A stretch of DNA of 39,647 bases from an uncultured Bacilli bacterium (GCA_944331865.1 CALVIZ010000008.1:1-39647), one strand, 5' to 3'. Positions 1 through 39,647 are shown, counted from the first letter of the stretch. Notes: generated by a model from the letters alone, not told the origin. Numbers and translations: made by a program.

Positions 1-74
1 CCAATTAGCTCAGTCGGTAGAGCGCACGGCTGTTAACCGTTAGGTCGTAGGTTCGAGTCCTACATTGGGCGCCA
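1..74 (+). tRNA. tRNA-Asn (GTT), 5' end cut by window
   Basis: Cloverleaf can be followed: D-arm TAGCTCAG, anticodon loop CTGTTAAC giving anticodon GTT, T-arm GTAGG-TTCGAGT-CCTAC, 3' acceptor strand ATTGGGC, discriminator G and encoded CCA at 72-74. The matching 5' acceptor strand should be GCCCAAT, of which the window holds only CCAAT, so about two bases lie outside. Confidence 0.95.
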
Positions 75-83
75 TAAGAAATT

Positions 84-115
84 AAGCAAATCTATTAACT
101 TAGATTTGTTTTTTT
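84..115 (+). terminator. intrinsic terminator after tRNA-Asn
   Basis: An 8-bp stem (87-94 with 101-108, CAAATCTA/TAGATTTG) closed by a 6-nt loop is followed by a run of Ts at 109-115. It ends the tRNA transcript before the promoter at 159. Confidence 0.8.
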
Positions 116-158
116 ATTTAATGTTTTTTATTTAAGTATTTTTTTACTTTAAATAATA

Positions 159-167
159 TGCTATAAT
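159..167 (+). promoter_or_regulatory. extended -10 promoter for the 190-2847 operon
   Basis: TGCTATAAT is a perfect extended -10 element. No convincing -35 box is seen at the usual spacing, which is the pattern for most promoters in this window. Confidence 0.7.
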
Positions 168-189
168 TAAAATAGGTTTAGGGATAGTT

Positions 190-837
190 ATGATAAAAGA
201 TATAGAAAAAGAAGTAAAAAACATCTATAATTTATTTTGGATATTTATATTTGCTTCAATATTTGGTTATTTTATAGAAGGCTTATGGACATTTTTGAAA
301 AAAGGTGTTTTAATTAATCACTCATCCGTGGTTATAGGTCCTTTTAATTTTGCTTATGGCATAGGTGCTATTGTTTTAACATTTTTGTTATACAAAAGAC
401 AAAAAGATAATTTTTTAAAGTTATTTATATTAGGCTTTATCGGAGGAACTATTCTTGAATATTTAATGAGTTTTGGAATGGAACTAACTTTAGGTTTTAC
501 AGCTTGGAGTTATTCATCTAAACTATGGAATTTAAATGGTAGAGTTAGTATTTTATATTCTATATGTTGGGGAATACTAGCAATAGTATGGGTAAAGTTA
601 ATATTTTTAAATCTATTAAAATTTATTAAAAAAATGGATTATAATATTGGTAAAAAAATAGCTTACATTTTAATAGCTTTTTTAATATTAGATGCTTTAT
701 TAACAGGAATAGCATTAGAGCGATCTCGAGAAAAGAATAAAGGAATACCACCAAGTAATAAATTTGAAGAAGTACTTGATGAAACTTTTAATAAAGAATA
801 TTTACAAAATATGTTTAATAACAATTGGGGTGAATAA
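190..837 (+). CDS. CmpB-like multi-pass membrane protein (putative ABC-transporter type IV family)
   Basis: A 215-residue integral membrane protein. It has a short polar N-terminus and about five hydrophobic segments (roughly residues 15-33, 45-66, 75-95, 118-140 and 155-175), with the family-like signature of an aromatic/Gly/Glu motif in helix 1 (GYFIEGLW), a G-P-(F)N-F-xYG motif near 50-56, E-Y near 91 and the N-GR-S motif near 116-120. These match the PF06541 'putative ABC-transporter type IV' family, whose biochemical role is not known. The ribosome site before ATG 190 is weak (AGGGAT). The next gene starts one base after the stop, so the two are co-transcribed; since that gene is a glycolipid-type glycosyltransferase, a role in envelope lipid handling is possible but is inference. 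Confidence 0.75.
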   Translation: MIKDIEKEVKNIYNLFWIFIFASIFGYFIEGLWTFLKKGVLINHSSVVIGPFNFAYGIGAIVLTFLLYKRQKDNFLKLFILGFIGGTILEYLMSFGMELTLGFTAWSYSSKLWNLNGRVSILYSICWGILAIVWVKLIFLNLLKFIKKMDYNIGKKIAYILIAFLILDALLTGIALERSREKNKGIPPSNKFEEVLDETFNKEYLQNMFNNNWGE

Positions 838-838
838 G

Positions 839-1930
839 ATGAAAATCGTAGTATTTACATGTAGCACAGGTGGTGGACACAATGCTTGTGCCAAATATAT
901 AAAAGAAGAATTTAACTTAAATGGAATTGAATGTGATATTAAAGATTATTTTGAATTAGTTGGAGACAAAGCATCCAATGTAGCAGAAAAATTATATTTA
1001 GATTCAACTAAAGGTAAAGGAAGTATTTTTGGTGGTGTATATAAACTAGGTGAGTTATATAGCAAAACAAACATTCCAAGTCCTGTCTATGGATTAAATA
1101 TGTTAGTTAAAGAAAAATTAAAAAAATATTTAAAAGAAAACAACTACACTTTAGCGATTGGAACACATTTATTTCCATGCTTAGCATTAACAAAATTAAA
1201 AAAAGAAGAAAATATTAATTTTATAAATGTTGCTACAGATTATGAGTGTATTCCATTTTGGGAAGAAACAAATCCTAATGAATTTGTAATACCTAGTATA
1301 TTATTAAAGGATACTTTTTTAAAAAAAGGTTTTAAAGAAGAAACAATTTTACCAATAGGCATACCAATATCATCAAAATTTATTAACACTACTGGCTGTA
1401 CTGATTTACCAAAAGACAAAGAAATAATTTTAATAGCATCGGGTAGTATGGGATTTGGTAATATTAAAGAAATAGTATTAAACTTATTAGCACAAATGAA
1501 TAATGTCTATGTATTAGTTGTATGTGGAAATAATGAAGTTTTAAAAAACGAATTAAAGGCAATAACAAATCCAAATTTAATAGTGTATGGCTTTGTTAAT
1601 AATATGAACGAGTTGATAAAATCAAGCACCATAGTAGTTACCAAACCTGGGGGACTAACCACAACAGAAGTAGCAGTAATGAACAAGCCTCTAATTCATA
1701 TTAATCCAATACCGGGGGTAGAAGATTACAATGCAACATTTTTTGCTAGTAACTTTATGAGTATTAGAGTAAACAACATTAACAATTTAGTAGGAGAAAT
1801 AACCCGTTTAATGAATGATAAAAATCTTCAAAACTTAATGATAGAAAATCAGAAAAAATACATAAATAAAAACAGTGCAACAGATTTAGTTAAATATATA
1901 ATAGATAAATATGGGAGTGAAACATTATGA
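839..1930 (+). CDS. UgtP/MGDG-synthase-like glycosyltransferase (diacylglycerol glucosyltransferase family)
   Basis: 363 residues starting at ATG 839, chosen because GGGGTG sits just upstream and the N-terminus then reads [19 protein letters not shown], the glycine-rich acceptor loop of the MGDG-synthase N-terminal domain. The C-terminal half has the GT28 donor-site signature: KPGG-LTTTE near residue 268 and the P-x-PG-x-E-x-x-N motif near 290. Family members transfer glucose or galactose from a UDP-sugar to diacylglycerol at the inner face of the membrane, supplying glycolipid or the lipoteichoic-acid anchor. An upstream in-frame ATG at 764 lies inside the previous gene and adds residues unlike the family, so it was not used. 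The stop TGA overlaps the next start (ATGA), indicating translational coupling. Confidence 0.85.
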
Positions 1931-2847
1931 ATGAAGAAAAAATAAGTATGTTAGAAAGATATGGAACAGATCTTACAGCTAAAGAATATATAACAGATCC
2001 AGCAATAGCAAGAGATGAAGAAATTAAACAAGTAATATTAACTCTTTTAACACCCGAAAAAAGTGCATTATTAGTAGGTAAACCCGGAATTGGTAAAACT
2101 GCTATAGTAGAAGGGCTAGCATATCGTATTCAAAAAGGGATGATACCTGATGCATTAAAAGGCTGGGCATTAATAAAAGTAAATATTACCAGTTTAATAG
2201 GTTCAACTAACAGCGAAGGCCAAATAGAAAATAGAATTGATTTACTAGTAAGAGAACTTGGTGAAAGAATAAATACAATAATATTTATTGATGAAACCCA
2301 TTTATTAGTAAATAAAACAGGTGGTTTAGATTTTGCCAACATGTTAAAAGCTGGCTTAGATCGTGGAACAATCAAAATGATTGGAGCAACAACAACCGAA
2401 GAATATGAACAATATATTTTAAGAGATAGGGCATTTTTAAGAAGATTTCAAAAAATAGATGTTTTAGAAGCGGATAAGCCAACTGTAGTAAAAATATTAA
2501 TGGGAACAATTCCCAAATTAGAAAAACAAATAGGAGTAAAACTCAATTATCAACCATTTATAACTGAAAAAATAATGGCATTTATAGTTGAAATGACAGA
2601 TGAATATAAAAGAGTATATGAAGTTGCCAGTCGTTATCCCGATATTTGTTTAACAATAGTAGCTAACGCTTTTACATATGCATTATATGATAATCAACGC
2701 ATAGTTACTATAAAACATTTTTATAAAGCAATATGTAATGCTAGAAACATATATGAAGATGCTAAGAAAAAAGAAATAGAAAGATTTAAAACCACTTTTG
2801 CTGAATTAATAACAGCAGAAGGAGTAGATCTAAATGAAACAGATTAA
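1927..2847 (+). CDS. stand-alone Clp/Hsp100 D1-type AAA+ ATPase
   Basis: 306 residues corresponding to the first AAA+ module of ClpB/ClpC. The start reads YGTDLTAKE.. with ARDEEI, followed by Walker A GKPGIGKT (51-58), Walker B IIFIDE (118-123), the sensor-like GATTTEEY (153-160) and tandem arginines 172-173 at the arginine-finger position (FLRRFQ). There is no N-domain, no coiled-coil M domain and no D2 module. The KYRG-type pore-loop tyrosine of Clp unfoldases is not present; the equivalent stretch reads [12 protein letters not shown]. It is therefore likely an ATP-driven oligomer but a conventional protein-threading role is doubtful. It overlaps the upstream glycosyltransferase by 4 nt and its stop shares TTAA with the convergent chaperonin gene. 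Confidence 0.8.
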
Positions 2848-4367
2848 ATTTCATTAAAATCATTAATAGAGTTATTAATGGTTTTTATTTGTTCATTAAC
2901 TATTAAATGAGTAGTAGTAAGTAATAAACTAGCAATTGAAGTAGCATTTATAATAGCTTCTTTTAAAACATTTTTACTATCAATGACACTACTATTATCC
3001 TTATTTTCAAAAGTTTTCTTTTTAACATTATAAACTAAATTATAATCATTATTTTTAATTACATCTAAGATACTTTGATAATTTTCCCCATTGTTTATTA
3101 ATATTTGTTTAAAAGGTGAACTTATTGATTTAACCATTATTTCATCTGCTACATTTTCTATTTTTAAAACATCACTAATTTTTAAAAAAGGAATTCCAGC
3201 ACCTAATAAAATGCCATCATCGGCAGAATAAAGTGCATTTAAAGCATCATCAAATCGCATTTTTCTTTCTCTTCTTTCAATACTTGTATTACCACCAACA
3301 TAAATAATACCAAAGTTATTTTCAAGTTTACTTAATCTATCTTTTAGTATTTCTAGTTCATATTCCTTCTTTTCTTTAGTTAAATCTTCTTTAACTTTAG
3401 CAATTCTATTTTTAATAGAAGTAGAACTATTTTGAATAAAAGTAGTAACATTACTATCTATAATAATTTTTTTAATAGAACCATAATTATTGGCATTTAT
3501 CAACGCTTTTAAATCATCGATTATACTAAATTTTTTAATACCATATTCATAATTATTTAATAAAATAACATTTTCTTTTTCATAATTTAAAGCAAGAGCT
3601 TCATTAATTACATTATCAGCATAACTATCAGCAATTACTATTAAACATTGTTCTTTATTTAAAGAATCATTTATATAATCATTTAATAAATTCATATCTA
3701 AAATAGGACTATCAAATATTAATAAATTAGGATTATTTATAGTTAAAAATGATTTGTTTTTTAAAAAATATGGCGAAGCCAAAGAAGTATCAATAAAATA
3801 TCCAGGCATAACTTCAGTATAATCTTGGTAATCATTTATATTTTCCATAATTTTAATATTTTTACATTTATTTAAACTAATATAAAAGTCAGTAATTAAT
3901 TTACCAATTTTTTCATCATTTGAAGAGATGTTTGCCAATAACTCCAAATATTTATCATTAATAGGTATAGTTAAACTATCAAGTAAACTTATTATTTTAT
4001 TACTAGATTCAAGCAACTCATTTTTTAATTTTATAGGATTATATCCTTTTTTAATAAATTCTAATCCATTTAAAAAAATACTTTCTAATAAACAAATAGT
4101 AGTTGTAGTTCCATCCCCAACTTTATTATTAGTTTTTAAAGCTGCTTCTTTAATTATTGTTAATATAGTATTAATAATTTTATTTTCGGATTCAACAGCA
4201 TTAGCAATAGTAACACCATCATTAGTTATATAAGGTGATAAATTATCTTCATTAATTATTACATTACTTCCACTAGGACCTAAAGTAGTTTTAACAGTAT
4301 CTCCAATTAATTTAATACTATCTTCTAGATATTTATATAATTCTTCATCTTTTATAACTTTTTTCAT
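2844..4367 (-). CDS. divergent GroEL-like (Cpn60) chaperonin
   Basis: 507 residues alignable end to end with GroEL in the equatorial domain: TTLGPSG (27-33), TNDGVT (48-53), GDGTTTT (84-90) and the late [20 protein letters not shown] block holding the catalytic-type Asp of ATP hydrolysis. The apical domain is much changed: the APGFGDRRK stretch that precedes the substrate/GroES face is replaced, and the Gly-Gly-Met C-terminal tail is absent (the protein ends NDFNEI). No groES gene is adjacent and no CIRCE is seen upstream. Its start overlaps the stop of the 4364-5086 gene, so it is last in the minus-strand operon with the DNA-repair pair. It may be the organism's only GroEL or a specialised paralog; the window cannot decide. 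Confidence 0.85.
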
Positions 4368-5086
4368 AATTCATCCTCCATTTCAATTATATTTTTCCAA
4401 TATTTTTTAGGCATAAAATTTCTTTGACATTTTCTATTTTCTCTTTCTTTGATTGTAATAGTATTAAAAAATGTTTTCCATAAACTAGACCACTTAACAT
4501 CATCGCCATTTAAATCCAATTTAATATTATTTTTAGCAATAACATAAAAATTATGTTTATCATAAATACTTAATAAATTATTTTTTTCATCTTCAATAAC
4601 CCAATATTCATTTTTTAATCTTTTAGCAAAATGATTAGATAATAAAATTAAAACATTATTATCGGGTTTAATTTTAGCATATAAAAATTTATTATTTATT
4701 AACTTAAATCTTATAAATCCTTTTAATAAATGGGCTTCTCTTGCTACTTTATGCTCAACATCTAATGCTTTATTAACACATTTTAAATTTCGGTGATTAA
4801 ATATTTTATTTTTATAGATAAAATAATTTAATAAAAAGTAATATATAAGCAATTCTTTTTTAACATAATTACTTAAATAAATATAATATATAATTTTAAA
4901 TGCTTTTTTGTTATTTATTTCCAAGACATCATCTTTAATATCAGGTTTTAAAGAATAATCTAATAAATTAGGAACATATTCTATTTCATTTACAATATTA
5001 ATGGGTTTTATTTTTTCTTTAAATAAATATTTTATTGTTGAAAGTAAATTATCTAAACTACCATCATATAAGATTATATAATTCAT
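4364..5086 (-). CDS. probable DNA metabolism protein (TIGR03915/DUF4130 family), partner of radical SAM protein
   Basis: 240 residues. It starts YIILYDGSLDNLL, the family's typical N-terminus; it contains the central V-AREAHLLKGFIRF motif (about 113-127), and it ends with a W..FFNTITIKERENRKCQRNFMPKKYW block characteristic of DUF4130. This family is found paired with the radical SAM protein encoded immediately upstream, sometimes fused to a uracil-DNA-glycosylase-like region, which suggested a DNA repair role; the reaction has not been established to my knowledge. Here the pair is joined head to tail (shared base at 5086) and followed by the chaperonin gene, so all three are one transcription unit. 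Confidence 0.85.
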   Translation of the reverse strand: MNYIILYDGSLDNLLSTIKYLFKEKIKPINIVNEIEYVPNLLDYSLKPDIKDDVLEINNKKAFKIIYYIYLSNYVKKELLIYYFLLNYFIYKNKIFNHRNLKCVNKALDVEHKVAREAHLLKGFIRFKLINNKFLYAKIKPDNNVLILLSNHFAKRLKNEYWVIEDEKNNLLSIYDKHNFYVIAKNNIKLDLNGDDVKWSSLWKTFFNTITIKERENRKCQRNFMPKKYWKNIIEMEDEL

Positions 5087-6276
5087 TAGTCAAATAAACT
5101 CAATTGAATAGTATTTTTATTATTAATCAAATTGCTAGTAATTAATTCTTTATTTAGATAATTTATATTTTGAAAATATTTATTATTACAAGTAATAAAA
5201 TACTTAGCTTTTTTAATGTTTATTCCCATTTTAGTTAAATCTTTAAAATCTATAGTAAAAACCTTTCTAGCACTAATTATTTTTTTTGCGGATTTTAACC
5301 CAATTCCAGGTATTCTTATTAATTCATTATAAGATGCTTTATTTATTTCTTTAGGAAAGTATTCTAAATGTCTTAAAGCCCAATCAGTTTTAGGATCAAC
5401 CAAATAATTAAAACTAGTATTATTATCAAAGAGTTCATTAACATTAAATTTATAATAACGTAGAAGCCAATCTGCTTGGTAAAGGCGATTTTCCCGAAGA
5501 AGGGGAGGCATACTTATCGATGGTAATAATTTATCATTATTAATAGGAACATATGCCGAATAAAAAACTCTTTTTAAATGATAAGTATGATACATATCGT
5601 TACTTTTTTTCATAATTGTATAATCACTATCTTTAGTAGCCCCAATTATCATTTGAGTACTACTACCAGCTGGAGCAAACTTTGAACTAATATTATTTCT
5701 AATAGTAAGCATACTATTAGAAATCTCTTTGCTTTTTTTATCTGGAGCAAGCATTTTTAAACTATCATCAGTAGGAAGTTCAATATTTGTACTTAAGCGA
5801 TCGACTAAACTACCCAATTTTTTAATTAAATAATCACTAGCTCCAGGGATAGCCTTAGCATGAATATAGCCATTAAACTTATATTTATTTCTAAGAAGAT
5901 ATATAGTTTCAATTAATTTTTCCATAGTATAGTTAGGATTTTTAATAATAGCAGAACTTAAAAACAATCCTTCAATATAATTTCTTTTATAAAAATTTAT
6001 TGTTATTTCACATACTTCTTCAGGAGTAAAAATAGCTCTTGCAACATTATTACTTTTGCGATTAACACAATATTTACAATCATACATGCAACAATTAGTC
6101 ATTAATATTTTTAAAAGAGAAATACACCGGCCATCATTTGCAAAAGAGTGACATATACCCCAAAATGCAGCATTACCTAAACCATTATTATTTTTTCTTT
6201 TACTGCCACTAGAAGAACAAGAAGCATCATACTTAGCACTATCAGCTAATATAGTTAACTTTTCCATCAATGTCAT
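5086..6276 (-). CDS. putative DNA modification/repair radical SAM protein (TIGR03916 family)
   Basis: 396 residues. After the family N-terminus (EKLTILADSAKYDASCSSSG) comes a radical-SAM cysteine cluster CMYDCKYC at about residues 78-85, preceded by the LLKILMTN segment, and a C-terminal helix-hairpin-helix DNA-binding motif (IRIPGIGLKSAKKI, about 322-335). The start at 6276 is preferred to an in-frame ATG at 6336: the shorter form has GGTGAT seven bases upstream and a promoter TGTTATAAT at 6293-6301, while the extra 20 residues are a hydrophobic stretch that reads through that promoter. Known members occur with the partner encoded directly downstream and are inferred to act in DNA repair. 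The NHEJ genes begin 0.7 kb away on the other strand. Confidence 0.88.
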   Translation of the reverse strand: MTLMEKLTILADSAKYDASCSSSGSKRKNNNGLGNAAFWGICHSFANDGRCISLLKILMTNCCMYDCKYCVNRKSNNVARAIFTPEEVCEITINFYKRNYIEGLFLSSAIIKNPNYTMEKLIETIYLLRNKYKFNGYIHAKAIPGASDYLIKKLGSLVDRLSTNIELPTDDSLKMLAPDKKSKEISNSMLTIRNNISSKFAPAGSSTQMIIGATKDSDYTIMKKSNDMYHTYHLKRVFYSAYVPINNDKLLPSISMPPLLRENRLYQADWLLRYYKFNVNELFDNNTSFNYLVDPKTDWALRHLEYFPKEINKASYNELIRIPGIGLKSAKKIISARKVFTIDFKDLTKMGINIKKAKYFITCNNKYFQNINYLNKELITSNLINNKNTIQLSLFD

Positions 6277-6292
6277 AAATATCACCAATAAT

Positions 6293-6301
6293 ATTATAAC
6301 A
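6293..6301 (-). promoter_or_regulatory. extended -10 promoter for the radical SAM operon
   Basis: Minus-strand TGTTATAAT. Transcription would start about 10 nt before ATG 6276, giving a leader that is little more than the Shine-Dalgarno GGTGAT. Confidence 0.65.
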
Positions 6302-6333
6302 CAATACACGAAAATTTGTTTGCTAAATTTTTC

Positions 6334-6358
6334 CAAAAAAAATAGCTTTACGCTATTT
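6334..6358 (-). terminator. intrinsic terminator of the lipoprotein gene
   Basis: On the minus strand AAATAGC-GTAAA-GCTATTT (6358-6340) runs into eight Us. The stem includes the stop codon of the 6357-6857 gene. Confidence 0.85.
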
Positions 6359-6857
6359 AGTCATCATAATTAGTTATAAATTCCAATTTATCTTCGGCTT
6401 TATCTAAAATATCTTCAATACTTTCCAAGTCATAATCATAATTTCTAAAATCATTATAAGATAAAGTATTATTTCTATACATTCTTTCTAATTTATCTTC
6501 ATAAGTATCTATTTCATTATCCAATTTTTCTATTTCTACTTTCCATTCCCAGAATAAATTAATAGCATCACTTCTATTACTTGGAGTACTTAATTTATTT
6601 ATACTATCAAGTAAATCATTAGCTTTATTTTCATAATCTTTAATAGTATTTTCGATATTAGAAGTATCAACAGTTGTAGTACCCTCGCCATTATTAATAA
6701 CAGAATCATTAGAAGAATTTATATTGTTTTGATCAAGCAAAGCATCAATTTTATCTTCTAATAAATCTACTTTATCTTCTAATCTATCTACTTCATTATC
6801 ACAGCCAAATAGTAATAAAGACATACCAATAATAATAATTAATTTTCCAACTTTCAT
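6357..6857 (-). CDS. small lipoprotein with N-terminal coiled coil
   Basis: 166 residues from ATG 6857 (GGTGAT Shine-Dalgarno directly upstream; an in-frame GTG at 6866 is part of that site). A lipoprotein signal is clear: lysines at 2 and 5, hydrophobic core, and lipobox LLFGC with the lipidated Cys at 19. Next comes a short leucine/isoleucine heptad coiled coil (VDRLEDKVDLLEDKIDALL), a Ser/Asn/Thr-rich linker, and a second highly charged helical region. It resembles many membrane-tethered coiled-coil lipoproteins and no enzymatic motif is visible, so the function is unknown. It is transcribed alone, with its own promoter and terminator, divergent from ku. Confidence 0.8.
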   Translation of the reverse strand: MKVGKLIIIIGMSLLLFGCDNEVDRLEDKVDLLEDKIDALLDQNNINSSNDSVINNGEGTTTVDTSNIENTIKDYENKANDLLDSINKLSTPSNRSDAINLFWEWKVEIEKLDNEIDTYEDKLERMYRNNTLSYNDFRNYDYDLESIEDILDKAEDKLEFITNYDD

Positions 6858-6873
6858 AACAATCACCTAATTA

Positions 6874-6882
6874 ATTTTAACA
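6874..6882 (-). promoter_or_regulatory. extended -10 promoter for the lipoprotein gene
   Basis: Minus-strand TGTTAAAAT, 17 nt from the start codon; the Shine-Dalgarno lies between. Confidence 0.6.
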
Positions 6883-6948
6883 TATAAAGGTCTATTTGCC
6901 TAGAGTATATTTTTTTAAAATAAATCAACAATAATAATGGTGGTAAAA

Positions 6949-7689
6949 ATGCGTAAAACAAACATATCATTTGGTTTAGTAAATATACCTATAAATATTA
7001 ATCCTATAATACAAGATAATGATATAACTTTTAATCAATTACATAAAAAATGTTTATCAAGAATTAAATATATAAAATATTGTCCTCATTGTAAAAAAGA
7101 GGTCAAACAAGAAGAAATAATCAAGGGCTATAAGATAAGTGATAATGATTATATAACTTTAACTAATTCTGAATTAAAAAGTTTACAAGTAACAAATGAA
7201 GATAATATAGAAATTATTGGTTTTATAAATAGTTTAGAAATTGATCCTATATTTTATGAAAAAAGTTATGTTATAACTATTACTAAAAAGAGTAAAGCAT
7301 ATTCTTTATTTAAAGATGCATTAGAAAAAAGCAAAAAAGTAGCAATTGCCAAAACAGTTATAGCGACCAAGTTTTATTATGTAGCAATAAGGGTAAAAAA
7401 CAATCATTTATTAATGAGTACTTTATATTTTAACGAAGAAATTAATTTGCCAGAAGCAAGCATTGATGCTAAATACACTAAAAAAGAACTAGATTTAGCT
7501 ATGCAGTTAATAAAATCTTTAAATATGAAATTTAATCCAGAAAAATATATAGATGAATATCAAGAAAACATAAAAGAAGCAATAATTAAAAAAGAAAAAG
7601 GAACAAAGATAAAACCTGTAAAAGCCAAAAAGAACAACAATATAAAAGATTTGATGCAAGCCTTAGAATTGAGTTTAAAAAATGTTTAA
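6949..7689 (+). CDS. ku: Ku, DNA end-binding protein of bacterial NHEJ
   Basis: 246 residues from ATG 6949, preferred to ATG 6937 because GGTGGT sits just before it and the protein then begins MRKTNISFGLVNIPI, the usual bacterial Ku N-terminus. A CPHCKKEV pair of cysteines (about residues 45-52) followed by the K-GY-x-I-x(2)-D-(D)Y motif is typical of the Ku core. The tail is lysine-rich and ends with the IKDLMQALELSL helix seen at the C-terminus of many bacterial Ku proteins. Ku homodimers ring broken DNA ends and recruit LigD. The ligase gene overlaps its end by 8 nt, so the two are translationally coupled. Confidence 0.93.
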   Translation: MRKTNISFGLVNIPININPIIQDNDITFNQLHKKCLSRIKYIKYCPHCKKEVKQEEIIKGYKISDNDYITLTNSELKSLQVTNEDNIEIIGFINSLEIDPIFYEKSYVITITKKSKAYSLFKDALEKSKKVAIAKTVIATKFYYVAIRVKNNHLLMSTLYFNEEINLPEASIDAKYTKKELDLAMQLIKSLNMKFNPEKYIDEYQENIKEAIIKKEKGTKIKPVKAKKNNNIKDLMQALELSLKNV

Positions 7690-8542
7690 AGAAAAAAATT
7701 TATCAGTAATGTTACTTTCTGAATATCCCTTTACTTTTAGTAATAAATACATTTATGAAATAAAATTTGATGGCATAAGAGCATTAATATATGTTAATAA
7801 AAAAATGATAACTATAAAGTCAAGAAATAATATTGATATAACTAATTTTTTCCCTGAATTAAATAATATAAAAGATATAGTTTCAAATAATAATGTAATA
7901 TTTGATGGTGAAATAGTTATTTTAGAAAATAATAAACCAGCATTTTCTAAAGTTCAACAAAGATTAAGATTAAAAAACAAAACTAAAATTGAAGAATATA
8001 GTCAAAATGACCCTGTAACATTTGTTGCTTTTGATATACTATATCTAAATAAATCATTATTAAACAAGCCTTTAATAGCTAGAAAAAATTATTTGAATAA
8101 ATTTAAAGATACAACTAATTTTATAAAATCAAAAGTATTTTTAGATGGCAATAATTTATTCAAAAGTGTAAAAGAACTAGGTTTAGAAGGAATAGTTGCC
8201 AAAGAAAAAGATAGTTTATATTATCCTAATGCTAGAACTAAAGAATGGATTAAATTAAAAAACATCAAACAAGATAATTTTTATATTGGGGGATATATTA
8301 AAAACAAAGCAAGTTATAGTTTACTATTAGGTGAAAAAGAAGATAAATTATTACATTATGTTGGTAAGATAAAAGTTACCAACAATAATCCTTTATTAAA
8401 AAATATATTAAAAGAAAAAGAAAGTAATAATTATTTTATTGATTATAATGAAAATGCTCATTTTATCAAACCAAATACTAAAATAAAAATAAATTATTTA
8501 GAAAAAACTAAAAATAATATGCTAAGGCATCCATATTTATAA
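7682..8542 (+). CDS. LigD-type ATP-dependent DNA ligase (stand-alone ligase domain)
   Basis: 286 residues forming a complete nucleotidyltransferase plus OB-fold ligase module without PE or POL parts. Motif I is YEIKFDGIRA with the adenylated lysine at 28; further motifs are the FDGEIV block (motif III-like), EGIVAKEKDSLY (motif IV) and TKEWIKLKN (motif V). The OB domain follows, ending RHPYL as in LigD ligase domains. It seals double-strand breaks with Ku. In many bacteria this domain is fused to POL and PE in one LigD chain; here those parts are encoded 2 kb downstream (10525-11853). Confidence 0.92.
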   Translation: MFKEKNLSVMLLSEYPFTFSNKYIYEIKFDGIRALIYVNKKMITIKSRNNIDITNFFPELNNIKDIVSNNNVIFDGEIVILENNKPAFSKVQQRLRLKNKTKIEEYSQNDPVTFVAFDILYLNKSLLNKPLIARKNYLNKFKDTTNFIKSKVFLDGNNLFKSVKELGLEGIVAKEKDSLYYPNARTKEWIKLKNIKQDNFYIGGYIKNKASYSLLLGEKEDKLLHYVGKIKVTNNNPLLKNILKEKESNNYFIDYNENAHFIKPNTKIKINYLEKTKNNMLRHPYL

Positions 8543-8635
8543 AGATAATTTTTTTAAATTTAATAAATAAAATGGAAACAGTCTTATAAAAGCAAATTAT
8601 TATCTAAATATTTTTTTTATTAATTAGTAATTTTA

Positions 8636-8644
8636 TGATAAAAT
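8636..8644 (+). promoter_or_regulatory. extended -10 promoter for the DUF1848 gene
   Basis: TGATAAAAT, 15 nt before the start codon at 8660, in a 117-nt intergenic stretch that otherwise shows only AT-rich sequence. Confidence 0.55.
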
Positions 8645-8659
8645 AGGTTTGGTGTTAAT

Positions 8660-9547
8660 ATGATTTTATTTGTAAGTGGTAGATGTGACATAGTAGCATT
8701 TTATACAAAGTGGTTTATTAATAGATTTAGGGAAGGATTTGTAATGGTAAGAAATCCTTTTAATCCTAAATTAGTTAGTAAAATTAATTTTGATAATGTT
8801 GACATGATTATGTTTTGTACAAAAAATCCATTACCTATAATTCCATATTTAAAAGAAATTAATAAACCAATACTTTTTCATATTACACTTACTCCCTATA
8901 AAAAAGATATTGAACCAAATGTTATCGATAAGACTAAAATAATCGAAGGTATTAAAGAAATATCTAAAATATTAGGAGTAGATAATGTGGTAGTTAGATA
9001 TGACCCTATTTTAATAAATAATAAATATAATATGAATTATCATAAAAAGGCTTTTAAAAGAATATGTGAATTATTAAATGGTTATATAAAAACTATAATT
9101 GTATCTTTTATTGATAATTATAAAAATGTAGAAAAAAATTATGGATTTATTAAACCAGTCCCAATTACAGAAGAAATGTATAAAGAAATTGGAAATTCTT
9201 TTAGTAAATTTGCCAGTGATAATGGCATAGTGGTGCAAACATGTTCAGAAAAACATAATTTAGTAGAGTATGGTTTTATTAATGGAAATTGTTTATCACA
9301 AGAATTAGCACTAAAATTAACTGGCAAAAAATACCCACTGCAACATGTTCGTAAAGGTAACTTATGTAAATGTGTCCAAATGGTTGATATTGGAGTTTAT
9401 AATACATGTACGCATTTATGTAAATATTGTTATGCTAATTATAATGAAATAAATGTATTTAAAAATAATAAATTACATAATCCAAATTCTCCATTATTAA
9501 TAGGAAATTTACAAATAGATGATATAATTAAAGAAAGGCTTAAATAA
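8660..9547 (+). CDS. DUF1848 family protein, radical-SAM-like
   Basis: 295 residues. The N-terminus (FVSGRCDIVAFYTKWFINR), the V-RNPFNP motif, the D-MIMFCTKNP motif and the VVRYDPI strand follow the DUF1848 pattern in order. Near the C-terminus there is a cysteine cluster, CKC.. then CTHLCKYCYANY (about 247-266), which is a CxxxCxxC-like iron-sulfur site but lies at the C-terminal end, unusual for radical SAM enzymes; the family is annotated as related to them and has no assigned reaction. The usual S-RRTDI motif reads SGRCDI here. ATG 8660 is preceded by GGTGTT. It sits between the NHEJ ligase and the PE-POL gene, suggesting but not proving a DNA-repair link. Confidence 0.85.
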   Translation: MILFVSGRCDIVAFYTKWFINRFREGFVMVRNPFNPKLVSKINFDNVDMIMFCTKNPLPIIPYLKEINKPILFHITLTPYKKDIEPNVIDKTKIIEGIKEISKILGVDNVVVRYDPILINNKYNMNYHKKAFKRICELLNGYIKTIIVSFIDNYKNVEKNYGFIKPVPITEEMYKEIGNSFSKFASDNGIVVQTCSEKHNLVEYGFINGNCLSQELALKLTGKKYPLQHVRKGNLCKCVQMVDIGVYNTCTHLCKYCYANYNEINVFKNNKLHNPNSPLLIGNLQIDDIIKERLK

Positions 9548-9560
9548 AAAGGAGGAAATT

Positions 9561-10463
9561 ATGATAGATTTACATATTCATACAAATTATTCTGATGGAA
9601 GCAAATCAGTTGAAGAAATATTAGTTATGGCACAAAATATGGGACTTAATACAATATCTTTTACCGACCATGACTGTTGTTGTGCATATTTTGATTTAGA
9701 AAAACCTGATATTGCTAAATTGTTTTCGGGTAAAATAAAAAAAGGAATAGAGATAACTACATCTTTTGAAGGAGCTCGAATAGAACTTTTAGCTTATGGT
9801 TTTGACAACTATGAATTAATTGATAAATATTTTAAAGAGGCAAATGATAATATAGATTGGCAAGAAATAATGGTAAAAGAAAGACTAATATTATTAAACA
9901 AATTTAAAAACTTTGGGATTAAATATCCTAAAGAATTTGAAAATAATATGTTACTGGATAGATTTGAAGCAAAAATATATGATGAAATATTAAAAATAAA
10001 TGATAAAACCCAGTTAAAAGAATTGTTAGGTGAATTCTACTGTGAAACTGGAAAAGAATTTTTTAGAAAATGTATAGTAAATCCTAATAGTCCTTTTTAT
10101 GCAAATTATGGTAAGTATAGGCCTAAGATTGAAGAAATATTAAAACTTATTCATGATAATAATGGTTTAGTATTTTTGGCTCATCCATTTGGATATAGAT
10201 TACAAGATGCAAAATCATTTATTGAAAAACTTTATAACACATATGATTTAGATGGAATAGAATGTTATTATAATGGATTTACTAAAGAAGAAATTGATTA
10301 TCTAGTATCTTTTGCAAATGATAGAAAAATATTAATTTCTGGTGGTAGTGATTATCATGGAACAATTGATAGAGATAATGAATTAGGAAAATGTATGTTT
10401 GGACAAAGTTTTATTGCAGATGAAATTATCAATAATTGGCCATTAAAGTATAAACAAAGGTAA
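9561..10463 (+). CDS. PHP-domain phosphoesterase (TrpH/YciV-like)
   Basis: 300 residues with a strong Shine-Dalgarno (AAGGAGG) before ATG 9561, 13 nt after the DUF1848 stop. Metal-binding PHP motifs are present in order: DLHIHTNYSDG (3-13), FTDHD (34-38), KGIEITT (about 59-65), AHPFG (about 212) and the late SGGSDYHG (about 270-277). The family includes 5'-3' exoribonucleases acting on 5'-phosphorylated oligonucleotides and nucleotide phosphatases; the arrangement fits that class better than histidinol phosphatase or the PolX type, which would be fused to a polymerase. Its place among NHEJ genes hints at a nucleic acid substrate; this is inference. Confidence 0.85.
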   Translation: MIDLHIHTNYSDGSKSVEEILVMAQNMGLNTISFTDHDCCCAYFDLEKPDIAKLFSGKIKKGIEITTSFEGARIELLAYGFDNYELIDKYFKEANDNIDWQEIMVKERLILLNKFKNFGIKYPKEFENNMLLDRFEAKIYDEILKINDKTQLKELLGEFYCETGKEFFRKCIVNPNSPFYANYGKYRPKIEEILKLIHDNNGLVFLAHPFGYRLQDAKSFIEKLYNTYDLDGIECYYNGFTKEEIDYLVSFANDRKILISGGSDYHGTIDRDNELGKCMFGQSFIADEIINNWPLKYKQR

Positions 10464-10499
10464 TTGAACTTAATAAGTTGTATAAATTTCCTTTTTTTT
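10456..10499 (+). terminator. probable terminator after the PHP gene
   Basis: AAAGG at 10456 pairs with CCTTT at 10490 and an inner AACTT/AAGTT hairpin stacks within, followed by eight Ts. The stop codon is inside the 5' arm. Confidence 0.6.
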
Positions 10500-10524
10500 A
10501 TTTAAACTAATAATAGTGATAGTT

Positions 10525-11853
10525 ATGTTAAATGAATATAATAAAAAAAGAAATTTTAATAAAACAAAAGAGCCGATAGGAAGAAAAAGTAAAAGCAACA
10601 AAAAATTAATTTTTGTAATTCAACATCATTTTGCTAGAAAAGATCATTACGATTTAAGGTTAGAATGGAATGGTGTTTTAATTAGTTTTGCAGTTCCTAA
10701 AGGACCATCATATAATACAAAAGATAAAAGATTAGCAATTAAAGTAGAAGATCATCCACTAGAGTATAAAAATTTCGAAGGAACAATTCCTAAGGGAGAA
10801 TATGGTGGGGGAGTAGTAATGCTTTGGGATTATGGAACATGGAAACCTTTAACAAAACCAGATTTTAACAAAGGGATTATAAAATTTCAAGTTATGGGCA
10901 AAAGAATGAAAGGATTATGGACTTTAGTTTATATGAGCAACAATAATTGGTTACTTATTAAAGATAAAGACCAATATTATGAATATAAAAATATAAAAAG
11001 ATTAAATACAAGCATAAAGAGTGGTAAAACATTTAAAGAAATAAAAGATAAAACTTCAGATATTAAATTAACTAATCCTAATAAAATGATATATAATAAT
11101 TTAACCAAAGGACAAATATATAATTATTATAAATTAGCATCAAAAAGAATGCTTCCTTTAATAAAGAATAGATTAATAAGCATTGTTAGGTGTCCAAATG
11201 GTTATGATAAGGGTTGTTTTTATAAAAAACATTTAGAAAACATTAACAATTATTTAGGAAAAAAGAAAGTTAAAAATAAGAATTATTATTATATTAAAGA
11301 TGAAATGGGATTATTATCAGAAGTCCAAATGAATAGTTATGAATTTCACATATGGGGAAGTAAAACAGAAGATATAAATCATCCAGATATATTAGTTTTT
11401 GATTTAGATCCTGATGAATCATTAAGTTTAAACAAATTAAGAGAAGGTGTAAAAGATTTAAAACAAATATTAGATAAATTAAAATTAAAATCATATTTAA
11501 AAACTAGTGGAGGAAAAGGATATCATATATTAGTACCAATTAAAGGTATTACATGGAAAGAAGCAAAAATAATAACACAAAATATAGCCAAATTAATGGA
11601 AGAAACTTGGCCAAAGAAATATACTAGCAACATAAAAAAGAATAAAAGAAAAGGGAAGATATTTATTGATTGGCAACGTAATATAAAAGGTGCTACTAGT
11701 GTTGCTCCATATTCATTAAGATTAAAAGATAAGCCTAGGATATCAATGCCAATAAAATGGAGTGAACTTGATGAAGTAAAACCGGATGAAATAACAATTG
11801 ACTTAACTATAAAAAGGTTAAAAAGAAAAAATCCTTGGGAAGGATTTATTTAG
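10525..11853 (+). CDS. LigD-type 3'-phosphoesterase–polymerase (PE-POL) protein
   Basis: 442 residues from ATG 10525; an in-frame GTG nine bases earlier lies in the ribosome site. The N-terminal third is the LigD phosphoesterase domain: [17 protein letters not shown] (about 34-50), [13 protein letters not shown] and [11 protein letters not shown]. The C-terminal part is the LigD primase-polymerase: [16 protein letters not shown], the catalytic FDLDPD pair (about residues 292-297), TSGGKGYHI and the third acidic site FIDWQRN. It trims and fills 3' ends during NHEJ, often with ribonucleotides. The order PE then POL without ligase is unlike the well-known POL-PE-LIG (mycobacteria) or PE-LIG-POL (Pseudomonas) fusions; the missing ligase is the 7682-8542 protein. 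Confidence 0.92.
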
Positions 11854-12517
11854 TCAATATTTTTATAAATAATTTATCTTGAATATTTTGCATAAAAACA
11901 TATATATTTAAAGATTTATTTAAAATGATTTCTTTAATCAACATAATTATAACACCTATAAGTATTAAAATAATACCCATTGAAATATCTTGTTCTAAAA
12001 CAAATATAGAAAGAATACCTAATAAAACAATTATACCTACAGCATAATCAATTATTTCTTCAAAAACTTCAACTATAAATAAAACTATTAGTGCAAAAAT
12101 TTTAATGAATAAGAAAAATAAATAGTTTAACATTACTAAAAAAGTTTTTATTATTTTAAAAATTACTTTATCATTACCAAATTTAAAATAAGTCATTAAA
12201 AATTGCCATCTAGTAACATAACTTTCGGAATAATTTTCTTTATACTCTTTAGTTTTTTCTTTATAAGTATTATTTTCTTTTGATGTCGTATATTGTTTAG
12301 AATATTTTATTTCATTTAATAATTCATCATATTCTTTTCTTTTATCTTCATCTAAAAGAGTTTCTTTTGCTTCATTTAAACTAATTATTATTTTACTAGC
12401 ATCACTGCTTTTATTAATATCGGGATGATATTTTTTAACCATATCTCGATATGCTTTTTTTATTTCTGCAACTGAAGCATCATTTTTAATTCCTAATAAT
12501 TCATAATAATCAATCAT
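11846..12517 (-). CDS. membrane-anchored J-domain protein
   Basis: 223 residues. Residues 1-65 form a J-domain: [20 protein letters not shown], the HPD tripeptide in KKYHPDINK, and [13 protein letters not shown] polar linker follows, then three to four hydrophobic helices (about 118-150, 152-172, 176-196). There is no Gly/Phe region or zinc-finger domain, so this is not DnaJ itself but a type III co-chaperone that would bring DnaK to the membrane. Its 3' end overlaps the convergent PE-POL gene by 8 nt, so no terminator separates them. A TGATAATAT promoter lies at 12534-12542. The nearby heat-shock gene has its own promoter. Confidence 0.85.
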
Positions 12518-12533
12518 AAAAAATCACGTATAT

Positions 12534-12542
12534 ATATTATCA
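12534..12542 (-). promoter_or_regulatory. extended -10 promoter for the J-domain gene
   Basis: Minus-strand TGATAATAT, 16 nt from the start codon. Confidence 0.5.
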
Positions 12543-12554
12543 CAAATTAACCAA

Positions 12555-12582
12555 TAAAAAAAGCATAGTTTAAAACTATACT
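12555..12582 (-). terminator. terminator of the hsp20 gene
   Basis: Minus strand: a 10-bp stem (AGTATAGTTT with AAACTATGCT, one G-U pair) followed by seven Us at 12561-12555. It starts at the hsp20 stop codon. Confidence 0.85.
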
Positions 12583-12956
12583 TATTTAACTTCAATAAAT
12601 CTTTTATTTTTGTCTTCGTCAATTTTAGCAACTGAAATAGTTAATATACCATCTTTAAATTCAGCTGAAATAGAATCTTCATCAATATCATCTAAATGAA
12701 AACTTCTTTCAATTTTGCCATATACTTTTCTTTCACGATGTAAATACTTTTTGTTTTCTTCTTCTTTTTGTTCTTTTTCAGCTCTAATTACAATATTTCC
12801 TTTATTGCATTCTACTTTAATATCACTTTTGTCATATCCAGGAACATCCATTTCAATGAATACTTTATCATCTTTTTCATAGATATCACATTTCATCTTA
12901 CTTTCAGTTGTTAAATCACTTAACATATCATCAAAAAACATTCTACTTGGTAACAT
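12582..12956 (-). CDS. Hsp20/alpha-crystallin small heat-shock protein
   Basis: 124 residues. The alpha-crystallin domain occupies about 20-115: CDIYEKDDKVFIEMDVPGYDKSDI at its start, then NIVIRAEK, the KVYGKIERSFHL strand and the A-x-F-KDGILTISV signature near the end. The N-terminal arm is short and there is no clear I-x-I tail. It is an ATP-independent holdase. AAGGAAG precedes ATG 12956. The gene is monocistronic, with a good vegetative promoter overlapped by a CIRCE operator (13032-13073), so repression by HrcA and induction by heat are expected; hrcA itself is not in the window. Confidence 0.93.
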   Translation of the reverse strand: MLPSRMFFDDMLSDLTTESKMKCDIYEKDDKVFIEMDVPGYDKSDIKVECNKGNIVIRAEKEQKEEENKKYLHRERKVYGKIERSFHLDDIDEDSISAEFKDGILTISVAKIDEDKNKRFIEVK

Positions 12957-13031
12957 AAATTATCATCTTCCTTTCATTATTTTAATTTTATGTTATTAAT
13001 GTTTTTGTCAATATTTCCTATTGACATTATT

Positions 13032-13060
13032 AATATATCACTAAAATTAGCACTTGTCAA
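13032..13060 (-). promoter_or_regulatory. hsp20 promoter
   Basis: Minus-strand TTGACA (13060-13055), 17-bp spacer, TATATT (13037-13032). The -35 box lies inside the CIRCE spacer, so HrcA binding would block RNA polymerase. The leader is about 70 nt. Confidence 0.8.
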
Positions 13061-13073
13061 TATTAAGTGCTAA
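13047..13073. promoter_or_regulatory. CIRCE operator (HrcA site)
   Basis: TTAGCACTT, nine bases, AAGTGCTAA: a perfect 9-bp inverted repeat with the canonical N9 spacer. The established consensus is TTAGCACTC-N9-GAGTGCTAA; only the innermost base pair differs. Confidence 0.9.
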
Positions 13074-13144
13074 TTTCACAAATGTTTCACATAATAGCAA
13101 AACATCTAATAATATTATGTGTTAATTATTATAAATTATAATGA

Positions 13145-14809
13145 TTAATTTATCCTAATTGGGTCAGAACTTGTCCCAGATCCAGAAACATATATAGTTG
13201 AAGAAATTAAATAAAATGAGGGTCTAGTTGCATGATTCATAAAAACTCCATTATAAGCTCCATCTACAGTTCCAGAAGAAAATATTATAAAGGGGGTTTT
13301 TGTATTTTCAATTAGAAGTGGAGAAATTGTCCATTCTGTTGAGCCTAAATATAACCAATTTGAAGTTGTTGCTGAATTATAACTATATATTGCTGTTGTC
13401 CAATAACCATTGTTTGCCGCATATCCATAATCACTTACATATATTAATCCTATTTTTCCACTCCATATTGTACTACTTGAACTACTTCCTACTTCTACAT
13501 TATAATATTGTTTCGCTGTGTAAGTATTATTTCTAGCCATTCCTCCAACTTTCCATGTGTGCGTTGCTATTTTATTTTGCCATGTACTACTTAATGAACT
13601 TAGGTATGTTGAGTTCAATGTTGTTTCCATACTTGATGAACTCCATGTGTTACTATTATTTGAATTCCATATATAATTTCCATAACTTGTTGCTTTAATT
13701 AGTTTTACTTCTGAACCAAATACTCCTATTATTCGATATAAGTTATCGCTTGGGCATGTTGCGGCATCACTTCCAAAACATACATAGTTATTTGGGGCTG
13801 CTCCTGCATATCTATAACTATTGTCTTCTGCACTATTTGCTAGGCTACTTGTATGATAATATATGCTAGACATTTCTTGACCTGCTTCATTATAATAATT
13901 TTTTATACACGTTGCTAGATTTGTTCCATTGCTACATACATCTGCTAAATATATTTCATTAATTGTTTCAGCACTTATTGTATATACACTTGAATCTACT
14001 CCATTTGTATCTTTTACATATACTTTTATTGTATATGTTGTTCCTTTATTTAGTCCTGTGAAAGTTTTGGTATTACTTGTACTACTTGAGTACGTACCAT
14101 TGTTTATTGAATAATAATATGTTGCTACATTATTTGTTCCTCCACTTGCTGATACACTTATACTTATTGAATCTGTTGTTGTATCTGTTACTGTTATACT
14201 ATTTACGACTGGATTTACATACGCATTTGTTGTTACTTGTACTGTTTCTTCATTTGTTTCATATCCTAATGTATCTTTTGCATATACCTTAAATGTATAT
14301 GTAGTATTTGGAGTTAATTCAGTAAATGTATATGTTTGTGATGCACTTTCTACATAACTATTTCCATCATCTTTACTAAAGTAATATTTATCTATCGGAT
14401 TTTCTCCTGCCTCTGTTGTTACTGTTAAGGTTACACTATTTGTTGTTTTAGTATTTGTTACATTAGTTATTTTTGCTACATTATATAAATCAAAATATAC
14501 ATAACATTTATCTGATCCACCACTTATTAATTTAACTATATTTGTTTCTCTATCATATACTAATTCTCCGCCTCTTTCACAACCACTTAACTCACTATTA
14601 AAAGCATAACCATCCCCCGGCCATGTGCTAGCAGAAGTTTTTTTATAAGTTCCATCATCTTGTTCTAACATTAAAGTTAAAAATCCATTTGTATTTACAT
14701 TTGGTTTTGTTTTATTACTTTCTTCTTCTTTTGTTTTAGATATACAAACATATATTAATACCGATAATATAATTAGAACACTAAACATTACTACATACTT
14801 CTTTTTCAT
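13145..14809 (-). CDS. surface protein with two fibronectin type III domains
   Basis: 554 residues. MKKKY then a hydrophobic segment (about 7-24) forms a signal anchor or uncleaved signal. An N-terminal beta domain (about 40-110) is followed by two fibronectin III repeats (about 110-195 and 197-283; both carry the tryptophan-less but typical Tyr-Thr-Phe...LTPNTTYTFKVYAKD or LNKGTTYTIKVYVKD signature). The C-terminal half is rich in Ser, Thr, Asn, Tyr and Trp and begins with a Cys-containing NYVCFGSD..CPSDNLYRIIGVF segment. No LPXTG motif or cell-wall repeat is visible. It has its own TTGACA promoter flanked by two matched operator-like sites, with a small XRE regulator divergent to it, so expression is probably switched. 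Adhesion is a guess from the architecture. Confidence 0.8.
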   Translation of the reverse strand: MKKKYVVMFSVLIILSVLIYVCISKTKEEESNKTKPNVNTNGFLTLMLEQDDGTYKKTSASTWPGDGYAFNSELSGCERGGELVYDRETNIVKLISGGSDKCYVYFDLYNVAKITNVTNTKTTNSVTLTVTTEAGENPIDKYYFSKDDGNSYVESASQTYTFTELTPNTTYTFKVYAKDTLGYETNEETVQVTTNAYVNPVVNSITVTDTTTDSISISVSASGGTNNVATYYYSINNGTYSSSTSNTKTFTGLNKGTTYTIKVYVKDTNGVDSSVYTISAETINEIYLADVCSNGTNLATCIKNYYNEAGQEMSSIYYHTSSLANSAEDNSYRYAGAAPNNYVCFGSDAATCPSDNLYRIIGVFGSEVKLIKATSYGNYIWNSNNSNTWSSSSMETTLNSTYLSSLSSTWQNKIATHTWKVGGMARNNTYTAKQYYNVEVGSSSSSTIWSGKIGLIYVSDYGYAANNGYWTTAIYSYNSATTSNWLYLGSTEWTISPLLIENTKTPFIIFSSGTVDGAYNGVFMNHATRPSFYLISSTIYVSGSGTSSDPIRIN

Positions 14810-14824
14810 TTACTGCTCTCCTTT

Positions 14825-14843
14825 ATGTATCTTTGTAAGGTAC
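14825..14843 (-). promoter_or_regulatory. operator-like site B
   Basis: Minus-strand GTACCTT-ACAAA-GATACAT, with the same 7+5+7 layout as site A and the same outer bases. It lies downstream of the -10 box of the surface-protein promoter. Confidence 0.55.
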
Positions 14844-14856
14844 ATATTATAATTAA

Positions 14857-14885
14857 ATAATACAAAAAAATATGTATCATGTCAA
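14857..14885 (-). promoter_or_regulatory. promoter of the surface-protein gene
   Basis: Minus-strand TTGACA (14885-14880), 17-bp spacer, TATTAT (14862-14857). The start codon is at 14809 with AAGGAGAG upstream. Confidence 0.75.
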
Positions 14886-14890
14886 GGTAC
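14872..14890 (-). promoter_or_regulatory. operator-like site A
   Basis: Minus-strand GTACCTT-GACAT-GATACAT overlaps the -35 box. Each site is an imperfect palindrome (GTAYC...GRTAC), as expected for an XRE dimer, and the two centres are 47 bp apart. Confidence 0.55.
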
Positions 14891-14939
14891 AAATCAAATT
14901 TAATAAAAATTAATATGGTACGATTAGGTAGTGATAAGT

Positions 14940-15152
14940 ATGGAAGTAAATTGCAACAAATATGAAACAAAAGAAATAATTAAGTTTATGAGAGATTGTA
15001 CTGAGAAAACCCAAACAGAATTTGCTAATGATTTAGGCAAAAAGAGAGGATGGAGTGCTAAACTTGAAAGTGGAAAGACAAATATTAGTTTAAAAAATTT
15101 TTTAGAATTAGCCAAAATTAATGATATAGAAATTATAATGCGAAAAAAATAG
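14940..15152 (+). CDS. small XRE-family HTH regulator
   Basis: 70 residues from ATG 14940 (AGGTAGTGAT upstream; an in-frame GTG at 14931 is in the ribosome site). Nearly the whole protein is one Cro/C1-type helix-turn-helix: IIKFMRDCTEKTQTEFANDLGKKRGWSAKLESGKTNISLKNFLELAKIND in consecutive pieces, with the Q-x-E-F-A helix 2, the recognition helix around RGWSAKLESG and the following LELAKIND helix. There is no effector or dimerisation domain. It is divergent from the surface-protein gene and the intergenic region holds two equal 19-bp sites, so it is the natural candidate to bind them and to control both genes. Confidence 0.85.
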   Translation: MEVNCNKYETKEIIKFMRDCTEKTQTEFANDLGKKRGWSAKLESGKTNISLKNFLELAKINDIEIIMRKK

Positions 15153-15180
15153 ATTGCTTTTAAAAACAACCTATTTTTTT
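15144..15180. terminator. bidirectional terminator between the XRE and ABC genes
   Basis: AATAGATTG pairs with CAACCTATT (one mismatch) around a 10-nt AT loop, with a T run at 15174-15180 for the plus strand and an A run at 15144-15149 serving the minus strand. Confidence 0.8.
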
Positions 15181-15181
15181 A

Positions 15182-17734
15182 TTAATCAACTCTTAATGCT
15201 TCCACAGGATCTTTTTTTGATGCCATTCTTGCTGGAATTAAACCTGCAATTATTGTAAGTAAAACACTTATAATAACTAATATAATAGCACCTTTAACAG
15301 GTAAAACAGCAATATTAGAAATATTTGCTAAATGCTTAATAATAATATTTATTGGAATAGTTAGAAGTAAGGTAATTAAAATTCCCATAACTCCCGCAGT
15401 TAAACCTTCAATAAATGTTTCAGCATTAAATACTCTTGAAATATCTTTTTTACTTGCTCCAATAGCTCTTAAAATACCAATTTCTTTAGTCCTTTCTAAT
15501 ACTGAAATATAAGTAATAATACCAATCATTATTGAAGAAACAACTAATGAAATACTAACAAAAGCCATTAAAACATAACTTATAACATCAATAATTGTAG
15601 TAATACCACTCATCATAACTCCAACTAAATCACTATAGTTAATTACATTTTCATCTAAATCATTATCTTTTTGTTTTTCATTATAATTATTTATAATATT
15701 AATAATTTCTTCTTTAGAATCAAAATCTTTAGGATAAATATAAATAGCAGTAGGTTTTTCTAAATCAATTATTCCAATTTGATTTAAAACATCATCATAT
15801 GTTGCACCATATAAATTTTTATAAGATTCAATAACACTAGCCATTTCTTCTGGAGATAAACTTTGTAAATATGCCAACTGTTCTTTTGATAATGAACTCA
15901 TATTAAATTCTTCATTACTAAATTCTTTACCAGTAAATACATTTATATTAGGATTACTTACTTGCTCTTTAGCAATATTTGATTCATTTATTTTATTAAT
16001 TACATATTCCTTTAAATCTTTTAAATACAAAATACCCCCAGTAGTTGATGCCATAATAGCTTCTTCATTTGGCTTAATAATACCAGTAATAGTTAACTGT
16101 TCAGCATTATTTAATAATTCTAACATATATTCTTCATTATTTCTCTTATCTACCCAAATCCCATTTTCTTTCACATAATAGTCGGAGTTTAATAAAAACT
16201 TAAATTTCATACCAACTAAATCATTAATATCATAACTTGTTTGTTCAACTTCAAAAGGTATACCATCAACAATGTTTTGATACATTTCTTTTAATTCTTT
16301 ACTATCCTTTATACCTAAAGCATATAAAGTAAAATCACTTATTTCATTATACTCATCAACCAATAAAATCACTTCATTATATTTTGATGGCCAACTACCA
16401 GCAACTAAATCATATAGTTGATTATTCATTTCTTGATTATCAAACATTTCTGCAAAAACATCAGTTGACATAAATGATTTTTGAATTTCATTTAAAGACA
16501 TTCCAATATCATCTAAAACAGTATTAGGATTAACTTGTACAACATCACTATCACTATCTTTATAAATTTGTATATTTAAATTATAAGAATAACTTATTGC
16601 AGAAGTATAATCAGTTATATTTGATTCATCACTTTCTATATATTTTTTAAACTCTTCTAAATTATTACTTTTTACTTTTGATGACATTGTACTCATCATT
16701 TTACTCATTACATCATTAGAATAAATTTTATTATCTTCATGTCTAGTTTTATTTTCATCAGGTTTAATAGATGATATTAAATCAGTCATTTCTACCGCTT
16801 CTTGTTGGATAGTAATAGGGTAACTAGTTAAAGTTTCTTCTTCAACATTATTAATATATTCTTGAACGCCATTAGAGAGGGCTAAAATTAGAGCAATACC
16901 AATAATACCTATAGAACCTGCGAAGGCTGTAAGAATAGTTCGACCTTTTTTAGTCATTAAGTTATTTAAACTTAAATTCATTGCTGTTAAAAATGACATA
17001 GATGTTTTTTTATTATTATCAACACCATCTTTTATATCATTTTTACTATTATATGGTTTAGTATCATTAGTAATTTCTCCATCTAATAAATTAATAATTC
17101 TAGTTGCATATTTTTCTGCTAAATCCGGATTATGAGTAACCATAATAATCAATTTATCTTTAGAAATATCTTTTAATATTTCCATAATTTGTACACTAGT
17201 TTTAGTATCTAGGGCTCCAGTAGGTTCATCTGCTAGGATAATGTCAGGATCATTAACTAATGCTCTAGCAATAGCAACTCTTTGCATTTGACCCCCAGAT
17301 AGTTGATTAGGTTTTTTATGTATTTGATCTTTTAATCCTACTTTTTCTAAAACTTGGATAGCTTTCTTTCTTCTATTTTTTTTGTCAACTCCGGATAATG
17401 TCAAAGCAAGTTCCACATTTGCTAAAACTGATTGATGAGTTATCAAATTATAATTTTGAAAAACAAAACCGATTCGATGATTACGATAAGTATCCCAATC
17501 TCTATCTTTATATTTTTTAGTACTTACATCATCAATTACTAAATCTCCACTAGTATATTTATCTAAACCACCAATAATATTTAAAAGAGTAGTTTTACCA
17601 CAACCAGAAGGACCTAAAATTGCTACAAATTCTGATTTTCTAAACTCAATATTAATTCCTTTTAATGCTTTAACAACTTCATTACTAGTAACATAATTTT
17701 TTTTAATGTTTTTTAATTTTAACAATGTTTGCAT
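15182..17734 (-). CDS. MacB-like ABC transporter, fused ATPase and FtsX-type permease
   Basis: 850 residues. The N-terminal ATPase (1-230) has Walker A GPSGCGKTT (about 42-50), Q-loop FVFQNYNL, signature LSGGQMQRVAIARAL, Walker B IILADEPTGAL and the switch His in MVTHNP. A linker leads to a transmembrane segment at about 262-285 (GRTILTAFAGSIGIIGIALI), a large extracytoplasmic domain (about 290-700), and three C-terminal helices with the FtsX/MacB signature (ISYVLMAFVSISLVVSS, ERTKEIGILRAIGASKKDI). Members of this Firmicutes-type fusion export or sense peptides such as antimicrobials, or act as mechanotransmitters. No two-component system lies beside it. It is followed by the shared terminator at 15144. 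Confidence 0.9.
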   Translation of the reverse strand: MQTLLKLKNIKKNYVTSNEVVKALKGINIEFRKSEFVAILGPSGCGKTTLLNIIGGLDKYTSGDLVIDDVSTKKYKDRDWDTYRNHRIGFVFQNYNLITHQSVLANVELALTLSGVDKKNRRKKAIQVLEKVGLKDQIHKKPNQLSGGQMQRVAIARALVNDPDIILADEPTGALDTKTSVQIMEILKDISKDKLIIMVTHNPDLAEKYATRIINLLDGEITNDTKPYNSKNDIKDGVDNNKKTSMSFLTAMNLSLNNLMTKKGRTILTAFAGSIGIIGIALILALSNGVQEYINNVEEETLTSYPITIQQEAVEMTDLISSIKPDENKTRHEDNKIYSNDVMSKMMSTMSSKVKSNNLEEFKKYIESDESNITDYTSAISYSYNLNIQIYKDSDSDVVQVNPNTVLDDIGMSLNEIQKSFMSTDVFAEMFDNQEMNNQLYDLVAGSWPSKYNEVILLVDEYNEISDFTLYALGIKDSKELKEMYQNIVDGIPFEVEQTSYDINDLVGMKFKFLLNSDYYVKENGIWVDKRNNEEYMLELLNNAEQLTITGIIKPNEEAIMASTTGGILYLKDLKEYVINKINESNIAKEQVSNPNINVFTGKEFSNEEFNMSSLSKEQLAYLQSLSPEEMASVIESYKNLYGATYDDVLNQIGIIDLEKPTAIYIYPKDFDSKEEIINIINNYNEKQKDNDLDENVINYSDLVGVMMSGITTIIDVISYVLMAFVSISLVVSSIMIGIITYISVLERTKEIGILRAIGASKKDISRVFNAETFIEGLTAGVMGILITLLLTIPINIIIKHLANISNIAVLPVKGAIILVIISVLLTIIAGLIPARMASKKDPVEALRVD

Positions 17735-17738
17735 CTCC

Positions 17739-18575
17739 TTAATTATTAACTATTTCAAAATCAATATATCTAATATTTAACTTTTCTTTATATATATTAT
17801 ATTTAACTTTTTTTTCTATCTTTAATAATTCTGGTAACGTTAAATCATTATCAATAATTATTTCAATAGTTATTGTAAAATAATTCTTTATATTATTTAT
17901 ATATATGGTATTAAATTTAATTTTATCATATTTATTAATTATTCTTTTTATTTTATCATTTATTTTTTTTGATGTATCATTTTGACTATGCATAATATTA
18001 AAGTTATTAATAATTATTATTAACCCTTTTATAAATATTAATATAGCAATAAATAAACATCCATATAAATTAACAATAGGAACCCATATACTTATTATTA
18101 TTAATATCGACATAAAAATATTTATAAATGCCTCATAATAATTATTTTTACTAATTACATATAATGCTTGACTAAATATATTTTTACTAATATCAAATAA
18201 ATAATTAGCAATTAAAAAATGCATTAAAATTATACCAATTAATATAAAAATAATATTATAATTTACATTAATAAATTCTAAATAAAAAGTATTTTCAAAA
18301 ATATAAACTCCAACTAACATAAAAATAATACCTATTATTATATGTAATATATTATTAAATCTACCATAACCAAATGGATATTTCATATTAGCTTTACGCA
18401 TTCCAATAATACTTCCAATATAAGAAGTAATTTCTTCGATATAATTAACTAAAGTATAGTAACCACAAGTTATTAATATATAACTATTAAAAACTATACC
18501 AATAGTTATTTTAATTACTACTAATAATAAATTAATAAACATATTAATAGATAATGTTTGTTGTTCTTTTATCAT
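17739..18575 (-). CDS. cation diffusion facilitator (CDF) family protein, metal ligands lost
   Basis: 278 residues with six hydrophobic helices (about 10-30, 34-54, 75-95, 105-122, 148-168, 172-190) and a C-terminal ferredoxin-like cytoplasmic domain, the CDF fold. The KYPFGYGRFNN segment (65-75) marks the loop normally H-x-F/Y-G-H-G-R. Gapless comparison with the E. coli YiiP pattern puts Tyr40, Asn44, Asn63, Tyr66 and Tyr70 where Asp, Asp, Asp, His and His are expected, so ordinary Zn/Fe/Mn transport seems unlikely. It overlaps no neighbour but lies 4 nt before the ABC gene and shares its direction. TGATATAAT at 18590-18598 and AGGTGTGAT give promoter and ribosome site. Confidence 0.75.
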   Translation of the reverse strand: MIKEQQTLSINMFINLLLVVIKITIGIVFNSYILITCGYYTLVNYIEEITSYIGSIIGMRKANMKYPFGYGRFNNILHIIIGIIFMLVGVYIFENTFYLEFINVNYNIIFILIGIILMHFLIANYLFDISKNIFSQALYVISKNNYYEAFINIFMSILIIISIWVPIVNLYGCLFIAILIFIKGLIIIINNFNIMHSQNDTSKKINDKIKRIINKYDKIKFNTIYINNIKNYFTITIEIIIDNDLTLPELLKIEKKVKYNIYKEKLNIRYIDFEIVNN

Positions 18576-18589
18576 ATCACACCTTATAA

Positions 18590-18598
18590 ATTATATCA
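18590..18598 (-). promoter_or_regulatory. extended -10 promoter for the CDF-ABC operon
   Basis: Minus-strand TGATATAAT, a perfect extended -10, 15 nt from ATG 18575. Confidence 0.65.
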
Positions 18599-18601
18599 TA
18601 T

Positions 18602-19120
18602 TTATCTATATATTATATAATTTTCTTTCCTTTTTTTAGCAATTGGTAAATCCCCATCACGATAACCAAGTATAATATTACCAATGCCTTCATAATTATC
18701 ATCTAAATTAAAACTTGCTAATAATTCTTTTCCATCATTAGTCTCAAAAGTTTCTTTGGCTCTATCAATCCAACAAGAATCAACTCCTAAACTAAATGCA
18801 GCATTTAAAATATTAGTCATAACAGCACTTCCATCTTTTATATGAGTTGGAATATCTTTTTTAGTAAAAACGATAACTAAAGTTGGAGCGCCATAAAAAG
18901 GATCTATATCTCTACCCATAATACTAGCATTAATTTTAGCAATTTTTTTAATTAATTCTTTATCTTGTATTGCTACTATTACAGCGCTTTGTAAACCCAT
19001 TCCACTCGGAGCAAATGTACCACATTTTAATATTTCATCTAATATTTCTTTTGGAACTTGTTTATCTTTATAACTTCTTACACTTCTTCTTTCACATAAG
19101 ACTTTTATAGTATCATTCAT
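18602..19120 (-). CDS. nitroreductase-family FMN oxidoreductase
   Basis: 172 residues. FMN phosphate-binding signature ERRSVRSYKDKQV (10-22), then the LKCGTFAPSGMGLQ segment (33-46), the GAPTLVIVF strand, the dimer-interface A-x-N-IL-A-FSLGVDSCWI block and the late NIILGYRDGD / KRKENYI segments give the whole family pattern. Such enzymes reduce nitro, quinone or enone substrates with NAD(P)H; the true substrate cannot be told. Its size and lack of insertions match short Firmicutes members. GGATGGTGA precedes the start. It ends just upstream of the CDF promoter, with no evident terminator. Confidence 0.88.
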   Translation of the reverse strand: MNDTIKVLCERRSVRSYKDKQVPKEILDEILKCGTFAPSGMGLQSAVIVAIQDKELIKKIAKINASIMGRDIDPFYGAPTLVIVFTKKDIPTHIKDGSAVMTNILNAAFSLGVDSCWIDRAKETFETNDGKELLASFNLDDNYEGIGNIILGYRDGDLPIAKKRKENYIIYR

Positions 19121-19169
19121 TTATATTCACCATCCTATTTTAATAATAACACAATTTAGTTCTAAAGTA

Positions 19170-19198
19170 TTGCTTTTTTATTAATTTTTTGTTATTCT
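19170..19198 (+). promoter_or_regulatory. promoter of tRNA-His
   Basis: TTGCTT (19170-19175), 17-bp spacer, TATTCT (19193-19198) with an extended TG at 19190-19191. Confidence 0.6.
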
Positions 19199-19210
19199 AA
19201 TAACAGTTAC

Positions 19211-19287
19211 GGCGGAATTGGTGAAGTGGTTAACACGCCGGATTGTGGCTCCGGTATGCATGAGTTCGATCCTCATATTTCGCCCCA
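19211..19287 (+). tRNA. tRNA-His (GTG)
   Basis: The anticodon loop ATTGTGGC gives GTG. The acceptor GCGGAAT pairs with ATTTCGC (one G-U), the extra G-1 (19211) faces C73, as required for histidyl-tRNA, and CCA is encoded at 19285-19287. Confidence 0.95.
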
Positions 19288-19326
19288 TATTGAAATTTAC
19301 GCACACCTTTGTGCGAAAGTTAAAGT

Positions 19327-19361
19327 AAAAGTTCGTAATACTTGGTATTATGGACTTTTTT
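19327..19361 (+). terminator. terminator downstream of tRNA-His
   Basis: A 15-bp stem (19327-19341 with 19345-19359, two G-U pairs) with a 3-nt loop and seven Ts. A further small hairpin (CGCACA/TGTGCG, 19300-19315) lies between it and the tRNA. Confidence 0.85.
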
Positions 19362-19387
19362 CTTTGCAAAGGTAGTAATTTTATAAA

Positions 19388-19681
19388 ATGAATGTGTTCA
19401 TCAAATTTTTAGAATTTCCTTTGTGTGTAAAAAATAAGATATTAAGAATTAAAAATATTACCAAACTAAATATAGAATATGTTGCAGGAAAGAATATCGT
19501 CTTTAATCACTCTAATTTAGGATTAAATGAACCACATAAGATTATCATTAGTAACAATATTCAAAGTATAGTTTTACTTTGTTATGATAATGATTCAAAT
19601 CTGTATAATGAAGATTTATCAGATACTATTACAATAATTGAATTAGCTAGTATAGTTGAGTACTTATTAAAAGAAAATTAA
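19388..19681 (+). CDS. hypothetical 97-residue protein
   Basis: I do not recognise this protein. It is 97 residues, basic in the first third (KNKILRIKNITK), with alternating hydrophobic beta-like strands, an IIISNNIQSIVLLCYDND segment and a helical end (IIELASIVEYLLKEN). There is no signal peptide, metal site or repeat. No good Shine-Dalgarno precedes ATG 19388 (AAAGG lies about 15 bases away) and the start follows the tRNA-His terminator by 27 nt, so expression is uncertain. It could be a remnant or a small regulator belonging to the kinase module downstream. Confidence 0.5.
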   Translation: MNVFIKFLEFPLCVKNKILRIKNITKLNIEYVAGKNIVFNHSNLGLNEPHKIIISNNIQSIVLLCYDNDSNLYNEDLSDTITIIELASIVEYLLKEN

Positions 19682-19787
19682 AAAAATTTTTAAATTTATT
19701 TTTTCTTTTATTTATAAGGGTTAAACAACTGTTTTTAGGTATAATTTTTGAAAATTTGCGAGATATATAGTATTTTGTAGAATTATT

Positions 19788-19796
19788 TGATATAAT
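19788..19796 (+). promoter_or_regulatory. extended -10 promoter for the kinase operon
   Basis: TGATATAAT. The start would be near 19803, so the transcript would open directly into the hairpin at 19811. Confidence 0.65.
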
Positions 19797-19810
19797 ATTT
19801 TTTAGATTTA

Positions 19811-19855
19811 AAGGGCTAGTACAGACTTTAAAAAAGTTTTGTATTGGCCTTTTTT
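19811..19855 (+). promoter_or_regulatory. terminator-like leader hairpin (attenuator) before the kinase gene
   Basis: About 15 bp of stem (19811-19825 with 19838-19852, including several G-U pairs) are followed by Ts to 19855. Only 17 nt separate it from the kinase start, with no room for another promoter, so the kinase needs read-through or antitermination. It could instead be the terminator of 19388-19681 with an undetected kinase promoter. Confidence 0.6.
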
Positions 19856-19872
19856 AGAAGTGGGGTGTTTAG

Positions 19873-21855
19873 ATGAACTTTTCAGGCTCAAATATTAATG
19901 GATATAAATTTATAGAAGTTGTAGGCTCAGGAAGCTTTGGAACAGTTTATAAAGTTGAAAAAGATGGGAAAATCTATGCCGCTAAAGTATTTTCTGAATC
20001 ATTTGTTTTAAAAGAATATAAAGCGGATAGAAATAGAATAACTAATGAAATTGATGCACTTAAAATAGTAGATAGTGATAATTTAGTAAAATATTATGAT
20101 GATTTTGATTATCTTTTAGAATCAGGTTTAAAAACACATATAATTATAATGGAGTTTGTTACTGGGAAAAAACTTACTGACATTATTGACTATATTGACA
20201 ATGATGATCAATTAATTAATCTATTTAAAGATATTTTAAATGCAGTAAAACAACTCCATAGTTATGATATTATTCACAGAGATTTAAAACCAGACAATAT
20301 ATTAATGACAGATGATGGAATAATTAAAGTAATTGATTATGGATTGGTTAAATTAATTGACTTTTCTTCTATTACAAGAACAGGAGATAATATAGGTAGC
20401 CCTATGTTTATGGCTCCAGAACAAATAGTAGATAGTAAACATATAACAACTAAAAGTGATATATATTCTTTAGGAGTAATTTTATATTTAATGTTTACGA
20501 AATCCTATCCATATGATGTTACATCTTTAGAAGAATTAATATATAAAATTATAAATGTTCCCATTGTACCACCATCAGAAAAAAATAACAATATACCAAT
20601 ATATATTGAAAAAATAATATATAAATCATTGGCTAAAAAAGGCTATAATAGATATCAAACAATAGATGAATTCTATAAATCATTTGATGATATTGCAAAT
20701 GCAAATGATATTACTCCTTCAACCTATTATGCGTGGTTAATTAATGAGAAAAAAGTTTATGAAACTTATAAAGAAAGCAAAAACTTGAAATGTATATTTC
20801 CTTTACATCTAAAATATTCACAAAAAGGTTTATACAATTATATGTTAAACAATAAAGATGATGTTATTATAGATCCTTCAACTCAACGTTTTAGTTATGC
20901 TACTTTCTCAAATGTTACAGGATTAGTAAATTTAGCATATAGTCCAAAAACAGGAGTTATGGATTTAGATTATTTAATACAAAAAAATAATCGTGAGGAA
21001 TATATAAGAAATTGGTATAACGAAATATCAGAATTTAATAAAGTTATTTTACCATATCATTATATTAGTAATACAAATTATAAAGCAGATAAAATTGAAG
21101 AATGGATAAAAGTTAATATTCAATTAATAAATGAGAGTATTGATTATATAGAAGAAACCGGCAAGAAATTAGAGACATATGCAATGATATCAATAAATCT
21201 TAATAACTTGATGTATGAAAAAGAAAGATTATTATCTTATTATGTGAATTTAAAAGTTGATAAATATATTGTGCAAATTTCTGATATAAAAAATCCAAAT
21301 GTTCAAAATCTTGCAACATACGTAGAATTTATAAAAACATTACAAATATCAAGTGGTAAGGATGTAATAGCATTAAAAATTTCAGTAGCATTAGGTTTAT
21401 ACTTAATATCAATTGGTGTACATGGCTTTTCATGTGGAATTTCGAATTTAGAATTCTTTGACGAAAATTATATTAAAGATGAAACTGATCCATTTAATTT
21501 ATATGCAAAGTATTATTTTCCACAACTATTAACATTAATGTCATATTATCGTTCTGATGCTTATTCTTTACAAGATATTTACAATGAATTGAATAAATGT
21601 GATTGTAGTTATTGTGATGGTAGAGATTTTGTTGAAATAGCTGCTGAAAAAGATTATAAAATTAAATTACATTTTCTAGAACAAATGGAAAAAGAACTAA
21701 AAAAATTGAATGACATCATTGATGAAAATGAAAAAAAGTGCTATTATGTTAATAGAATAGAAGAAGCAATTAGTAACTTTGAAAGTTTAAAAAATAGTGG
21801 ATTAATAAAGAAATCAGATATCAATGATATACTTTCTATTCTTAAAAGAATATGA
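19873..21855 (+). CDS. Hanks-type Ser/Thr protein kinase with long C-terminal extension
   Basis: 660 residues. The kinase domain (about 8-275) is complete: G-loop GSGSFGTVYKV (18-28), catalytic Lys38 in YAAKVF, HRDLKPDN (135-142), DYG in place of DFG (155-157), GSPMFMAPEQ (175-184) and the DIYSLGVILY helix. It should be active. There is no transmembrane segment or PASTA repeat, so it is not the PrkC cell-wall kinase. The 385-residue extension is of a kind I do not recognise; it has alpha/beta character, a GLYLISIGVHGFSCGISNLEFF stretch in pieces, a CDCSYC cysteine cluster (about 576-581) and a helical end. Downstream, 15 nt away, is a gene with a nuclease-like motif, forming a two-gene unit in an accessory-looking region beside tRNA-His. 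A defence or signalling role is inference. Confidence 0.85.
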   Translation: MNFSGSNINGYKFIEVVGSGSFGTVYKVEKDGKIYAAKVFSESFVLKEYKADRNRITNEIDALKIVDSDNLVKYYDDFDYLLESGLKTHIIIMEFVTGKKLTDIIDYIDNDDQLINLFKDILNAVKQLHSYDIIHRDLKPDNILMTDDGIIKVIDYGLVKLIDFSSITRTGDNIGSPMFMAPEQIVDSKHITTKSDIYSLGVILYLMFTKSYPYDVTSLEELIYKIINVPIVPPSEKNNNIPIYIEKIIYKSLAKKGYNRYQTIDEFYKSFDDIANANDITPSTYYAWLINEKKVYETYKESKNLKCIFPLHLKYSQKGLYNYMLNNKDDVIIDPSTQRFSYATFSNVTGLVNLAYSPKTGVMDLDYLIQKNNREEYIRNWYNEISEFNKVILPYHYISNTNYKADKIEEWIKVNIQLINESIDYIEETGKKLETYAMISINLNNLMYEKERLLSYYVNLKVDKYIVQISDIKNPNVQNLATYVEFIKTLQISSGKDVIALKISVALGLYLISIGVHGFSCGISNLEFFDENYIKDETDPFNLYAKYYFPQLLTLMSYYRSDAYSLQDIYNELNKCDCSYCDGRDFVEIAAEKDYKIKLHFLEQMEKELKKLNDIIDENEKKCYYVNRIEEAISNFESLKNSGLIKKSDINDILSILKRI

Positions 21856-21870
21856 GTAAGGTGATATTAT

Positions 21871-22506
21871 ATGACATTCAAATATGAAAAAGATTTAGTT
21901 AATGAATTGGTTAAAATATTACAAGAAGACTATGATATAAAATATGTTGTAAGAGAATTGCGAAATGGTAAAAATATAGCTGATGTTGTTTATTCAAAAG
22001 AATTACAAAGAAACTTTGCCATATTTGATAAGTATATAGATAGTTATTATTACTTTAATGAAATAATAACAAATAAGAAAAAAAATATAAATGAATTAAA
22101 TATTCAAAATAAAGACTTGTTAAGAAGATTTAAAAAGTTTCTAAAAAAATTAGAAAAAGCTGGATATATAACTATTGAAAACAATAAAATTCACATTATA
22201 AAAAAAGTTGATATAGCATCAAAAAATGTTGTAGCAATAGAAGCAAAACTTAGCGATTGGAAATCTGGGTTAAATCAAGCACTTACATATAAACAATATT
22301 CAGATTATGTTTATGTTGCAATTGATGAATGCTGTTATAAAAAAGTTGATATCGAAATATTTGAAAAGAATAATGTAGGACTTATATTGGTTGGAAAGGG
22401 TCATATTAAAAAAATCCTTAATCCTAAAAAGGAAAAAGATTTTAATGCTGATATAAAGTATTATATGGTTGATAAATTTTTATCTTCTATTAATTCTGTA
22501 GCATAA
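21871..22506 (+). CDS. PD-(D/E)XK-nuclease-like protein, partner of the kinase
   Basis: 211 residues. An N-terminal helix (EKDLVNELVKIL) and IADVVYS strand are followed by a basic helical segment that may be a winged helix (LLRRFKKFLKKLEKAGYITI, about 88-107). Then comes VVAIEAKLSDWKSGLNQAL (about 125-143) with YVYVAID after it. An acidic residue, then E-x-K on the next strand, then a helix with Q-x-x-x-Y is the order of the restriction-endonuclease fold, with Asp at about 39, Glu129 and Lys131 as candidate catalytic residues. No family name can be given. AAGGTGATATT precedes the start; co-transcription with the kinase is clear from the 15-nt gap. It might cut nucleic acid, or be an inactive sensor. 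Confidence 0.65.
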   Translation: MTFKYEKDLVNELVKILQEDYDIKYVVRELRNGKNIADVVYSKELQRNFAIFDKYIDSYYYFNEIITNKKKNINELNIQNKDLLRRFKKFLKKLEKAGYITIENNKIHIIKKVDIASKNVVAIEAKLSDWKSGLNQALTYKQYSDYVYVAIDECCYKKVDIEIFEKNNVGLILVGKGHIKKILNPKKEKDFNADIKYYMVDKFLSSINSVA

Positions 22507-22532
22507 CACATATTGCATTAGTTTTAAAAATG

Positions 22533-22612
22533 ATATATAATTAATCCATCAAGTATTAATTATATACTTTTACTACTTGGGTGCAAAACTCGTTGGTTTA
22601 TTGCCCCATTAA
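22533..22612 (+). other. structured 3' untranslated region of the kinase operon
   Basis: An ATAATTAAT/ATTAATTAT hairpin (22533-22559) and a second stem around GGG-T-GCAA / TTGC-CCC (22580-22606) precede the terminator. They match no RNA family that I recognise. Confidence 0.35.
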
Positions 22613-22619
22613 AGTGATT

Positions 22620-22647
22620 AATTGACTAATTTAAGTCAATTTTTTTA
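22620..22647 (+). terminator. terminator of the kinase operon
   Basis: Perfect 8-bp stem AATTGACT/AGTCAATT with a 6-nt loop and an eight-T run. The following 180 nt to the antitoxin promoter hold AT-rich sequence with no gene that I can support. Confidence 0.8.
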
Positions 22648-22827
22648 TTTTTTAAGCAAAAAGTAATCAATTTGAAAAAACTCATGATATAATTGCTTTA
22701 AATTAGAAAAGAAAAAAGAAGAAATTGTTTGTGAAAAAAATATTCAACATAGTTTTGACATTTCAAAGTTTTACAAATATAGCAAATAATAAAAACAAGT
22801 TTATAAAATTAAAAAGTGTTAACAGTA

Positions 22828-22856
22828 TTGTATAATTATCATTAATTTGTTATACT
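22828..22856 (+). promoter_or_regulatory. promoter of the convergent antitoxin-type RNA
   Basis: TTGTAT (22828-22833), 17-bp spacer, TATACT (22851-22856) with extended TG at 22848-22849. The start would be near 22863. Confidence 0.6.
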
Positions 22857-22862
22857 ATAAAT

Positions 22863-22936
22863 GAAAGCGTTACCCCTAGTGGATAATGCCTGATGGTGTC
22901 AGACACTATGCCTATTTAGGCTAGTGTCTTTTTTTT
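22863..22936 (+). ncRNA. candidate type I antitoxin RNA, about 74 nt
   Basis: The predicted transcript from the promoter at 22828-22856 ends in a strong terminator: AGACACTA / TAGTGTCT (22901-22908 with 22922-22929), inner GCCT/AGGC, loop ATTT and eight Ts to 22936. Its last bases are antisense to the stop codon of the hydrophobic peptide gene on the other strand, and the rest is antisense to that mRNA's 3' region. No ORF with a ribosome site lies in it. The 5' part (22867-22892) also resembles the 5' end of the toxin mRNA (inverted copy at 23071-23098). Confidence 0.6.
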
Positions 22937-23006
22937 ATATTATTTTAATAATAATTAAAAGTAATATAATTATGATTACTAGAAGTAACATTCTTTCTTC
23001 TTTCAT
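22935..23006 (-). CDS. 23-residue hydrophobic peptide, candidate type I toxin
   Basis: ATG 23006 to TAA 22935 encodes MKEERMLLLVIIIILLLI then IIKII: four charged residues followed by an almost pure Leu/Ile/Val membrane helix with one Lys near the end. The ribosome site is the best in the window (AAAGGAGG, seven bases from ATG), although most genes here use GGTGAT. A TATAAT promoter at 23102-23107 gives a leader of about 90 nt with a GAGTAGT/ACTACTC hairpin, a typical long structured toxin leader. Size, composition, long leader and convergent antisense RNA all fit the Fst/TxpA/BsrG-like type I toxins, which insert in the membrane. Sequence identity to a known family cannot be claimed. Confidence 0.65.
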   Translation of the reverse strand: MKEERMLLLVIIIILLLIIIKII

Positions 23007-23101
23007 CTCTTCGCCTCCTTTTATCGAAAACCCCCATTTAAGAGTAGTTTTAGACTACTCGGATTAAAAGCAGGCACTACCACTAGTAGGTAACAGCGTT
23101 T

Positions 23102-23148
23102 ATTATAAAGATTAATTTTTATTATGCAAGTAATTCGACAAAACTAGA
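23102..23148 (-). promoter_or_regulatory. toxin promoter with shared upstream block
   Basis: Minus strand: TTGCAT (23129-23124), 16-bp spacer, TATAAT (23107-23102). The 25 bases 23148-23124, ending at the -35 box, match 36539-36563 at 24 positions (core CTAGTTTTGTCGAATT), ahead of another promoter with the same -35 and spacing. Confidence 0.65.
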
Positions 23149-23217
23149 TAAAAATATACATAAAAAATAATTTGTGTTATTATAAATAAGTAATAATAAA
23201 AAGAAAAGGGAGAAGAT

Positions 23218-24063
23218 ATGTCAAATAAAAAGATAGCAATTTTAACAGATATACATGGGAATTTACTTCTATTAAATGCAGTATTAGAAGAATTAAAGAA
23301 AGAAAATATAGATGATTACATATTTTGTGGTGATAGTATTACAGATGGTTTTGATAATGAAAAGATATTAAATAAAATAAAGTCTTTAACAAGTAATGTA
23401 ATATTAGGAAATAGGGAAAAATCTATATTAGAATATGATAATAAATCATGGCAAAATAAAAAACAATGGAAATCGATGCTATATACATACAATTCATTAA
23501 GTAAAGAAAATCTAGATTATTTAAAGACATTAAATATTTACAAAATAATAACAATTAATAATGTTAAAATATGTATTTCTCATGGAAGCCCTTATAATGT
23601 TAGAGATTTAGTATGTTTTAATAGTTATGAAATATTTGACAAACTAATAGCTGATTTTAATTGTGATATATATTTATTTGGTCATACTCATAAAGAATAT
23701 ATGACTAAATACAAAGACAAATTATTTATAAATACTGGAACATTAAGTTTGCCAACAAATAATAAGGCAGTATCTACTTATGGCATACTTACAATTGATG
23801 AAAAAGATATAAAATATACATTAAAAGAATATAAATATGATTTTAAAAAAATAAAAGAATATTATTGTAATAGTGATTACCACAAAATATGTAATGAATG
23901 GTGCAATTTAATATTATATACATTAAAATATGGAATTGATTATAGTAATATATTTATTGAATTTTTAAATAAATATTGTAATAATGATGAAGAAAAGAAA
24001 AATCAACTATGGGAAGAAACATTTAAAGAATTTATGCAAAAAAACAATTTAGAAATATTATAG
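23218..24063 (+). CDS. calcineurin-like metallophosphoesterase
   Basis: 281 residues. Metal-site motifs appear in order: DIHGN (11-15), the GDSITDG block (about 39-45), GNRE (about 61-64, where GNHE/GNHD is usual), SHGSP (about 121-125) and FGHTH (about 155-159) with the INTGTLSLP segment after it. These fit the YfcE/MJ0936-like phosphodiesterase group. The last 90 residues are a charged helical tail (EETFKEFMQKNN at the end) that goes beyond the core fold and may determine substrate or partners. The Arg at the usual His position of GN-H-D/E may alter activity. GGGAGAAG precedes ATG 23218; promoter TGTTATTAT lies about 40 nt upstream. Confidence 0.88.
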   Translation: MSNKKIAILTDIHGNLLLLNAVLEELKKENIDDYIFCGDSITDGFDNEKILNKIKSLTSNVILGNREKSILEYDNKSWQNKKQWKSMLYTYNSLSKENLDYLKTLNIYKIITINNVKICISHGSPYNVRDLVCFNSYEIFDKLIADFNCDIYLFGHTHKEYMTKYKDKLFINTGTLSLPTNNKAVSTYGILTIDEKDIKYTLKEYKYDFKKIKEYYCNSDYHKICNEWCNLILYTLKYGIDYSNIFIEFLNKYCNNDEEKKNQLWEETFKEFMQKNNLEIL

Positions 24064-24177
24064 TAACCAAATAAAAAAAGATACATAATGCCAAATTTTT
24101 AAAAAGTTGCAAATTCTAATATATTTATAATGGCTAGTCTAAAAAAATCTCAATATATTATATTGGGAGGTGAAAAA

Positions 24178-25038
24178 ATGAACAATGATACATTAGAACT
24201 AAAGGTATCTAACACATTTACATTAGCCAATAATAATGAAGCCGATATTAATCTTAATTTATCATTACCACCAATATCAACAACAGGTAGTGTAAGTGGT
24301 ACAATTTATGATACAACACTATTAACTGGCCAAGTAGTAGCTGGAGCAACAGTAAAAGTATTTAAAGATGGTACACCATACGCTCATACAGTATCTGCAA
24401 CAGATGGTACATATACAATTAGTGATTTACCAATGGGTATTTATACAATTGCTGCCGTAAAAGATGGTAATTATTTATCGGCAGATGTACCATTAACAAT
24501 ATCTAGTATATTGCCGGTGAAAATAAATTTAGCATTAATAAACAATGATGCATCCACAATGAATGTAATATATGGTATATTAAGTGACAAAACAACAGGT
24601 TTACCAATAGATAATGTAAAAATATCTTTATATAGTGTAGTAGGAGAACTTAAAACATTTGTAGCAAGCACAACATCTATCGCCGATGGGGAATATGTAT
24701 TAGATCAAGTAGCTGATGGCAATTATGAAATAACTTTTGATAAAGCAGGATATCAAACATCAACAGTTAATAACATAACTCTATCTGGTGGTACAATATT
24801 TAATGCTACAACTACTTTAACAAGTATAGTTGGTAATATTAATAGCACCGTATCGGGAATTATTAAAACAGATTTAGGCGTCATAGTAGCAAATGCCTTT
24901 GTAGGCTTATATAAAATAGTTGATGGGGTAGAAACATTAGTAGCAATAACTTATACAAATGCTGAAGGAAAATATATGTTTGGAAATGTTTTAGAAGGCG
25001 AATACCTAGTTAAAGCAAAGTTGTCAGAGACACTTTAG
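24178..25038 (+). CDS. carboxypeptidase-regulatory-like repeat protein, reading frame broken at the end
   Basis: 286 residues from ATG 24178 (GGGAGGTG just upstream; an in-frame ATG at 24130 lies before that site). After an N-terminal NNDTLELKVSNTFTLANNNE segment come three beta-sandwich repeats of the carboxypeptidase-regulatory/CnaB-like type, each beginning with a G-x-I strand and holding a DGTYTI / DGEYVL / EGKYMF turn then GIYTIAAVKDGNY / GNYEITFDKAGY / GEYLVKAKL. There is no signal peptide, anchor or LPXTG, so location is unclear. It ends at a TAG, but the -1 frame continues from 25020 with DTLEYKI..FILANEDEANINI, a near copy of the N-terminal segment, showing a frameshift. Confidence 0.7.
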   Translation: MNNDTLELKVSNTFTLANNNEADINLNLSLPPISTTGSVSGTIYDTTLLTGQVVAGATVKVFKDGTPYAHTVSATDGTYTISDLPMGIYTIAAVKDGNYLSADVPLTISSILPVKINLALINNDASTMNVIYGILSDKTTGLPIDNVKISLYSVVGELKTFVASTTSIADGEYVLDQVADGNYEITFDKAGYQTSTVNNITLSGGTIFNATTTLTSIVGNINSTVSGIIKTDLGVIVANAFVGLYKIVDGVETLVAITYTNAEGKYMFGNVLEGEYLVKAKLSETL

Positions 25039-25268
25039 AATATAAAATATTAAAAGGAAGAAGTCAAAAATTTATATTAGCAAATGAAGATGAAGCTAAT
25101 ATCAACATAATTTTATATACAATATGTCCTAATATATGTATATGTAAAAAAATTTTGAAGTGTTCTTTTGATAATTTTTATTTAATAATTTATAAAATCA
25201 ACAATTATCATTTAGTAATATATAAAACGAACTCCAAAAAAATTATAAAACTTATAAAGTGTTCATAA
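25020..25268 (+). pseudogene. out-of-frame continuation of the repeat protein
   Basis: From 25020 the -1 frame reads VVRDTLEYKILKGRSQKFIL and then ANEDEANINIILY, clearly homologous to residues 3-27 of the main protein, so it was once joined. The remaining residues to the TAA at 25266-25268 (Cys/Lys/Ile-rich) look less like coding sequence. No slippery heptamer is seen at the joint. Confidence 0.5.
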
Positions 25269-25285
25269 CTAATGGGCACTTTTTA
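25256..25285 (+). terminator. terminator of the repeat-protein transcript
   Basis: AAGTGTTCAT (25257-25266) pairs with ATGGGCACTT (25272-25281, two G-U pairs), followed by Ts to 25284. Confidence 0.75.
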
Positions 25286-25311
25286 AAATTCTTTAAAAAG
25301 TATATTTTTTT

Positions 25312-25320
25312 TGTTAAAAT
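25312..25320 (+). promoter_or_regulatory. extended -10 promoter directly before ATG 25327
   Basis: TGTTAAAAT ends six bases before the start codon, so transcription would begin at or next to the A of ATG: a leaderless message if this promoter is the one used. Confidence 0.55.
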
Positions 25321-25326
25321 AATATT

Positions 25327-25551
25327 ATGGATGAATTAAAGAAATATGGAAAAAATATTTTAATAAACGATTATGAAAAAAGTATATTATTAAAATATAA
25401 TATAAATGTTTTAGAATGCAATTCTATAGATGAAGTATTATTACTTATAGATAGAATAATAGATGATTTAGAAGATGAAGAATATGATGAACTTGATTAT
25501 ATAGCTAGCGTTATAGCAGAAAGAAAATATTATATGGAGACTAACAAATGA
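25327..25551 (+). CDS. hypothetical acidic 74-residue protein
   Basis: I do not recognise it. 74 residues, basic at the N-terminus (MDELKKYGKNI), with an acidic middle (IDDLEDEEYDELDY) and helical prediction throughout; no membrane segment or metal motif. Its stop overlaps the start of the tag gene (ATGA), so the two are translated together and it may serve the same repair function or simply ride along. No Shine-Dalgarno is present and the only promoter lies six bases from the start codon, suggesting a leaderless mRNA. Confidence 0.7.
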   Translation: MDELKKYGKNILINDYEKSILLKYNINVLECNSIDEVLLLIDRIIDDLEDEEYDELDYIASVIAERKYYMETNK

Positions 25552-26096
25552 ATAGATGTTTTTGGGTAAATGAAAAAAATCCTTTATATATAAAATATCA
25601 TGATGAAGAATGGGGAGAGGAAACACATGATGATAACTTATTATTTGAACTATTAATATTAGAAATCTTCCAAGCGGGTTTATCATGGGAAACAATCCTT
25701 AATAAACGAGATAATTTTAAAATAGCATTTGATAATTTTGATATCAACAAGATAATTAAGTATGATAATAATAAGATAAATGAATTAATGCAAAATAAAG
25801 GAATAATAAGAAACAAAAGAAAAATAAATGCAGTAATAAATAATGCAAAAATATTTTTAGAAATAAAAAAAGAATATCAAAGTTTTAATAATTATATATG
25901 GTGCTTTACTGATAATAAAGTATTATACATAGATAGTTCAGTAACTAAAAATGAACTATCGGATAAAATAAGCAAAGATTTAAAACAAAGAGGATTGAAG
26001 TTTATTGGCACAACGATAATATATTCTTATTTACAAGCCATAGGTATAATTAATAGTCATGATAAAACTTGTTTTAAACATAAAAATCTTTTATAA
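25548..26096 (+). CDS. tag: DNA-3-methyladenine glycosylase I
   Basis: 182 residues. RCFW at the start, YHDEEWG (16-22) and the E-x-FQAGLSW motif (about 38-46, with the catalytic-site Glu) are diagnostic of Tag. The zinc-site residues are present: Cys4, His17 and the C-terminal H-DKTC. The helix-hairpin-helix-like middle is shorter than in E. coli. It removes 3-methyladenine from alkylated DNA, starting base excision repair. ATG overlaps the preceding stop. Tex begins 17 nt downstream, so the transcript probably continues. Confidence 0.93.
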   Translation: MNRCFWVNEKNPLYIKYHDEEWGEETHDDNLLFELLILEIFQAGLSWETILNKRDNFKIAFDNFDINKIIKYDNNKINELMQNKGIIRNKRKINAVINNAKIFLEIKKEYQSFNNYIWCFTDNKVLYIDSSVTKNELSDKISKDLKQRGLKFIGTTIIYSYLQAIGIINSHDKTCFKHKNLL

Positions 26097-26113
26097 TTAG
26101 ATAGAGGTATATA

Positions 26114-28255
26114 ATGAATGAAGAAGTAATAAAAAAAGTAAGTAATAAAATAAATATAAAAGACAAGCAAATAAAAGCAGTAATAAATTTATTAAGTGAA
26201 GGAGCAACTATACCATTTATAGCTCGATATAGAAAAGAAGCAACAGGAAATTTAAATGAAGAAGAGTTAAGATTAATTGAAACAGAGTACAATTATATTT
26301 TAAATTTAGAACAAAGAAAAGAAGATGTCAAAAGACTAATTGATGAAAAGGGCATGCTTACAGAAGAATTAGTAAAAGCAATAAATGAATGTCAAAAGTT
26401 AAGTGAAGTAGAAGACATATATGCTCCCTTCAAAGAAAAGAGAAAAACTAAGGGAACTGAAGCAATTAAAATGGGTTTAGAACCTTTAGCTAAAATAATA
26501 ATGACACTACCAAACAAACCTCGTGAAGAAATAGCCAAGGATTTTTTAAATGACCAAGTAAAAACAATTGATGAAGCGATGATTAATGCTGGATATATAA
26601 TAGCGGATTGGATTAGTGATAAGCCTAAATATCGTAAATACATAAGAAATTATTATTGGTACAATGGTAAGGTATCAACCAAAATAAAGAAAAACGCAGA
26701 AGATCCAAACAAAGTATATGAAATTTATTATGATTTTGAACAAAAAATAACTTATATGAAGCCTCATCAAACACTAGCAATAAACCGGGCAGTAAAAGAA
26801 AAAATAATAACATATAGTTTAAAAGTAGAAGATAAAAAAATATTAGAATATTTAAAAGAAAACATTATTGGTAACAAAAAAAGTCCATTAATTAAAGATA
26901 TGGAAAGTTATATAACAGATGCATGGAAAAGGCTATTAGAACCAAGTTTAGAAAGGGATATTAAAGCCGAATTATATGATTTAGCTAGTGAATTTGGGAT
27001 TGAAGAATTTGGCAACAATTTAGAAAATTTATTATTAACACCTCCAATAAAAGGAAGTGTAGTAATGGGATTTGACCCAGCTTTTAGGACAGGTTGCAAA
27101 CTTGCAATACTATCTCCGACTGGAGAAGTTCTAGAAATCGGAGTAATATATCCTCATGAACCAAAAAAAGAAACTGAGCAAGCAGAAAAGACAATGTTAG
27201 AATTAATAAATAAGTATGATGTTAAAATAATAGCAATAGGTAATGGAACAGCATCAAGAGAAAGTGAAGCATTTGTTGCAAATTTAATTAAGAAAAACAA
27301 GTTAGAAGTAAAATTTGTTATGGTAAGTGAAGCAGGAGCAAGTGTCTATTCAGCATCAAACTTAGCCAAAAAAGAATTTCCTGATTATTCAGTAGAACAA
27401 AGAAGTGCTGTAAGTATTGGAAGAAGATTACAAGACACTTTATCAGAAATAGTTAAAATTGATCCTAAAAGTATTGGGGTAGGACTATATCAACATGATT
27501 TAAAACAAAAAGAACTAGATGAAGAACTAAGTTTTATAGTAAGTAAAGTAGTAAATAAAGTAGGAGTAAACTTAAATAATGCTAGTGAAAGCATATTAAA
27601 TTACATATCAGGTTTAAATAAAAACATTATTAAAAAAATACTTGATTATCGAAAGACAAAAGGCCAAATAAAGTCTAGAAAAGAGCTAGAAAAAATAGAA
27701 AATAACGCTAAGGCATTTGAACAATCGGCAGGTTTTTTAAGAATATTTGATGGCGATAATCCTTTAGATAAGACGAATATTCACCCAGAAGATTATGAAA
27801 TTGTAACAAAAATACTTAATGATTACAACATTAATGTAGCAAATGTTGGTACGGATTATATGAAAAAAGCAATAACTAGTTTAAGTGATAAAGAAATATT
27901 AGAAAAGTATAACATATCAGAAGAAAAATGGATATTAATAAAAGATAATTTAGTAAATGGAGTAATAGATCCCCGGGATGAAATAAAGCAAATGACTTTA
28001 CGTAGTGATATATTATCAATAGATGATTTACAAATAGGGATGTCTTTAGAAGGAACAGTTAGAAATGTAACATCTTTTGGAGCATTTATTGATATAGGAT
28101 TACATGATGATGCTTTAGTACACATATCAAAAATGAGTAAAAGTTTTATAAAACATCCTAATGAAGTTTTAAAAGTTGGGGATATTATAAATGTATATAT
28201 AAGTGAAATAGATAAAGATAAAGGAAGAGTAAATTTATCTTTAATTAAGGAGTAA
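26114..28255 (+). CDS. tex: Tex-family RNA-binding transcription accessory protein
   Basis: 713 residues, the usual Tex length. The N-terminal helical region carries EGATIPFIARYRKEATGNLNEE (about 29-50) in the family's most conserved block. The YqgF-like RNase H fold domain begins VVMGFDPAFRTGCKLAI (about 315-331). Two helix-hairpin-helix motifs follow (SESILNYISGLNKNIIKKI, about 495-513). The C-terminal S1 domain reads GMSLEGTVRNVTSFGAFIDIG (about 642-662) then VHISKMS. Tex binds nucleic acid and RNA polymerase and affects transcription and stress tolerance. RBS is GAGGTATATA. The next gene starts three bases after its stop. Confidence 0.95.
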   Translation: MNEEVIKKVSNKINIKDKQIKAVINLLSEGATIPFIARYRKEATGNLNEEELRLIETEYNYILNLEQRKEDVKRLIDEKGMLTEELVKAINECQKLSEVEDIYAPFKEKRKTKGTEAIKMGLEPLAKIIMTLPNKPREEIAKDFLNDQVKTIDEAMINAGYIIADWISDKPKYRKYIRNYYWYNGKVSTKIKKNAEDPNKVYEIYYDFEQKITYMKPHQTLAINRAVKEKIITYSLKVEDKKILEYLKENIIGNKKSPLIKDMESYITDAWKRLLEPSLERDIKAELYDLASEFGIEEFGNNLENLLLTPPIKGSVVMGFDPAFRTGCKLAILSPTGEVLEIGVIYPHEPKKETEQAEKTMLELINKYDVKIIAIGNGTASRESEAFVANLIKKNKLEVKFVMVSEAGASVYSASNLAKKEFPDYSVEQRSAVSIGRRLQDTLSEIVKIDPKSIGVGLYQHDLKQKELDEELSFIVSKVVNKVGVNLNNASESILNYISGLNKNIIKKILDYRKTKGQIKSRKELEKIENNAKAFEQSAGFLRIFDGDNPLDKTNIHPEDYEIVTKILNDYNINVANVGTDYMKKAITSLSDKEILEKYNISEEKWILIKDNLVNGVIDPRDEIKQMTLRSDILSIDDLQIGMSLEGTVRNVTSFGAFIDIGLHDDALVHISKMSKSFIKHPNEVLKVGDIINVYISEIDKDKGRVNLSLIKE

Positions 28256-28257
28256 AT

Positions 28258-28983
28258 ATGAAATCAATTAAATTATTATTGGGATTAATAGAAATAATAA
28301 TAATATTTGCATTTATAGCGGGAGCCTTTTTATTGGGTATAAACAAGACATTTATTAATGAAAAATATGTTGAAGATTTCATGTTAGATGAAGGAATACC
28401 TATAAATAGATTTATGTATTTTGAAAGTTTATCCAACGACTTATCAGCATCATTTTTTACTCCAGTAAGTTATGAAAACTTAAATAAAGTCAAAGAAGAG
28501 TATTTAGCATCATTAGAAAAGTGTTATAACAGATATTATTATGATGAATTAAATGCTATAACTATAATTAATTATGAAATAAATAACGATAAATATTTAA
28601 GAAAAGTAACTATTGATATGGCAAATGATAATTATTGTAGTGAAGAATATAAATTAAGTGATAAATGGATATATGAATATGAAAACTTAAGTTTATATAT
28701 TAATGGTGACATAACCAAAGAAGCAATGGAAAGTTTAGTTAAAAAAGTATATGAAATAGAAAAAGTAGATGATCCAGCGATTGTTGATGAATACGAATCA
28801 GTAGTAAGTATTACTGTAAGTGCTAGTATAGATAGTGTAAGTTATAGTTTAACATTTAAAGACTTTAGTGCCAATGAACTAATTGTAATAAAAGAAAAAG
28901 GAAATGATACCCAATTTGCAGTATACAAGATGGACAATGTAATAGATTATTTGAATAGTTTAGAAAGAAAGGTAGAAAGTTAA
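28258..28983 (+). CDS. hypothetical single-span membrane protein
   Basis: I do not recognise it. 241 residues: one hydrophobic segment at about 5-28 (LLLGLIEIIIIFAFIAGAFL) with N-terminal lysines, then a soluble, acidic domain rich in Asn, Tyr and Glu that would face outwards, with alternating strand-like stretches near 180-215 (SVVSITVSASIDSVSYSLTF). No lipobox (no Cys) and no catalytic motif is visible. It lies between tex and an AI-2E family transporter with gaps of two and four bases, so it is part of that operon. Confidence 0.75.
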   Translation: MKSIKLLLGLIEIIIIFAFIAGAFLLGINKTFINEKYVEDFMLDEGIPINRFMYFESLSNDLSASFFTPVSYENLNKVKEEYLASLEKCYNRYYYDELNAITIINYEINNDKYLRKVTIDMANDNYCSEEYKLSDKWIYEYENLSLYINGDITKEAMESLVKKVYEIEKVDDPAIVDEYESVVSITVSASIDSVSYSLTFKDFSANELIVIKEKGNDTQFAVYKMDNVIDYLNSLERKVES

Positions 28984-28987
28984 AAAG

Positions 28988-30112
28988 ATGAAAACTATAA
29001 ATTTAAAAGAAATAAAGAAAATTATATTTTTAGCAATAGTATTAGTATTTGCATTCATTTATATAAAAGAAATTTGGCAATTTATAACATTTATAATTAA
29101 GATATTTATGCCATTTATAATAGGATTAGCAATTGCTTTTGTAATAAATGTTTTAATGAACACCATTGAAAAGAAATGGCTAAAAAAGTGGAATACCAAA
29201 AGCAATATAAAAAGGGTAATAAGTTTATTATTATCAATAATATTAGTAATAAGTTTTATAATATTTTTATTATTATTAATCATCCCAAATTTACAAAACA
29301 CCATAGCATTATTTGCAGATAGCATACCAATATATAGTCAAAATTTAGAAAACATTTTAAATAACTGGCAAATAGATACTAACATAGTAACAGAAATAAA
29401 TGACATATTAAACACTTTAGGGGACAATTTAGCAGAATATATTAAAAATAACAGTAATCAAGTTTTAGAAACGACATTAGGAATAGCATCCAATGTTGTA
29501 ACAGGATTTATTAATATTACCATTGGATTTGTTTTTGCAATCTATTTTTTAGCTCAAAAAGAAAGGATTGCTAGTCAATTTAGTAAATTAATGGCAGCAT
29601 ATATCCCTCAAAAAAGAATAGATAAGATAAACGAAATAGCAGCATTAGCAAACAAAATATTTTCACATTTTGTAAGTGGTCAATGTCTTGAAGCAATAAT
29701 TATTGGGATTTTATGTTTTATAGGTATGGTTTTACTAAGATTACCATATGCACCAACGATATCAGTATTAATTGGTTTTACAGCATTAATACCAGTTTTT
29801 GGCTCATTAATTGGAACTATTTTTGGAGCATTTTTAATATTTATGATAAGTCCAATTCAAGCTATAATATTTGTTATGTTTATCATAATTTTACAACAAC
29901 TTGAAGGAAACTTAATATATCCAAAAGTTGTAGGAAAATCAGTAGGGCTTCCCGGAATATGGGTTTTAGTTGCTGTAACAGTTGGAGCAAGCATAAATGG
30001 AGTTTTAGGAATGCTTTTAAGTGTGCCAATATGTTCGATTATATATAGCATAGTAGCAACCAATGTAAAATACCGTTTAGAGGAAAAAGACAATAAAAAA
30101 AGAACAAGATAA
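28988..30112 (+). CDS. AI-2E family transporter (PerM/UPF0118-like)
   Basis: 374 residues with about eight hydrophobic segments: a pair near the N-terminus (9-60), one at 72-98, then an amphipathic periplasmic-type region, and a cluster from about 165 to 350. The signature of the family appears in order: PFIIGLAIAFVINVL near 40-54, HFVSGQCLEAIIIGILCFIGM (about 227-247), the YAPTISVLIGFTALIPVFGSLIGT segment and the late LEGNLIYPKVVGKSVGLP motif. Members export autoinducer-like or other substrates, and some are Na+/H+ antiporters; the substrate is unknown here. The stop codon lies in the loop of the bidirectional terminator at 30095-30127. Confidence 0.9.
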   Translation: MKTINLKEIKKIIFLAIVLVFAFIYIKEIWQFITFIIKIFMPFIIGLAIAFVINVLMNTIEKKWLKKWNTKSNIKRVISLLLSIILVISFIIFLLLLIIPNLQNTIALFADSIPIYSQNLENILNNWQIDTNIVTEINDILNTLGDNLAEYIKNNSNQVLETTLGIASNVVTGFINITIGFVFAIYFLAQKERIASQFSKLMAAYIPQKRIDKINEIAALANKIFSHFVSGQCLEAIIIGILCFIGMVLLRLPYAPTISVLIGFTALIPVFGSLIGTIFGAFLIFMISPIQAIIFVMFIIILQQLEGNLIYPKVVGKSVGLPGIWVLVAVTVGASINGVLGMLLSVPICSIIYSIVATNVKYRLEEKDNKKRTR

Positions 30113-30127
30113 ACTTGTACTTTTTTT
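30095..30127. terminator. bidirectional intrinsic terminator
   Basis: ACAAG/CTTGT stem (with an outer G-C pair) and ATAAA loop, flanked by seven As on the left (30095-30101) and seven Ts on the right (30121-30127). It can end the plus-strand tex operon and the minus-strand RNA from 30193. Confidence 0.8.
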
Positions 30128-30193
30128 GTAAGGCAATAGAAAGTATCAATAAATAATACTTTAGTAAAAATATGAAATCAAAACGCCTTACAT
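30095..30193 (-). ncRNA. candidate small structured RNA, about 95-100 nt
   Basis: The best promoter in the window (30199-30226) fires here with no ORF behind it. The predicted RNA opens with TGTAAGGC, which pairs perfectly with GCCTTACA (30192-30185 with 30134-30127), enclosing a second 7-bp hairpin AAAGTAT/ATACTTT, and ends in the terminator with seven Us. A long closing stem, an inner hairpin and a terminator make a compact RNA. I do not recognise the family; it does not show SRP, 6S or tmRNA signatures. Confidence 0.6.
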
Positions 30194-30198
30194 CTATA

Positions 30199-30226
30199 AT
30201 TATACAACAAATTTATTATCTGTCAA
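30199..30226 (-). promoter_or_regulatory. strong minus-strand promoter
   Basis: TTGACA (30226-30221), 16-bp spacer, TATAAT (30204-30199): both hexamers are consensus. No other promoter in the window combines both. Confidence 0.75.
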
Positions 30227-30263
30227 TTTAAAAATTGCATTTTTTGAAAAAAAATATAAAATA

Positions 30264-30272
30264 TGTTAAAAT
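30264..30272 (+). promoter_or_regulatory. extended -10 promoter for sufS-sufU
   Basis: TGTTAAAAT, giving a leader of roughly 75 nt before ATG 30353. The leader has only a weak CTCT/AGAG pairing; no riboswitch that I recognise. Confidence 0.6.
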
Positions 30273-30352
30273 ATTAGCTCTGGACAAGGCCTTTGCTATA
30301 AGAGTAAAGAAAATAAGTGAATATGTTATTATAGAAAAGAAAGAAGGTAACT

Positions 30353-31549
30353 ATGAATAGAGAAGATTTTCCGATGTTAAAACAAGATATAATATATTTT
30401 GATAATGGAGCAACAAGCCTAAAACCCCAATGCGTAATAGATAAAATGACAGAATATTATGAAAAGTATAGTGCTAATGCTCATCGAGGAGACTATGATA
30501 TATCATATAAAGTAGATTTAGAATATGAAAGTGCCAGAGATGAAGTAGTTAATTTTATAAATGCCAAGAGTAAAGAAGAAGTAATATTTACAAGTGGAGC
30601 AACAGATTCTTTAAATATGCTTGTCAATGGTTTTTTTGTAAATATAGTTGAACCCGGGGATGAAATTTTAATAACATCTAGTGAACACGCATCAAACGTA
30701 TTACCGTGGTTTAAATTAGCAAGTGATTATGGTTGTATTGTAAATTTTATACCATTAGATGATTATTTACATGTAACACTTGATAATGTAAAAAAATCAA
30801 TTACTCCCAAAACAAAAATCATAGCATTGGCACAAACAACTAATGTAATTGGAGATATAAGACCAATTAAAGAAATAGCAAAATTAGCTCATGAAAACAA
30901 TATATTTTTAGTAATAGATGCAGCCCAAAGTGCTCCACATTTAAAAATAGATGTTCAAGCATTAGATGTTGATTTCCTAGCTTTTTCAGCCCACAAAATG
31001 TTAGGTCCAACGGGGGTAGGAGTACTATATGGTAAAAAAGAACTATTAGAATCACTAATTCCTATTAATTTAGGTGGAGGAATGAACGAATCATTTGACA
31101 ATCCAAATGAAGTATATTTAAAGGATTTACCAACTCGACTTGAAGCTGGAACTCCAAACATTGCTGGTGTAATAGGTTTTGGTGAAGCAATAAGATACTT
31201 AAATAAAATAGGCATGGATAAAATTGCTGAAAGAGAAAGAAAACTACGAGAATATTTAGTAGAAAGACTAGTAAAAATACCCCACATTGATATTATTAAT
31301 TTAGAATCTGAAAGTGGGATAGTTACATTTAATGTTGAAGGAGTATTTGCTCAAGATGTTGCATACTATTTAAACAAATACAATATATGTGTTAGAGCTG
31401 GTAATCATTGTGCCAAACTTACCAAGAATATAACAGGAGTAAACAATACCTTAAGAATAAGTTTATATTTTTATAATACAGAAAAAGAAATAGATGAATT
31501 AGTAGAATTATTAAAAGATATAAATAAATTGAAAGATGAGATGATTTAA
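30353..31549 (+). CDS. sufS: SufS-type cysteine desulfurase
   Basis: 398 residues. The N-terminus FPMLKQDIIYFDNGATSLKP is that of class II (SufS/CsdA) desulfurases. The cofactor lysine is in AFSAHKMLGPTGVG (about residue 220) and the active-site cysteine is in RAGNHCAKL (about 353). The short loop around that Cys also fits type II. It takes sulfur from cysteine to alanine for Fe-S cluster building and passes it to SufU, whose gene follows by one base. sufB, sufC and sufD are not beside it here. GAAGGTAACT precedes ATG. Confidence 0.95.
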   Translation: MNREDFPMLKQDIIYFDNGATSLKPQCVIDKMTEYYEKYSANAHRGDYDISYKVDLEYESARDEVVNFINAKSKEEVIFTSGATDSLNMLVNGFFVNIVEPGDEILITSSEHASNVLPWFKLASDYGCIVNFIPLDDYLHVTLDNVKKSITPKTKIIALAQTTNVIGDIRPIKEIAKLAHENNIFLVIDAAQSAPHLKIDVQALDVDFLAFSAHKMLGPTGVGVLYGKKELLESLIPINLGGGMNESFDNPNEVYLKDLPTRLEAGTPNIAGVIGFGEAIRYLNKIGMDKIAERERKLREYLVERLVKIPHIDIINLESESGIVTFNVEGVFAQDVAYYLNKYNICVRAGNHCAKLTKNITGVNNTLRISLYFYNTEKEIDELVELLKDINKLKDEMI

Positions 31550-31550
31550 T

Positions 31551-31958
31551 TTGGATAGTAGAAGCATTATAATAGAACATTATAATAATCCTCGTAATAA
31601 AAAAAATATAAAGAATTCTAATTATTTAAAGGAAAATACTAGAAATTCATCATGTATTGATAATTTAGATATATATTTAAAATTAAAAAATAATGTAATA
31701 GAAGATATAGCATATGATGGCGAAGCTTGTGCTATATCAATATCTTCGGCATCGATTATGAGTGAAAATTTAAAAGGAAAAACTATAGAAGAAGCAAAAT
31801 TATATATTGAAAATGTATTTAATATGTTAAATAATTTAGAATTTGACAAAGAATTAATTAAAGAAGCAATAGTTTATGAAACTACAAAAAATACTAGTCG
31901 TAAAACCTGTGCTTGGCTTCCATATGAAGGAATAAAGAAAATAATTAATAAAATTTAA
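31551..31958 (+). CDS. sufU: SufU-like sulfur-transfer/Fe-S scaffold protein
   Basis: 135 residues starting with TTG 31551, one base after the sufS stop; no ATG in frame gives a complete fold. The IscU/SufU pattern is present: IEHYNNPRNKK near the N-terminus, Cys35 in SSCIDNLD with Asp two places on, Cys60 in DGEACAISISSASIM, and Cys118 in KTCAWLPYEGI. The three cysteines plus Asp are the zinc/sulfur site that exchanges sulfur with SufS. The C-x-D motif reads C-I-D where C-G-D is usual. Length is close to the Bacillus protein. It is translated with sufS and followed by a terminator. Confidence 0.9.
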   Translation: MDSRSIIIEHYNNPRNKKNIKNSNYLKENTRNSSCIDNLDIYLKLKNNVIEDIAYDGEACAISISSASIMSENLKGKTIEEAKLYIENVFNMLNNLEFDKELIKEAIVYETTKNTSRKTCAWLPYEGIKKIINKI

Positions 31959-31980
31959 GAAATTAAATTTTATTTTTTTT
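31948..31980 (+). terminator. terminator of sufS-sufU
   Basis: A 10-bp stem ATAAAATTTA/TAAATTTTAT (31948-31957 with 31964-31973) followed by Ts to 31980. The stop codon is in the stem and loop. Confidence 0.75.
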
Positions 31981-31987
31981 GTAAAAG

Positions 31988-32015
31988 TTGACAAAATTAT
32001 AAATTATTATATAAT
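31988..32015 (+). promoter_or_regulatory. promoter of the 32043 gene
   Basis: TTGACA (31988-31993), 16-bp spacer, TATAAT (32010-32015). Confidence 0.75.
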
Positions 32016-32042
32016 ATTGTAATATTAAAAAGGAGTGACATT

Positions 32043-32963
32043 ATGTTAAGGTTAGAAGATATAACATCATTTCCGTTTGTACAATTTTCTTATATGAACT
32101 CTAAATTAAGTGAATATGAATTAGCAGGTTTAAAAATAATTAGTGATGAAGAATTAACTGATTATCAAAAATTACAAGATTTTTTAGAAAGTCAATCACC
32201 ATCTATAGCGGGCTACGACTTTTTAAAAAGACAATTAGATTTAGTTATTAGTAAAGTAGAAAAGGCAAATTCTAGGGGAATAATGCCTGAAATATTTTTG
32301 CTAGATGGATATGAAAAAGAAGGTATGGAAGTTACTGATAAGGTAATAGATGGATCTAGATTAATAACTTATAATCCTCTAGTTGGAATTAATCGAACAT
32401 CTATGCTTTTAAAGAATTATAGTATAGAAGAAATAAAACAATTAATTTCACATACAACACCTGAAGGAAAAAATGCTTTAGCATTTATGTTAAAAGGAGT
32501 TGGAGAAGTAAAACTTCAAGAAATTCAATTTGCCTTAAACTTTTATGAAGAACAAGTTAAAAGACAATATGAATTTTATCAATACACTTGTGAAAATATG
32601 TTTGACAAAGGATTATTAGCAAAATTAATGGTTTTAACTAACAGTCCAGGAATGTTACAAGAAATAATAACATTTATAATGGAAACACAACCAGAGTTAG
32701 TTTGGGGAAAATTAAGCGATTTACAATTAGAAAAATTACAAAAGTTTTTAAATTTTTCAAATAAAGAATTAGAATTAATAAAAAAATTACTTTACAGCAA
32801 AATAACTAAGACAAATAGTCCTTTACTTGAAGGAATAAAAGAAACTGATTATTTTGAAGAATATGTCAATTTCATTTGTATGATAGCGGATTATATTACT
32901 TTAAAAGAAGCCCAAGAAGGTATAGTAAGAACTAGAACGATAGAAAGATTTACAGTTAAATAA
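32043..32963 (+). CDS. hypothetical soluble helical protein
   Basis: I do not recognise it. 306 residues, no signal peptide or membrane helix, nearly all alpha-helical with many Glu, Lys and Leu. A mixed segment at about 85-115 (MPEIFLLDGYEKEGMEVTDK) separates an N-terminal helical part from a C-terminal repeat-like helical array (EEIKQLISHTTPEG, LQLEKLQKFLNFSNKELELI). It has a strong Shine-Dalgarno (AAAAAGGAGTG) and one of the few consensus promoters, so it is likely well expressed. It stands alone, convergent with a metallopeptidase-like gene; the short AT-only inverted repeat at 32964-32982 may separate them. Confidence 0.75.
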   Translation: MLRLEDITSFPFVQFSYMNSKLSEYELAGLKIISDEELTDYQKLQDFLESQSPSIAGYDFLKRQLDLVISKVEKANSRGIMPEIFLLDGYEKEGMEVTDKVIDGSRLITYNPLVGINRTSMLLKNYSIEEIKQLISHTTPEGKNALAFMLKGVGEVKLQEIQFALNFYEEQVKRQYEFYQYTCENMFDKGLLAKLMVLTNSPGMLQEIITFIMETQPELVWGKLSDLQLEKLQKFLNFSNKELELIKKLLYSKITKTNSPLLEGIKETDYFEEYVNFICMIADYITLKEAQEGIVRTRTIERFTVK

Positions 32964-32974
32964 TAAAATATTAA

Positions 32975-33991
32975 TTATTTTAGAACTGACTTTTCATGAA
33001 TATCAACATTTAAAATTGGCTCACCATTAGCAAAAGTTACATTATTATTAATAATATATGTATCTTTTTTTATATAATATAAATTTTTTAAATAAACAGC
33101 AAAAGTTTGTAAACTAACAATCATTTCTTTTTTACTAATAAAGCCTTTGTTATAAAAATCAATTAATTTATTTTTATATACATTAAATAAAAAGTTTGTA
33201 ATTTGAGATAATTTACTAACAATTAAGTCTTTATGTTTAGGTAAATAAAGAAGTTTATTACTTTGTTTACAAATAAAATCCATATTAGCGATAAAATCGA
33301 ATACATCTTGTCTACTTGCAAATTTTTCTAATTCATTTATTAACCCTAGTAAATTGGCATTAAAATAAAATTTTTGCATTTTATCTTCACCAATTATTTT
33401 TTCTAATTGTAAAGCAATATCTTTTTCATAAGGATAAGAATATTTAGTATTAGGTTTATCAGAAAAATATCTTTCAGTAAGTAATTGAGTATATCCTTCG
33501 TTAATACCTGTACCAATTTCAAATTTACTATTAAAAATTTTTTGTTTAAACCCTGCATATAAAGAATTATTTTTGAAAACAGCACTGGACATATGAAAAA
33601 GTTCATGAAATATTGATTCATTTTCTTGACCATTACTATTCAATTTAATTTTATTAGTTTTAGTATTATAAGTAGCTGAAAGATTTTTACCAAATAGTTT
33701 TTTTAACAAATCATAATTTGCAGTAGTAATTGTTAAATTATTAATATTATTATAAAAATTAGTTAAATTACTTGGATTAATATTTTTAATAACAATATTT
33801 TTAAATTCTTCAACATATTTTAAAAATTCACTTTTAGCTAAATAATCCAAATTAACTTCATCATATTTTTTAGTTAATTCTGGTGGTAAAAGGACCTTAC
33901 CTGCTTTAGGTTTCCTTCTATTAAGATTATATTTTAGAGCAAAATTTTTTTTAAAATAATAAATTATATCGACATCAAACAATTTATTCAT
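32975..33991 (-). CDS. predicted zinc metallopeptidase (HExxH)
   Basis: 338 residues. The motif FHELFHMSS (about 128-136) supplies HExxH, and GTGINEGYTQLLTERYF follows about 30 residues later, giving the second Glu of a gluzincin-like site (NEGxT..LLTE). That is the arrangement of zinc-dependent peptidases with a His-Glu-His / Glu site. No signal peptide or membrane helix is seen, so it would act in the cytoplasm, unless it is released another way. The flanking regions (basic N-terminus, helical C-terminal half) are not recognised. It overlaps the preceding gene by 8 nt, so it is translated together with the DUF1292-like protein. Confidence 0.6.
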   Translation of the reverse strand: MNKLFDVDIIYYFKKNFALKYNLNRRKPKAGKVLLPPELTKKYDEVNLDYLAKSEFLKYVEEFKNIVIKNINPSNLTNFYNNINNLTITTANYDLLKKLFGKNLSATYNTKTNKIKLNSNGQENESIFHELFHMSSAVFKNNSLYAGFKQKIFNSKFEIGTGINEGYTQLLTERYFSDKPNTKYSYPYEKDIALQLEKIIGEDKMQKFYFNANLLGLINELEKFASRQDVFDFIANMDFICKQSNKLLYLPKHKDLIVSKLSQITNFLFNVYKNKLIDFYNKGFISKKEMIVSLQTFAVYLKNLYYIKKDTYIINNNVTFANGEPILNVDIHEKSVLK

Positions 33992-34238
33992 AATTATTTT
34001 CCCATTCTTTTAATTTATCTTCTACAATATTCCAATCTTCTTCTGAATCTATTGGGTCCAATTTAGAAAAATCATCGTAATAAATAGATGCATATAAATT
34101 TAGAGAATCACCACTATATTCATTGTTGGTATATACAACATAATTTTTATTATTTACAGCGGATTTAAAAGCCATAATTATTTCATATTCGTTTTTTTTG
34201 CCAAAATCATCTAAAACATAAAGATACTTCTTATCCAT
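33984..34238 (-). CDS. DUF1292-like small acidic protein
   Basis: 84 residues from ATG 34238; GGTGATATA lies right before it and the upstream in-frame extension to 34298 would run through the ribosome site. The core KYLYVLDDFGKKNEYEIIMAFKSAVNNKNYVVYTN is followed by an acidic end (SEEDWNIVEDKLKEWE), in the manner of the YrzB/DUF1292 proteins (beta-rich, then an acidic helix). The function of that family is unknown. Its stop overlaps the metallopeptidase start, so the two form one unit, divergent from the serS T-box. Confidence 0.65.
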   Translation of the reverse strand: MDKKYLYVLDDFGKKNEYEIIMAFKSAVNNKNYVVYTNNEYSGDSLNLYASIYYDDFSKLDPIDSEEDWNIVEDKLKEWENNYE

Positions 34239-34292
34239 TATATCACCATAAAAATATTTTACTAAAATAAACAAAGACTGTCCATATTTTAG

Positions 34293-34322
34293 TTGCAAAA
34301 ACCAATAAAAATATGGTATATT
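34293..34322 (+). promoter_or_regulatory. serS promoter
   Basis: TTGCAA (34293-34298), 18-bp spacer, TATATT (34317-34322) with extended TG at 34314-34315. Confidence 0.6.
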
Positions 34323-34328
34323 ATATAT

Positions 34329-34522
34329 GAAAAACGAAGATAAAGGATTAGTAATTATATGTTTATTTTTAAGAGAGTTAGTGGTTGGTGGAAACTAATA
34401 AATAAAATATAACGAATCTACCTTTTAGTGGATTTAATCAATCTCGGGTAATACCGTTATCTAAAACGAGTAATAAAGGGTGGTACCGTGCTATATGCAC
34501 TCCTTGGTATTACCTTTTTTAT
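34329..34522 (+). promoter_or_regulatory. T-box riboswitch controlling serS
   Basis: The T-box core AGGGTGGTACCGTG (34477-34490) is unmistakable. Upstream are a Stem I region with specifier context GAA-TCT-ACC (TCT, a serine codon, at 34417-34419) and Stem III CTCGGG...AACGAG (34443-34470). The terminator pairs AAAGGGTGGTACC (34475-34487) with GGTATTACCTTTT (34505-34517) and runs into Ts. Uncharged tRNA-Ser should stabilise the antiterminator and switch serS on. Confidence 0.93.
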
Positions 34523-34543
34523 ATTTAAAGAAAGGAAAATAAA

Positions 34544-35821
34544 ATGATAGACATTAAATTAATTAGAGAAAATAGTGATTTAGTAAAAGAAAATATTAAA
34601 AAGAAGTTTCAAGATGAAAAATTAGGTTTAGTAGATGAAGTATATGAATATGATAAAACATATCGTGAATATAAGCTTGAAGGAGATAATTTACGAGCTA
34701 AAAGAAATGAATTAAGTAAAGAAATTGGTTCTTTAATGCGTAACAATGAAAAAAGTGAAGTTGAAAAGATAAAAAAAGAAGTTAGCAAAATTAATGAAAG
34801 AATAGCTGAGCTTGAAGAAAGTGAAGAAAATTTAGAAAAAGAAATAAAATCACGTATGATGGTAATACCAAATATAATAGATGAATCAGTACCAATAGGC
34901 AAAGACGATTCTGAAAATGTCGAATTAGAAAGATTTGGAGAACCGGTAGTGCCAGATTATGAAATACCATATCATGCTGAAATTATGGAAAAATTAAGTG
35001 GTCTTGATAAAGAAGCAGCTGGTAGAACTAGTGGTAATGGTTTTTATTATTTAATTGGTGATATAGCTAGACTTTCAAGTGCAATGCTTGCATATGCTAG
35101 AGATTTTATGATTGAAAAAGGATTTGTTTATTGCATACCACCGTTTATGATAAGAAGTGATGTAGTAACTGGAGTAATGTCTTTTGCAGAAATGGACGCA
35201 ATGATGTATAAAATTGAAGGTGAAGATTTATATTTAATTGGAACTTCAGAACATTCTATGATAGGAAGGTTTAAAGATCAAATTGTAAAAGAAGAAAATT
35301 TACCGATAACAATGACATCATATTCACCATGTTTTAGAAAAGAAGTGGGAGCACATGGTTTAGAAGAAAGAGGAATATATCGCGTTCATCAATTTGAAAA
35401 GCAAGAAATGATAGTAATATGTAAACCAGAAGAATCAATGGCTTGGTATGAAAAAATGTGGAAATATACAGTAGAAATATTTAGAAATCTTGATATACCA
35501 GTCAGAACATTAGAATGTTGTAGTGGGGATCTAGCAGACTTAAAAGTAAAATCTGTAGATGTAGAAGCCTGGAGTCCTAGACAACAAAAATACTTTGAAG
35601 TAGGATCTTGTTCAAACTTAGGGGATGCTCAAGCTAGAAGATTAGGAATTAGAACTAAAGGAGAGAATGGCAATTATTATGTACATACACTTAATAATAC
35701 AGTTTTAGCATCAACTAGAGCATTAATTGCTTTGATAGAAAATAATTATCAAAAAGATGGTAGCATTAGAATACCTGAAGTATTACAACCATACATGGGG
35801 GGATTAAAAGAAATAAAATAG
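34544..35821 (+). CDS. serS: seryl-tRNA synthetase
   Basis: 425 residues, usual length. It begins MIDIKLIRENSDLVKENI and continues with the long antiparallel coiled-coil arm (about 28-100) that reads tRNA-Ser. Class II motifs: motif 2 SPCFRKEVGAHGLEERGIYR then VHQFEKQEM, and motif 3 with the LNNTVLASTRALIALIENN end. The serine pocket TSEHSM and SCSNLGDAQARR are intact. It charges serine (and selenocysteine tRNA where present). AAAGGAAAATAAA precedes the ATG, just after the T-box terminator. No neighbouring gene shares the transcript. Confidence 0.98.
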   Translation: MIDIKLIRENSDLVKENIKKKFQDEKLGLVDEVYEYDKTYREYKLEGDNLRAKRNELSKEIGSLMRNNEKSEVEKIKKEVSKINERIAELEESEENLEKEIKSRMMVIPNIIDESVPIGKDDSENVELERFGEPVVPDYEIPYHAEIMEKLSGLDKEAAGRTSGNGFYYLIGDIARLSSAMLAYARDFMIEKGFVYCIPPFMIRSDVVTGVMSFAEMDAMMYKIEGEDLYLIGTSEHSMIGRFKDQIVKEENLPITMTSYSPCFRKEVGAHGLEERGIYRVHQFEKQEMIVICKPEESMAWYEKMWKYTVEIFRNLDIPVRTLECCSGDLADLKVKSVDVEAWSPRQQKYFEVGSCSNLGDAQARRLGIRTKGENGNYYVHTLNNTVLASTRALIALIENNYQKDGSIRIPEVLQPYMGGLKEIK

Positions 35822-35848
35822 AATTTTGCAAATGTGCAAAATTTTTTT
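35822..35848 (+). terminator. serS terminator
   Basis: 9-bp perfect stem AATTTTGCA/TGCAAAATT with a 4-nt loop and seven Ts, immediately after the serS stop. Confidence 0.9.
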
Positions 35849-35865
35849 GTAAAAAGAAAAAAATA

Positions 35866-35874
35866 TGTTAATAT
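35866..35874 (+). promoter_or_regulatory. extended -10 promoter for the 35892 gene
   Basis: TGTTAATAT, 17 nt before the start codon; the leader consists of the GGTGAT ribosome site. Confidence 0.5.
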
Positions 35875-35891
35875 ATATAAATGGTGATATT

Positions 35892-36530
35892 ATGAACGAA
35901 CCATTAATGACAATGTTAATATATTTAGCCACAGCTATATCTAGTAATGAAATAAATAATTATTTAGAAAGACTAAATTTTAAAGAATTTAGTGATTTAT
36001 TTAAAGATGATAATTTTAGTGATAGTTCAGCTAGAATATTAAGTTTTGAAATGTCTTATTGTAAAGGATATAATTTTTTTCCTTTAAGTAACTTAATAAT
36101 AGCTTTATATAATTGGTATCATCGAAAAAGAAAAATGGAATATATAATAGATAAAGGTGAATTTTTATTAATAGATGATGCAATGAGAGAAGAAAGAAAC
36201 GCATTTTTAGAACGAACTCATAATCCATCAAACAATTATTTTGTAGGTTATTATGAAGAAGGTAAACCAATAGTTATATGGTTTACATTTGATGGAATGA
36301 CTTTAGATATTAAAGATGAAGATATAAGAGCAATTCCAAATTTAAGTAGCACAGAAGTAATTGACAAAGTATTAACAATAATAAATGATATAATAAATGG
36401 TGTAGATGGTTATATTTATAGTGATAATTTTTATAGAATTTTAAATTCACGCGCTATGAAAAATATTTTAATGGAACAATTTATGGAAAAAAGTGAGGCA
36501 AAATTAAAAAGAATTAATGACAATAATTAA
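35892..36530 (+). CDS. hypothetical 212-residue protein
   Basis: I do not recognise it. Start at ATG 35892 with GGTGATATT upstream; an in-frame ATG at 35865 overlaps the promoter. 212 residues, soluble, acidic overall, with a helical N-terminal half (MLIYLATAISSNEINNYLERL), a central beta-like part (EEGKPIVIWFTFDGMTLDIKDEDI) and a lysine-rich helical end. No cysteine pairs, signal peptide, or known motif. It is transcribed alone between serS and the RNA candidate at 36592. Confidence 0.75.
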   Translation: MNEPLMTMLIYLATAISSNEINNYLERLNFKEFSDLFKDDNFSDSSARILSFEMSYCKGYNFFPLSNLIIALYNWYHRKRKMEYIIDKGEFLLIDDAMREERNAFLERTHNPSNNYFVGYYEEGKPIVIWFTFDGMTLDIKDEDIRAIPNLSSTEVIDKVLTIINDIINGVDGYIYSDNFYRILNSRAMKNILMEQFMEKSEAKLKRINDNN

Positions 36531-36538
36531 AAGTTTTG

Positions 36539-36585
36539 TCTAGTTTTGTCGAATTGCTTGCATTCTCAAAAATAGATGATACAAT
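36539..36585 (+). promoter_or_regulatory. promoter of the 36.6-kb RNA, with shared upstream block
   Basis: TTGCAT (36558-36563), 16-bp spacer, TACAAT (36580-36585) with extended TG (36577-36578). The 25 bases up to the end of the -35 box match the toxin promoter block (23148-23124, minus strand) at 24 of 25 positions. Confidence 0.65.
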
Positions 36586-36591
36586 GTTTAT

Positions 36592-36776
36592 GAAAGCGGG
36601 TTTTGGTAAAGGTATTTTTTCATAAATCTTAAATTCAACCTATTCTTAAAACACTATTTTCACTCTGTATATACTATAATTCCTAGTAGAATCCCGCTTT
36701 CCTATTGGGGTTAAAAATAAAAAAGATATAAAAGAAAACAAATAATCCTGTACCTTAAATTTGTTTTCTTTTATTT
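36592..36776 (+). ncRNA. candidate RNA gene of about 185 nt
   Basis: The 297-nt gap between 36530 and 36828 holds no credible ORF (only 11-codon ORFs without ribosome sites). It does hold a good promoter (36539-36585) and a 14-bp terminator (36730-36772). The RNA would begin TGAAAGCGGG, and GAAAGCGGG (36592-36600) pairs perfectly with CCCGCTTTC (about 36692-36700), closing a long rod with a loose interior, somewhat as in 6S RNA in size. I do not claim 6S. Confidence 0.5.
36730..36776 (+). terminator. terminator of the 36.6-kb RNA
   Basis: Perfect 14-bp stem (36730-36743 with 36759-36772), 15-nt loop, T-rich tail. The left arm's A-rich flank makes it possibly bidirectional. Confidence 0.75.
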
Positions 36777-36794
36777 TACAAAAATATCGCCATA

Positions 36795-36803
36795 TGTTAA
36801 AAT
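36795..36803 (+). promoter_or_regulatory. extended -10 promoter for miaB
   Basis: TGTTAAAAT, 25 nt before ATG 36828; the ribosome site GCGAGGTAA follows. Confidence 0.6.
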
Positions 36804-36827
36804 AATTGGGTAAAGCGAGGTAATATA

Positions 36828-38234
36828 ATGAACAAGCCTAATTTATGCATAGCAAAAGACAGAAAAAAAGTAAAAATAGAATACAAAGAACAAAATTTAG
36901 AATTAAAACCAATTTATAAAGGAAAAAAGTATTTTTTAAGAACTTATGGCTGTCAAATGAATGTTCATGATTCTGAAGAAATTAGATATTATTTAGAAAG
37001 TCTAGGTTATGAAAAAACAGATATTTTAGAGAATGCTGACATAGTAGTTTTGAATACATGTGCAATAAGGGAAAATGCTAAAGATAAAGTATTTGGTTAT
37101 TTAGGAAGATGTAAACATTTAAAACAAACCAAAAAAGATTTAATAATTTGTTTATGTGGTTGTTTAATGCAACTTCCTAATGAAGTTGAAGGAATAATTA
37201 ACAACCACAAATTTGTTGATATAGTAATAGGAACTCATAATATAAATGAATTACCTAAATTGATTATGGAATTAAACAACGATCAAAAAATAGAGGTATA
37301 TTCTAATAGTAATGAAGTAAATGAAAACATCAAATATAGTAGGGATTCTAAAATAAGTGCTTGGATAAACATTCAATATGGTTGCGATAAATTTTGCACA
37401 TATTGTATAGTGCCATTTACAAGAGGTAGAGAAAGAAGTAGAAAAATTGAAAACATTATTCAAGAAGCAAAAGAACTAAAAGAAGAGGGATATCAAGAAA
37501 TAACATTATTAGGTCAAAATGTAAATGCATATGGTAAAGACTTAAATTTAGGTTACAATTTTGCAACACTACTTGAAGAAGTTGCAAAAATAGGCATATC
37601 TAGAGTAAGATTTGTTACAAGTCACCCATGGAATTTTACAGATGAAATGATAGATATAATAGCTAAATATGACAATATTATGCCATATATTCATCTACCA
37701 CTTCAATCAGGAAGTGATGATATTTTAAGAAAAATGAATCGTCGATACAACAAAGAAGAATACAAAAATTTATTTACTAAAATAAAGGAAAAAATTCCAA
37801 ATGTAAGTATAACAACAGATATAATAGTAGGTTTTCCAAATGAAACAGAAGAAGATTTTCAAGACACTTTAGATATGGTTGATTATTGTAAATATGATAG
37901 CGCATATACTTTTATATATTCCAAAAGAGAAGGGACATATGCTGCAACATTGGAAGATAAAATAAGTGATGAAGAAAAAAGTAAGAGATTACAAATATTA
38001 AACAAAAAAGTAAATGCATATGCTTTAGAAGCAAATAAAAAACTAATAGGAAAAACAGTAGAAGTACTAATAATTGATAAAAGTGAAAAAGGAGAAGATA
38101 AAGTTTGTGGTTATACAGATACTATGAAACTAGTAAATGTAATAGGAAAAGAAGATTTAATAGGGAAAATCATTAAAGTAAAAATAACTGATGCAAAAAG
38201 TTTTAGTTTAGATGGAATAATGCTTGATAACTAA
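36828..38234 (+). CDS. miaB: tRNA-2-methylthio-N6-dimethylallyladenosine synthase
   Basis: 468 residues. The N-terminal MTTase domain (about 35-165) has FLRTYGCQMNVHDSE, LNTCAIRENA and LCGCLMQ, supplying three cluster cysteines. The radical SAM domain has YGCDKFCTYCIVPFTRGRERSR in consecutive pieces, with CxxxCxxC at about 185-192, and LGQNVNAYG after it. A C-terminal TRAM domain (about 400-468) ends the protein. The QNVN and TRGRERSR motifs distinguish MiaB from MtaB and RimO. It adds the methylthio group at A37 of tRNAs reading UNN codons. An extra 33-residue N-terminal lead is normal in Firmicutes MiaB. Confidence 0.96.
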   Translation: MNKPNLCIAKDRKKVKIEYKEQNLELKPIYKGKKYFLRTYGCQMNVHDSEEIRYYLESLGYEKTDILENADIVVLNTCAIRENAKDKVFGYLGRCKHLKQTKKDLIICLCGCLMQLPNEVEGIINNHKFVDIVIGTHNINELPKLIMELNNDQKIEVYSNSNEVNENIKYSRDSKISAWINIQYGCDKFCTYCIVPFTRGRERSRKIENIIQEAKELKEEGYQEITLLGQNVNAYGKDLNLGYNFATLLEEVAKIGISRVRFVTSHPWNFTDEMIDIIAKYDNIMPYIHLPLQSGSDDILRKMNRRYNKEEYKNLFTKIKEKIPNVSITTDIIVGFPNETEEDFQDTLDMVDYCKYDSAYTFIYSKREGTYAATLEDKISDEEKSKRLQILNKKVNAYALEANKKLIGKTVEVLIIDKSEKGEDKVCGYTDTMKLVNVIGKEDLIGKIIKVKITDAKSFSLDGIMLDN

Positions 38235-38272
38235 AAACAATTTATGATAAACACAAAACAAGGAGGTAAATT

Positions 38273-38293
38273 ATGGAAAATAAAAAAATGTAG
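38273..38293 (+). CDS. six-codon leader ORF with strong ribosome site
   Basis: AGGAGG (38262-38267) is placed perfectly for ATG 38273, which reads MENKKM and stops at TAG 38291-38293. That TAG shares its G with the GTG start of the next CDS. It is either a coupled leader ORF or the true start of the next gene joined by slippage in its A7 run (38282-38288). Confidence 0.45.
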   Translation: MENKKM

Positions 38294-38967
38294 TGTGTAG
38301 AGATAATATTTATGTTGGTGAAGTTGTAAGAACAAATAGAATATACCGTTATGATGGTGAGCATGACCTTTTTAGAACTAAACCAGGGCAATTGAGTACA
38401 GGTCCTTGGATAAGTTATAGAAGTATGTTATTTGTTCCAAATGAAGAAAGATTATCTGATGATTTATTATACAAAAGTCCTAGTTATCCAATACTTAATG
38501 TAACAGATGATGAGACTTGTTTAAATCTTAATGAAGGAAGCATAGTTGTTAAAGATGCATGTAATTTAGCAGCACTTCTTGAATATTTTGGATATGATAA
38601 AGAACTAACTTATAGGGATATTGTACAAATAAGAAAACAATTTTTTACTGGAAGATTTGGTAAAGATAATTGTGAATTGTTTGGTTATAAGGAAATTATG
38701 CCAGAAGATTGTAAGTATTTTCGTGATGGTATTGAAATTACAGATCCTAGAGAGTTAAAAAGAAGAATAGCACAAGCAAGAAAAACGCAACAAGCTGGTC
38801 ATCGAATGTTTGTAGGAATCTCTGAAAGTGTTTTACCTAGAGAATATTGGGATACTTTAGATGAAATGGGTGACAAAGATTTAAAACATGCTATTGAATG
38901 GCATGAAAAAATGAATGCATTTAAACCTGCTAAAGAAGAAGGTTTAATAAGAAAATTAAGAAGATAA
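38293..38967 (+). CDS. hypothetical 224-residue protein with ambiguous start
   Basis: I do not recognise the family. The protein is soluble and mixed alpha/beta, with several conserved-looking motifs (TGPWISYRSMLFVP, SPSYPILNVTDDE, GSIVVKDACNLAALLEYFGY), and a charged helical C-terminus (KRRIAQARKTQQAGHRMFVG, WDTLDEMGDKDLKHAIEWHE). The only in-frame start near the beginning is GTG 38293, which has no ribosome site of its own; the excellent AGGAGG upstream serves ATG 38273 in another frame. If one A were added to the A7 run, or the ribosome slipped -1, the protein would begin MENKKNVVCRDNIYVG. It follows miaB by 58 nt, probably on the same transcript. Confidence 0.75.
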   Translation: MCRDNIYVGEVVRTNRIYRYDGEHDLFRTKPGQLSTGPWISYRSMLFVPNEERLSDDLLYKSPSYPILNVTDDETCLNLNEGSIVVKDACNLAALLEYFGYDKELTYRDIVQIRKQFFTGRFGKDNCELFGYKEIMPEDCKYFRDGIEITDPRELKRRIAQARKTQQAGHRMFVGISESVLPREYWDTLDEMGDKDLKHAIEWHEKMNAFKPAKEEGLIRKLRR

Positions 38968-39027
38968 GCCAAGACCAAATTATAAATTTTTTAAAAATAT
39001 TAAAAAGGTACGGTCGAAAATACAATT

Positions 39028-39070
39028 ATAAAAAGATTTATATATTTAAGGTATATATAAATCTTTTTAT
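39028..39070. terminator. long bidirectional hairpin between the 38293 and GNAT genes
   Basis: A perfect 17-bp AT-rich stem (39028-39044 with 39054-39070) with a 9-nt loop; the 3' arm has a five-T run on either strand. The stop codon of the minus-strand gene is inside it. Confidence 0.65.
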
Positions 39071-39475
39071 ATTATCATCTAATTTTAATTTCTCTAATTT
39101 TTTAAAACCAAATTTTTCATATAAATTAACATGTCTTGTATGAAGATAGATAGTTTTAATATTTAATTTTTTCATAAATTGGGGAATAGATTCAATCAAT
39201 ATTCTTCCCATACCTAAGCCACGATATTCTTCTTTAATATAAACATTGGCAATCCAAGGTGTATATTGTGTATTATCATGATCATGTTCTAAAATTTGAT
39301 AAAAGCCTATTAGAACATTATCCTTTAATAAAATAATAGTAATTGGGTACGTTTTATTTTTAATACCATTTTTAATATTTTCTAAATTATCAACTTTAAT
39401 CCAACTTATTAATAAAACATTTACCTCATTAATATATTTATCATTTAAATTATCAAGTATTTTAATTTCAATCAT
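39038..39475 (-). CDS. GNAT-family N-acetyltransferase
   Basis: 145 residues. The acetyl-CoA site is clear: IANVYIKEEYRGLGMGRILIE (in pieces, about 75-95), with the R-G-L-G-M-G-R pyrophosphate loop, and the late YLHTRHVNLYEKFGFKKL segment with the YEKFGF motif. The N-terminal half is variable as usual. The acceptor (amino acid, protein or small molecule) cannot be told. AGGTGACTT precedes ATG 39475 and a perfect TGATATAAT promoter lies at 39505-39513. It stands alone. Confidence 0.9.
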   Translation of the reverse strand: MIEIKILDNLNDKYINEVNVLLISWIKVDNLENIKNGIKNKTYPITIILLKDNVLIGFYQILEHDHDNTQYTPWIANVYIKEEYRGLGMGRILIESIPQFMKKLNIKTIYLHTRHVNLYEKFGFKKLEKLKLDDNIKRFIYTLNI

Positions 39476-39504
39476 AAGTCACCTCGATTTTATAATCTAT
39501 CTAA

Positions 39505-39513
39505 ATTATATCA
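39505..39513 (-). promoter_or_regulatory. extended -10 promoter for the GNAT gene
   Basis: Minus-strand TGATATAAT, 30 nt before the start codon. Confidence 0.65.
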
Positions 39514-39536
39514 TATCAAGAATAATTTTTAGCAAT

Positions 39537-39562
39537 AAAAAACTAGTTTAAAACAAACTAGT
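39537..39562 (-). terminator. terminator of the tRNA-Met transcript
   Basis: Minus strand: ACTAGTTT/AAACTAGT stem (8 bp, perfect), 5-nt loop, then six Us at 39542-39537. Confidence 0.85.
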
Positions 39563-39572
39563 AATCTTCAAA

Positions 39573-39647
39573 TGGTAGCGACGGTGTGATTCGAACACAC
39601 GACCTGCCGGGTATGAACCGGATGCTCTAGCCAACTGAGCTACATCG
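39573..39647 (-). tRNA. elongator tRNA-Met (CAT), 5' end cut by window
   Basis: Read on the minus strand: TAGCTCAG D-arm, anticodon loop TTCATAC giving CAT, T-arm GTGTG-TTCGAAT-CACAC, 3' acceptor CGTCGCT, discriminator A, encoded CCA (39575-39573). The 5' acceptor should be AGCGATG; only CGATG is in the window. The 5' base pairs with the acceptor, unlike initiator tRNA. Confidence 0.93.

Follow-up and report, generated by a model that had tools for sequence, protein, structure and literature searches.

The DNA analysed here is a window of 39,647 nucleotides from an uncultured Bacilli bacterium (GCA_944331865.1, CALVIZ010000008.1), in which two open reading frames on the plus strand, separated by 15 nt, form a compact module. 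The first (19873-21855, 660 aa) encodes a Hanks-type Ser/Thr kinase (residues 1-279) followed by an unannotated extension (residues 285-660), and the second (21871-22506, 211 aa) encodes a partner with a predicted PD-(D/E)XK nuclease fold. The kinase leader contains a terminator-like hairpin with a T run just 5' of the ribosome-binding site (19811-19856, plus strand), and a candidate small RNA (22548-22646, plus strand) lies 3' of the partner gene. A tRNA-His gene (19212-19287, plus strand) adjoins the insertion site and, like the 97-aa ORF next to it (19388-19681, plus strand), belongs to the context of the module; in two other genomes (G029 and L058), homologues of this ORF delimit the site on its left. 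Its assignment as YqfC was dropped, as it has no Pfam match. A toxin-antitoxin-like small peptide locus lies downstream of the module. The two closely spaced genes, the neighbouring tRNA-His and the toxin-antitoxin-like locus had all been described correctly in an earlier note on this DNA; the span given there (19388-22647) does contain both genes, but it also takes in the 97-aa ORF, which is a flanking gene outside the module.

Kinase domain

The kinase domain matches Pfam Pkinase over residues 11-261 (E=1.1e-46), and the best fold match of its model in VIA-align is PknB/Stk1 of S. aureus (Z 26.8 over 255 residues). The kinase fold, the VAIK lysine, the C-helix glutamate, the HRD motif and the DxG motif that define the Hanks type are all present. 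Residues K38, E59, H135-R136-D137, K139, N142 and D155 are invariant among 13 kinase homologues, as are the activation-loop residues Thr168 and Thr170. Because of this invariance the kinase looks active, in agreement with the original proposal of an apparently active Hanks kinase.

Barrel-like extension

The extension (about residues 285-660, 375 residues; 20725-21852, plus strand) matches no family in Pfam, NCBIfam, PHROGs, PADLOC or PDB sequences, and its first description as unrecognised thus holds for every library searched. In the AlphaFold2 model of the whole kinase protein (mean pLDDT 74.6, lower after residue 524), residues 284-524 form eight alternating strand/helix units, which suggest a (beta/alpha)8 barrel, followed by a putative zinc motif. 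The match list of the whole model in VIA-align is filled by kinases alone. The motif D334-P335-x-T337 ends modelled strand 3, and C576-x-C578-x2-C581 followed by H600 stands after strand 8. The D-P-x-T motif, H396, W411, C576, C578, C581 and H600 are kept in members down to about 28% identity, and the motifs of the extension are also present in the homologues of Priestia, Gorillibacterium and two further genomes (G1011 and G1046).

This arrangement recalls tRNA-guanine transglycosylase (TGT), whose strand 3 ends with an aspartate and whose strand 8 is followed by a CxCxxC...H zinc site. The predicted zinc-type motif is conserved in the extension, with a spacing to the histidine of 19 against about 26 residues in TGT. 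The nucleophilic aspartate of strand 8 is absent, the sequences GVHGFSCG, GIHGFSLG, GLYGFESG and GANTISAG standing in the place of DxFDC. Pfam gives no match of the extension to the TGT profile PF01702, and its profile alignment to ten TGTs in hhalign falls short of significance (E 0.47). Homology to TGT by sequence was rejected on the negative results of Pfam, PHROGs, NCBIfam, a PDB profile and hhalign, and TGT was kept as a resemblance because column-shuffled TGT controls scored equally in global mode. Since the nucleophile is absent and the ten-TGT comparison non-significant, the extension is treated as TGT-like in its modelled layout, a resemblance for which the sequence tests do not support family membership.

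Partner protein

The partner was modelled with AlphaFold2 from 13 sequences (mean pLDDT 72.8). The model shows the alpha-beta-beta-beta-alpha-beta core of PD-(D/E)XK proteins, and PD-(D/E)XK enzymes head its match list in VIA-align: the top match is 3dnx (Z 10.5, 118 aligned residues, 3.6 A), followed by the restriction enzyme PaqCI (Z 10.2), XisH (Z 9.5), EndoMS/NucS (Z 8.6), Cdn1 (7.8), VC1899 (7.5) and Card1 (6.4), and BsmI, HindIII and BamHI are also among the structural matches. The pattern D38...E124-x-K126...Q136-x3-Y140 pointed out in the earlier note, which had named the lack of a nuclease fold as grounds for abandoning its idea, is invariant together with E6 in 13 partner homologues. 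Distant partners read GIPD(I)...IEVK or IEAK, i.e. a literal PD...ExK. On the model, the partner is a predicted PD-(D/E)XK nuclease with its active-site residues intact.

Residues 51-111 of the partner (22021-22203, plus strand) match winged-helix (wHTH) DNA-binding domains in VIA-align. This insertion sits inside the nuclease core, flanked by the D38 strand on one side and the E124-x-K126 strand on the other. The 150-aa partners of three loci (L003-L005) do not have it. Several weak matches to the partner profile (G334, G357, G283, G290 and G407:C132) belong to another PD-(D/E)XK-like family; they lie in other gene contexts, most of them begin with MKETDLYEP, and they were dropped.

Candidate RNA elements

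Four Bacilli loci have a common layout after the partner gene, in which two hairpins separated by a conserved single strand precede a terminator. In the window these correspond to stem 1 (22551-22569), the single strand, stem 2 (22579-22607) and an intrinsic terminator (22620-22646). A sigma70-like promoter, TTGCAT-N17-TATAAT, is read before the candidate RNA in the window (22513-22541, plus strand) and in L057. The single sequences of the four loci fold with z scores of -3.0 to -4.8; the consensus fold of the four sequences has a z score of -5.7, none of 500 column shuffles is as stable, and there are two double-compensatory pairs. The RNA is regarded as a candidate because only four sequences, aligned manually, underlie the consensus and the covariation term of RNAalifold is unfavourable. 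It matches no Rfam family. The leader hairpin, which in the window folds at a z score of -6.1 and is a possible attenuator, is found in the window, L056, L057 and L058, and in L059 with an altered sequence. The Clostridia loci showed neither of the two elements, the RNA having been looked for there by eye.

Distribution and gene architecture

A scan in which each species was represented by a single genome revealed 16 loci that encode the extension, belonging to Bacilli (including a Haloplasmataceae metagenome-assembled genome, MAG), Lachnospiraceae, Petralouisia, Alkaliphilus and Gorillibacterium. The pair is also present on a Priestia plasmid and in two more Lachnospirales genomes; these are deeper branches and all have the partner. 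The pair is conserved across Bacilli, Clostridia, Paenibacillaceae and the Priestia plasmid down to about 28% identity, and the partner gene comes after the kinase gene or is convergent with it wherever the end of the latter could be read. One further match (G068) was rejected as a reading-frame artefact. Scans of viral contigs found no relative, and a phage collection gave no relative of the Priestia partner.

In three genomes of the family to which the window belongs (L003-L005), the module is split into separate adjacent genes in the same order. These comprise a kinase-sized gene (Pkinase E 6e-31 to 2e-36), a middle gene for a protein of 403-417 aa that hhalign relates to the extension (E 2e-5), and a third gene for a PD-(D/E)XK-like protein of 148-150 aa without the winged helix. 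As the parts are fused in one lineage and split in another, the three may be argued to act together (a Rosetta-stone link).

The module is rare, with a frequency of about 1% or less among the genomes of the sampled groups. Genomes with close homologues number 2 of 193 for the family, 4 of 392 for the Lachnospirales-type order and 1 of 392 for that of Gorillibacterium, where the sole one is the centre genome itself. Constant presence at a housekeeping position, which the earlier note had said would count against an accessory system, is not what was found, as the module is absent from almost all relatives, including congeners that keep the tRNA-His locus.

Mobility and insertion site

Comparison of sequences indicates that the module is horizontally mobile. 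A block of about 19744-22609, not assigned to a strand, is 97.3% identical in DNA to the genome of another genus and marks the putative transferable unit, against 89% DNA identity to that genus for the flanking stretch of tRNA-His and the 97-aa ORF (the ORF is also 89% identical in protein). Likewise, the kinase of the Haloplasmataceae MAG shares 82% protein identity with a Clostridia kinase and 49% with that of the window. The mobile contexts include the Priestia plasmid, elements with serine recombinases, and a conjugative element (L030) with a VirD4-type protein and integrases; several of the host genomes are metagenome bins, in which contig joins can mislead.

At L058, a broken serine recombinase separates the homologue of the flanking ORF from the kinase gene downstream. 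The window passes from the region 3' of the 97-aa ORF straight into the module. From this direct junction, as against the recombinase in L058, what remains next to tRNA-His in the window is most likely an integrative element that has been trimmed. In the congener G045, an acetyltransferase-like gene occupies the corresponding interval. A different site of the module in G029 was withdrawn; its tRNA-His contig ends in the apparent start of an L058-type element, which may lie at the same site as the module of the window.

Neighbouring defence genes

A survey of neighbouring genes for known defence systems, as had been advised, was made with PADLOC models on neighbours chosen by eye, and defence genes recur in several loci. 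For example, L046 has AbiEi, AbiEii, LmuA and LmuB (AbiE and Lamassu) downstream, and L050 has a type IIG restriction-modification gene directly upstream that ends about 40 nt 5' of the kinase gene; the same gene, judged by sequence, is upstream in L051-L054. At L055, a Gabija-like fragment precedes the module and a Mokosh-like protein comes after it. Similarly, type III restriction-modification genes accompany the module together with a UvrD-like helicase at the Priestia locus and with PDC-S02 at L081, and the L030 conjugative element carries a D12 methylase and a KAP NTPase. These neighbours are not an enrichment statistic, because they were hand-picked and some loci have none. The stretches read at L047, L049, L057, L060 and L082 contain no known defence gene, and in the window, too, none was identified close to the module. 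Known defence genes are lacking from the stretch read in about half of the distinct contexts, which counts against a defence reading. Moreover, the phage-derived and defence-library models leave both the extension and the partner uncovered, and therefore nothing independent labels the module as defence.

Interpretation and alternative explanations

The kinase-barrel-nuclease module is probably an undescribed phage-defence system. We infer a defence role, which the repeated defence neighbours support, and the fused and split forms support a functional link of the three parts; with the nuclease fold and the sporadic presence, this supports in part the possible defence system suggested earlier. 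The explanation that we favour, and think rather probable, is a horizontally mobile immunity module in which a nuclease is switched by a kinase. Our hypothesis concerns the control of the nuclease by the kinase, its direction and its trigger. The kinase, via the attached barrel-like domain, would detect a sign of infection, which may be a phage component or the loss of host restriction or of nucleotide/tRNA integrity. The kinase-barrel protein would then switch on the partner, most simply by phosphorylation or by release from a complex, and the partner, a putative PD-(D/E)XK nuclease into which a DNA-binding winged helix is inserted, would cut either phage DNA alone or, in abortive infection, the DNA of the host as well. 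A more elaborate version, which we regard as doubtful, has four parts, namely the kinase, a transglycosylase-like sensor barrel that has lost catalysis, the winged-helix nuclease and, in Bacilli, the small RNA. The barrel would in that case sense RNA, a nucleobase or the state of tRNA, and the small RNA of Bacilli would be the sensed ligand, an antitoxin or a regulator.

Other explanations share part of this evidence. The module might serve addiction, the nuclease being a toxin that the kinase-barrel protein keeps inactive, so that the mobile element is stabilised rather than phage fought off. The plasmid, the L030 conjugative element and the serine-recombinase elements fit such a role, and the KKP kinase-phosphatase set is both a toxin-antitoxin system and a phage defence (PMC11341870). 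However, an apparently active kinase and a conserved extra domain exceed what addiction needs, and the repeated defence neighbours also speak against it, so that we give addiction a rather low probability; by analogy with KKP, it overlaps with the mobile immunity that we favour. Modification-dependent restriction is unlikely. In it, the barrel would carry out a transglycosylase-type base exchange on DNA or tRNA, the nuclease would cut the unmodified or modified nucleic acid, and the kinase would tune the process. The modelled (beta/alpha)8 order, the strand-3 aspartate and the CxCxxC...H after strand 8 are as in TGT, and restriction-modification genes are among the neighbours; yet the nucleophilic aspartate is missing in all members read, Q338 is lost in L079 and L080, neither PF01702 nor real TGTs give a profile match, and no deazapurine genes were noticed adjoining the loci read. 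PD-(D/E)XK folds also serve in repair, as in EndoMS/NucS, and could point to a host regulatory or stress module unrelated to infection, e.g. in DNA-repair signalling. A frequency of about 1% or less among genomes, a mobile distribution across classes and the accompanying defence genes make such a host function very unlikely.

Few systems of kinase-based phage defence are known, and the coupling of kinase to effector is mostly an open question. The present module has a coupling that can be read from the genome, as kinase, barrel-like domain and nuclease are either fused or encoded by adjacent genes, and it offers a testable pathway from trigger to kinase to nuclease with catalytic residues that can be mutated. 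It also adds an unclassified protein domain and possibly an RNA component.

Comparison with known systems

Kinase-based defence and PD-(D/E)XK effectors are already known kinds. Neither the extension nor the partner, nor the two together, has a name in any library, and the literature searched, which mostly left out subscription papers and preprints, gives no description of the module. The earlier note had cited Stk2 and PglW-type kinases as examples of kinases in phage defence; the resemblance to PD-T4-6 and to mad6 of MADS, which are likewise Hanks-type (PADLOC E=6.6e-58 for mad6 and 2.8e-57 for PD-T4-6), extends to the kinase domain only, since the PADLOC kinase models match within about residues 1-300 (mad6, residues 6-279). 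Stk2 and PD-T4-6 are single-kinase systems, whereas the module adds to the kinase a distinct barrel-like extension and a nuclease partner, whose gene is adjacent at all loci with a readable end. No other gene of the MADS set mad1-mad8 was found among the ORFs around the window and its relatives.

The prophage-borne KKP (PfkA-PfkB-PfpC) is a kinase-phosphatase set that serves as a mobile, phosphorylation-based defence and toxin-antitoxin module (PMC11341870). Both features, phosphorylation and mobility, would be shared by the present module, but the latter has a nuclease, and no phosphatase, CSD or FHA domain was found in it. Cap10 of type IV CBASS is an example of a TGT fold recruited to immunity (PMC11996544). 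The extension resembles the TGT family, including Cap10, in its modelled barrel order and its zinc-type motif, but it lacks the nucleophile and detectable sequence homology, and no CD-NTase or QueC-like gene was seen with the module.

A two-gene analogue is the sce7726/sce7725 pair (NF033832/NF033831), which like the present module combines a PD-(D/E)XK-like with a Beta_protein-like protein; unlike the module, the pair as read has no kinase. NF033832 matches the partners of L046 (E=5e-5, 23.3 bits) and L003 (1.6e-5, 24.9 bits) far below its curated cut-off of 70 bits; it does not match the partner of the window, nor does the sce7725 model match the extension. The Card1/Can2-type and Cdn1 effectors (VC1899, Card1, Cdn1) have the PD-(D/E)XK fold in common with the partner, which differs from them in having no CARF domain, in carrying a winged helix within the nuclease core and in being paired with a kinase.

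Flanking regions of the module

A 330-bp repeat lies downstream of the kinase-nuclease module (window 22828-23154) and is found again in the same genome (G000:C9:8440-8770), the two copies being 89% identical. The repeat encodes a hydrophobic peptide of 23 aa, MKEERMLLLVIIIILLLIIIKII, on the minus strand (window 22935-23006), whose ORF is preceded by a good ribosome-binding site. Together these features suggest a toxin locus of type I.

On the other side, the window retains only the final codons (19744-19768) of a YunG-uracil-DNA-glycosylase fusion gene of the type seen in G029, a genome of another genus, and this remnant is apparently a deletion scar. The module of G029 (L057/L028) is flanked by two uracil-DNA-glycosylase genes (928-1824 and 4738-5337), the first of which is the YunG fusion and the second another such glycosylase.

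The module and related gene arrangements

In Petralouisia muris NM01, the nuclease gene is intact but the kinase gene (L047 4264-6261) is interrupted, its coding sequence falling into two frames. At five other loci (L050-L054), a type IIG restriction-modification gene precedes the kinase and nuclease in what looks like a three-gene operon, and the module may there serve as a guard against anti-restriction.

The partner nuclease has a distant relative in another PD-(D/E)XK-like family (L022 6364-7059, L023, L026, and L027), most members of which start with MKETDLYEP and which carries a C-terminal domain. This family is found in other gene contexts in several Bacilli genomes.

Genome G591 (L088 6067-8940) encodes a real sce7726/sce7725 pair, with an rlmH-like ORF immediately upstream and a third gene following. 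The literature searched yielded no described function for arrangements of this type. The pair, PD-(D/E)XK-like plus Beta_protein-like, is a two-gene arrangement parallel to that of the module.
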